64,000 nucleotides of DNA, from positions 7,685,501-7,749,500 of the forward strand of contig NC_092602.1 of the NCBI RefSeq assembly GCF_047663525.1. Direction: 5' to 3'. Source of the DNA: Anas platyrhynchos (Eukaryota; Chordata; Aves; Anseriformes; Anatidae). The translations under genes were made by a program, and so were the position numbers. Shown one piece after another: positions 1 through 64,000 of this stretch. Each line of letters begins with the position of its first letter. Within the stretch, counting starts at the first letter, position 1. The notes below the pieces were generated by a model. The model worked only from the letters and a program-made list of their open reading frames with translations. It had not been told where the DNA came from and searched no databases.

Positions 1-865
1 AAGTGACTCAAGATTTCTCATCTGCTGATCATCTTGACTGTCAGAGCTTCACAGCCTTGGATTGCCAAAGCATTTCACAGCTTACATTCCCCCCGGCACA
101 CCATTCAGCTCTGATTTATGCCAACTCTCCCTTCTCCCTCTCCTTCAAGTGGCAGAGCCCACCTCTCAGCTCCCTGAGGATCCCCACCCCATTTTCCTCT
201 TCTCTCAAAAAGTGAAATAAGGTAACAAATCACCTGATGTACTGACACAGTCACCTGAGAAGCAAATACTGCATCACTACGAACATTTAAACCAAGACCT
301 GGTAGTTTTTAGAGGTACACCTCTGTTCAGCCAGGAGGCAAGAGGTGGGCGAAGGAGGTGCAGGATGGCACTCTGGGGCCTCCATCAGCCTAAAAAAAAA
401 CCTACAGAAAAGAACCCTAGGGAGAAACAAGCCCTAGTTGGTGTTTGCAGCTGCTACCACTATACAATAGCGGCTCATTTCTCATCTGAACATCAAACTT
501 CATTATCTTCCTGTCAATAATAAATCTTGAATTCCAGCAGCTGAACACGGGATGGGTAGGAACTCCCCTTTCCTAATCATTTTGGAGACTGTTTCTTCCT
601 AAGAGTTTATTCCTCATCGTTCCAGACTTAAATTTAACAAAATAAAACTGTAACTTAGACCCGATCCACCAGCAGTGGATCAAGAAGATTCTGATTTCAC
701 AGAAGACATGAAAGAGGTTAAAAGAAGTAAAATTTGAGCAGTCATTACGTTATCCCTGAATGCTTTTAACAGCTCTGGCAAGCAGCAGCAAAGCACCCAT
801 ACCGAAGACAAGAATAACCACCAGCAATCCCAAAGTGATTCCACACAAAGCAACACATCCCGCAC
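1..865 (-). other. GCN1: GCN1 intron 4 (partial, runs off the left edge)
   Basis: This is non-coding sequence downstream of GCN1 exon 4 on the minus strand. The expected next coding segment of GCN1 was not recognisable here, so it should lie outside the window. An open frame does continue through the exon 4 donor at about 750-865, with a hydrophobic stretch. It is not in the GCN1 frame, and the donor CAG/GTGCGG explains the end of the exon. I see no RNA gene or mobile element. Confidence 0.6.
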
Positions 866-3800
866 CTGGGAGCTCCGGCCCTGCCGCTGATCCCCGAGGA
901 CTGAAGTGACTGCAGGAGGTTCTTTGCTGTTGCGTCTGGCTGGGACTCTGCGAGCTGCTGAAGCGCCAGCTGCAGGGCTCTGCGGGATGCCGCATCGCTG
1001 GCGGGAAGGAAAAATGGATCTCTGTGAAGTTATAAACCCTGCCAACATTGCACGTATTACTACCTTGCGTCACGCAAAGGGCTCTGCTTCCTCATTTCAG
1101 CTAGTAGCTGCTTTATCCTTGCTGCTCTGAGAAGTGGAGGTTTCTGGCAGAAAGCTCCGTTCACTTCCTCAGCTGGCAGAAATTACGCTGAGGCCCTCCA
1201 GCAGGTTGCAAAAGAAAACACAAGTCCTGAGCAGCTCCTCTGCAACAGGGCACAGCTTAACCCCATCTGAAAGTGTCTAAAAGGCATCTTGCTCCGGCTT
1301 CACACTGCCAAACTGAACTGCAGGATGCAAGTTTTAAGTTCAAATAAAAGTGAAGCACAAGGTAAACACTGAAACTTCTTAATATCAAACCTAACTTGAG
1401 AGCCTAATCGCCAGATGTCATCTCTCCATTTCACACAAATCTATGGGACACCACACAGTAAGTTTCCCAGGTGCTCCAAGCCTGTTTAATTTCTAAATAA
1501 CCTCACTTTACTAAGAGATTAAAAAGTACAGCCTTTCTACATCAATTTACTCACCGGTATCGGTGCAGAGTAAGGCAGAAGAGTTTGCAAAGGCCTTTCA
1601 CTGCACCCTCTGGAAGATCTGTAACAGATTGGATTTCAGCATATTTCTTTGTAAGTCACTGGGGTCTTTAATGCACCCAAGCACCCTGAAACTAAAATCA
1701 GTGACCTGATCACAGCCCATACACACATACAGAAGTGTTTGCAAGGACCACATTCAGAATTCTCTCTTTTATGTGTACATTTTAAGTATTTTTTTAAATA
1801 ACAGCAAAATTGGAACGCATGCTATTCCAGCCACCTTCAGAGAATGAGAAGCATCAAAAAGACTTTTAAAAATTCATTTCATTTTATTAAGACTGTGTAA
1901 AGTCTTCTGGTTGTACTCTCTCTCTCTTTATATATATATATATTTATTTATAAATGTGTGTATACAAATACTCCATGAATCATTACAAAACCAAGAGAAG
2001 AGTCATAAAGAGAAACAGGTGACTGATACATTAATGAAAAACTAATAATTTACTGGAAAAAGCACACATGTAAGTAACTGGAGTAACCACAAGAGCCATG
2101 CTTGGAACTAGTGCTGTAGGAGAGCACATACTCCAAACGCAGCCACCCCACTACATCTAAAAACTACCCCACAAGTTTCATGTAGCCTTTTAAACCAAGC
2201 ACTTCAACGTTCTTCTCCACCCTGGTGATCGAAACCGTTTTTACCTTTCCCAGAAATGCACTTTCCCAGCTCGCTGAGGATCTCTCTCCGCTCCTTCACG
2301 CTGGCTGTAGTTACTTTTACTGCAAACCGCTTCAGCGTATCAGAAATCTAAAGGCACGGGCAGAGGAGAAAACATCAGGCTGGATTCGATGTCAACAGGA
2401 CATAAAACCAGGGCAAGCACGTCCTGTGCAGCTGCACAAACTTATTGGCCAAATGCGGTCATCTGTGGTCTTACTGAGTAGAAAAGGATCACTAAGTCTT
2501 ACAAGATGAGACTCAAAAGACTCCCTTCAGCTGCAGGATGACCAGTTTCTGTTCTGTGACTGTGGCACTCTCTGAGATACATTTACCCTTCCAAAAGGAG
2601 CACAGACTGAAAGGTAAAATCAACGCCATAGAGCACGGGGCCTTTACAAGCCAGAAACCCAGCACTTCAGGAACGCAGAGGAACTTTTCGGGGGGTGTTA
2701 TCTCCTAAAGCCACCCGCCAACTGCAGACAGTCTAGCACAGAGCCTACCCTCACTTCCTGAACACCGATCCCTGGTTTCGGGCTGTCACAGGTTATCACT
2801 GCTGCTGGAAATTACTTGCATGGGTAGGGGAAAAGAACGATCAGCTTGCCTTTGTTCTCATCCAGAACTGGCACCCACAGCTCGGGGGTGCTGTATATTG
2901 GACTCAGCAGGTCACAAAGTGTATGCCTCGCCGTATAACTCCCTCCGTGTGCTCTCATTTGCACCCAAGGTAAACAAAAACCCCAGCTCACGCAACAAAA
3001 CGTGTGTTTGTCACGCCTGTGCTGCTGTGTCTGTTATGTGCCTGAACCCACAGGCTTACAGGGCCTGAAAACCACCAAGTTTACTTCCTGTAAATAGTTT
3101 GTGTCAGTTTTCAAGGGGTACAGAGATAGTGAGATAAACTTTATTTTTTTCAGCAGCGCGTGTTCTCAGTGACCTGCTCCTTTAGAAACCACTCCAGTGA
3201 ACTTCCCGGTTTCAAAAGTGTACAAAAGGCTCTGTGTAGCCTCAACAGGGCTCAGGCAGGATTACACCCAGGTGTCTGTATTTACATAAACCAAAAGAAC
3301 GAGGCTACAAGAAAGGCCTTTGAAATTCACTTCTTACACCAAGCACCTTTGTAAGTTAATAACAAGGATATCTTTAGGAAGGGCGGCAAATAAACATGTC
3401 TTCAGAAACTGGTTAAAACCACTCCCCTCTTAAAGAAAAACTCTACCAGTTTTTCCACAACAGGTCTTTTTGGAACGACAGAAACCCAAGAGTTTGGGAA
3501 GTGGAAGCTGCCTCCGTTCTTCTGAAGAGCTGCTTTCAGGGAAGTTTCTTTGCTGGCACAGAGGCAGGGAATCCCTCGGGGAAGAGCTGCCTGGGATTTG
3601 GAGACGGTGTCCGTGACCCAAGCACCTCCTCCCCTGGGCTCTCCCCGTGCCTCCAGCCCACGGCTGCCGGTCACTGCAGCACCGGAGACGCCTCGTTAAC
3701 ACCTCCCCACCCCTGCCTCCACCGCACGCAGGCTCAGGGCGAGCCGCACTCCCTCACGCCGCTGAGCCCCCGGCGAGGAGACACGGACAGGACAAACCTG

Positions 3801-4147
3801 CTGGAGCCACCCCTGCACCGCCCGGACCCACAACCCCGGCGGAGCTCCCGGGCTGCCGGGCACGGAGCGCGGCTCCCCGAGGGCTCCCCGAGCCCCCCCC
3901 CCCGGGCTGTCCCGGGCCTCCCGCGGGCCCCGGGCCGGCTCCTCAGTGTCAGGGGGGCCCGGCCCCCAGCGCCACAGCCCCCGGGCCTCACCGCCCGGCC
4001 CCGCTCCGAGGCCCGGCGTGGGCTCGGGGCTCAGCCCCGGCGTCCCCCAGCGGGAAGGGCCCGGGGGAGCGGCGCGGAGCCGCCCGGGGCCGGGCCGGTG
4101 GCAGCGGGGCGGGCGCGGCCCGCACTCACCTGCGTGTCGGCCGCCAT
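866..4147 (-). CDS. GCN1: GCN1, activator of eIF2-alpha kinase GCN2 (first four coding exons, partial)
   Basis: GCN1 is a very large ribosome-associated HEAT-repeat protein. It senses stalled or collided ribosomes and is needed for GCN2 activation in amino-acid starvation. Four minus-strand coding exons are seen: 4130-4147 (MAADTQ), 2245-2347 (starts ISDTLKRFAVKV), 1555-1618 (starts DLPEGAVKGLCKLF) and 866-997 (starts DAASRRALQLALQQ, reaches SLQSSGISGRAGAP). They join in phase (0, 1, 2) and give about 105 residues, closely matching the human N-terminus as I remember it. All introns have GT-AG ends. The start sits in a strong context (GCGCCATGG). The rest of the roughly 2670-residue protein lies beyond the left edge. 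Identification is secure; exact exon ends were read by eye. Confidence 0.93.
1619..2244 (-). other. GCN1: GCN1 intron 2 with a short TC/TA microsatellite
   Basis: This intron holds a (TC)n-(TA)n simple repeat at about 1917-1945 and AT-rich sequence around it. The donor is AAAG/GTAAAA and the acceptor is GTTACAG. No other feature was seen. Intron 3 (998-1554) likewise shows nothing notable. Confidence 0.6.
2348..4129 (-). other. GCN1: GCN1 intron 1
   Basis: This intron separates the 18-nt first coding exon from exon 2, with donor CAG/GTGAGTG near 4129 and acceptor CCTTTAG near 2348. The promoter-proximal part (about 3600-4129) is very GC-rich and open in several frames on both strands, as expected of a CpG island. 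I see no separate gene in it. Confidence 0.75.
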
Positions 4148-4161
4148 GGCGCCGCTGTGCC

Positions 4162-4184
4162 CCGGAAGGAGACGGCACTTCCGG
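4162..4184 (-). promoter_or_regulatory. GCN1: GCN1 promoter-proximal inverted ETS-type sites
   Basis: Two ETS-type motifs lie head to head just upstream of the GCN1 start codon: CCGGAAGG on the plus strand at 4162-4169 and CCGGAAGT on the minus strand at 4177-4184. Paired ETS sites near the start are common in TATA-less housekeeping CpG promoters. I infer that the GCN1 transcription start lies close to here. No TATA box is seen. Confidence 0.5.
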
Positions 4185-4247
4185 GGCGGCCGGCGCACGC
4201 GCTGTGAGGCGGGGGGGGGGCGTTGCCATGGGGACGGCGCTGCGAGG

Positions 4248-4440
4248 CGAGCCGAACGCAGCCGAGTGGAGCCGAACGCCGTCGGGTCGGGCCGAAGGGA
4301 ACCGAAGGGAGCCGAACTCAGCCGAAAGGATCCGAACGCAGCCGAAGGGACCCGAACGCCGCCGAATCGAACCGAACCCACCCGAACCCCGCCGCCGAAC
4401 GGCTCCGAACCTCCCCGAGCCCACCCGAAGGGCTCCGAAC
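4248..4440. repeat. 10-bp tandem repeat array (xCCGAAnnnn) between RPLP0 and GCN1
   Basis: About 19 degenerate units of exactly 10 bp are built around CCGAA (TTCGG on the minus strand). They are in strict register from 4251 to about 4390, then continue with the same period after a 4-base shift. Ten bases is not a multiple of three and no stop codons occur, so several frames are open on both strands. The long open frames over 3500-5000 are by-products of this and of the GC content. The array fills the space between the RPLP0 poly(A) signal and the GCN1 promoter. Confidence 0.85.
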
Positions 4441-4501
4441 CCCCCCCATGCCCCCCCCCCCCCGCAGGCAGCAGCAGAGGCGCAGGCAGGGTCCAAGAGC
4501 C

Positions 4502-4507
4502 TTTATT
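4502..4507 (-). terminator. RPLP0: RPLP0 polyadenylation signal AATAAA
   Basis: AATAAA on the minus strand lies 17 nt past the RPLP0 stop codon (4524-4526). This implies a very short 3' UTR, as usual for ribosomal protein mRNAs. Cleavage is expected around 4480-4490, about 300 bp before the GCN1 start region. Confidence 0.85.
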
Positions 4508-4523
4508 GAGCCCCACCACGCCG

Positions 4524-7260
<2,737 letters not shown>

Positions 7261-7502
7261 CGCGGCGGTGCTCCAAGGATCGCCCGGCGGGTTTAAAGAC
7301 GAGCTGAGGCCTGCGGGAGACGGGCGTGGGTGAGGCGGCTCCGCTCAGCGCCCTCCCCGCCACCAGATCCCGATCCCGGATCCCCGATCCCCGTCCCCGC
7401 GGCCCTCAGGGACCCTAACGACCCCCTCAGGCCCCTCTAGGCCCTCCCCGAACCCCCTCAGGGCTCCCCGGGCCCCCCCCGCCCCCCTCTCCCCGCTCCT
7501 AC

Positions 7503-7557
7503 CTCCACGAGGGCTCCGGGAAAGAAAGGCCGGAGGGCGGGCCCGCCTCCTTTTATA
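7503..7557 (-). promoter_or_regulatory. RPLP0: RPLP0 core promoter, TATA box and 5' TOP leader exon
   Basis: TATAAAA (minus strand, 7551-7557) lies about 28 nt upstream of a pyrimidine run CCTTTCTTTCCC beginning at about 7529. This is the layout of a ribosomal-protein promoter with a 5' terminal oligopyrimidine start, which makes translation mTOR-sensitive through LARP1. The non-coding exon 1 would be about 7503-7529 and ends at GAG/GTAGGA. The 5' UTR resumes at about 7310, after acceptor CCCGCAG, and leads to the ATG at 7258-7260. Exact start inferred. Confidence 0.75.
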
Positions 7558-7691
7558 CCGCAGCTCGCGTCCAATCGCGGCGAGCCACGGGCGGACTCCG
7601 CCTCACCCCATTGGTCGGCCGCCAGTCACGGCGGAGCGGCCGCTCCGGTTGGGCGGCGCGCCTGTCACTCACAGGGGCGGCGGGGCGAGCG

Positions 7692-7708
7692 GGCGCCCCC
7701 TGGTGGCC
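7692..7708 (-). promoter_or_regulatory. CTCF-like site
   Basis: The minus strand reads GCCACCAGGGGGCGCCC, a very close match to the CTCF core as I know it. It lies about 160 bp upstream of the RPLP0 start and before the PXN 3' end, where a boundary between two same-strand genes would be plausible. Occupancy is inference. Confidence 0.5.
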
Positions 7709-7730
7709 GGAGGAGAAGCCGGCGGGGAAG

Positions 7731-7880
7731 CCACGCCCACTGAGAGCAAGCCACGCCCACACCGTAACCGCGCAGCGCGGGAATACCTCGGGTGGCCCCA
7801 CCCCCTGTTGAGGCCACGCCCCCTTCTTGAAACCACGCCCCTCTGTCTGAAGCCACGCCCCCAGCCGAGACCACGCCCCC
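7731..7880. repeat. CCACGCCC array upstream of RPLP0 (GC/CACCC-box-like)
   Basis: Six copies of CCACGCC(C) start at 7731, 7751, 7814, 7833, 7853 and 7871. Spacing is 18-20 bp within two clusters, about two helical turns. On the minus strand these read GGGCGTGG, the type of motif bound by SP/KLF or EGR zinc-finger proteins. They lie 200-350 bp upstream of the RPLP0 start. The array may be a decayed minisatellite, a regulatory cluster, or both. Confidence 0.6.
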
Positions 7881-8164
7881 TCCTGCAGCTGCCCCCAGCG
7901 CCCCAGTGCCCGGCCGGGCCGAGGGCAGCGCCTGCACCCCCCAGCCCCAGCCCTGTCCCTTCCTCCCCCCCAGGGTGCGGGCAGGAGGCTGGGGAAGAGA
8001 AGCCGGGGCTCCCGGCGCCCCCACCCCGCAGCAGCTGACCCCACAGCTCCCTCCGAGCTCCCAGAGGGGAGGTGACCCCCAGGCAGCAGGGCACAGCTGA
8101 TAGGGACACCCAAACCACGCCATTAGGTGGCACAGCCACTTGCAGCCCACCCACCGGTGTGAAT

Positions 8165-8605
8165 TTAAAATAAAGAATAAATAATAAAAAAAGAAAAAAG
8201 GAAAAGGGAAATTAAAAAAAAAAAAAAAAGGAAAAGGGGAAAAAAAAGGGAAAGAAAAAAAAGAAAAAGGGAAAAGAAAAAGAAAAAAAAAAGTGAAAAG
8301 GGAAAAGAGAAAAAAAGGAAAAGGGAAAGAAAAAAAAGAAGGGAAAAGAAAAGAAAAAGTGAAAAGGGAAAAAAAAAGGAAAAAGAAAAAAAGGAAAAGG
8401 GAAAAGAAAAGGGAATGAAGAAAAAAGGAAAAGGGAAAGAAAAAAAAGAAAAAAGGAAAAGAAAAGAAAAAAAGGAAAGGGAAAGAAAGAACATAAAATA
8501 AAAATTAAAAAAATAAAATAAAAATTAAAAATAAAATAAAAAATAAAATAAAAATAAAAAATTAAAAATAAACAATAAAATGAAAATAAAAATAAAAAAT
8601 AAAAT
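8165..8605. repeat. Purine-only tract (GAAAAGGG-type) grading into AAAATAAA repeats
   Basis: About 330 bp of almost uninterrupted A/G on the plus strand, mainly variants of GAAAAGGGAAAAG, is followed by about 110 bp of (A)n-T repeats. The open frame on the opposite strand is a Phe/Ser/Leu low-complexity artefact. It sits between the PXN 3' end and the RPLP0 promoter. Confidence 0.9.
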
Positions 8606-10016
8606 GGAAGTGGTGGTCCCTGTCCCTGGCCGCAGCCCCTCGCGCCCCCCGCAGAAAGAAGCAGGCGAGGGCCGGTGGGTTTAACACAGCGTCGAGGTTA
8701 CAAAGGCAGGGGCAGCCCCGCGGGCACGCTGCCCGGCACAGCACAGCTCGAGATATAAAAGGCGCTTTCTTAAAATCACTTCAAAACCAATTTCGGTATA
8801 AGAGGATTAAAAGCAAATTAGATATGAATTCAAAATCAGTGTAGAAATCTTATCAAAGGCAGGATACAGTATTCATTTCGATAGTAAAACCAAGTGTGCC
8901 TCACACCCCCGCCCCCGGGGACTGGTTATGCCGGTAACAGTCAGTACAAAAGGTTATTGCTCTAGCATCTCTCCGTGGAACACGTTTAACAGGAGCGCAG
9001 AAAGGAAATACCGAGGGCTGACAGGTCTCGTTAGCAAAGAGAGGAAGGAGAAAGCATATAAAGGGTGGGTATTTTTTTTTTTTCCCTGGCTTCTTAAACC
9101 CCTCCGCTTCTCCCCGACCTTGTGAGGAGGGTGGGTGGGAGAGCTTCGGGCTGGATAATGCAGGCACACCACAGGCACTCGTGGTGAAGGCTGGCCCTGA
9201 CCTCCCTGCTCCTACAGAAGGGCCGATGCTGCCCTGCTGCCTCTCCTGGGAGCAGCAGGTGAGGGGACTGGGTGCTGAGGGAGGTGCCTGGCCCCGCACG
9301 TCCCCCTAGGGGCACGCAGCAGCACACGGAGGGATGGCCGAGGCTTGGAGAGGGCAGGGAATAACAAACTAGGGGAAAAGAAAAAAAAAAAAAACAAAAA
9401 ACACAGTAATACCTTGATTCCTCTTCAAACAAACAACAAAAAAAAAGTGGTATCAACTCCTTACAGTGTAATGGAACTGGAGAGACCCTTGCAGGGTCCT
9501 GGCTGCCTGTGCTGAGGCTCCCAGTAAGCCAGGGGTGCCCACGGCCCCAGGGAGCGGAGGCAGGGTGGTGCTGAGCTCGTGGGGTGCCCTCGCTGTGCCA
9601 CCGCTCGGGAGCCTCAGAGAGGTGTCAGGACAGAGGGCTGTGATGTCTGCCAGCGTCAGGGTGTGCTCAGAGCGCTGACACAGGCTGAAATGTACTGGCT
9701 AAGGCTCCTGCTGCCAGGAGGGGGCTGAGAAGCTCCCTGGTGGAGCCCTCGGGCTAAGCTCAGCTGTCGGTCACACCCAGCTGCACACAAGAGCCAGGGG
9801 ACTCGCCTCTCTCTGCTGAGACGCAGCAAGGGCATTTCCAGTTTAATGGTCCGTCTCTGGAGCTGCTGCCTCGAGGCAGCAGCAGCAAGCACTACCCCCC
9901 ACCCCCCACCCGCCCTCTCCCCTGCCTGGGAAGGTTTCGAAATCACAGTAATGTTCAGAGAGACAGAACTGCCCGGGGGGAGGCAGAAAGATGCTTAGCT
10001 CCCAGCTAGGACGCCT
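8606..10016 (-). other. PXN: PXN 3' UTR and downstream region (3' end uncertain)
   Basis: This region follows the PXN stop codon on the minus strand. The nearest poly(A)-like hexamer is ATTAAA at 9842-9847, only about 170 nt past the stop. Vertebrate paxillin 3' UTRs are usually longer, so the true end may lie nearer 8700-9400. No canonical AATAAA was found. A/T homopolymers occur at about 9070-9082 and 9380-9395. No other gene was seen. Confidence 0.45.
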
Positions 10017-13000
10017 CTAACAGAAGAGTTTGAGAAAGCAGTTCTGACAGTAGGGCTTGTCGTTCTGTTCTTTGAAGGTTCCTTTGTTGAGCTGCTTGAG
10101 GCAGAAGGCACAGACAAAGTGTTCGGGATGAAATTTCTTGCCCATAGCAGTGATGCAGCGTCCTGTGATGGGCTTCTGGCACCCAGAGCACAGCGAGCCG
10201 CGACGCTCGTGGTAATGCACCTCGCAGTAGGGCTGCCCGTCATGCTCGAAGAAGCTGCCGTTGATGAATGGGGTGAAACATTCCTGCAGGGGGAGAAAGC
10301 ACAAGGGGACAGACTCAGTAACAAGCCAGGGATGTGGGAGGCTCCACAAATCTCCTCCACTCCATGGCACGAGCTTTCAACATCATCCTGCTGTCCACAG
10401 AGCCGAAGTCTGCCCATCAAGAAGAGTTTCCAAGGATAGACAGAGCCAGAAGCAAGGGAAACAACCACGGTCCTTTCCAGCTGGCTTGTCTCACACAAAG
10501 AAAATAGGAGTTACCAGATGCGTTCAGCCAGGACGAAGGAGAGCACTGCTCCTTCTCTCAAGGCAGGAAACGCTGCAGAGCACCTTCCCCTTTTTCTCCT
10601 AATCTCACTGCGGCTTCCCCACAATAGGAGGCGGAAGGCAGGGACCAACAAAGGCTTTAATACAGCAAAACCTGATGAACCTGGCACTAGGTCCAGCTGG
10701 GAAAATGAGGCACAGTTCCTATTTACAAGTGCTCTCTGGAATGGCTGGTGTTACAGAGGTATGCTTTGTGTAGGATGGGGATTCCACCTGAAATACCTCC
10801 ACCAGGCATTGGTGCATCCCTACTGGGAGAAACCCCTGGCTCTTTTAGTGCTAATGATTTTGCACAGATGAGGACACGCCAGCCCTGTGCCTGTTGGAGC
10901 CCAGCACTCGTCATCGCCCTCAGTACCAGGCAGCAGAGAACATGACAGCACAACCTGCAGCAGAAGCCCCCGTCCTCCCTGCCAGGCTGGGGAGATTCCC
11001 CTCCTCGTGCAAGCGGTGAACTGAGGCGATGGCCTGGGGGTGAGCTGAGGATCCTGTCCATGGCAGCAGGAAGGCCCACGGAAGCCAGATCTCCATAACC
11101 CTGGTGCTGCTCAGCCCAGGCACCTTCCTCTTCCCCTGGGAGATCACAGGGTCACACGCAGCCAGACCTGTGTGCACACAGCATCCAGCACGCAGGGCCA
11201 CCGGTGGCTCAACGCTCCATGCTGGGTCACAATCACACCCGCAACCCGCGATTCTGCTGCTGAATCTGGTTTCTTTCCCTTTCTTCCCCACTCTAGGAAA
11301 GCCTGGCTTATGTTTGCTCATCTCTTGGGGCCTGTAAGAGTTAATACTCGTGAGGCACTTTGAAAGAGCGCCAAGCATTTAATCTGCAGTATTCCTGCTT
11401 ATTATGCCTGCTGCATGGAGCCTGCCACTACTTCACTGCTTTGCCTGAACAAGGTCAGTCTCATTAGTTTACGTTGTCAGATGGAGCATGGGAGGAAGAG
11501 CCTCAAAATCTGATTGCTGAGGCAAGTGCTTAGAGAGAAGCTTAGCTTATAATTGTTTAAAGGCCACAGCAAATGTCTCTGTTTATCTGTGAGCTGCTGC
11601 AGAAGCCTGTAACTGCAGCTGGGAACAGAAAGAGCAAAGCAGCCAGAAAGTTTCACGTAAACCAGGAGAGGAACAAGAAGGTGCTTGGTGCTGACGTGTT
11701 TTTATCTGTCTGTACTTCAAGACCCCACAGACGCCTTTGTCTTGATAAGGGACCAGAGGCCTGCAGGGTGGAAAGGACAGGGGTCGTACAGCAGCCCTGT
11801 AGGACCTTGGGTTTCTTACCCGACAGACAAAACATTCAGGGTGCCACAGGGTGTTCAAGGCAGAAATGTAGTTTTCCAGGATGGCCCGGGCACAGCCTCC
11901 ACACTTGGGAGCAAACATGTCGAAGTAGTCCTTGCGGCAGTAGGCTTTGCCGTCCTTCTCATGAAATCCTGCCAAAGGAGAACAAAGAGCATCAGCTCCT
12001 GACCTTCACCTATGGCCAGCCAAGCTCTGGAGAAACCAGTGCGGGTAGGATCATCCTTCCCGTCCCCTCACACGCAGCAGGCAGCTGTTCCTCATTCTGC
12101 TGCCCTTCCTGTCCCATGCGCACACATGCACATGCATATTTTTCCTCTCCAGAGACTGAGAGAGAGAAAAAAAAAATCCTGGTGGTATCCTTTCTGCATA
12201 AACAGCTATTTCCCTTGGAACTTCTGCCTTCAGCAGTTCCCGTCATCTCTCCGGCTGGCCCCCACCAGCAGCTCTGCCTTACACACTTATCTGCAGTTCA
12301 GGGAGGAGATTGTTTTCCCCTTGTATGAACCAGTAATACCTTCAGGTCCAAAGAAAGCTCCACACTGGGCACAGAAGAAGTGTTCAGGGTGCCATGTTCT
12401 GTCCAAAGCCGTCACCACTTTCTGTTCAGAAGAAGCAAAGCACAATCACGTTAATCATGGGTTCAGCCTGGAGGTGAACAAGGGGGCACTGGGTGGAAGA
12501 ACACTTTAATGTTGGTGCTGACAACTGCGTGCATTAAAATAGACCGGCCTTCAGAGAGCTGAGTCACTTCTCCTGCCTCTGGCTCATTCAGGCTTTCCCC
12601 ACAGCACACTTTTACCCTAAAAGGATCTTACACACGGCTTCCTCCCTTACACAGGGCCCCGTCCAGCTCTCAGGGCTAGCGCACTGGTGCCTCTTACTAC
12701 AGGCTACCAACAGGCAGGAGCTGGGGAATTGTTACCACAATGACAGAGCCACGCTCTGAGGGATTACAGCTCAGTGAAGGTAAGAGGGACTAACCCATCT
12801 CATTAATTAAGTTCATTAAGAACTGGACAGGGTCAAGTTGTTTCCCTTTCAGAGCCAGTGCAAAGGAAAAATAGAAGTCACCAAACAAAATCTTTCACCC
12901 CGGACACATGGATGGAGTTTTTAAACACTGAGGTCTGCAGCACCTCGTGTCACGGCTTGTACCCCCCCCAAACTCACATCGAGGATGGGCCCGTTGCAGT

Positions 13001-16000
13001 AGTAGCAGCGAGGGGAGAAGAGGTTGTGATAGTCCTTCTCGCAGTAGGGCTGCCCATCCCGCTCAAAGAAGTTCCGTGACCCGATCTCCTCCTGGCAGTG
13101 GGTGCAGACGAAGTGCTCGGGGTGCCAGGTCTTCCCCATGGCTGTAACCACCTGTTGGGAAGACAACTTATGAAGGACACCTCTACCTCGCTCTCCCCTC
13201 GGCCACATGACAAGTTACCAGCTGGAGATCAGCAAGAATGACAAGATCTACTACTCAAGTGAGCCCTGGACTGGGGTAGCATGAAAACTGAATTACCTAT
13301 CATCTCAGGAGAGGGCAGTCCCTCAAGGGCAGGGTAGAGGTCACTGGAGGAGCTTACAGCGTACCTAGCCAGTGGATAAATAGAGTACTTCAGTTTCTCC
13401 AGCATCTCCAGTCCCTTCAGCCTCACGAAAAAGCCCTCCCCGTTACGCCCAGCTGCAGCCCAAGCTTCAGCAGAGGGGTGGCACCTTCGACCCACCTGCC
13501 CAGCGATCGGCTTCTTGCAGGCTCCGCAGACGCCCTTGGCAACGGTCGCTACTCCCAGCTTGTTCAGGTCAGACTGGAGACTTCCCAGCATGGTGTCCAG
13601 CTGGCTGCCAGGTTTGGGGGTTGTGGACGGCGGGGAGCTGCTGCCGGCTTTCCCCTGCGCCATGAACTGCAGGGAAGAGAAAACAGCGGCTGTAAGGCAA
13701 GCGGTGCTGCCCTAGCCTGGAAAAGGGCTGCTGTCGCTGCCAGCGGCTCTTCTGCAGACAGGAGATTGCTAGGAGACAGCTATGCTCGCTGCAGAAGCCG
13801 GTGAGAGCCAGGATTGAGTACACACACAAATTCTGCCCATGCAGAGGCCCTGGGATGTGTAAGAGCAGAGCTGCGAACTAAGGATCTGCCTTTCCTTTGC
13901 TGCACGCAGAGCAGAAGTTACTCGCAGACCCCAAGCAGTCGGTACAGGGCTCTCTAAGCCTCTGCCAAAAATCTCCCTTCACCTCATCAGCTCCTGGCCA
14001 GCTGACAAAGCAGAGACGCCAGCCGAGGGCCTCTTCCCCTTGACCTCTCTCTGCTCCTGCACTGCTGCTCGCTGTCATCCTCTCCGACAGAGACCCCTCT
14101 CCTCCCCAGGCTCCATCTCCCCCTCAGCCAAAGCACCTCTGCTCCTCCCTTCCCCGCGGCCCCGCTCCGTGCTGAGTCTCCCTCGCCCCATCAGGTGGCT
14201 CTCAGCCCACGCCGAAGCCGAGCAAGTGGAAGCAGGAAGGAAACGGTCGGAGTTGGTGTTTACCTACAGAGAGGGCAGTGCCTCCACGGCAGCAGCGTAC
14301 AGCGAACACTGCCACGTCTGTTGGAAATGCACACGGGTTGCTGGGGAAGGGGATCGGGGAAGGGGATCGCCCGACTGGTCTCAGAGGCAGGTTCTGGAGC
14401 TCACAGCACAAGCGGCTCACACCTTCCCAAAGAAGGCCAGGGGGAGAAGCTTTACTTAGGTTTGTAACTTGGGAATCAAGTATGGGTGCTCTTGGGGCAC
14501 CAAAGCCCCCTTTGCAGGCAAACTGCAATAACGAGGTTGAGATTATCTCAGCTGACTGCACTGCGCTGCGATGCCTACTGCCAGGTTTAGAGACTCAGAA
14601 GTCGTCCCTCCCTGAGATGTCAGCCTGGAGCAGGTTTTCTCCTACCAAGAGCACAGATTAAGCACACAGACATCAAATCCATGCCTGCAAACACCCCCCC
14701 AGCCTGCTGCCATTGCAGCCGGGGAGCAGGACACACTGAAGCACCTCAGAGCCTGGCAGAAACCCCCCTCCCAGCCCAGGAGCTCTGCTCCTCATCCTGC
14801 TCGCGCTTGCAGTCAACCAGTTAACTCAGTGGCAAACCCCAGTTTCCACTTGTTTGCACAAAATTTCAGGCCACACACAATTTTAGCTCCCCATTGGAGC
14901 CCAGTGCACGACCTGTCCCCCTCTATTCAGCTATGAGCTCAAGGAGCAGCACACCACACTCCACAAAAAGCATCAGCTCCGCTCCCCACGCTGGGAGCTG
15001 CACGTGCACCCCCAGAAGGGCACACCATGCGGACAGAAAGCAGGTCCTGCCTTCTCAGGGCTGGGGGCACCCAGGGGTGCCGGAGCAGCCAGCAGACTGG
15101 CACTGCCGACGAGGGGAGGAGCGGAGGTCACCTGCAAAGCACAACAGGTCACGATGCAGAGGCTTGATCCCACCATCTCCTCCCCAAACCCACTGGCACT
15201 GGGGACAGCCAGCCACACAGACTAATATAGTAAGACTTGAGATTTTTGGTGTCTTTTTTCATCCCTCTCCCTACTTCAAGGAGAATCACAGCAGGGAGAG
15301 CTGAGCCCTAGCTTCAGAGCCACCTTTTTTATCTCAGCGGGAAATAAAGCCAACGTGATCCCTGCTGCACAAAGTGCAGGCAGGAAGCACACGCACCCCA
15401 GTGATTATTGCAGACGTGCACTGTGCCAGACAGGCAGAGCTGGGATTGATTTGTTACCAACGGCTCTGCTCTCCTACCACACCTCAGCACCAGCCTTTGC
15501 CTCAACATCTACTGAGCCACCAAGCTTGGAGTAGTGGTTGGACTGGACAAGATTGTGCTAAAAAGAAAAAGAAAATAAACAGAAAAGACAAGCCTGCCTG
15601 CATCTGTGGGAAGAAAGCCTCATCTTCAGTCTGACAGCCAACAGAAACAACTGTCTTGGTGCTAGGGGTCCAAGGCTGGGGAGAGGAGCGCCCAGGATCT
15701 TCAGAAGGAGGGGTGCCCCCACCAGAAAGCTCATGATAATCATCAGCAGAAGTCTCCCACTGGAAGAGAGGCTGGGGAGCCAAGCTGAAGGAGGAGGAGG
15801 AGGCCGGAGGAGGAGCAGAGGTAGATGGTGGGTGGGAAGGCTGAGGTGGGAGAGGGAGGAGAGGTGTGGGGCCAGGGACATGAGGGGCAGCAGCGTGAGC
15901 AGGGGCTGTCTTTGCAGCTTCTGTGGAAGGCAGGAGCGGGGGAGAGGCTGAAACAGAGACCGTCCTCCTCGGGGGGTGCGGGGACTCTGGAGGGAAAACC

Positions 16001-19000
16001 ACCTAGAAAGACACGGAGGAAGAAGAGAAGTGAATAAAGCCAAAGAGGAACCAACAAGCACCTCCTGCTCCAGGAAGGCTGGGAGCACGGAGCAGGCGAT
16101 AACCCAGTCTTTACTGCCCGGTGCTCTCCCCCTTCCTCTTCTGAACCTCCTGGGGTTTGCACCCAAGCACGAACAGGACGTCAGCCTCATAACCACGGCC
16201 AAGCACAAGTGGGTAAGAACAGAGGCTGCTGGTTTTTACCTTCTTTGTCTAAGGGGAAAAAGCAGCAAAAAAGCAAGGGGCAAGGAACTAGAAAACTTGT
16301 TTCTCTGCGTCGCTCTGAGGAGGAGCAGCATCTTCCACCCAGAACTTCCTGCAGAGGCAGGAAACAAAGCTTGCCTCTATGCCAGGCCTCCCAGCATGGC
16401 TCCCAGATAATCCCCACGTGGATATTTGATATGCAACAGCAGCAGACCCAAACAGATACCACTACCAGGGCCCTCAGGTACTACTCCAATTCCTAAACAA
16501 GGAGAACTAGGACCCAAGAGCCAATTCCCTTTTCAGGTCAGGCAAGGGGGAGCAGGAAGAGCTAGTTCTTCATTTTGTCTTGCTTAGGACACTCAGAGTG
16601 AACCTGCACCTCCACGCCATGCTGGACAGAGGGGCATGCTGGCATTTCCCAAGACATGCCCCTCCTTTCTACCTTCTCTACTTGCTGTCCACCATTCTGC
16701 TCCTCTCCCTGGGGTGTGGCAGTGATTACGACCCCCTCTGTCAGCCAGTCATCCTGGCTTTTCCACTCCTCCTGTTCCTCCTGCTTGGCGATGCCCAGTC
16801 TGTCCTGCAGCTCCTCAATCAAGCGATCTTGGGACTCTGACTTGTGAAAGATCGCAGGACCTAGCTTACGCCTTGGAGAGAGGTCCCGATTCATGGGATG
16901 CACATTCGAGGTCTCTTTTGTCCTCTTGATTAAAGACTTAATCTAAATGACAAAGGTAACAGTGTCAGCAGAGAAGAGCAAGGTAGGGGCAAGCCTCAAG
17001 ATGCAACAGCACAAACTCAGGCTATTAGTGACAGCTGTGAGCAGAGCAGGAAGAGTGATGACATTTCTTCCACAATGCCAAAACTCCTTTTGGCACAGCC
17101 CAGAACAGTGACTCAGTGCAAGGAAAAACCCCGTAAGGATAATCACTGCAGCCAAAAATAACTATCTAGAAAAGGAAGGGAAAGATTACCCAGCAGGAAG
17201 CCAAGATAGGAGGTGCAGCACGACTGCTCCGCAGAGCATTAAAGAACCCTCAGCATCGCAGGGACACGCAGCAGCCTCTCTGTGTCTGCCCTTTGCAGGG
17301 AGAAGGCTCTGGGTCAGAGATGGCTGGTGCACAGAGCACACTTGCAGGGCTGGAAGGAACACTGACTGGTCTGGCAACAAGACCTAAAAAGGCTCAGCAG
17401 AGCGGAGGAGCTGCCATCCCAAGTCAGGAACAACCTCCAGAGGCACGAAGCAGCCCTTCAACTTTTCAGAGGCCATTTGCCTTGTTCCAATCAGGGAATA
17501 AAACTCCCCTTCACAGGGCAGTCCCTGCAGCCTGCCGTGCTCTGTCCTGCTCACCGGCATGCAGAGGAGGCCACAGGACAGAGCAGGGGACCTGACACAT
17601 CCATGACATGCAGCTGGGCACTGCATGCTGTTAGTGCGGGTGAGCCCAGGCGCTCTCACAGCACACACAAACGTTAGTGAGCTGTCAGCTCAGGCCTGGA
17701 CTCATCCTGCTCCCGCATTCGTGCGGTGCCTGCCTGGCCCGATGCAGAGATCCTCTCAATGGGTGCTTTGGAGACGTGCAGCTGATCCCAGTCGGTTTTC
17801 CAAAGGTTTTCAGGAGGTTGGGGAGCAACCACAGAGCTTGTGAACTGCTCGTTTTCCTGCTCTCCTCTGGCTTTGGTCATGGTAGCAGCTCCTGACTTCC
17901 GAGGAGTTCTCCCTCTGCTCTGCCTCTTCTGGCCCAGATCAGGACAGCCATCTACTTGGATTTCACGTGGAGCTTTTAGCTCCTGTCCTTGCTCCACAAC
18001 AAATCCCAACTGTTTTTTAGTGTCTGGGAAGATGTCCCGCCGATCCAGGGCCATGACAGAAGGTTCACACACAGGACTCAAAACCCTCTCATGCTTTGCA
18101 TGTACTTCTGGCAGATGCTCGGCCAGCTCCAGGGCCCAGAGCTCATCTAAAGCTGTTTCCACACTTTTGCCCTGAGAAGGAAGGGCTGAATTATCCCTGA
18201 ATGCTCCCTGCTGGCCCGGGTCTTTTGCTATCTGCCTGTTCCCTTGACCAGTATTTGAGATCGGGACACTTGAGATTTTGGGGTCTGTTCTCTGCTCCTT
18301 TTTCTCACTCTCTTTTGCCAACTCCAGGCCTTGTGCCTCCACCTCATCAGACCTACACAGAAACTCCATGCTGGAAGCTGGCACGGCCTGGGAAGCCTTT
18401 CTAGATGAGTCAGGCTTTCTGCTCAGCCTAACCAAGCCTGCAGAGGTCAACTGCTCCCCACGAGCAGCAGAAGAGACACGCGGAGGGGGCACAGGGACCG
18501 TTTGTGGCAAAGAAGGCACGCGTGTAGGAGCAGCAGAATGCCCTGAAGCAGGCAGAGCTACAACGTGACTGCCTTCCCCAGCTGAGGGGGCAGATGTTGG
18601 TGCTGCCAAGTCCCCGCTGTGACTCGCAGAAGGGTGTTTGGAAGAGCAAAGCACTGCTAAGCTGTGATGAGAGTCGCTGGAGTCTGCGTCTGCTGAGCTG
18701 GGAACCAGTTCTGGGGAGGGCTCAGAAATCAGAGAGATAGTGGAACTAGTCTGCAAGGAGACAGAAGGAACAAGGAAAAAAAACAAAGACAGAAGAAAGG
18801 GAAAAAATAAGCATGGTATACAGCATTGTAACAACTGGGACCTCTAAATCAAAGAGCCATGTCAGTCCAGAGTCTTACATCAGAGAACGAGGAATGAGAA
18901 CGAGATATCAAAGAGCAGAACTAACGTGACAGCGTGCTGATCTTTGCATGAGATCACAGGATATGAAGCTCTACAGCCATCAAGGTCCTTTTTCTATGCT

Positions 19001-22000
19001 GTCCTCCTAAGCAACACCTCGTGCTCACCTACAGCTGTGATGGGGGCACGCGACAGCTGCCAGGAAGCCAGCAACAAACCCAGGAATGCCTGGACTCTGA
19101 GTAAAGGTCAGATTAGCAATTTACTCATAGCCAACCATGTAGATTTTACCTTTCGAAGCTGAAAAAAGCAATCAATTAATAGAACAAACCCTGACATTCT
19201 TCTTCTTGATACACTAACAGTGTGCTGCAGTTGGTTATGTTCATGCAATGAAAACAAAGCTCCAGGGCAAGCACAGCAAGAACAGATGACATGGGCTTTG
19301 TTCTACCCACATCATTAATCTCACCTTGGACGTGACACACGCTGAATCTCAACAAGCCTGGCAGTCGCTCCATGCCCTTGCAAACTCTGCTTTGATTGTG
19401 GCCTAAGGGGAACAGGCTAATCTAGCCATCTCCACATTTACATGGTAACAAAATCAGTATTAATTTTAATCCAAAATACACTCTAGTAAGAGTGACTGAT
19501 ACCGAGTTTTTGGTTCTCCTTGACTAGAGGGTGTTTTAAAAACAAAAGATTGTGGATGCTCCTTTCCCTGTTTCCAGTGGCTCCTGGCTGAGCTCTAGGA
19601 GACAAGTTGGTATTTCTCCTTTTCCTTACAAAAAGGCAATCAGAACAGCAGGTTAGCCAGGCCAACTTCAGGCCAATGCTGTCCTGCCAGTTTTAAAAAC
19701 CTTGCCTAAGGATTCCCATATCCAACAGCTATGAAGAGCTGCTCTAATTCTTCACCACACTTTCCAAAGAAGCTTTAAGAAGTTCGATGCTCACATTCTA
19801 ACGTAGCAGGGCTTTCTAACCTTTCTAAGCCTGTGCACAGTATCTCAGCCTTTACTTACCTTTCTGGGACACTTGCCATGAATTGACAGCTAAAATTAAC
19901 CAGAACATACACAAAATTTGCCAGAAGGTGGAAAAGACATATACCTTCAGCTGGCCTACGCAGCTACCATCCCAAGGGGTCAGGAGCTGGCAAGCACACA
20001 AATCTGTGAAGTCACAGCAGTAGCGCTACAGGGAGACCGCTTGAAAATTGTGGTAGGGAACCACAATTCATCACAGGTTGTTCCTCCTTTCAGGGAGCAC
20101 AGCAAGATGAGAAGAACTAGCAAGTACACTCCTCAGTTAAAATAACAAGTTAGCCAATATTGCCCTCCTCTGTATTTATACCCCCCAGATATACCCATAA
20201 AAGCAACCATTTTTTATGCTAGGGTTCATATTTACTCATTTCTAGACTTTCTAAAATTAAAGCCGGTCATTTTGACAGCAAGACTGTCATTTTGCTCAGA
20301 AGCAAGTATTTCCAGCCTATTAAAAACACACAAGCTCTAAATTCAGAGCAAGGTTGCACACACAGCAGTTCACGGCTAAAGGCACCTCACCACGCAGCAA
20401 GCAGGCATCGTATTACACAGGAGTGGCAGAGGCTGAAAAACCAAGTGCATTAAGTAATCTCCATGGCCGCTGATGAGCTAGATAACCAAAAATCAAATGG
20501 ATTCTGTAAGCAAAGAGAATGAGCAACTCATTAAAGTGAGAAAAATGATGATAAAATGTATCAGTCTGTTACAGCAGCTTTTACCCTGGGGTATGAGGGA
20601 AATTAAACATCAATGTTGCCACTTCTCCCACCCCCATCTGCTGGAACTTGCAGTTGAACCAGCTCCAACTAATTGCATACTGGACTCGTTTTTTCTGTCC
20701 TATTTCTTGCAGCCCCACACAGGTCTGGCACTCGAACAACAGCCTTTCATCTTGCTCTTTTAGGAAAGACTCCACTTCTCTCCCTTCCATCCTGCCACTG
20801 GAACAGACCACAAGTCCATTTTTACAGACAAGCTAACACCACTAGCTGGCACAAATACGGGAGGTAAAAACAAACAAAAAGGACTGAAGGGAAAATGAAG
20901 CAACAAGGAGAACAGGAAGAAGGAGAGCAGCTGTTAAAAACAGCCATTATATACAGATGAGACTTACAAAAATCCTAACACTGTGTTTATAGAGCTCAAA
21001 TCTTAAAATTTTGCTGCATTTCAGTTTGTTAAAGTCCAACCAGAAACTAAGCCAGGGAGGAGGGCAGCATACAGAAAGCAGCTAGGCTGTCATGCAATTT
21101 TAATGGAGTTACAGAAAGAATCTCAGGCCTTTTTCCCAAGACTGCAAAGCATTTGAACACCCACACTTAGAAACATCCCCTCTTTGTATCTTGCAAAAAA
21201 AAAAAAGTCAATACTGGGCATGGGTATTCCCAGTTGCCAAGAGCTCACCAAGGAGCAAAAGGCTTGTGACAACAACCACGCCCAGAGTTTGTTTCTGAGC
21301 CCTGATAAAAACAGCAGGGGTACGAGGCCCTGGCATTCCCACAGCGTGTAGAAGGAGCAAGGCAAGGTATGCTGCCAGCAGCACAGGTGGGAGCTCTCCA
21401 GCCTCTGAACTGTGCCATTTTGCAAACAGATTGAACAGATAGCCGTGGTTATCCTGCACTCTACCTCAGGACCTAATATGGAGAAAAATAAGCAACAGGA
21501 AGGTGTCAACGTTTGCAGTCGACTAAATACAAACTACACTATGTCCAGAGCAAACAGTGAGTAACTCGTTGATTCTCACTAAATTGTGTACATGAGTCAC
21601 AGACCACAGCCTGAATTAAATCCCAGCAAGTACAGGGCAAGTAAAGTCCCGTGGAGCATACACGCTGCTTGCTGCTGGGTTCTGAGCTCACACGCTTGGT
21701 CAAAACTCCGGGTATTGTAGGGATCTCCATGAAATCCACAGCACACTTTGGAAGTACTCACACGAATGTGGCACAGAGAGAACGACCACCACAAATAACC
21801 ACAAAGCTGTGTCTGAATGTCCTTTTACTTCTCACAAAGTGTTGATCAGCTCTGTCTGCCTCGCACCTAAACTCCTGGTAGGAGGAGATGGAGTGCAGCA
21901 CAGGCAAGAAACACCAAGCACCAGCAGATTCTGCCATGTGAGTAAGGGACTTGCTTAGGATTATAAAGCAAACTTACACGTGCTTGTAAGAAAGGCACAC

Positions 22001-25000
22001 CCAATAATGACAACATACAGAATGTGTTAGGTATTTGCTTCTCCAGCTCTCTCAGAATAAATTCAAGTGAATAATTCAGCAAGGCTTTAAGTGAACCAGC
22101 TGAAGGTAGAAAGCAAGAACATTTTTTGCTATGATTGTGGGTAAATGAAATAGCATGAAAATAAACTCCAGTTAATCACTTAGTGTCAGAATGATAGCAT
22201 ACTTCTATGAATAAGAAATGTCTGCGTTTATAAATCATCCAAAGATGTATGCCAAAAATTTCATCAAGATGACCACAGACAAGTTACTCCCCTGCTCATC
22301 CTATTATGGGATTTTCTATGTGCCACTCACAACTGAAGCACCGGTAGCGGTTCCTTTCCAGTGCAATAGGTTGACTTGTAAACACAATTCTGAACACTGT
22401 TTGCTATCCTCCACTCCCCAAGAAGCTCAGCCTTTAACTCTTTTTTGAGCTGAACAAGTGATACTGTTTTCAGGTGGAAACCTTTGAAGCCTCCAGCTGT
22501 TTGATGCAAAGGCTTTGGTGTTCGTACCACATGCCTTCAAGCCCCTAACACACCTCCTCAGGGAAAGCACATCAGCATAAAAATGCATTCCAGAGGGGGC
22601 CATCCCATAGAACAGGAGAGCCTGGTCTCTGTCAATAAGCAGATGGTGTCCCATGCTCCCCTACTTCTTGTTAAGTTGAAGCACAGCAAAATAATTCACC
22701 CTGCACTGAGCAGTAACTGAGCTCATTATCTTTGCCAAACACGGACAAACTGCAGGATGGAAGGAAAAACAGACCCCAGAACTGCCTTACCCATGCCAGT
22801 GATGAGAATTTATAGAAGTCAAGAACCTACAGCAGCACACAAAGTGCAAATAACCCCAGAGGAACTTTTTCCGAGTAAGGATGAGAGGTAAAGAGGCCAT
22901 TTGGGAGACCAAATAAGGTCAGCAGACGCGGCCAACAGGCAAGAGACTCTGGACATGGGGAGGGACAAGATGAAGTATAAGTTGTGAAGATGGGGCACCT
23001 TAAAGTCGGAGAGGGAGGCCATCAGCTCATCCAGTTCTCGTGTAGCTGAAGAAGCAGATATACGGGTCTGCTGTTGGCTGGCAGTGACACGCTGGGGGCT
23101 GCTCACTTCTCCTTGGCTCACAGTGATTGCAGGGCTGACAAGAAAAAAAAGAAAAAGAGTGCATTTAGGTACAGGGGAGCCCTCCTAGACTGAAAGTCCC
23201 ACTGTTCCCCCAAAACAAGCACAGCACAGCAACTTTCACCAGCACAGCCCCCCCCGGCCAGCCCTCCTCCCAGATCCAACCTCCACGCCACACACAGGTC
23301 TCCTCTCTCTGCCACATCTAACGAGCGAACATGCACATACACCTCAGCCATGAAGGCAGGGACTGTGACCAAACATTTCTTTCACCAGACAGCGGGTATC
23401 TGTGATCAATTATAAACCCAAGTTCAGCATGCTGCTAGTGACATAATGTGTTATTTTTTCCATCCAGGAAGAGATGCAGTAGATAGAAGAGCACCAGCAT
23501 CCTCACATGCCTGTTGAATTTCCCACCCTTCAGACAAATCCCATCTTCTGTCCGTCATTGCCCTATAGCATCTGTCCCTCCCCTACCTCACTACTCCCAC
23601 AAGAGCCCGTCCAGCCCCAGGGAAGCCAGCAGCCCCCAAAGGACCACTTACACTGGACTTGGCACTGAGCTCTCCAGCTCATCCAGCAGGCTCTCCACAC
23701 TGGGACGCACGTCCTCGATCCCACGCCCGCCATTCCGCTTTGGTTTTTCTTTTGTAGGGGGTGCAGCCTTCCCTCCCACAGAGCTGCTGCTCTCTGGGAT
23801 GACATAGTGGGGTCCAGTCACGCCGGGCAGTGATGGGCTTCTGCTGGCCTCGTCTTTAGAAAGGGGGAGCAAAAAAAGAGTAGCTCAGACACATAGGTCC
23901 ATACATACACGCAGATCAGAGGGAAGAGCAATGCGCTGCCCAGAAACCTTGTGGAACTTCCATCTCTGAGGATATTCAACACTTAAATGCACAAGGACTT
24001 GAGCAGCATAATCTAACTTTGAAAGTGTGCAGTTAGAGCCAATTTTAAAATTGGAACCAAGTTTGAGTATGGTGCTGGACCTCAAGAGATCCCACCCATG
24101 CTAAATGAGTCTTCGACTGGGGCTTGGGGGCATCTCCCTCAGAAGGGATGTTGGAAGGAGAAAGTAGGCTATTACTTTGGGAAGCAAACTATCTACTAAT
24201 ACCAAACGTCTTCCTACTCCTTACCTGCTGGGAAGCCACTTGGGGGATTATGTTGAACAGCATTCAGTTCCAGGAGAAGCCTGTCCAGTTCTGAGAGGTT
24301 GCTGCCCAGAGAGGTGCTGGTCATGGTGGGAGATGGTTCTGCAGACTTCTGCTTGTTTGGGAAACTAAAAATAAAAGAGAAGCACAAAACTTCTACTTCA
24401 AGATACAGCAGAAGAATGGAGGGAAATCTGTGTTAGGTTGGTAGAGTTTACACATGTATTGTGTAATTTTCAAACTGGGGCTTTTAGACCAGTGGGGAAA
24501 GATGACGCATGCTTTGTGAAGTGACCATCAACAGAGCTGCTGCTTAGCCACAGCTTCAGTTTGCTCAGCCACGTCTTCATTTGTCAGTTACAAAGAAACA
24601 GCACTGATAGACAGGGGCTTGGATTTTCAGGACCGCGTGCTGCACAGCCCTGTAGCAAAGAGTTAACTGTCTGCAGATCCAAGATGCACAGAACAGCAGC
24701 AGAACCATTAGCTGGCATACGGGAAAATTACTTGTTTCTGCTGACATCACAGCGAGCAGCAAATAACTCCTCTGAAACAAGGGGATGCAGGGCCAGCACA
24801 GACTGGAGAGGAGGCAAAGTACAAATCTCAAGCTAGCAACAAAAAGCCAAAAGTGGCAGGTTACGTGGCAACCTTTTGCAGCACACAAGGTCTCTTTTCA
24901 AGTCCTCAAACCTTTAATTGGGGGAATTGTAACCAATTTATAAGGAAGTAATTTGAAAGCATTTTCCACCACGTTAAACACAGGCCTTTAAAGTTTACCT

Positions 25001-28000
25001 ACACAGGAGCACATATAAAGCACTAGCTGCAATTACTGCTTACCCTGTCAGGGTGATCCCACTTAGCTACACACAATTGCAAGCTGTTTCAAAGCAAAAC
25101 TGAGGACAACTGAGGACTCGTCCAGTGATTTCTACAGTAACTACACTGTAATAACAGTCTTCCCATCATCAATGGCAAGAAGTACTTTTCTCCAAGTAGA
25201 CAAATAACTCGTAATGCTCTAGAGGTTCTTATTGCATCAAAAAGATGCTTTCCAAATGCAAAAAGGGATTTTCTGTTTCCTGCAAATTCCCAGATCCTGC
25301 TCAGAAAGTTAATCCAAGACAGGCTTTAGCACTCTGACACCTATTGCACCAGCGACAACTATTAAATTCCATAAAGGCAGTTCTTATCTTTCTCTTCAGA
25401 CTGAAAACAAAGTCCACAAATGCAGTCTGAGGAGGGTGTACTTCATCCTGGCCCAAGCACACAAGCTGCAATTCAGACCAGAACCAGGCCATGCCAGGCC
25501 CTTTTACAGGAGGATTCAGGGCCCTAATTATCTTCATTTTGTACTAATTGCACGCAGCCCTCTGAAAAAACTGCAATTACTGCCTCCATTGGGCCATCTC
25601 TGGTTACGCCTGGTTCTACCCAGAAGTAGTTCTGGTTGCGAGCAACTTTCTGCTCAGCAGGAAGAGCTAGGCGTGGTTAGAGCACGACACCAGCAAAACA
25701 CCACTGTAAAAAGGCACTGGGAACAGAGTGCATTGCGTGGGGCCAGCAGAGATGAAGTCCTGACCACCTCTTCCTCCCTTTCGCAGCCCCGTGTCAGCAC
25801 AACACACAGGACTACCCATACAGGCTGCCCCACCAACCTCTGAGCTGTCTGTGTGAGTATAAAGCAATAAGTAGTCAGTAGCAGTGACAGGGAGGTTCTG
25901 AAGCCTTTGTTAAAAAAAAAATGTAAATTTACATAAAAATTCCAATCATCGTGCACCCTGCCAGGTGACGGGTAACTGAACTCCCTGAGACAACTGACTC
26001 AAAGGCCACCCACCTCCTCAAGAACTGTGGGGATGGATTTGTCCCTTGTCCCTGGATTGTAACCCTCAACCCAATCCAGATCCAGTCCTGTCTGATGGAT
26101 CCTAAACCTCTCCTACAGCTGAGCAAACTAAAGGCCCACATTAACACTTGAAGCAGGTACAAAAGGTACTGTAGCCCCTTACAAACAAGCTAACAAAACC
26201 CAACACTGGGCAATAGAACGTATACAAGGAGCAGAGTGTTTGTTTCCAGTTACAGAAGGCAGCTGGAGCTGTGAGTCAGGCTTCTCTGTCAATGGGGACA
26301 AGATACCTGTAGACGTGTTCCTCTTCACTGGCACGAGGAGAAGGAGAGCTGAGCCCGTCCCTAGGAACGGAGGCACTGGAGCTTTTGGCACTAGAGCTGT
26401 ATATAGGCGACTGGGACTGAGGCTGTGGGAATGAGACTTGTGTTAGGAACAGAGACCGCCACACAAGCACACACACCGTGCTGCAACCCCACACACCGCA
26501 GGAGAAAGCCCAGCAGCACAACGATTGTCTGTTAGGCAGCCAAGCCAGCCTCCAGGAGAGGAGCTACACCAGGAGCCCCCCACTTGCCTCGGACATGCCT
26601 CCGAGTTGCAGATCTGCGCTGGAAACCCCCAGCCTGCAGGACGGGTGACTAACACTAATGTCATCACGCTACCACTGCTGAAACAACGACAGTGGGTTTC
26701 AAGTTCTTCTTCGGCATTTTTTCCGACTGGTTAGCTCTATTAAAAACCTCCACATCCCCCCATTTCCCCTCTCTGTGCTTATCCAACCTCATCCTCACAT
26801 CTCACTATTCCTTCCCCTCATCTGCATCCTTGAGAGGACTGCAGCACCCAAACAAGCAGGCACCTTCCCCATCTCCATCGCCACGCGCTCACTCACTTGC
26901 TGGTGGACGTATCTGGACACGTTGGGCTGCCACTGGTCCAAGGGGTCGATCACGGTGCCATTTAGGGCCTCGCTGGAGGGCGGCGGTGGCACAGGAGGTG
27001 GCACAGCGATCTCCTGGTACGTGTGGTTTCCAGTTGGATAGGAGTACGGCGTTTCTTCCGTTAGAAACACCGGGCGCTTGGAGATATGCGAGGTGGTGGA
27101 TTCCAGGTCTGCCAGTAAGGCGTCTGCAGAAAGGAAGAAAAAAAAAAACAAAAACGGTGAAATCCTGGACAATGGCGTTTTCTTTTACGTCTCGTTATTC
27201 AGGATGTCTGCATCAGAAGGTCTTTGGGAAGAGTTTTCATCTAGGGTGATCTGCTAAATGCACTGTGAAACACCGCTGCAGCTCAGGGCTTCCAGTACAA
27301 AGAAAAACATCAAGGGGAAACAGAGCAGCCAGAAAAAACTCGGTCAGCCTCAGATTTTTGTCTTAACTGGGAAGCCACCCAGCACGAAGGACCCGCAGCC
27401 TCGCTGCGCCCTGCAGAAGAGCAGCCAAGGAGGAACCTGCCTAGAGATTGACCCGCAACAGGATATTGACACAGGCTAATTACAGGCCCCACATCATCAC
27501 CGAGTCATTTCACGTGGCCGCAGGCACTGCTTTCTGCAGGAAACAAGATCTCGGGAGGGGCTTTCTCCAGAGTTTCAGGCACTGCAAGAAGCATGCAACT
27601 TTCAAATTAGCCCATTGGCATGACAGCAGGACTATGTTCTTCGGCTTTCCTAACAAAAATCCCCCTCGGTACATCACACAAACAGTTAACTGGTTTCCAG
27701 ACCCTGCCAGGTAAACACAGTTTCTTCTCCTGGAAACAATTCTCAGCTCGCTGGGTGGAGCCTGCTCACAAATTCCTGAAGAGAAGAAAAAAAAAAAAAA
27801 AACTTCCATCCGCTAGAAACACGGCGCTGGTGCCAGGCAGAGGAACCCACGTCACAAGGTTAGCACCTCTCGGAAACCTCAGAGCAGGGAAAATGCTCCC
27901 CCCTCACCAACGGGACAAGGCAATCCACCCCTCTGGGGTTCTCCCCGCACCCTCTCCTTCGCCCAGCCCGCTCCCCGCGCTCCTCTGCTGTGACTCACGG

Positions 28001-30339
28001 CAAATCCCAGCTCGTGGGGTGTCCGTGAGCCACCCTGCAGGGAAACTCCAGTGACTGCAGGTCTGCACCATGCATGTTTTCGGCAGAAAGCCCGGCTGGC
28101 CGGGTGCCTGCAGGCAGGGGCACACCTCTGCAGGGCTGCTCAGAGAGGAGCCGGCCGGCCTGCTAGGACGTGGGTGCCCTCCGGTACAAGGGCATCAGGA
28201 CGCACCTGGAGGCACCCGTGGGAGATGTGCAGTTCAGCCAGACACCAGGAAGAAAACTTTGGGAAACTTTTGGGAGGAGAAGCCCTCCGAAGCCCCCTTA
28301 CTGGCACCGAATCTCCCTCTGCTCAACGCCAGACCCCACTGCCTTCGAGTTTTTGGGACTGAGGATCACGGCTGGGGACCCAGCCGGGGTCTCAAGGAGC
28401 TGCAGGGATCAGGAGGCACCTGATAAGCCGTGGGGCACGCTGGCCCTAACAGCAGGCACCTGCCAGCTCCAAGCCCCTTCCCGAGCCGAGCAGCCCACAG
28501 CAGCCACGGCACTGGGCAGCCCTTCAGAAACCACGCTCGAGGGTCAGATGGAGGACAGCGTTATCGCACTGCGAGACGAGGAAGGTGCTGCTTCTATGCC
28601 CACTCTCTTCCACCAACTAAAGCATTGTAAAAGGGAAAAGAGAAAAAAGCAGCAGTCCTGCCCTCAGAGAACATAATACAGCCAGCAGCAAATTAAATCC
28701 CGCGGTAAATTAACTCTGTGCACCACTTGTTTAGCCAGGAAAACTCCCCAAAGCATTTAAGCCAGGGGCATCCTCCTAGGGGGACCAAAATACCCCAGAA
28801 TTGGATTCTCTGTCGGGATACAAGCTTGCTGCAGCTGGGGAAAAAGGAGTTTAGGCTTCTTTTTAAGCAAAAGAAGGGCTGGCGGACTCCACAGGGGAAG
28901 GCACGTACCTCGCGGGGACCGAGGAGCCGCGATTCCTTGGCGCGGGCAGGTCCTGTGACGGGAGGTTTGGTGCACACAGCTCCAGAGCAGGGCTACCCAG
29001 AAGGAGGGGTTTGTGCTGCTCCCCGCCAATGGCAGAGGCAAATCAAACTCCACCAGGAAGTAAAAATCCCCGGGAGGGCGGCCGGCTCCTCCAGCCCTGC
29101 GAGGGGCACCCCAAATCTCTTTTCCACCCTCCAGCCCCGGCCCTCACTGCGGGGCAGACGGACGCAACCATCTCACTGCAAAATTCGCCTCCTCGGGCCA
29201 TTACCTCTGCCGGGTGAGCCACTGGACAGAAATCCAAGAAACCCGCTGCTTTTTCCTGATGGCACAGAGGAGTTCAGCTAAATGGAGCTTTTCACCCCGC
29301 CAAGCCCGCAGCAGAGGGGTCTGGAGCTGCCAGGAGCCCCAGGCTGCGAAGGAGTTAAGGAGAGGACACGGCAGTTAATGATTAACTTCCCCCATGCCCT
29401 CCCCCTTCCAGACTTGAGCAAACAAGGCAGAGCGAGGAACAGGAAGCAGAGGGAGGAGAAAAGGCTGGGGAAGGAATCGCTGCCGTCCTCCAGATGCCTC
29501 AACTTCCCAGCTGGGCCCGAGGCAGAATAGCACGGCCCCAGCAGACACAGTTTCCCCATAGCACGGGGCCTTGCCCCACACCAGCCTGCCCAGAGCCACC
29601 TCACCATGCCGGGAAGCTCGTCCCCAGCCACGCTGTAAACAGCCAAGGGGATTAATATCGAGGGGATTAACACTGAGGGACTCGACGTTTTGATGCCCAC
29701 GCAGCACCGTGCGCTCCTTTGGGATCCGCACACCTTTATAAGGCTATCAGAACATAATGGGAGACAAGGGAAGGGGCAAAGAAGGGATTTTTATTATTAT
29801 TATTAATGCAATAAAGGCCCACTGCTCCCTTCTGGCTTTCAGAAAAGGACCACGGGGACCAGACAGCCCTAACTCAACGAACTGTAACAAAGGAGCCGTG
29901 CCTCACGCAGCGCTGTCACTGCGGTGCCTGCTCCGTAAATAGAAGCACTCTGTCCCTCAGCAGAAATAGCAAAGGCTCGATCGATTTCCTGGGGAATGAA
30001 CCGGTCCTACCCAGGGCAGCCCCTGCGGCACAGCGCTGCAGGAGGTGTAAAAGAAGCCTCCAGCCCCACTCAGCCCCCAGCCCAGGGCAGGAGGCAGCCG
30101 TCAGAGGGCACCACCACATCCTCACCGGGACAGAGAGAGGAAACCGGGCAGCACCGGCCAGCTTGGCACCAACCCCACCTGGCTTGGTCAGCCCTACAGC
30201 AGGGGCACAACGCCCCGTGTGCTGCAGCTCCCCAGCACGCGCCGCGGCACCTCGGGGTATTTGCTGAAATACCACCAGCCCCAACACTCCCGCTCGGTGT
30301 CATCCACGTGCTGCAGGAGATGTTGTAGCACAGAATCAG

Positions 30340-30371
<32 letters not shown>

Positions 30372-33300
30372 CCTCCGTGGAGCAATCCAAGCACCGTGCT
30401 CAGGTGACAGCACACTGGGGCCGAGGGCTGCTCAACCCACACCCTCCCCAGCAGGGCAGAACGGCTGCCTTCGTGCTCAAGGGGCTCTTCTGTACTGTTT
30501 TTTCTGCGGAGGAGGGACAGTGCCAGCCACCCCGCTTGGTGCCTTTCCTACTCCACAGCACTCCAAGGTATCTGAAGCCTGGGCGCATTAGCTCAGCCCT
30601 CCTCCCACTTTGCAAAAAATCATTATTAAGTACAGGCTTCTCGGGATTCTGGCCTCCAACTCCCCCGCACAGCTCCGCGTGTGCATTAGGAACTGGCGAG
30701 GGGCACTTAATGCATCGCTTCCAGCGCCTGCCAAAGCCCTGCCAGTCGTTTCGCCTGGAAATTCAGCTTTCAGCTCTCAGTGCTCAGCACAGCGCAGCTG
30801 CCTGTAGGGTTAGAGGACGGGGGAAAAGGGAGCTGCCGTCCACACACCGAACCGCTCCAAGGAATCCCTTCTTACCAAGGGGATCAGCAAGATGCAAGCG
30901 CAGGCCAGCGCTGTGGGGAAGTCCCACTCAGCAGGACAAGCTGCACCGAAAGGAGACATCACCCCCCGAGCACACAGCGTGCATTCCTGTGCTATCTCCT
31001 CGGCCAGAGGCGCAGCTCCTCGGCATTCCCGGGGCTCCTCTGCTGCGTGCCAGCACTCGCCGTCCCCAGGAGCAGCCTGGTGTGCAGCCGTGGGCGTGCA
31101 TTCCCGGCTTCCCACGTCCCAGCTCTGTCTGATGCACAGCAGCGAGGCCAGAGCAGTAGCACAACGCTGTTCGGAGGTAGGGCACAGGGACAGATAACGT
31201 GGGGACCCTGTGTGCTGATGCTCACGGCAGCTCCCTTTCGTGTAAGTCTGAGCTGTACTTGGCCCCCTTCAATTGAGTGAAGTTATTAAAAAAGATATTT
31301 ACATGCATCTTCCATGCACATCAAAGCATGCTCTTTGTTCTCTCCCCTGTCCCTGTGCTTGCCACAAACACTCCCAGATTAAGGGAGCAGTGGAGCAGAA
31401 CACACCACCAGCTAGTTCTGGAAAAACCTCCGTGACAAGGCATCGACCACTCACATTTGCCAAGCAGCAATGAGCAGCCTCTAACACTAATTTTACCACG
31501 AGCAGTAAATTGTTTTCCACTGCATTCATCAGTGGCGTAGGATTTTTATTTTTGAAAGCGAGGCCATCCATCCTACTTGTTCTCACCACCCAGTGACACT
31601 CACACCAACCTGCAGAGCACTAAGTGTAAAAAACCAAACCACCAGCTGAAAGGCGTTGGCAGTCAGAGGCGCACACCACTGCAAGCACTTCACTCGCAGC
31701 TGATGTGCCAGCTACTTGCTAACCTTCCTCAAGCTAAAAATTACACACGAGAGAGAATTATCACCATCAATTTGCTTTGGCCTATTAAGAAGCCTTCTGC
31801 TACCGAGTGTCCGGCGTAACTCAGCACAGAGATGAGGGTGTTAGTGCCAGGAGAGAGCAAACTGCCTCCCATTTCCACGCGGAGCTCCTCTCTCCCGAGA
31901 GCCAAAGCTGATCTGTTAAGCCACGCTGACAGAGCAGGGCAGAGCACTGTCAATGCAGCAAGCAGATCAAAAGGGTGGTGGTCACATTTTCTCTTGTGCT
32001 GGGAAGGAAATGGAAGCATGGCCGAGGCAGGATACCTCAAATGCCACAGATATCAGCCCTTTGCTCTCAGCAGCTGAAAGCCACATCTGCACACCCCAAC
32101 CGCACGCTGCCTGGGGCTCTAATTCTCGCACGGGACATCTGGAAAGCGAGCGGTGGCTGCAGGATCCCGGCCCCAGCAGGCACGGCACAGAGCTCATGCC
32201 TCCAGCGCCCAGCCGCAGCACGCTGCCTCCCCTCACAGCTCCCCCACGCTGGGGGGCATCCCGACAGCCCGGGCACAGGCACAGGGCGAGATGTCTGAGC
32301 ACAAAGTGCAGGACTTCCTCTGTGCAGCTGCAGGGACAGGTGGCTGCACCCCTCCTGCTCTTCTCCACACCCCTGCGTATCCGAATAACCAGAGCCGCTC
32401 CAGGCTCCTCTGCCTTAGGCAGCAGCAATTTGCCAGTGAGTTGGTAAATATAAAGCAGAAGAGCTGCAAGGACTGGTCTAGATGAGGTGATAACCAAGTC
32501 TCACTGGGTGCAGGACACATTGCAGACCCCTCGTTTGCAGAAGGACATGCCGTCCTCCAGCCACTTTTTCTTAACAGCTCTAAGATGCTGCCTCCAGGTC
32601 TCTGACTGCTGCTGCCCTAGAAGGATGGGGGGAGCTGCACACTCAGAACCGAGCCCGGAGCTCTCGAGCTCACTCAGCAGGCTCCTCACAAAATCCTTGA
32701 ATGCAAACTTTTAAAATCTCATTAGGCTCAAATGAGTCTCCTCTCCCCCAGCTCGCATGCAGGGAGACAGCTCAGGGCAGTAACCCAACCCTTGGCAAGC
32801 CAGTTTTACATTGTGAGTAACTGCAGAGGAATGGGGAGCTTGGGTATATTTATCCTATTAAGCAGCCTTTCAGAAGAAACATTTGCAGTGCTCAAAGAGC
32901 TGCATCCCGAAGACTTGCTGGAGCCTTGCTGCAGGACTTCTCACCGCCTTCAAGCTCGAGTCTGGAAGCTGGGGGAGCCCCAGAAAGCAACGAAACAGAA
33001 TTCACAGAAATAGGAAAACCATGACCAGGCAATTCAAGACAAAGCCAAGTCATTTGCCAGACCATTTGCCAGCGCAGAGAAGCCACCGGCATTTTTCCTT
33101 CACACTGTGTGGACCTGCCCAGAGGCAGTTACAGCAACAGGCAAAAAAACCTACTCAGCCATGCCTGAGTGCATGCCAGGGACAGAAGCTCACTCAAAGC
33201 CTTGCACTGCCCTCATCAAGGCCCAAAACCCCCAAAGCTTCTCTGTCCTCTGGAACTAACACCACCCTCCTAGAACAAGCAAGGCTGTGTGCTTGGAGCC

Positions 33301-36300
33301 CTGACTTCCCAAACTGTGGGCAAAACAAGGCATCCACCTGCTGTGCCCAGCTCCGCCAGGCTGCAGAGAGAGCCTACACCTCGTGACAGACACCTTGCTT
33401 TCAGCGTCACCTGGTGGCACAGCCACCCCGAAGCCCCCATGCCAAAAGCAGGTGGCTTGCCCCAGCCCAGCAGCCCACGCAGGCAGCTTTGACCACCAGT
33501 AGCAGTTTAAGGCCAGACCAGACACTGCCCTGGGCTGTGGTCTGTGCTATCAGCTGCAGCAATGACCGTGGCTTCCTGCCCCGACCGCTGAGACCCAAAC
33601 AGAAAACTTTATTCCAGGGCTTGTGGCCAGCTAACTGCTCCTCACCGCCCCAGCACGGGGCGGAAGGAGCACACAACACGGCCAGTTCGAGGGGATTTTG
33701 GTACCTGTGTGTCTGTCACTGCTCGCCACACGTTTAGAGATGAGGTTTGAACCCTGCAAGTGCTCCGGCCACAGTTCCTGCAGAGCTGCCACCTGCACAT
33801 GCTGCTGGTGGAGGGAAGGGCCCAGCCATCACCGAGCTCACTGTGCTCACAGCCAGACACTTCCGAAACTATTCCAGCCTAGAAACTCTGAGAAAGTTAT
33901 TATTTTCAGATAGACTCACTACGTTTCTTGGAAGCACAGCCCCGGCCACTCTACAGCTTAAAACATTTCCTAAGAGCTGTGTAAAGAGAGCGATGCCAGA
34001 ATTCAGCCCTTCTCTAGACTGACAGACTAAAACTTTTGCCTGGGACAGGAAACCCCGGACCTCCACCTCCGAAGCTCAGGCCAGGCCACCAAGTGACATC
34101 CAGCCCCGTCCTGCCACCAGCTGAAGGAAGTCGCCCATCCTCCTGTCCAAATCCCACGATTGTTCTGCGCCTCCGATGCTGACCACAAAATCCGCAGCCT
34201 GAAAAGGGAACAATCAGGCAAACCCCAACACACTTAAATTCCAGAGCCATCCCTCACCACTACCAGCCACTTCCCCGACACTTTATTCCAGCCTTGCAGT
34301 CCCAGGGCCGTACGACTCAACCACCCACAGCATCCCTCCGAGGGGCGCAGGCAAGAAGGCTGTCTGTGTGTATGCTGGGAAAACAGAAAGGTCGCTGCGA
34401 GATCCTTCCTGGAACCGGCCACGCCACGCCACTTCCTTTCACATTAACAGGAAAATGTCACTGAGACGCCCAACTGCCCCGTAACCTCAGCCACGGGGCA
34501 CTGGTCAGCAGGCTGGTGGCGTGATGCTGCCAGCATCACGAGGGGCAGCTAATTCCTGTGTGACCGAGGGCATGGGCAGAGGCTGCAGGGAGCAGCTGAC
34601 ACCACAAATCCAGGGGAACCAGAGCCCCTTCTCCTTGAAGGAGCAGCTCCCATCCACCTCTCGCCATCCCTGATGCGACAGGCTGGGAAATCCTCCCAGA
34701 GTTGGCTCCGCTCGCTCCCCAAGCTGGCAGGACGGTGATGGCAGGAAGGTGACCTGCCCTTAGCCAGGCCCACAGGGCATGGGATCAGAATCGCAGCTCA
34801 CAGGCTGCCAGGCCAATGCTGCAACTGCCTCGAGCTCTGAGTCAGCACAGCTTCCTGGACAAAACAACGCCTGAAGTCCAAGCTGTGTGAAGGAACCACA
34901 AAAGATTTTCCTGTAGGATCAGAATTTTTCCATTTAGCTCTCAAAACACTCAATTAGACCCCAGCTCGGGCTGAGGGAAGCGAACCACCACCTAGCAGAG
35001 GAATGCACAGTCATACTGCCTTCCTCCAGCTTGCCTAGAAAAACCTCCACACCCTTTCTGCTATCTCAGAACAGCTCACGAGGGCGCCTCGCATCATCCC
35101 TGTCATTAGCGAACACTTTGTAGAGGTTTTCCCTTCACACAAACTGATACAAATGAGACTCACCCTTAAAACTTTTTAACCCTCTGAAAATGCTAAGTCT
35201 GTACTTCAAAGGAATCAGGCAGCTCACGCGTGTGCTGACACTAGTCAAGTCTCACAAGGCACATAACAAACGGAGGGGAATGTTCCTCAGTATGTGTTTG
35301 TTGAGCATCCTCCCGCTGGAAGTGGTTTGAGATTTAAGCAACTCCTTTCAGAAGGGATGTAGTCAATGCTCCTGAAAAAGAAGGCTCAGGAAGGTTACCA
35401 GACCAACATCCAAAAGCAAACATGGCTTTGTGAATCCTGGACGTCACTGGAACAGAACTTATTCCAGTCAAATGCCACCAAAGGGAAGCCTTTCCAAATT
35501 CTTTCAAATTTGGCAACTCCACGGCTGGGGCTACCTCAGTAGGAAGCTCTCAGCAGAAACACCAGGAGCAACAAGCTCTTAGTGGCTCGGAGGATTTAAG
35601 GACAGCTGCAGCTACACAGGACCATAGAGGACCTGAGCTGCCCGCTGTGTTCCTCACGTCCTGCCTCCAGAGAGGAGCGCTCGAGCCTAGCAGCAACACC
35701 GCGACATCTCCGGTTTCAGAGCCGCTCCCGCCCAAAGGTGTGTCCTCCTATTTATTGCTCATTTCCAGAACTTTCTGGGGAGGGTGGGAGGGAAGAGCTA
35801 TTTCCTGTCATATACAGCATCCTCTTTTTAATAGCGTGGTTTTCCCCACACTTGAAGTGAAAGGAGCCATCTTATATTTACTTCCCTCTGTTCGAATTTA
35901 TAGTCCCGAGCAGCAAACCGAGCTCGTCCCGGGAAAAAACACCCTTTGTTAAGGCCTGGTGCCTCGGACTGAGTTCATGCTCTGACTCCCTAGGCAGATG
36001 AATGTTTTCAGTTTCACAGCCACCAAAGGCTGTGGGGCACGCCAGACCCCCAGCTACACAAGCCTTGGATGCCTCTGCGCAGCAGCTCGCAGAGGACCCC
36101 AGTTGGGTGAAGCTAAAAGGGAAAATAAAATAATCCCTCGCATGGTTCCTCCCCGCTTCTCCCTGCGCTCTCAAACCGAGCCCCGAGCAACAGGAAACGA
36201 TTACCAAACATGGATAAGCTCGGGCAAAAAATTCTTCCACTGCTCTACGAGCAATCTTCAGGAAAAGTTCGGAAAGTTTGCGAGTCACAGCCCCGGCACG

Positions 36301-39300
36301 TCCTGTGACCGGCACACACAAGCGGCAGGCAGAGCTCAGCTCGCCGCTCGCACGCGGCCTCGGAGCACAAAGCCAGGCTCTGGCTTACTGGGCAGAGAAG
36401 CTGGAGATTGCACAAGAGATTTCTGCAGTACGTGAACCACTTCAGAGATTTAGCCAGATTTTACTCAGCGTTTGAGCTTGTGACCTCCAGTGATTCAGCT
36501 GCTCCTGACTGAGGCACTTCAGCCCTCAGCCCATCGCCCTACCCACAGTTAAGGCGCCCAAGGCAGCCCTGGAGGCCATTTTCAGCCCCATTTCTCAGTC
36601 ACAGCAGTTGAGAGCTCCACACCTTAAACCTAAACCTCCGAGTGCCTCCATCCGACAGAACAGGCTGTGACCTGCAGCAACAAAGCCTGCAGCCGCAGCA
36701 CCCGAATTCCAACGGGGCTCAGCATAGCAGGATCCTTACCATAAGGTCCAAATCCCCTGGGCAGCAGGGAAGTCATCTGCCTCGCAGAATCAGAGAAGTG
36801 ATACGCAGCAGCCCAATATAACACGGACTGGCCGTGTTATATCAGAATAGAAAGCTGAAGGCTGCCCTTCAGGCCCCAACTAAAAATACTTAAGCTGGAA
36901 TTTCTCAGCCTGATTCCGCAGCCTGCGATGAGCCCCACCTGCTACCGAGTCTTTTGTCAGAATCCTCTCCTTTCGGCAGCAAATAAACCCGTGGTCCTAC
37001 AGGTTGGTATAGTTGGCCCTGAAGACGATTAAAAGAAGCAACCAACTGCACAAATTAGAGAGTCTCCATCTCCCCAGCACCAAATTGGAAACAGCTTTGG
37101 TCTCCAAGCAGGGTAAGTACAGCCTGACAGCCCTCTCCTAGCGTGGCCCTTCTTGAGCAAGATCTATTTCTGCTCTCTGCCTGGGAGCAAACAGATCCTC
37201 AGGCATTCCCGGCAAGTCCCAGACAGAGGCATTAGCACACGGCCAGCGCTGCCCCGGCTGTCCCTGCGAGGGAGGCGAGCTGGCTCGGGCAGAGCTGAAG
37301 GACACAAGCTCTGCTACAACACGGCCCCGCTGGGGCTGAACACGAGCGAAGTGGCACCCTGCCCGCCTGCAGTGGGAAAGGACTGGAATGAGTGTACGTG
37401 TCTGACACGAGTGACTAAGTAGGCACTACCAGTTCAGTTCTGACCCGGCCTGGGTTGCAGCCAACATCTCGGGTGGGAAAAAAAAAATGTAAGAGAAATG
37501 AACTGCCAATGCGCTAACCTTTAGCCCTCTATCTACCCTTATGCATGCAAAAAAGGGCAAGTAAAGCCTCCCCATACATGTCCTAAGAATTTTTATTTGC
37601 GGCTGGTTTCCTTCAGAAAGTTTCTAGAAACGGAGCAATGTTAAAAAAAATCCAACAAGATCTGCTCTCCTCTGCCAAAACAAAAAAATATTCATGAAAA
37701 CCAAACAAGCAGCCACTGAGCTGACCCCTCGGGGACAATTTCCCAGGGCCAAGCCTCTGATCAAAATACCAAGTCCCTTGTACTCCTACAGGAAGAGGGG
37801 CTCAGCCAAGCCAGCTATCTGAGGAACCAGACCCTTCCTGCTCCATCAGCAGGCAGTTACTCCACAAGCATCATTAGGTCAAATGCAGCACGCAGCCATT
37901 TCACAAACATCGACCAAGCCCAGTAGGAAGGAGGCCTCCATTAAAGAGAGCAGAGAGTCCAAGGATGGGTACAGAAACCTCAGGAAACTAGATTTTAAAG
38001 CACAGCTCTGGCAAAGGAAAGGAGAAGCTCAGGGACACTCCTAGTGCTGCAGCTGTTCAGTCAGACAACAGGAACGGGTGCAAGTGGACAGTAAGAGCAC
38101 CACAGTACTGGGAAATTTATCGTAGCCTACCGTGCTGCCACCCCCAGCCAAGCTGCTCTCTTCCAGCCAGACACACCAGGTGGATGCCATACAACGAATA
38201 TCTTGGCAAAAGTCATTTTGCCCTCCCTGTGCAGGGAAAGGTTCCCTCTACCTATCCTTTTTCTTCTCTGGCAGCACGTGTATGTCTCTGCCAGCAGAAA
38301 TCCCTTCCTCTTTCGGAAAGGAAGTAACCAGGCTGGGCAAACTGTTCTCAGGTCTTTCTGGAGAACTGTACAAATACAGTAGGCAAGAGGGAAACAAACT
38401 CCCTTCAGTCGTGTGCTGCACACTGCTCAGCCCCAGACTGCAGGACCTGGAGGAAACCACCGAGTGCAGAGGTGTGTGGCACCCAGCCACTTCCCAGCAG
38501 CTCTCCACACGCCCACTCACATGAGGGTGGACATTTTTAACTGCATTTTTTAAAGCCCCAGGTGGACTGTGTCTGGTTGAGATTTGCATACCTGTAAGCA
38601 GTCGGATCCGACGTGAACTCAGTGTTGTTACAAGCAGCACTGAAATTACAACATACATGTATGCTAATCTGGTAGCAGGTAACTCTTCTCAGCAGGTTCT
38701 AAGCATTATCCCCGTGCCATACACCTTGGCACATCAGAAGAGCTTGAAAAAGGCAGCGGCTTCCAAATCTGCGGGCAATGGCGACCCTCTTTTGCTTGCA
38801 CTTCAGGGCCCTCGGGTGGAAATGACAAGTTTGCAGATTTGACCATCTAAAAGGACACCTTACAACAGCTGTGGAGCACTTACCGCTCGCAGATCATAAT
38901 TTGGGAACTGCTGATTCTACTCATCTGGGGAAGAAAAACATGTTACATCAGGGCTTACATGGGAACAGAGTACAATAGTTCCACTGGACAGTGAGCACCA
39001 GAGCTGAGGATACAGTTTCACAGGATGCAGAACGGCAAATTAACAGCTCACCACTGCCAAAAATGGAGAGGTTTCGCTCCCTCTTCCAGACATGTGCTGC
39101 TGCCACTTACCTCTCTTGGCTCTGGCTTTTACAAGACCCCTCCATGAACCAATTGAACAGAATATACAAAAAAAAAAATGAAGACTTTCTTCTGAGTTAA
39201 GAAAGTGAGATAAGCACAGGGGTCAGCAAAAAGGAAGGGGTATGTCCAAAGAGCCAGGGGAGGCAGCAGATAGAGGACATAAGATGAGGGAGGTAGAGCC

Positions 39301-42300
39301 ACCCCCTCGCAGGGGTACTAGGGCCACTACACTGAGCCAGGCTCAAGCGCCTCCAGGACCCGCTTCAGCGCCAGCATCTCATTCAGCTAAAGATCACTGT
39401 GACCAGATCCATCAGCGTATGTAATGGTGTTGGAGCTGCCAGAGACAAAATACTGTCAGAGCTTGCACGTTCTAACTTAATTATCCTTTTTTTTTTTTTT
39501 TTTTTTAAAGTAACTGAAACAGGAAAGCATGTGGACCCCATAACCAATAAAGGGAAGGATAAGATTTGCATGGTCATGCAAGAACAGGCATGAAACTTAA
39601 CGGAGGAAAAAAAAACAGCATCTTTTAAACTGTGGAAACCCTATCCAAGCAGCATAAACAGATCTGAATATAGACTCTTCCAGGCAAAGTGCCAATTAGA
39701 AAATTTGAGCCACACATAAAGATGATGAAATGAAGGAAAGAAATATAAGAACAAATTCTGAATTAATTACAAGCACGAGAAGCACAAATTCTGCCTGCGA
39801 GATACAGAACCCCCGGCTACCAAAAGGAGGAGGCCAGCAGTTGGGAATAAGGACACTAAAGAGACACTGTGATCTTACCCCCATTTATTACAGCCTTATT
39901 GAGACACACCTGAAGGCTCTGAAATGGGAGACCATAATGCAGGCTTCAGGGATTTTAGTCCTCCCAGAATATATTTTTGCATCCACTCCAACAACTTTCC
40001 CTTAGTAGGTAACAAGCATATCTCCCATGAACATAAATGCAAAGCAAGTCCAACAGATGCAGATCTGCCCTCAAAAAACAAGCTGTGTCAAGTTGGAAAA
40101 GCCCATGCCTATAAGGAGAAATGGAGTCCCTGCAAACCTCGCTCAGATACTGAGGATGTCAAATAAAATGTTAGTATGTTGAGATATAAATTAAGATGAG
40201 TTAAAGAGTTGTTGGTTTGACCTGCCAACTATTCTGAGGGAAGATGCTCCCCTTTTCTTAAGAAACGAGTGTTTCTTGTCAAATATGGCATCTAGTTTAA
40301 CTGGCTTAAAAAAAAAAAAAAAAAGCAATTACCAAGAAATTGCTCTCAAAATGGTGGATGGACCTCTCTTTTTAAAACAAGTTTTCGTTTCTCTAAGGGT
40401 TCTCTGCAACAGAGTGGGAGCAGACTTGGAAGCGACGCCGACCTCTTTGTGAGCCAAAAGTGTAAGTCATCATCAGGAACTGACTTTACACAAAGCACTG
40501 CCAAAAGCCCAATGTAAACTCTCAGAGCAGGGCAGGGGGAAATGACAACAAAATATTTAACATTTTTCAGTCATGTTGATCTTAGCACTACTTATAACTA
40601 TAATAGGTATAAAGTTTTAAAATGAAGCTTCCAGTCTAATGAGCATTCTCCTAAAACCTCAAGATAATCCAAGTAATTACGGAGTGGGCAAGCAACGTCT
40701 TTGAAAGAACCCCTAGGAAAGACCACAGAGTACAAGGGTGCCATGAGCGCATGGCTGACGATCTAATTAAAACAGCTTCTTTTTATTTTAACAGCAGCCT
40801 CCGGGAACGAACGGAAGGAGGACAGTGTTGCAGAAATGAATGTGGGAACTGCCCCCCAGTTACTTTGGGAGAAGATGTGGGTGGCAACGTGATGGAGCTC
40901 GCTGATGGCTCGACAGCTCCACAGCTCTGCAATTTTTCAGCTTGGGCAAAGGAATGTGGCTCAGGAGTTTCACAATGCCATGACCAAGACACACAGAAAT
41001 AAAAGAAATTGTTAAAGCCAGACAGAAAACTAACATTTTTAGAACCACAAATTTTAACCAGTGTACGGAGAAGAGATAGAGAATCTGTCTGAGGTTCCCT
41101 CTCTCTTCCTGCTGCGAGAAGGCAGGCAACCCAGCCTTCCACCTATCCTCTGCCACCACAACATCAGTAACAGTTACTAGAATCTTGCTTGTTTCACCAC
41201 CTGCAAGAGAAATAACAAGGATTTATTTTTACCAGAAGCGGTATTAACACAGCAAACAAATGCCCAGCAGCTTCTCCATCTCAATGTCCTGCCCAGAATT
41301 TATTAGCCAAAGAAACACTCCACCCTACCAACAGAAGGCTGCTTTACTTGCAAGAGAGCTCGTGACTACAGAAAACCGCAATAAAAAACTGATAAAGACA
41401 GAGTAGAAAGTAGAGTTTGAGAGGTAGAAGATGAGTAAAAGAGCCCAATCTCCAGCGCTGACCAAAAATGGAAATGCCAGCAATACTGAAATAGAAGCAG
41501 CATGAGAATAAACTTCCCTTCATAGGTACGTGAAATTAATCCCTCTTCAAATCACTTTCTGAAAAAGGGTTTTCAGCGTGATCCCTAACTGGCCCTCCAC
41601 TAATCCTAAGACACAAGTCACCCAACCGTTCTGAGAACAGGAGAAAGTATTTTGCACTCATTTACAGGAGTCAGGATTCCCAGCTCCTGCATTTCTGCCT
41701 CGCTGAAAATTCAGTTGACTTCCTTGTCTTAACTCATCATACTCTTCCTGCCATACCCTCAGCTAGGGCACAGTAGAAATTTGATTCATTTCTCTACCAA
41801 GTTCCTAGACGCATACAGATTTTGTAAGCACAGGTACCTACAGGTCACTATTGGGCACTTTGAAACTGAGCTGATCCCACTTCAGAACCACAGCGGCGTT
41901 CACACCTCACAGAGGGACCAGGCTCAGTCACTTACACACGGAATTACACACGCACGAGGACACACACACACACACACACACACACCAGGGCAACCGTCCC
42001 CTCGCTGAGAGCAATATTCTGCTCCCACCTCTGTGGCAAATCCAAGCTGAACTGCTTAAAGCAGCTGGAAAACAGACTAACTTCGACTGCTTCCCCCCCA
42101 AAATAGCAAATACAAAAAAAGGCTGTTTCTGCCAAGCAGCGCTGAATACACCGCATTCCATTTCATTAAAACAATTACTCAGAAGCCAGCCAAGAATTAC
42201 ATAAAGCTTCCTCCCAGCCCCTTCTCTCCAGCCCTCCTCCCCAGCTCGCGGCGCAAGGACGGGGTCGCGGTGAGAGACAGCAGTGGGCAGCAGCCAGCGC

Positions 42301-45300
42301 CCCGCTCCTTATGCCATGCTGGCTGTGCCACCCCAAAAAAGACATTTCCCTGAGCCAGGCAATGCCATCGGGGAACCCCAGCCAGCCCTAGCAGGGCTGC
42401 ATTTCACACAGTGCCACGGTGAGCTGCTCGTGCAGTGTGCTCCCTCGTGTTCGATGGCAAGTTGGCATCCAGCAAGTTGAGCTGTACCCAACTCCTAGAG
42501 GAAAGCGAAGGGTAACCTAACAGCTTTTGTCTCTGACTCATGTGGTCACGGCTTCCAAGCATGATCCTGAGGCAGAAGGTGCTGGAGGCGCCAGATTTAA
42601 GCAATTAAGCAGCACAGGAGCAGCATGCCAGAGCAGCTGTGCTTGTGAGGCACTGCCCAAGGGACCCGCTGAGGACAGCCAAGCGGCAAAGCTCAGAGTA
42701 AGCACCAGCAGGGCAGCCTCAACACCGCAAGTTTTGGGTTCTGAGAACATGACTGACAAATTCATCCCGAGCCCCACGCGGCCCAGCCTGCCTGACAGCT
42801 CCAAGCTCCTCACGTTTCACAGCACAAGTTGGAGGCAGCTCCTCGTGGCCAGCACCGCTCACCCACCCGAAGCCCCGAGCTGGCCGCTGATAAGAGATTT
42901 TATGACGTGGCTGAAATGGCATTTCGCTCCCTCCCCCCGTGCTCCAGCTCTCTGCAGGGATCCTGTCTCACTGCCGGAGCTGCTCGCAGCCAGGCAGAAT
43001 GGTTCCAGCTGTGTCTCACACTGCTTTAGCCAGTCCTACGCAGCCCAAGAAACGTCTCCCACACGAAAGGAGCAGGAGGCAGAGCTGCAGCCCGGCACAG
43101 CTCTCCCCAGGCCTCTCACTCCCTCTGCCCCAAAGGGTTTGTTTGCTGGAAACAACCACGAACCCATTACCTGCAGGACGTGCAGTTAGCCTCAGGCCCT
43201 CTTGTCTGATGATCCAGTTCAAGTTAGTGGTTCCGACCTAAAGGAAAGCTTTTCCAAGAGAAGCCTCGAGCTTGTTTAGACCCATGAAAGAGGGCAGAAC
43301 ATGGGAATACTAAACCCCCTAAAGCAGCAAATCACTTACAGCACCCCTTCTTTACAGGAGGTAAAGGTCCACACCTACAGCATGACCTTTTCTACCTCTA
43401 ATTTTCTTTGCCCTCTCCCGCTATTAGAAAAACCTAACCTCAGCACAGTCCCCGAGCCACCACAAACTTCCCTACAGCAGGGGGTGAATTTCTCTGCTCA
43501 CCTTGCTCTTGAAGGATGGAAATAAAACAAGGTCCCTCAGGGATCTAGTCAGACACGGGCTAATTCTGTCTGCCAGCTCAGTTTTGCAACAAAAACATGG
43601 CACTGCTTTATGCCAGGAGACCCCATACAGTTTGATTTATAGCTAAGCCGTTTAAAGCACAATTCCCCATGCAAAGTGTCATTCAGAAAGTTCATTCCCT
43701 GGAGCGGCATTTACTTTTTTTCAACGTTCTTTACATCATTTGCAAAACGTTAGAGGTTTAAACAATTGCAATGAGCAGTAAAAAGAACAAGAGCTCCAGC
43801 TACACTCCAGTGCCTGCTGCCAGACACACTCAGCAGTGCCCCGCAAAGCCTGCTGCACTGAACTCACACGCACCAGGAGCACGGTGAGAAGTGCCATGCC
43901 AAACTGCTTTTGAAGTCTTCCAACTGCCCCAGCCTCATTTAAATAACTCAGACTAAAGCCGTTCACAGCGCAGAGGCACTCCGCCGCAGGGAAAGGGAGT
44001 CGGGAATTAACGCTGCAGGCTGCCTCCTCCTGGGGCCTCCCACAAGTTCGCTGGGATCCTCAGCTTGTAGTTTATCCTTAGATAAATTTCCCATGTAAAT
44101 TCAGGATAATTACTGGCTGCTCCAAGAAAGAGCTGCATGTCTATGAGCAGAAAAAAAAGCTTACCAGATTCCTAAACAGGACAAGCATGTAACCTCTGGG
44201 ACTCGAGCTCCTCTAACTGAAACATCAAAACCACCGAAGCTGTTCTCACTGCAGTTGCTGTTTCTACTTTGTTTGCTCTAGGAAGACTTAAAAACATACT
44301 TGAAAGTGTCCGAGGGCTCCAGAACCCCAGCACGCAGGAGAGAGCAGGGATTTTAGCACGAGCCAATCAAGGGAGGCTGTCCCCAGCCACCCGGTTTGCG
44401 TGGCTCTGGTTCCATTTGCAGTGAGAATGAACATAAATGGGGAAAAAAAAGCACAAGTGATGTGACACAGTCATTACCCACCTCCTATTTTTATGGTATA
44501 TCTTTAGCACACGACATTCTTTGAATGACTTCACGACGTTTTGTGGTAAAGGGAAAGACTCGAGCAGAACTGCTGTGGGGAACTTGGAAGGGAAAGGAAA
44601 TCTCTTCTCCCTGCTCATTGCCTGTCATAACAGAGGCTGAAGAAAGGATGAGCAATCAGCAAGGCAGAGAGGGAACATAAACAGAGCTGAGAAGGGAAGA
44701 AAAACTTATAAATCTAATCCAAACTTGCCATTGTATGCTTTTCCAGCAAGGGAAACAGGAGAAGCTTCAAAGAGTTACTATTCTGAGACACTCAGCCAGA
44801 AGCTATTTTAGAAACACGGAGATCTTAACAAACATTAAGCACACTTTGCAGGTAGGGAGCTGTTACCCCGCTGCACGGACGGAGGAGCGACATGCCCACG
44901 GTTGGGGCAAGCTTCTAGAGCTGTAAATCGATCGTTACTTTATGCTGGATTAAACACGAAGTCCAGCTCCAGGAGGCGGCCTCACCCAGTCCCCAGCCCC
45001 CTGCCCACGCCCTGTGTCAGGACTAGAATTTGTACAAACACGTGGCCAAAAAGGGCAAGGAGAGGATCTGGCTGAAAAGAAACCAATTAAAATAAGGATT
45101 TTCAGGGGAACCAGCCTGCTGATCCAGCCACACGTGCAGCGGTTACGCTGACACAACGAAGGGAGATGGGGAAAAGCAGTGCTGCAGCCAGCAGTTAGGT
45201 CAGGGTAACCCTGTCTGAAATCACAACTCCCACGCTGTCCCCAGTCCGGTTAGTTTCAGCCCAAAAGGGAAGGAGCGGGGCCCCTCCTTGCTTCTACGTG

Positions 45301-48300
45301 GAGCTGGATCTGCTTATCTTGCCACGGGACACGATAGCACAGCTTACTGACCCCACAGCAAATCATCTCCTCCACTTGGGTGAGTGGGCAGGCCAAGGGG
45401 CTGCTTTCCCAGCACAGCCGTGACCTGAACCCATTCGCTCTGCAGCCCTATTACTCACTGGGTAAGCAGCAGGGACACGAGATGGGGAAGCAGGAATCAC
45501 CATTTTTGGCTGACTCCTGCATCTGAAACTAAACCAAAGGAGATGTGCAGCGAGCCTCTGCAAACGCTGAAAAACAAGAGCAGGGCCCAAAGGTCCCCAC
45601 AGTTCTCTGCTTAGCGTTTTTATATTTAACAGCCCCACAGACATGGCATGGTGTACTCCTAGGGGGGTTACTAAACCCAAGTTAGCTAGGACGGGCTGGA
45701 ACAAGCAAGAATCTCACTCCTTAAGCCCCATCTTCTCATCATACGCTGTGAGAGCTTCCCACAGACAATGTCTCACTTTCAGGCAGCAGAGACAGAAGAA
45801 CGTCTTCATTACCAGCTTCCGCAGCGGACAAGGAGGGACACAGACAAGGGCGGGGAGGCACAGTCTGGGACACAGAGCAGGAAGCTGGGACCCGAGATCC
45901 CAGTCACCTGTGGCCATTTCCCACCACCGCTGTATCCAGAACCCGGCCTGGCCTCCTCCAAAGCTGCAGCAGATGCCGGGTGTTGCAGCTAAGGCAGCAG
46001 TCCGGTTCTAAGAGACTCGTTTTGTGGCCACGGGCTGTTTACTGCTCCCCCACAGCTGCTGCACAGATTCGATATGTGGAATTTATACATATCTGGTGCA
46101 GGAGATCAGAGAAACTGCTCTCGTGCAACCAGAAGCGCGCTGTCCCTGCTTGTTCTGCGGCCAGGCTTCAGTTCTCTCTGTCACTGCGTTTCACAACATG
46201 TTCCATGCAGTCAGTACAGGTCGAGGGAAAAGGGGTGAGGAAAAAAGGGTCCAGAGAAATTGAGGTGCTCAGATACCCCAGGAAAGAAGAGAGACAGAAC
46301 TGAGTTTTCTAAGAGGTTACCCATTCCTTCCTCTGCTAGTGGAGATGGTGTCAGAGGATCAGTTTGAACCAGGAGGGCAGCTGAACACTTGGGATAAGTT
46401 GACCTCTCCCAGCGAGAGACAAAGGAGCTAAAGACAGCGCGGAGTCCAGACTTTCCATGGAAATAGAGCAACAAGAAAAGAAGCCTCTCTCTGCATCGCA
46501 CGCCGCTCGAGGCAGAGGACTCCCTGTCTGGGTTGCTCGGGACAATGAAGCCCCTGTCTCACGAGGGGTCAGAGCAGCTAAGAAGCTGAAACAAGTCAGA
46601 ACCCCATTGTGCAGAGCATTAGTCCTGTTTACAGGCTTCTCGCCCAGCAGCGGGAACGGCTCAGGAACCTGAGCCAGGAGAAAGCCGAGGGACCTGGCAG
46701 CTTTGCCCGTGTTTCCTCCCCAGAAGAAGCACCGAGAGCACGGCCCCGCGGGGCGCACCCACCCCCAAGAGCTGGCAGACGGCAGCAGGAAAGGCAGGAA
46801 CCCCCCCCAAACGCTGCCACCACAACTCAGCAGCAGGTCGGCCTGAGAGATTCAGCCCTGAAGAGAGGGAGGGTGACAGCTCCTGGAGCAGAGGGAACAC
46901 CTCCTGAAGCGAAAGCTCCCGTGGAGCTCAGTCTTTGTGCCCAGAGCGCCTAAAGCCACGTCGCTAGACAAACATCCTCCGACAGGCGAACCTCCTACAA
47001 GTGAGCAAACACACCTAAAATAAGCTCACAGACCGCTTTGCATGCACGGCCAGAACACGGCCATAAATACGTTCCTGCTGAGCAGCAGAACCAACTGCTT
47101 TGTAAAACACCTCTCACTCTGGTGAATTCTCTAGTGAAGGCTGTTTTGTTCTTGATTGCAAACTCCAGTCAAGAAAAAAAAGAAGTCTGAACTCTTCAAA
47201 AAAAAATAAAAAACCAAGCAGTAGACAGGCAAGAATTTCAAAGCCACCAAAAGAAAGCTGCTAAAAGCAACACCACTTCTGCCTGGAGTTACCAAAGCTC
47301 TCAATAAATAAATTACGAAAATAAAACAATGCTAAACAAAGACTCCACAGTAGTGTTTGCAAACAACCTCTTCCTAAAAAAATAAAAGATGAAAGTTCCT
47401 GAAGCTGTGAAATCTTTTCTCATCCTCAAAACCAAAGCACTACAGCTTTTTGCTAGCTCTTGAAAACCAAGACAATGTACAAAAAGTGAAATTAATCTTT
47501 TGGCCCCTACAAAACTAAACAGTAACCACGCTGGCCCCACAGTAAATATACAAAGTTAAAAACAAGTAGGGAAGATTAGCCTGAAAGAAAAACACTGAAG
47601 GTCTTTTGTTTTTATTGAAAGAGAACTCCTTGAAGCTGTAAGAAAACACTCAAAGTCAAAAATTGAGTGGTATCTGACTACAGCAACTGCAGAGCCTCCC
47701 TCCTCCCTCCCTCCCCAGGCCGACGCTTTGCAGGATGGTGATGTCTTCCCCCACGGCCAGCAGACCCCTCTTGCTCGCTGCGCACACAAGGCAGCTCCAC
47801 AGAACCAAGAATTCAACAGTTAGTTAAAACTGCCTGAGGCAAACGGACAGGCTGGATCGCTGGCTTGCTGGAATTACAGCCCCTGAGCACACAACTCCCC
47901 CGGGAAAGCCCAGGAAGGGGCAATGCCCCCCGAGGCAGGATGTGTGCTCCGTAGGACTCGGCTCCACGCTCGGCGCCAATTCCCAGCGCGGCAGAACGCC
48001 CAACTCACGCCGCGAGCTTCCTGTCAAACTCCAAGCACATCCGCACGGCGCGCTTCCTCCAACACGGACGGAAGGCAATCTGGACGGGTCTGGGGGGCTG
48101 CCTGGACGCAGGGCTTCCTGCCCCTAGCCCCACAGCACGCCAGCTCCATCGGGAGCCAGCACCGGGCGCCCCGTGCCCCAGCTGCTCTCCTGGGGCAGAG
48201 CTCTGGAGCAGCTCCCTGTGTGAGCCGCGCACCGTAACGCCATTTCTCCAGTGCTGGGGGTGGGGAACAAAAAAAACACAAAGTTTTTTAAGCTCCAACA

Positions 48301-50149
48301 AAATCCCCAAAGCAACCCTTTCTCGCAGGGGTGAGAAAACCCACCCTACCCAGTTCAAGCAGCATGAAACCAACATACTTCTGCATCTCCATTTTGCAGC
48401 GCAAAAGAACACACACTGCAGAAGCTCCCAGCTTCTGGAGGGGAGAGGGACAGCTAAAAAATGTTTGTAAGTTTGGGGAGTTAGGGACAGGGGCATAACA
48501 GGCCCCGTGAGGCATTCCCTCGTGCCCAGCACGTCCGTCAGCCCCTGGTTGTGTCTGCACCACACAGGGTCAGAAGCACAGCGCAGGAGTATTTATCTCG
48601 GCTCATTTTACACAGCATCAGCTCTGAACCCACAAGGCACGTTCGCTCAGGTTCAATGCTAAACTACTCCGGGGCCAAAAGCAGCTCTGGCAGCAGCGCA
48701 GCTACGTGTGTGTGGCACCGTGCCCAAACCTCCGAGCCCTGCCGGACCAGCCTGGCTACGGCTGGAGCCAGCACAGCCGTCTGGATCCACAGCATGGTTA
48801 ATCCACAACTTGGATAATCCACACAGAGATAACAAGGGAAGAAAAACAAACAATGCTTGCTTCAGTTCAAAATGAGACTTGTTTCAGAGGAGCTGTATCA
48901 GCACAGCCTTGCTGCCTTACTTATGCATCCCAAGGTGAGCGCCTTTAGGAAAACAAGGGAGCAACTTGGGGACTAACAACGACTGGCAGAGTGAAAACTG
49001 GTGACGTGATCTTTTATGGTGACTTCTGCAGACCAAAGAAATTATCTTAGAAATTAATGTTCCACTTTTCTTGCCCAACTGATTACTGTTAAGATAGTCA
49101 GATCTGGTCCAATGTGAAAGACTGCACAAGAATTGAGAAAGACCTGGTGTGACCATGGCTTGATGAGACGAGAAGTTCTATTTCAAAAATCAGATTAAAA
49201 CTTCCACTTTTGATGGCACTAACGCTCAACACCACAGAAGAACGCACAAATTCGGACCTTTTCCAATGCATTCTTTGCAGCTCCATTTTAATCCTCACCC
49301 GGAGGAAAGAAAGAAACGTGCTGAAGCTGCAGCAGCCTATCTGGCCAACTGGAAAGCCACCCGGCTCCGTGAATGGCAGGAATGCAACACTTGCAGCTGG
49401 CCGGGCACAGCGCTGGGAGCACATTGGCGGGACCGCAGCCGTGCCCACACGACACCCCACACGGGCTCACCTCAGGGGCAGCTCGGTGAGGCAGCCCTGG
49501 TTGCACGGGTCCTGCCCTGACCAGCCACGCATTGCTCGGTGCCCTACGATGGAGGAGCAGCAGCAGGAGATAACCATGAGATAACCGTGAGATAACCGTG
49601 CTGAGGGTGGGAGAAATGGCAAACGGACCCACCCGGGCTGAAGCACACGGCGGCTGCTGGCAGGAGCGGGGACTCAACGCCAGTGCCACCAGCCTGGTGC
49701 TGGGGCTGAGGTTTTGCCCCACCAGCAGGAATCCCTTGCTCAGCAGCTGAGGGCCTCCTGGCCGCCCTGCTCTCCTCACCAGCCCCCTTCAGGGCCCTTT
49801 TTATGGGGGTGTGAGCCCCGGCTCTGTGCCGGCAGCTCCCCGCGAGGCTGTGGCTGCTGCAGGGCAGCGATCCTTCTGCGGCACATCCCAGGGGGGCTGC
49901 CTCCCCCTGAGGGGGCTGCAGGTAACGGGGCCCGGCCGGGCTCCGCCGCTACCCCCGGCCGCCCTCACGCCCCCCACGTCTCGGAGGGGATCCCACGGGG
50001 GGGAGCCGGGGAGCAGCGGGGCGAAGCCGAGCCCCGAGCGGGACCGGGAGCCCCGAGGGGGTCTGAGGGGACCCTGAGGGGTCTCGGGAGGCTCCCCCCG
50101 GGCTCAAACAGCGCCGGGCGCCGCGCAGGGACTCACCCAGGTCGTCCAT
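10017..50149 (-). CDS. PXN: Paxillin (core isoform, 558 aa), complete
   Basis: Paxillin is the focal-adhesion scaffold downstream of integrins. Its LD motifs bind FAK, vinculin, parvin and GIT, and its LIM domains target it to adhesions. Eleven minus-strand core exons are seen: 50137-50149, 26897-27123, 26307-26422, 24225-24364, 23652-23853, 22999-23134, 13496-13666, 12978-13151, 12340-12421, 11820-11968 and 10017-10283. They total 1677 nt (558 aa + stop), all in phase. LD1 [14 protein letters not shown]2 [15 protein letters not shown]3 [11 protein letters not shown]4 ELDELMASL and LD5 [12 protein letters not shown] are intact. So are Tyr31, Tyr40, Tyr88 and Tyr118 (Tyr31 and Tyr118 in YxxP SH2-ligand context), the proline-rich SH3 ligand (PPPVPPPP) and four C-terminal LIM domains ending in LKLFC. 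Intron 1 is 23 kb. Extra cassette exons are listed separately. Confidence 0.96.
13496..13666 (-). CDS. PXN: PXN core exon carrying LD5 and the first LIM1 cysteines
   Basis: The exon starts FMAQGKAG in phase 0 after acceptor TCCCTGCAG and ends at GGG CAG/GTGGGT. It encodes LD5 ([18 protein letters not shown]) and the start of LIM1 (CGACKKPI). It is the common acceptor to which the LD4 exon or any phase-0 cassette exon can join without changing the frame. Confidence 0.92.
15598..16002 (-). CDS. PXN: Candidate PXN cassette exon C (135 codons, phase 0)
   Basis: This open minus-strand segment begins GTG GTT TTC after acceptor CTTTCTAG and encodes a Pro/Ser-rich region ([20 protein letters not shown]) ending [15 protein letters not shown]. 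It is 405 nt, divisible by three, with both ends phase 0, so it can be inserted between exons ending SDFK and starting FMAQ. The only good 3' boundary is a GC donor, CAG/GCAGGC. Composition resembles a disordered linker. I recall long predicted vertebrate paxillin isoforms with extra sequence here. Expression is not shown by this sequence. Confidence 0.6.
16682..16942 (-). CDS. PXN: Candidate PXN cassette exon B with an LD-like motif (87 codons, phase 0)
   Basis: The segment begins ATT AAG TCT after acceptor TTTGTCATTTAG and reads [20 protein letters not shown]. It continues through [15 protein letters not shown], then [11 protein letters not shown] (16796-16828), and ends near NGGQQ at a GTAGAG donor. 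An alternative donor 9 nt further (exon end 16673) is also in phase. It is 261 nt and phase 0 at both ends. [11 protein letters not shown] fits the amphipathic LDxLLxxL pattern apart from the leading Leu and one Ile. The charged helix and clear acceptor make coding likely. Confidence 0.65.
17734..18750 (-). CDS. PXN: Candidate PXN giant cassette exon A with an LD-like motif (339 codons, phase 0)
   Basis: The 1017-nt segment starts ACT AGT TCC ([19 protein letters not shown]) after acceptor CTGTCTCCTTGCAG. It stays open for the full length and ends ...[11 protein letters not shown] at a GC donor, CAG/GCAGGC. Both ends are phase 0. It is Ser/Pro/Glu-rich and probably disordered, with [13 protein letters not shown] at 18112-18150 matching the LDxLLxxL consensus and [18 protein letters not shown] near the end. 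If the donor is not used, the frame runs 19 more codons to a stop at 17674-17676, which would give a form without LIM domains. It lies in the intron between the LD4 and LD5 exons. Confidence 0.65.
18751..22998 (-). other. PXN: PXN intron between LD4 exon and cassette exon A
   Basis: Moderately AT-rich intron without a recognisable coding exon. The donor after SDFK is AAG/GTGCCC, which is weak at +4 to +6 and consistent with regulated splicing. No RNA gene or transposon was recognised. Confidence 0.5.
24365..26306 (-). other. PXN: PXN intron between the exon ending EEEHVY and the LD2 exon
   Basis: Non-coding. The donor is TACAG/GTATCT and the acceptor is TATTTTTAG. The junction codon (AG/T) completes Ser119 of the YSFP motif. 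The smaller introns 23135-23651, 23854-24224 and 26423-26896 are likewise ordinary. Confidence 0.6.
30338..30374. repeat. (TCC)n polypyrimidine microsatellite
   Basis: A run of CTCCTCCTC/TTCCTCC units in PXN intron 1. Opposite-strand open frames here give Arg/Gly-rich artefacts. Confidence 0.85.
34520..34540. repeat. 10-bp perfect inverted repeat with 1-nt spacer
   Basis: CGTGATGCTG, one C, then CAGCATCACG: a near-perfect 21-bp palindrome in PXN intron 1. Confidence 0.85.
36816..36842. repeat. 11-bp perfect inverted repeat with 5-nt loop
   Basis: ATATAACACGG, loop ACTGG, then CCGTGTTATAT: an uninterrupted hairpin in PXN intron 1. Confidence 0.9.
41960..41986. repeat. (CA)n microsatellite
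   Basis: About 13 uninterrupted CA units in PXN intron 1, preceded by imperfect CACACGCACGAGGA. Confidence 0.9.
49567..49599 (+). repeat. Three 11-bp tandem units containing GATA
   Basis: GAGATAACCAT, GAGATAACCGT and GAGATAACCGT lie back to back, about 550 bp inside PXN intron 1 from the first coding exon. Each holds AGATAA, a GATA-factor core. Confidence 0.85.
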
Positions 50150-50290
50150 GGTGCCGCCGCCGCTCCCGCCCCGCCGCCGCCGCCCGCTCTCCTCAGCGCC
50201 TCGCAACTTTCCCGCCCCGCCCCTGCGCGCCCCCGACGCTGCCTCAGCGCGCGCGCCCGCCGCCGCCCCCTGCCGGCAGGAGCGGGCGCG
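49800..50290 (-). promoter_or_regulatory. PXN: PXN promoter CpG island and first coding exon
   Basis: A very GC- and CpG-rich stretch surrounds the PXN start codon (50147-50149, context CACCATGG). The first coding exon is only 13 nt (M-D-D-L plus one base). No TATA box was recognised. The transcription start is presumably between 50150 and 50290. Confidence 0.65.
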
Positions 50291-50665
50291 GCCCCGGCCC
50301 CCCTCAGTCCCGCCAGCCCCCTCAGTCCCCTTCAGCCGCCTCAGTCCCCCCTCAGCCCCCCTCAGTCCCCCCTAGCCCCCTCAGCCCCTATCAGTCCCCT
50401 CAGTCCCCTCAGCCCCCTCAGTCCCCTTACCCCTCTCAGCCCCTCTCAGTCCCCTGGGTCCCCCTCAGTCCCCCCTAACCCTCCTTAGTCCCCCTCAGCC
50501 TCCCTCAGTCCCCTCAGCCCCCCTCAGTCCCCCTCAGACCCCCTCAGCCCCTCTCAGTTCCCCTCAGTTCCCCTCAGTCCCCCCTAACCCTCCTCAGTCC
50601 CCCTCACTCTCCTCAGTCCCCCCTCAGCCCCCGTCAGCCCCCCTCAGTCCCCCTCAGCCTCCCGG
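50285..50665. repeat. CCCCCTCAGT polypyrimidine minisatellite
   Basis: About 380 bp of variants of CCCCTCAGTCC and CCCCTCAGCC, roughly 8-12 bp each. It lies directly upstream of the PXN promoter and is G-rich on the PXN sense strand. The open frames over it are repeat by-products. Confidence 0.9.
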
Positions 50666-53576
50666 TTCTCGTTACCGCTGTGGGAGCTGTGGTGAGGGGC
50701 CTGAGTGCAGCCCCGCTGCCTGTAGGTGACAGCAGCCCCCAGGGACTCATGCCAAGCCTCACCCCGCACCCAGCACCCCTCAGGAAGCCATGGCCCCGCA
50801 CAGCTGGGGGACACCGCAAGCAGGAGTAGAAGCTGGCACCCTGTGTGTCACCCCAACACCAGGACCTTGCCTGACACCTCCTCACGGGGCCCTGGGCAAG
50901 GTTTAAGGCGCAATGCGGAGGGATTTGTGTGTTTTGTGTACATAAATGTGCTTCCCACACTATGTGAGAGGGGTTGTGCTCAGCATCTGTCGCTGCTTTT
51001 CCACGACTGAGCAGCAATAGCTACAGGATGTGACCCCTCAGGTGGGGTGATGTGCACCACCGGCATTATTTGCTGGTACAGAACAGGGGCGGTCAGGATC
51101 AGGCCCCCTCCCGCGATCCATGCTTCTTCCAGCAGCAAGTAGCAGGCAGGTCTTGGCTTGGGTTGTACCTCTACCTCTGCATGAATAAAGTTTCCGCTGT
51201 GCCCTGTTTGCATTGCAGCCCAGTACGCGATGTTCGTCACCAGCTTCCTACCGGATCCTTTGTGAGTGTGGCAGTGAGTGCAAATCAAAACAACAGCAAC
51301 AACAAAACCAGCTTTTTTTCTGTCTCAGGGCAAAAATGAACTTCTCATCGGGATGCATGCAGAAGAAACAGGTTGTGTCCAAGCTGCTGAATATAAAGAT
51401 GAGGAGTCTCTGCCCCTAAAGCTTCACCCTGTGGCTTGAGCACTGCTGTGGAAGGGTGACTGAGGTGGATGGCAGAGCTGTTGTGCAAGGGACGCGACCC
51501 TCCACTTGTACAGCTTTTAAACCAAGCCTATTCTCATTGCACTAGTCATAACCAAGTGCTGTTTACACCTGAATTCTTTTTCACACCCTAACATTTCCTA
51601 CCCAAAATTGGCACCTCCCAACCCTCCTGTGGTTTCCCAGTGAGAAGGGCAGGTTAAAAGCCAAGCTGCTACAACAGCTGCTCAGAGGGGTGGGCTCAAA
51701 CAAAACCCACCCAATGTTCACCATTCTCCGTCCTTCCTAGTGCCACGTAACTCCTGTTTGCTCCCCATCTACCTGCTCTCTGCCTCTGAAACACTCCTGG
51801 ACTTGTGAACACCTGCTTGATGCTCAAGCCCCGTGCACGCACAGCTGCAGTTCCCTGGGGACAGCTGCCCCAGCGAGCTCTTCCCCAGCAGAGCAGCAGC
51901 CGAGGCTTGCCCAAAGGCAGCTGGTGGGACCGAGGGGGAAGTGATGTGGGAGCAGCTGCAGCCCTCAGAGCTGCTGCTGCTGGGGAATGAAGGCACGTCA
52001 TGCATCAGAGTATGCGGTGCTTCCTCTTGCATGCTGCCCCGCGACTACAACACGGTATGACTCAACCCTTATCTTTCACAGAAGTTGTGACAAGAAGTTG
52101 TTGTTCTCATTCGCAGATGGGAAACAGGGCTGGCAGCTGGAAATAAAGTCAGACAATGAGTCAACGTGAATTTAAGGCCGGACTTTACAACTTCCTGCCT
52201 CCACACAGCCCAGGGTGCTTGCTGACGGAATCTTTCTCCTCGTCAAAGCGTAGCTAACCAGCTATGGACCGGCCCCAGAACTCTTCGGGGGGTTTAACCC
52301 ACTGGCCTCCACACACTTGCCACTCAGAAACTGGAGGGATTAAATCTCCGCCTGCCCACTTGGGGTCAGTAATCTCAGACTGGAGAAATCCAAGCTCGTT
52401 TCCTAGGAGGTGTTATGAAAAGCACCAGGCTAAATCTGTGTCAGAGAAGAACAGATGCGAAGCTACAAGACTTGTAAGGCATGTTTAGAGCCTACCTGTG
52501 CACTTCGGAGAGTGACTTGAAACTGCAGAGTGAAGAGAATAACTGAACTGCAGTGCGTCCTCTGCACTGTGCCACAGGGACATCCTGCAAGGGGATGTGG
52601 CTCTTTCTTTGGGTGGACACGCAAGGAAAATTTGGGCAGAGCCTCAAGCCTGAAGGTTTCCATCAGCTTAGGGCAACAGCAGCACACTTCAACATCATGC
52701 TTGGTGGAAGGACCTAGTACAGCAAACAGAGAAAAGGTGACTTCTAGCACAGGGTGGGGGCCATAGCTTTGTGATACTGGGTGAAGGAACCACTCGGGGG
52801 AGATTGTAGCAGATGATTCTGTTAGAAGGAAAGAGAATCATTCAAGGAACAGATATGACACTTATCAACTGACCTTGCTTCAATGAACCAAACAAGTACA
52901 TGAACTGCATTACTCATTGTCTACTACACATGACTTCAGTGCTTATCCCTGTGCCTCATTCTGAGAAAGGGTGACGGCATCCCGCCGCCTCGGGTTTTGA
53001 TTTCAAATAGATATTGCCAGTACCGGAGTGCAAACAGGGGACAAACGCCATCGAGGAGGTTTCACTGTCATTCTTCGGTCACCGTTGTGTATAACACCCC
53101 AGCCCAGCTGACATTACAAATCTGATAAAGAGGGAATATCAATGTCTGCTATTAATTTCCCTACTCCGCCTCGTTATAAACAACCCCCTAACCTGGGGTC
53201 AGCCAGGCAGGGTATGCTCACCTGGATGGCACGTGTGGCTGGACGGAGAGCCTCAGAGCTAACTGGCCGCAGTGTAAACCATATGGGATGTGCACAAAGA
53301 GACAGGGAGGCTGCTTCCCACTGTGCAGGAGATACGGCCCAGGATGCTGGCGTGTGGTGGTCACGGCTCTCCTCCGCGGGGCAGGGGCTTATTTAACTGA
53401 TGAGAGAGGGCAGATGTGCATGGGGTCACCCAGAGAGTTTTACACCAAGGCGAGCACCCGCTTTGTGCAGGGCAGAGGAGCTGGAGCTCTTCAGCAAGGA
53501 GAAGCCATTTTCTGAAGCTATAGCTACTGCTAAAGGGACTGGAGTACTAGTCCTCGTAGGAAACCATGATAATTTT
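50666..53576. other. Intergenic region between PXN promoter and the first U4 gene
   Basis: No protein-coding exon was recognised. One plus-strand AATAAA occurs at about 51185. A human antisense transcript is known near PXN, but I cannot support one here. Open frames are short and not family-like. Confidence 0.5.
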
Positions 53577-53592
53577 TCTGTTCTTTCACAGT
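53577..53592 (-). terminator. snRNA 3' box of U4 copy 1
   Basis: ACTGTGAAAGAACAGA on the minus strand begins about 6 nt past the RNA 3' end. It resembles the vertebrate snRNA 3' box (GTTTN0-3AAARNNAGA), which directs Integrator-dependent 3' end formation. Confidence 0.7.
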
Positions 53593-53597
53593 GAAAT

Positions 53598-53742
53598 TCA
53601 GTCTCCGTAGAGACTGTCAAAAATTGCCAATGCCGACTATATTTCAAGTCGTCATGGCGGGGTATTGGGAAAAGTTTTCAATTAGCAATAATCGCGCCTC
53701 GGATTAACCTCATTGGCTACGATACTGCCACTGCGCAAAGCT
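53598..53742 (-). ncRNA. RNU4: U4 spliceosomal snRNA, copy 1
   Basis: U4 pairs with U6 in the U4/U6.U5 tri-snRNP and keeps U6 inactive until spliceosome activation. The minus strand starts AGCTTTGCGCAGTGGCAGTA and keeps every U4 landmark. These are the stem II strand, the 5' stem-loop kink-turn (CAATGAGG...CCGAGG) that binds SNU13/15.5K, and stem I (TTGCTAATTG). The AAAACTTTTCCCAATACCC segment, the central stem-loop, the Sm site AATTTTTGA (53617-53625) and a 3' stem-loop with a UACG tetraloop are also present. Length is about 145 nt, as in human. Octamer- and PSE-like elements and a 3' box are at the right distances, so it looks functional. Paralogous copy 2 lies about 650 bp upstream. Human RNU4-1/RNU4-2 occupy the matching place between PXN and SIRT4, as I recall. 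Confidence 0.97.
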
Positions 53743-53790
53743 GACGGAATGAGCCCTCCGCCGCCACCCCTCGCCCCGGGGCCGCCTCCG

Positions 53791-53811
53791 AGCTCACGGC
53801 GAGCCCCCACC
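53791..53811 (-). promoter_or_regulatory. Putative PSE of U4 copy 1
   Basis: About 49-69 nt upstream of the U4 5' end, this stretch (minus strand GGTGGGGGCTCGCCGTGAGCT read in two parts: GGTGGGGGCTC, GCCGTGAGCT) aligns with the same position of copy 2 and shares the AGCTCA edge. Position is the main support for SNAPc binding; the motif match is by alignment of the two copies. Confidence 0.5.
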
Positions 53812-53953
53812 GCCGCTCCCACTGCCCGTCACGGTGCCCCCCGCCTTCCCCAACATCCCCTGGTGCCCCTCAGTCCCATTCCGGGTGGGGGGCGCCCCAT
53901 TATCACCCCCGTACCGAGCGGCGGGGCGGCCGCTGGGGTTGCTGGGAAGCGGC

Positions 53954-53961
53954 ATGCAAAT
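53954..53961 (+). promoter_or_regulatory. Octamer (DSE) of U4 copy 1
   Basis: ATGCAAAT is a perfect POU2F1/Oct-1 octamer, centred about 215 bp upstream of the U4 copy 1 start. This is the canonical place for a vertebrate snRNA distal sequence element. The adjoining TGGGAAGCGGCATGC on the left resembles a weak SPH/ZNF143 motif. Confidence 0.85.
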
Positions 53962-53965
53962 TGTG

Positions 53966-53973
53966 TGACGTCA
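53966..53973. promoter_or_regulatory. Perfect CRE palindrome next to the U4 octamer
   Basis: TGACGTCA, the CREB/ATF consensus, lies 4 bp beyond the octamer. Confidence 0.65.
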
Positions 53974-54019
53974 CTTGGCGCGCCCCGCCTTGGCGCGGGA
54001 TTCCCACGCCCCTCGCGGG

Positions 54020-54195
54020 TGGAGGCAGGGAACGGAGGCTGAATGGGAACGGGGGGGGGAATGGGATGGAGGCTGAATGGGACGGAGGCTGAGCGGGGAC
54101 GGAGGCTGAACGGCGATGGAGGCAGAGAGAGGCTGGAGGCTGAATGAGGATAGAAGCTGCACGAATATAGAGGCTGAGTGCTGATGAATAGGGAT
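54020..54195. repeat. ~17-bp minisatellite GGAGGCTGAATGGGACG between the two U4 genes
   Basis: Degenerate units of GGAGGCTGAAYGGGRAYG, mostly 16-18 bp, run from about 54020 to 54195. They fill the space between the copy 1 octamer and the copy 2 3' box. Confidence 0.8.
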
Positions 54196-54227
54196 GGAGG
54201 TTACAGCCTCCCCCTACTTTTTTCCTT

Positions 54228-54240
54228 TCTATTTTTTAAC
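54228..54240 (-). terminator. snRNA 3' box of U4 copy 2
   Basis: GTTAAAAAATAGA on the minus strand, starting about 10 nt past the RNA end, is close to the vertebrate snRNA 3' box consensus. Confidence 0.75.
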
Positions 54241-54249
54241 CAGCTGACG

Positions 54250-54394
54250 GCAGCCTCCGGAGAGGCTCTCAAAAATTGCCAATGCCGACTGTATTTCAAG
54301 TCGTCATGGCGGGGTATTGGGAAAAGTTTTCAATCAGCAATAATCGCGCCTCGGATTAACCTCATTGGCTACGATACTGCCACTGCGCAAAGCT
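54250..54394 (-). ncRNA. RNU4: U4 spliceosomal snRNA, copy 2 (variant)
   Basis: The minus strand starts AGCTTTGCGCAGTGGCAGTA and is nearly identical to copy 1 over the first ~125 nt. Differences are A to G in stem I (TTGCTGATTG), T to C in the central stem-loop (GAAATACAGTC), and several paired changes in the 3' stem-loop (AGCCTC/GAGGCT with a UCCG loop). The Sm site is intact (54269-54277). The paired substitutions indicate selection on structure, so it is probably a working gene and not a pseudogene. I recall a linked chicken pair called U4B and U4X; this may be the equivalent of the variant. Confidence 0.95.
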
Positions 54395-54443
54395 GCCGGC
54401 CTCTCCTCCCCGCAGCCTCCACCCCGCCGCCGCCCCCCCGCCC

Positions 54444-54464
54444 AGCTCAGAGCGCGCTCCCGCC
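54444..54464 (-). promoter_or_regulatory. Putative PSE of U4 copy 2
   Basis: Lies 50-70 nt upstream of the copy 2 start and shares the AGCTCA edge and GC-rich body with the matching place in copy 1. Confidence 0.45.
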
Positions 54465-54607
54465 ACCCCCCGCGCGCCCCCGGCCTGCGCGCCCCCTGCC
54501 CCGCCGTGCCCGCGACCCCGGCCCCCGCTTTGGGGAACGGGAGAGGCAGGGGGCAGGGGGGAGGCTGCGGGGCAAGGGAGGCCCGCGGAGGGTGCTGGGA
54601 GGGCGGT

Positions 54608-54615
54608 ATGGTAAT
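54608..54615 (+). promoter_or_regulatory. Degenerate octamer position of U4 copy 2
   Basis: ATGGTAAT lies about 217 bp upstream of copy 2, matching the octamer ATGCAAAT at 6 of 8 positions and at the same distance as in copy 1. Binding would be expected to be weaker. Confidence 0.45.
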
Positions 54616-54699
54616 GAGGGGGGGCCTCGCCCCTTTCCTGGGCAAAAATGGAGAAAATCGGCCGGGTTTTGCCCAAAACCACCAGTTTCCCCTCAAGGG

Positions 54700-55580
54700 G
54701 AGGCGCTTTGCAGAGGACAACACATGAGACCGAGTGTGCTGTTACCCAACGCGTTCAGTGCCCGGTGCAGTGCTGAGGACCCGGGGGGCTCCGTGCCACT
54801 CATGTCACCGCTCCCGGTGTCACCTTGGCTCCGCGGGCCAGCAGCAGCCTGCCCAGGCATGGCACAGGGGCTGGCCGAACCTAATGCCAACGAAAAAACT
54901 GCACAACCATCACACGGAGTAAGCCCCTCGGTGGTGGAGAGTTGACTGGTGAAAGGGTCCAGGGCTCGGGCTGTGCCCTGGGAGAGGTGCAAGTGGCTGA
55001 AAAACTCCAACCACCCCTCACGTCTCATCCACGCCTCCTTCAGGAGCCGTTCAGAGAGTGGTTGTTGCGTGCTGACCTCTGGGGTTTGGTCTGGCCACAT
55101 TAATCCCACACACTGGACCCGACTGCTGTTATCTGCCCACCCTTGGTGCCGTGGTTTGTTTCTGTATCTTTCACCCACCCTTTTTCCTGTTGTTCCAACT
55201 ATACCCACCAGGACCCCCAGCCTGGCTCAACCTCGGCCAGCATCGAGTGGAGGCACCAAGGGCACGAGGATGGGGCCGACCTACTGTCCCTGTGTCCCTT
55301 CGCTCTCCAACCAGGCACATGTCCCCAGCGAGGTGTCCTTAACCACCCCCAGTGGATTTTCCTTCCATTATTTGCTCAGCCACATTCTGAGGCTAACACC
55401 TGCCACGTTAGCAGCAGCGAAAGGAAAACGCAGGCTTCCGTAAGAACACGGACCTACAAAACCTTATTTACTACTTACATCCATCCCAAACCTGATTTTA
55501 TTCTGTGCTTCCTGAGGGCAGCACGCAGTGTTTGCCAAGGCACACCTTTCAGGAAGGGGGGCGATTATTTTTTTTCCTTG
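54700..55580. other. Intergenic region between U4 copy 2 and SIRT4 promoter
   Basis: No gene, RNA or mobile element was recognised. Open frames are short and not family-like. Confidence 0.5.
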
Positions 55581-55585
55581 AAGCC

Positions 55586-55635
55586 TGGGAGTTGTAGTGT
55601 TTGCTCGGGCTCGGTGCAAACTACATTTCCCAGCA
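55586..55635. promoter_or_regulatory. SIRT4: Inverted pair of ZNF143/SBS-like motifs at the SIRT4 promoter
   Basis: ACTACATTTCCCAGCA on the plus strand (55620-55635) and ACTACAACTCCCA on the minus strand (55586-55598) both match the ACTACAATTCCCAGCA element bound by ZNF143/STAF and THAP11. They face each other's outer sides 21 bp apart, just upstream of the presumed SIRT4 start. Confidence 0.7.
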
Positions 55636-55639
55636 AACT

Positions 55640-55685
55640 CCTTGTCCGCAGGCCTGCAGAGGTCGGTCGGGCAGCGCTATGACAG
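55640..55685 (+). other. SIRT4: Probable non-coding exon 1 of SIRT4 with an upstream ATG
   Basis: A donor ACAG/GTAGGT at 55685/55686 follows the ZNF143-like motifs at a distance suited to a first exon. It contains an ATG at 55679-55681. Spliced to the acceptor at 57284 (exon 2 from 57285), this ATG opens a frame ending at 57451, overlapping the SIRT4 start out of frame. The transcription start is a guess. Confidence 0.45.
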
Positions 55686-57284
55686 GTAGGTTTCGGGGCA
55701 TTACTCACCATAAGGTGCTTCTGGCCCTGGCTGTGCGCACCGTGCCCACCACCCCTCTCCCCCCCGTGTCATTGTTACAGAACAGGCTCGGGTGACGTGG
55801 CTCTGGATTTCTGCCCTGTAGCAAGCTGTCTGTCCTCTGCCTGTGCTGGCTGCTCTCTTCCTGCGGAGCTTTCGGATGTGTGTTAGGAAACAAACCCCAG
55901 CCGTGGGCCCTGGTAGGTAGCTTTACGGAGCTTTGCGTAAGCGTGGCTGGGTTTTGGCTTGCATTGTTTGTTTTTGTTTTGTTTTGTTTTTTAAATCTGA
56001 GCGCTTTGATATTGACAGCAGCCTTACGTTTCACAGGAAGCGTTCAGCCCTTTGCAAGTTTCTCTGTCACTCACTGTCACGCTTCAGAGTCTCCCTCAAA
56101 CGTACGCGCTGCTGTTCTTGCTGCTGTGCCCACTGCTGCCTTCTCTCTCTCCTGGGGGGTCACCCTGTTTTATGTCTCCATTTCATTCCCCCTCTGAACA
56201 CTTCCTTCTGAGAGATCTTTTGATGATAATGGGGGGAAATGGAGAATTTTCATCAGTTAAAGCAATTTAATCACCATCAAGCTGGCTTAGCAGCCTGCTG
56301 GGACCATCACGACAGGACTTATTCTCAAAGCAAGTTACAGTTTATTGGGAAACTTTGTCCCTCCTAATTAATTAATATGGAAAATTAAACCTGTACCGAA
56401 GGAAGGCGCAACACTACTCTTGATAAACAACAAAACAAGGCAAAAATCATCATGAACATAATCCTCTGCTTCGATATAAAAAACAATTTGGGACTATAGT
56501 GGAAGGCTTTCCAGAATAAGCCTGCACGATTCAGCCCTGATATCAGTCAGCCCTGAAAAACACTGGCATGGCCACTGTGTCTGTACATTGGTGATTTCAG
56601 TCTAATTTACTAGGGTATGGTGCCATGGCCCTGAATCCAGGTAGCTCTCCCTGTAATTCAACTGATAATGAAGTGCTGGAGGTTAATTGAGACAAACCTA
56701 CTCTTTGCCACTAGCATCTATTTAGTATCAAAATACAGCTGAACATGCAGACTTCCAGTGTATTCAGATATTGCTCTACTCACTGTAAGAATTGGTATTT
56801 GAGGGAGACCAGGGACTTGAGGCAAAGCAACTCAGACACAGCAGGAGTCTAAAAACCAGCCAGGCTCCGAAGCTCAAGAAGGAGCGAGCTGCCTGCCTAG
56901 CAGACAAACATGCTCACTACTTGAAGAGCTTTCTCAGAGCTGCCACAGGTCTCAGGCACGTTTCCAGCAGACAGCCTTTAAGGAACTGTCCCCACGCTGC
57001 AACAGCTCAGCTGTGAGGTGCTTGGTGCCCTCCTCAAACTGCCTTTAACACCCTCACACCTTCAGCACCCCTCTGCTACCCTCTGTGAATGGGACGTGGA
57101 AACACTGTCCTCACACAGCAGGACTTAACAGTTGCAAAGTAATTCTGATTTGGATAGAAAAAGGAGCAAAGAAAATTTATCAGCAATGTTTTCCAGAGAA
57201 TCCCAAGAACATACAATCAGGGATATGCTCTCTGCTTCTTTTTTTTTTTTTTTACCTGCCCTGTGTTCTGTTCTTGGCCTTTAG
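55686..57284 (+). other. SIRT4: SIRT4 5' intron
   Basis: Non-coding. Ends in a long poly-T/pyrimidine stretch at 57239-57253 and acceptor CCTTTAG. No other gene was recognised. Confidence 0.5.
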
Positions 57285-57290
57285 CTCAGC

Positions 57291-60065
57291 ATGTTCTCTG
57301 CCAGGAGGTTGCCAGGGAGTTGCAGAGCCACCCGACTCCATCACCTCAGACACCACTCCGTGTCCAGGCCCTCTCCAAACTTAGCTTTCGTGCCAGCCTG
57401 TCTTCCCCCGGATCCTGTGGAAGTAGAGGAGCTGCAGCGTTTTGTTTCTAACTCCAAGAAGCTCTTTGTAATGACCGGGGCTGGAATCTCGACTGAATCG
57501 GGGATCCCAGATTACCGCTCTGAAGGAGTCGGGCTCTACGCCAGGACCGACAGGCGGCCCATCCAGCACGCAGAGTTTGTTCGTAGCGCCAGCGCCCGGC
57601 AGCGGTACTGGGCAAGGAACTTCGTGGGCTGGCCCCAGTTCTCCTCCCACCAGCCCAACACGGCGCACCTGGTGCTGAGAGACTGGGAGAAACTGGGAAA
57701 GCTCCACTGGCTGGTGACCCAGAACGTGGACGCCCTTCACACCAAAGCTGGGAGCCAGCGCCTGACAGAACTGCACGGCTGCACACACAGGTACCCCGCA
57801 GGGACAGGAGGATGGCTGATGCTCTCGTGTCTCAGTCAGGGTGACCAACGTGTCAGTGCAGTGGTAGCTGCTGAAAAAGGAGGCAAAATGTAAAAGCTCT
57901 ATGTTAGTGGAGATGGCGTGCTCAAGGGTGGTTTTGTGCTGGGGTGATGAGGATTGTGCACCAGCGCTGCTCACAGAGTGGTGTTTAAGAAACAAACAAC
58001 TCCCTATTTTTGGAGTTCTGTTTGGGTCGTGCTTAGAACTTATATCAGTCTGAACCTCCCATTTCCTTGCTGCAGTAAATGTCCTCTTAGGGAAGGCAGG
58101 GGGATCCTGAGGATGCAAAGAGTGTCCAGGGCTAAGTAGAGAGGGTGGTGCCAGAAATGCACGGGCTGGTCATCTGGAGAGGAGCCATCACAGCCTGCCT
58201 GTGGTCACCCAGAACTTCCTGATGAAAAAGCCAAGCCCTAACTGTGAGACGGGATGCACAGGGTTCAAAGTGCTTACCCTGGAGCATCCCTGCAAAGCAA
58301 CAGCTGGAGGCAGAAAGACAGCTCAGTGACCTGCACTGTCTGTTACATAAATGGGGGCGATGACAACAGACTTTCCAGGCCTTCCAAGGAACAAGTTCCT
58401 TAGAGTTTGTTCCTTGTTCTAAGGAATGAGTTCCTTAGAAGCTTCTCTCTCTCTATTATGACTTTGCTCTGCATTTCAGGGTTTTCTGCCTGGGCTGTGG
58501 AGATCAAACCTTGCGCTCTGAGCTTCAGGAGCATTTTGAAGCTCTGAACCCTACCTGGAAAGCTGAAGCACTTGGTGTGGCTCCGGATGGGGACGTCTTC
58601 CTGACGGATGAGCAGGTGCGCAATTTCCAAGTCCCAGCTTGCAGTAAATGCGGTGGCATCCTGAAGCCCGACGTGACCTTCTTTGGAGACACGGTGAGCC
58701 GGGAAAAGGTGGATTTTGTGCACCAACGCCTGGCAGAGTCAGACTCCATGCTGGTGGCAGGATCCTCTATGCAGGTAAGAAGGTCTTCCTCCCACACCGC
58801 GTTCCTGTTTCTGTGCTACTCTGCTGGCAACAAGTCCTTGGTCCCCCAAATTAGGGCTGCTGTTTGCAGTCACCACAGCCACTTCAGAGCTTCTTGGTAA
58901 TTTATTTTTACTGTTGTTGGGATTTAGTTCTACAGTTATCCTGTTTGAGCCTGTAACTCCGCTGCCAGTCTCAGCCATGCTGCTGCAAATAACCCCATTC
59001 ACACTTCAGACCTCACTCTGCTGCTTCCTCCATCACTGCCTTGTAGGCTCGCGGTTGCCCGTAAAGCCGGGATACCTGACACAATTCAGTTCTGCAAACA
59101 TCACCACCCCACTTTTTTTTTTTCCATTGAATTTTTTTAGCCTTTTTCCAGCTGTCTAGGCCTCATGGAAAGCTGTGTGCAATACCAGAGTTTAGGACTT
59201 CTAATTTCTAATTAAGCTTCTGAAGAAGAGACCAGAACTCTCTGCTTGCTGCTTAGGACTGTCCTTTATATCACACCACATTTTCTCTGTGAACCATATT
59301 TTATCTGTAAGATAAGGTGATCTAAAAAACCCTGGTGTTTAACCTGTGAAAGCTTTTGGAGTAGAGTTTGTGTAAGAGATTTTCAAGGAACAGGTTCTAT
59401 TACATTAAGAAAAACTAAAGCTTTCCAGAAAGGCAGAAAATGAAGGCTTGGCTGATTGCAATTCACTTCAGGATACTGGAGAGAAATTCCTTGAGCTTGC
59501 ACTTCTTAAGCACATAATCCTTTGCACAGGAATGATTGAAATGCCTTACGCTCATTCTTGTAGTACCTAAACTGGGCCATGTGAGAACCATCAAAGCAGA
59601 AGCATTTAAGTACCTATGATAACTAATAAAAACTGCTGCAGAGATTTACTAAAAGACAAGGGCTTTCCCCTTCAATGTATATATTTTCTACAAAAGTGGA
59701 AACCCTTCACTGATAAAAAGTCAAAAGCTGTTCTCTTCTGTGCACTCATGAGTGGAGAAACCTCCTACTTGAATTAAGTGCAGTTGCATAACACAGAGTG
59801 TACATACAGCCCCGTTTTCCTGCCAACAGCAATTACTTTACTTTCTTTAGACCTATCTGTAGCTCTCCTTTGCCTGTGCTGCCAATAATTCTCTCTGCTG
59901 GTATTCCTGCAGGTATACTCTGGTTACAGGTTTGCTCTTGCTGCTCGGGAGAAGCAGCTGCCCATTGCAATCCTTAACATCGGGCCCACAAGGTTAGACC
60001 ACTTTGCATCCTTAAAACTGAATTCCCGCTGTGGAGAGCTGCTGCCTCTGATTGTTGCACACTGA
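57291..60065 (+). CDS. SIRT4: Sirtuin 4, mitochondrial NAD-dependent lipoamidase/ADP-ribosyltransferase
   Basis: SIRT4 is a mitochondrial-matrix class II sirtuin acting on glutamate dehydrogenase, pyruvate dehydrogenase and leucine metabolism. Three coding exons are seen: 57291-57790, 58480-58774 and 59913-60065. Together they make 948 nt, or 315 residues (human 314). The N-terminus ([20 protein letters not shown] and onward) is Arg/His-rich with no acidic residue for about 40 residues, a typical presequence. Family motifs present are [16 protein letters not shown] (NAD binding), [12 protein letters not shown], catalytic His in LTELHGC, zinc ligands CLGCG and CSKCGG, and FFGDTV, GSSMQ and LNIGPTR. 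Introns are phase 2 and 0. The start was chosen because it is the first ATG in frame after the acceptor and gives a proper presequence. Confidence 0.95.
58386..58415. repeat. SIRT4: Inverted repeat near the acceptor of SIRT4 exon 3
   Basis: AAGGAACAA (58386-58394) is complementary to TTGTTCCTT (58407-58415). GGAACAAGTTCC inside it is itself palindromic, and GTTCCTTAG recurs at 58395 and 58430. It lies about 65-95 bp before the acceptor. Confidence 0.8.
58775..59912 (+). other. SIRT4: SIRT4 intron before the last coding exon
   Basis: AT-rich intron with donor CAG/GTAAGA and acceptor ATTCCTGCAG; nothing else recognised. Confidence 0.7.
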
Positions 60066-62402
60066 CCCAGCAAACTGAACATCAGCAGCTATCAGGAGTA
60101 AGAATATTTCTCCAAGGTGAGTGCCTTCCCTGGTCAGTCGCCTTAAAGTGTAAGAAGATGGGTTTAGGTATCCATTAAAATCTGTGACTGAGATGTACTG
60201 ACTAAAAAGATGTTCCCACAATGCTCCCATCAAAAATACATCCCCATCAAAGCCTGGCTGCAAATTTTCATCTGTACCTGGTATGCTCTGATGGGCCATT
60301 ATACTGCTTCCCGTGATCATAAACAGAAAGCATACTCAGTGCAAATGCTCCCGGAAAATTAGGCAAAGGAGACCAGAAAACCTAGCAATGTTGACCTCCA
60401 ATCCAGTTGTCACAAACAGAAAACTACAGGGGATCGGGGGCATCTGCGGATTCAGAGAATGTGATCAGTGCTGCTACCTTTGCACTCATTTTTCTTTGTA
60501 ACAAAACAATTCATGAAAGTTTCTCAAATCACCATACTCCTACTGACAATTCAAAAGCTATGTCTGGTTGAATTGATCCAGCTGATCAAAACACTGCTAT
60601 TTTGAAATGAGAATAACGAAAATGGTCAATTCCATCGATAAAGCAACTTCTTACCTCCCTTCCTACAGGACTTACCATCTCAAAAGTGGAGAAACTTCAA
60701 TGTCAGGGGTATCTGTGAGATCCTTACGTGTGGCCCCTGATGACACCAGGAGAGGGCAGCAAGCCTCGCGCATGTCGACCTGACCGGTTTGTTTTCTGCA
60801 TTGACACCCGCTCCACTTAACCAGGAAGGAGAATGATGATGAAAAAATGTCTTTTCTGCCTTACTTTGTCGTTGTAAACAGTGCCTTCTCTTTGCACTCA
60901 CTGGGGCAGGATAATCAGACATGTGAGAACATAACACTTTTTTTTTTTTTTTAATAGTTGTCCCAGGAGAAGAGTGAGGGGCAGGGAGTTTGACCAAGTA
61001 ACTTGAGGTAGAATAGTAGAGGAGAGCAATGTGGAACACCACAGTATCAGCTGGAGGATCCGTTGCTATTAGTGGGCAAACGTGGGGCGTGCTAAAGAGG
61101 GTAAGGACGCAAAGGGATTTGCTGTTGCATTTTAAAAAAAGTGGCTAAGAAGAGAAGCTGAACAAGAATACTGCTCTTGTAAGAAACGATTTGAAAGCAC
61201 AGACTACAAGGTTGACATCTTTGAGCAAAAAGGGGAAGTCAGCACTTCTCTCAACTGTCAGCTGACCAGTTGAACTACTTACTGTCCAAATGCTTTAAAA
61301 ATGGAATATTGTTGAGATGCCAGAGGATTTACTTTAAGCTAATATCTGACCAGAGCTGCTTTCAGTATGGCTGCTACCTTTTCTAGAATGCATTTTTTAG
61401 AGATGTTATTTAATTAATGAATAACTAAGTAGTGAATTAAAATTGTTTACATGACTGATACTATTTGCATTGCAATTTCCTCTCCCTCCTGTGATTTATT
61501 TAAGTACAGTCTCAATAGCCAGTTTAGATTCATTTTTTCCATTGCAAAAATGCAGGATGTAATTACTAACAGTTGATGAATTGAGAGAGAGAGATGCAAT
61601 TAAATCTGCACAATAGGTTTCCCTCAGGACTGAGCTCAAGCTATTCACAGATGTGATTTTGCACACTCCTAACAGATCTGTCACTACTGGGTAGCCATGT
61701 TTTGGTAATCCTTAGGGTGGTAGCTTAACATATATTATAACATATGTGGGGAATCTTGCCCAGACTGGAACATCACATTTTTCACCCAACCTTCCATATG
61801 AATCTACCACTCCCCTCATGGCTATGAGGGAGTGTAATTGCTGTTCCAAACACCCCAAACCTACTCCTCACATCACATGTCCTATACTAACGATTTTGAC
61901 AAGAACTTTTTTGGAAGAAAGAGTGCCAGAGTCATTTACTAAAAGGGCAATACCAAAGCAAGGAGATCTGGCCACAGGATGAAAAATTCTTGGTTTTGTT
62001 GTTGCCGTTTTCAGGAGCAAGTAAAATACAGAATCAAAGGGATACTCGAGGACCCAATTCTGCAGAAGGTGGAGGAAATTAGATACTTAACATGGTTCAA
62101 GACTTAGCTATAATGGGTCTTAGGAGACGCTGCTTCACTTCAATGCCATGTGAGGTAAGTTCAGGACCCCTACCTGCATTCTGCTCCCTTTTAATGGTGA
62201 TCCTACTTGCCAGTGATTTAGAAATCTGCTGTTTGGTAGTGAAGAAAGCTCATAGATGTCAGTCATCTTTTACATAGTACAGCTGTTCTGCTAATCAAAG
62301 CTTTTGCAGAAACCATAGCTAAGGCATAGCAGAGCCTCCACACGCAACCAGGACACTTGCACAGCGTTTACTCGTTTAGGTTTTTCATACTAGAAGAGAC
62401 AT
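60066..62402. other. SIRT4 3' UTR and the convergent intergenic region
   Basis: SIRT4 (plus) and the unidentified gene (minus) converge here. Possible plus-strand poly(A) hexamers are ATTAAA near 60174 and 61436. A minus-strand AATAAA lies at 61495-61500 and could end the unidentified gene. A poly-T run lies at about 60940-60954. No further gene was recognised. Confidence 0.45.
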
Positions 62403-63507
62403 TTATGCCTCTTTAGCAGAGGAACTGGGGCCAGGTTTTTCATCATCCATGTCATCTTCAGCACCACCTTGAAATGTGGAAGTTATAGTTGTGTTAAAAA
62501 CGGAGGCTGCCGGTTTGGTGCTATTAGAGCCAGCATTTTGAGGAGGAGGCGTGGGAGCACTGCCAGGAAGTCTGAAAGAAGAAAACGTCTGCAGTGAAGA
62601 CTGGGCATTACCAATGTGACAGGTGACTAAACCTGCTACGCCCATTCCTGCCTCCAATTCAGCAGCTGAGCACATGGGAGTCAGGGCGTCTCTTCAGCAT
62701 CACTGATAAAAGCATCGCTACCCTGACCCTACACGAATTACCCTGTATATTGCACTATATGCTTTTAAGTCACTAGGGACAGTGACTTACAGTAAATGAT
62801 AAACATTTACAGTAAATTTCCCGTGCATGGTTTATTACTATATAGTAGTGAGCACATATATATAACAAGCATATGAGGCTGAGACAAAGTTGTTCCTTTT
62901 TTTCTACCCAGCTGATCCAGCACTACTAAAATTGACTACTTCTACAGCAGGATCAGAACACTTAATCTCCTAATGTGTTCCCCCACCACCACTGGGAAAT
63001 AAGATTGCTCAACTGAGAAATGCCACAGCAAGCCTAAAGTTCCAAACCAAAAGCCAATTCTGCACCACTCTAACACTGATTGACACCTTCCCCTGTCACT
63101 CCTTTGGCACTCTGTGTGTAGGAAGAAGCAAGGCAGAGAGATAACGGCTATCAGAAGCTGACTATGCCATTTCAGGTAGCTAGCAAAGACCTATCTTGAG
63201 AAATCTCTCAGCTTCTCAAGTTTCCAGCCTGGATATAGTTATAGAAATCCCCAGGGTTGAGCAGTATAGGACACAAATCAACCACCGGCTGAAACTAACA
63301 GAATAAGAGTGTTACAGAGCCTGAGGAATGATCTCTTTCCCTATTACCATGGGGAAACACAGATCCTTCCTAGCTACCTTGTCTGGTTTAAGCCAGCCTT
63401 GATCATCCCCTGCGTGATTCAGTGCTCTCCTACCTTTTCTGGTTCACTGTTGCTATGCCATTCCACCAGAATTTCAGATCAGGGCTTGAAACTGTAGTTC
63501 TGTCCAC
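62403..63507 (-). CDS. Last two coding exons of an unidentified gene
   Basis: Exon 63434-63507 reads VDRTTVSSPDLKFWWNGIAT then VNQK. Exon 62403-62571 continues through LPGSAPTPPPQNAG and FNTTITSTFQGGAEDDMDDE to a stop (TAA) after SSSAKEA. Acceptors (CCAACCACAG, TTCTTTCAG) and donor (AAAAG/GTAGGAG) are clean, and the junction codon is completed in phase (AG/A, Arg). The tail is Ser/Thr/Pro-rich and then acidic, probably disordered. The Phe-Trp-Trp patch may be an ordered or binding element. I do not recognise the family. Upstream exons should lie to the right of the window. Confidence 0.6.
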
Positions 63508-63571
63508 CTGTGGTTGGTAAAAGCACACATTAGACAACAGCACAAGGACAGTTTTGTGTGTTTTTTTGTTG

Positions 63572-63597
63572 TTTTTTTTTTTTTTTTTTTTTTTTTT
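63572..63597. repeat. Poly-T tract
   Basis: 26 T in a row in an intron of the unidentified minus-strand gene. On that strand it is poly-A. No element body was recognised next to it. Confidence 0.85.
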
Positions 63598-64000
63598 CCA
63601 ATGAACTTAGCTGAATCAACAACTCGTACTCTTTCTTACAGCTGTTCCTAACACAACAGGTTCCTGAGGTTTGGCTAGAGGAGCTGTGAGTGCCTTACAA
63701 TGGATGCTTCTGCCCTTCCTATGAAAGGGGGGCTGGAGTTACCCAGAGCAAACAAAAGCTACTTCATATTTGGCAAGCCTTGCCTTCAGTTCTGGGCAAA
63801 CCCTCAGAGCAAACTTTGTAATAGAGTTCTGCAGGATGAGAGTTGTCTCACAAACTGCACTCTGGTGAAGGAGCAGCACCCAGGAGACAGCCTGGAGGAG
63901 TGTGCCTGATGGGAATGGTGTAAGCACAGCCTCCCACCTCCTACAGTCAGAGTGCTCCTACTGACAAACCTGCTGATTCGTGAGTTTTGGAAAAGGACCA

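What the first reader, a model, noticed from the sequence alone, without database searches (positions are those of the whole stretch)
15598..18750. PXN carries three in-phase cassette exons that would double the protein's disordered region
Seen: three minus-strand open segments (405, 261 and 1017 nt) in the LD4-LD5 intron. Each is a multiple of three, phase 0 at both ends, with good acceptors. Together they would add 561 residues to the 558-residue core (1119 aa). Known: short paxillin variants arise at the same joint in mammals. Inferred: a long, regulated paxillin form whose function is little described.
Basis: partly seen in the sequence, partly recalled or inferred. Interest (0 to 1): 0.8.

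Follow-up and report, generated by a model that had tools for sequence, protein, structure and literature searches.

The report
Probable long form of paxillin
A bird cell-adhesion gene (paxillin) carries, between two of its normal exons, at least two probable optional protein-coding pieces that would make a much longer paxillin; a long paxillin is already reported from mammalian heart-muscle cells, so this looks like the bird counterpart, with hints of extra docking helices inside it.

Summary
They are not equally strong. A (18750-17734) lies in a 389-codon frame that 0 of 500 shuffled introns reach. B (16942 to about 16673) has the second-best coding score of 309 frames. C (16002-15598) shows no coding signal.

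A and B each hold one predicted amphipathic helix resembling paxillin's LD motifs; A's match depends on LD3. Three GCATG (RBFOX-type) sites follow each of the A and B donors, none in the 300 nt before either exon. Reviews report an RBFOX1-promoted extended paxillin, ePXN, in cardiac muscle cells.

Most likely A and B are weak-donor, RBFOX-promoted cassette exons of the bird ePXN; C is undecided. Main rival: A splices at a strong GT donor (17555) past an in-frame stop, as a poison exon. No RNA or other species could be examined.

The parts
22999..23134 (-). PXN exon 6 (LD4), the upstream constitutive partner; lowest-scoring of the ten constitutive PXN donors (AAG|GTGCCC, 3.65 bits; the next lowest is 3.80)
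17734..18750 (-). Exon A, 1017 nt, phase 0-0, 339 aa; strong acceptor (12.4 bits), GC donor CAG|GCAGGC; the open frame runs on to a stop at 17676-17674
   Evidence: 389-codon frame, 0 of 500 shuffles; splice scores; one match in own genome
18079..18165 (-). LD3-like predicted helix in exon [19 protein letters not shown] and on
   Evidence: PSSM P 0.0105, lost if LD3 is left out; AF2 helix, residues 13-40 of fragment 18198-18001, ten-residue block pLDDT up to 82
17558..17628 (-). RBFOX-type sites downstream of exon A: GCATG at 17628, TGCATG at 17612 and 17563
   Evidence: at least two TGCATG in 1.3% of 250-nt windows of this strand
17555..17555 (-). Rival GT donor CCG|GTGAGC (9.0 bits), 119 nt beyond the in-frame stop of A
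16673..16942 (-).
   Evidence: codon score 0.33 bits/codon, its open frame ranks 2 of 309; acceptor 6.3, donor 4.5 bits; one match in own genome
16796..16837 (-). LD-like predicted helix in exon [15 protein letters not shown]
   Evidence: PSSM P 0.0035, 0.002-0.015 with any one LD motif left out; AF2 helix residues 36-49, block pLDDT 80
16618..16659 (-). Three GCATG sites (16659, 16639, 16622) downstream of the exon B donor
   Evidence: at least three GCATG in 60 nt in 0.07% of windows, both strands
15598..16002 (-). Segment C, 405 nt, phase 0-0, 135 aa, GC donor; unproven as an exon
   Evidence: acceptor 10.1 bits; codon score about 0; frame length not significant
13496..13666 (-). PXN exon with LD5, the downstream constitutive partner

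Best explanation
A and B are genuine coding cassette exons of bird PXN, inserted in frame between LD4 and LD5. Their donors are weak, so by default the LD4 exon splices to the LD5 exon and makes ordinary 558-aa paxillin (inferred). Where an RBFOX protein is abundant (in mammals heart muscle; in the bird inferred), it binds the GCATG clusters just downstream of the A and B donors and promotes their inclusion, giving an extended paxillin of 987 aa with A and B, or 1122 aa if C is also real. The insert is mostly disordered by its make-up (inferred) and adds two LD-like amphipathic helices between LD4 and LD5, likely to alter how the scaffold docks LD-binding partners or the exportin CRM1 (inferred).
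For: Frame of A: 0 of 500 shuffles. Codon score of B: its frame is 2nd of 309, and B scores 0.33 bits/codon against 0.02-0.36 for eight known PXN exons. Phase 0 and no inner stop through the combinations tried: A, A+B, A+B+C, B, C. Strong acceptor for A; lowest constitutive PXN donor score at LD4, narrowly. GCATG clusters downstream of A and B and none within 300 nt upstream of them; at least three GCATG per 200 nt in 0.67% of positions of the window. LD-like peptides: A and B rank 5th and 6th of 189 open frames of 100 aa or more, behind LD4, LD5, LD1 and one other frame. The only helix of 4 or more residues in each AF2 model coincides with that peptide. A, B and C each find one match, themselves, in the 1.26-Gb genome, so they do not look like repeats. 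An RBFOX1-promoted extended paxillin by inclusion of Pxn exon 6 or 7 is reported (PMC12490864, passages); A would be the seventh exon here.
Against: The A donor is GC; the best in-phase B donor ranks only 47th of 569 GT sites in the intron. A synonymous-codon-only score trained on 30 receptor genes of this genome gave A -0.10 and B 0.01 bits/codon; known LD3 and LD4 exons also score about zero, so it discriminates poorly, but it does not help. The N-terminal third of A has no coding score (-0.10). A's LD match vanishes without LD3 (P 0.58) and weakens without LD5 (0.17). A frame in intron 1 (36384-35881) outscores both in the LD scan, and 0 of 300 shuffles of it reach its score, so such peptides do turn up elsewhere. 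Neither LD-like peptide meets the strict consensus. AF2 confidence is low overall (means 64.8 and 60.6) and used single sequences. The reversed B peptide scores higher than the forward one in 5 of 6 profile versions. The RBFOX search was made after reading of ePXN; single GCATG-type sites also occur 203 nt after LD4 and within 300 nt before LD5. No RNA or other species was seen.
Confidence: 0.6

Rival explanations
1. A is a poison or truncating exon: it is spliced at the strong GT donor at 17555, past the in-frame TAA, so the mRNA encodes LD1-LD4 plus 358 residues without LIM domains (636 aa) or is removed by nonsense-mediated decay.
For: 17555 CCG|GTGAGC is the 4th best of 569 GT sites in the intron and a GT where the A donor of the long-form reading is a GC; the stop lies 119 nt before that donor, far enough for decay by the usual 50-55 nt rule (recalled).
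Against: A poison exon needs no 358-codon open frame before its stop. One TGCATG ends a few bases before that donor and another lies about 50 nt before it, where bound RBFOX would be expected to hinder rather than help it (sites; effect inferred). The reported mammalian product is described as an extended protein. No AATAAA occurs in 23000-13000 on this strand, and the two ATTAAA (21104, 19470) lie upstream of A, so A is unlikely to be a 3'-terminal exon.
Confidence: 0.15
2. All three exons A, B and C are real and included together, as the first reader proposed (1119-1122 aa). This overlaps with the best explanation and differs from it only in C.
For: C has a good acceptor (10.1 bits), is in phase, and its donor CAG|GCAGGC is the same nine bases as that of A; the two tie for 5th and 6th of 675 GC sites in the intron. 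The end of C ([14 protein letters not shown]) looks protein-like and resembles dynein-light-chain-binding xQT motifs (recalled; found by pattern only).
Against: Codon score of C about 0; frame length within chance; no LD-like peptide (P 0.42); no GCATG in the 300 nt after its donor. A different frame is open over 225 codons across the same C-rich stretch, itself uncommon in shuffles (a longest frame of 226 or more in 1.4%), so long frames there may reflect composition.
Confidence: 0.35
3. The segments are chance open frames or decayed exons in a long intron and are never spliced into mRNA.
For: Weak or GC donors for all three; synonymous codon usage gives no support.
Against: Frame length of A, codon score of B, LD-like helices and downstream GCATG clusters point the same way.
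Confidence: 0.13

Closest known systems
Extended paxillin (ePXN), RBFOX1-promoted inclusion of Pxn exon 6 or 7 in cardiac muscle cells
   Same: Cassette inclusion that extends paxillin; the exon number fits the place right after the LD4 exon; RBFOX-type sites downstream of the exon.
   Different: The sequence and length of the mammalian exon could not be seen (Zorn et al. 2024 is not held), so homology with A or B is not shown.
Human paxillin beta and gamma isoforms
   Same: Inserts downstream of LD4 (PMC5316197, passages); that it is the same joint is my reading together with recall.
   Different: Inserts of 34 and 48 aa against 90-339 aa here; the recalled human beta insert has no significant match in this intron (best E 0.54).
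LD motifs of the paxillin family (LDXLLXXL)
   Same: Predicted amphipathic helical peptides scoring well against the five LD motifs of this gene.
   Different: Each departs from the strict consensus: VETALDEL in A, QDRLIEEL in B; LD3, which A resembles, shows only minimal binding to the FAK FAT domain (PMC12175908, passages).
Metavinculin
   Same: An optional coding exon lengthens an adhesion protein in muscle under RBFOX1 control (PMC12490864, passages).
   Different: Different gene; a single 68-residue insert in the actin-binding tail domain (abstract start in a search listing) rather than a long disordered insert.

Membership tests
Extended paxillin (ePXN) | Frame-keeping cassette exon next to the LD4 exon of PXN | tested here: met
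   A follows exon 6, phase 0-0, no inner stop in the joined reading frame; that it is used as an exon is not shown
Extended paxillin (ePXN) | RBFOX-type sites in the intron downstream of the exon | tested here: met
   GCATG/TGCATG clusters downstream of the A and B donors
Extended paxillin (ePXN) | Sequence homology with the mammalian ePXN exon | not testable with these tools
   Primary paper not held; no vertebrate genome other than the window's own was available
Extended paxillin (ePXN) | RNA inclusion in muscle, raised by RBFOX | not testable with these tools
   No RNA data
LD motif | Strict consensus LDXLLXXL | tested here: not met
   A has V at 0, E at +1 and A at +3; B has Q at 0 and I at +4 (peptides)
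LD motif | Profile similarity to the LD motifs above composition-matched shuffles | tested here: inconclusive
   B P 0.002-0.015 with any LD motif left out; A P 0.001-0.58, depending on LD3
LD motif | Amphipathic helix | tested here: inconclusive
   Helix predicted at both sites from single sequences with low overall confidence
LD motif | Binding to an LD-binding domain (FAT, vinculin tail, GIT, parvin) | not testable with these tools
   Needs peptides and binding assays
Paxillin beta/gamma insert | Insert of 34 or 48 aa after LD4 | tested here: not met
   Inserts of 339, 90 and 135 aa; recalled beta sequence without significant match; gamma sequence not tested
CRM1 export signal | Hydrophobic spacing pattern above chance | tested here: inconclusive
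   Patterns LDELWALEL and [11 protein letters not shown] present, but P 0.107 and 0.087 with L/I only, and 37 of 240 frames of 90 aa or more in the window have such a pattern

The most novel reading that the evidence does not exclude
The insert turns paxillin into a seven-site scaffold: exons A and B each carry a hidden LD-type helix (A resembling LD3, B resembling LD2 but also readable as an inverse LD motif), switched in together by RBFOX, so that splicing sets how many LD-type docking or nuclear-export sites a paxillin molecule has.
Probability: 0.2. Interest if true: 0.65.

Novelty: new member of a known kind. Interest (0 to 1): 0.4.

Why it matters
Paxillin is a much-studied adhesion scaffold, and its alpha form of 557 residues is the one usually described (PMC12175908, passages). 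If splicing adds roughly 430-560 residues and extra LD-type helices in some tissues, then LD4-LD5 spacing, partner docking and nuclear shuttling become splice-controlled. The bird locus gives concrete exons, donors, RBFOX-type sites and peptides with which to test that.

Tried and rejected
Pfam on the frames of A, B and C: nothing for A and C; B gave a sub-threshold Phage_terminase match (E 0.0098, 16 bits against a cut-off of 22), taken as chance. PDB sequence search: five weak hits for A that look unrelated (E 0.4 or more), none for B; C was not sent. Scans for relatives in viral contigs with A and B, and in genome contigs with A, found none; C was not scanned there. Paper searches for peptide strings of A and B found none (its one hit held only the LD1 peptide) and for accessions of long human isoforms found one irrelevant paper. 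A 3'-terminal-exon reading of A was dropped: no AATAAA in the searched stretch. The export-signal reading was kept only as a possibility. A synonymous-codon model trained on this genome was uninformative. A bacterial promoter and terminator scan says nothing here. In one search the first joined core had wrong borders and showed 4 stops; it was replaced and its base composition is not used. In one search the row C2 started out of phase; the in-phase value is its third entry, 0.047. In one search the row C2 is also out of phase; its second entry, -0.064, is in phase. Of all papers cited only passages or search listings were seen.
Full report
What was checked. PXN is on the minus strand: exon 1 at 50149-50137, then ten more coding exons down to 10017, together 558 codons. 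The LD4-LD5 intron is 22998-13667.

The observation. Joined as proposed they give 1119 codons; with the better B donor 1122; with A and B alone 987. Acceptor scores are 12.4 (A), 6.3 (B) and 10.1 (C), within the range of the ten constitutive acceptors, 5.5-13.8. The splice matrices are recalled, so the scores are relative. The donors are the weak point. A and C would use CAG|GCAGGC, which tie for 5th and 6th of 675 GC sites in the intron; B as given uses CAA|GTAGAG, 134th of 569 GT sites, while AAG|GTAGAA at 16673, also phase 0, ranks 47th. The LD4 donor scores lowest of the ten constitutive PXN donors (3.65 bits, the next 3.80), which fits a regulated joint.

More than chance? The frame around A has 389 codons; 0 of 500 dinucleotide shuffles of the intron reach that (coding strand, mean longest 145, maximum 258). 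The frames of B and C are of ordinary length: 77% of shuffles hold one of at least 126 codons and 20% one of at least 166. A codon score (recalled human codon table against local non-coding DNA) puts the open frame of B second of 309 frames of at least 80 codons, after a low-complexity A-rich frame, with 0.33 bits per codon for B ending at 16673, against 0.02-0.36 for eight known PXN exons. A scores 0.07 overall: -0.10, 0.13 and 0.19 in its three parts. C scores -0.01. Against this, a synonymous-only score trained on 30 receptor genes of this genome (10550 codons) gave nothing for A, B or C; it also gives about zero for the known LD3 and LD4 exons.

What is in the segments. A, B and C each find one match, themselves, in the genome, so they do not look like repeats. 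No Pfam family matches convincingly, nor any PDB chain for A and B (C was not sent). A profile of the gene's own five LD motifs finds VETALDEL in A (P 0.0105) and QDRLIEEL in B (P 0.0035), and nothing in C (P 0.42). Over all 189 frames of at least 100 aa in the window, A and B rank 5th and 6th, behind LD4, LD5, LD1 and one frame at 36384-35881 in PXN intron 1; that frame reached its score in 0 of 300 shuffles, so a high score alone is no proof of function. The LD3 frame is too short for that list (78 aa). Leaving out one LD motif at a time, B stays at P 0.002-0.015; A falls to 0.58 without LD3 and 0.17 without LD5, so A resembles LD3 in particular. The reversed B peptide scores higher than the forward one in 5 of 6 profile versions, which recalls the pseudo-palindromic, inverse LD motifs described in PMC7703752 (passages). 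AlphaFold2 on single sequences places its only helix of 4 or more residues over the A peptide and over the B peptide, at blocks of pLDDT about 80 in otherwise low-confidence chains.

Regulation. The reviews PMC12490864 and PMC13024003 (passages) report that RBFOX1 promotes inclusion of Pxn exon 6 (exon 7 in the body text of the first) and makes an extended paxillin, ePXN; the first cites Zorn et al. 2024, which is not held. They print the motif as (U)GGAUG; the RBFOX motif as I know it is (U)GCAUG (recalled). Here A would be exon 7. Downstream of its donor lie GCATG at 106, 123 and 172 nt, two of them TGCATG; downstream of the 16673 donor of B lie three GCATG at 14, 34 and 51 nt; there is none in the 300 nt upstream of A, B or C, and none in the 300 nt after C. 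One GCATG lies 203 nt after LD4 and one TGCATG within 300 nt before LD5. At least three GCATG within 200 nt occur at 0.67% of positions of the window, both strands; of 150 candidate donors in the intron 7 have this within 200 nt downstream (the call does not list which; the A and B donors meet it by their own counts). Sites downstream of an exon are the arrangement that favours inclusion (PMC12490864). I looked for them after reading of ePXN, so the prediction was specific but the windows were chosen by me.

Best reading. A and B are optional coding exons with weak donors, switched in by RBFOX, making the bird form of extended paxillin. Shown: frames, phases, scores and sites. Inferred: splicing, tissue, binding and function. 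Rivals: A as a poison exon through the strong GT donor at 17555 beyond its stop; all three exons in use; or no exon at all. The human beta and gamma inserts also lie downstream of LD4 but are 34 and 48 aa (PMC5316197, passages), and that review also mentions at least 26 further predicted variants, so a long form may well be annotated already; I could not check that.

Verdict. Partly confirmed observation, partly supported interpretation. The kind is known (ePXN); the LD-like helices and the downstream site clusters of the bird locus are the parts I did not find described, in the ten paper searches made here, which cover open-licence papers only.

Noticed in passing
53602-53742 and 54254-54394, minus strand: Two U4 snRNA genes in tandem, each a full-length Rfam match (131 and 127.8 bits), upstream of PXN exon 1.
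   Followed up: no
50299-50657: Tandem array of a 10-bp C-rich unit (about 37 copies, 74% matches) just upstream of PXN exon 1.
   Followed up: no
35881-36384, minus strand: A 168-codon open frame in PXN intron 1 ends with an LD-like peptide ([11 protein letters not shown]) that outscored A and B in the LD profile scan, 0 of 300 shuffles reaching it. The Pfam call that included it failed, so it is unexplained.
   Followed up: partly
15557, minus strand: The best-scoring acceptor of the whole LD4-LD5 intron (13.8 bits) lies 41 nt below the proposed end of C, too close to be the acceptor of an intron starting there; no exon was assigned to it.
   Followed up: no
8187-8604: Long A-rich tandem array on the plus strand (A/G and A/T units) below the last PXN exon; a frame in it (8181-8498) has the top codon score, which I take as an artefact of composition.
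   Followed up: no
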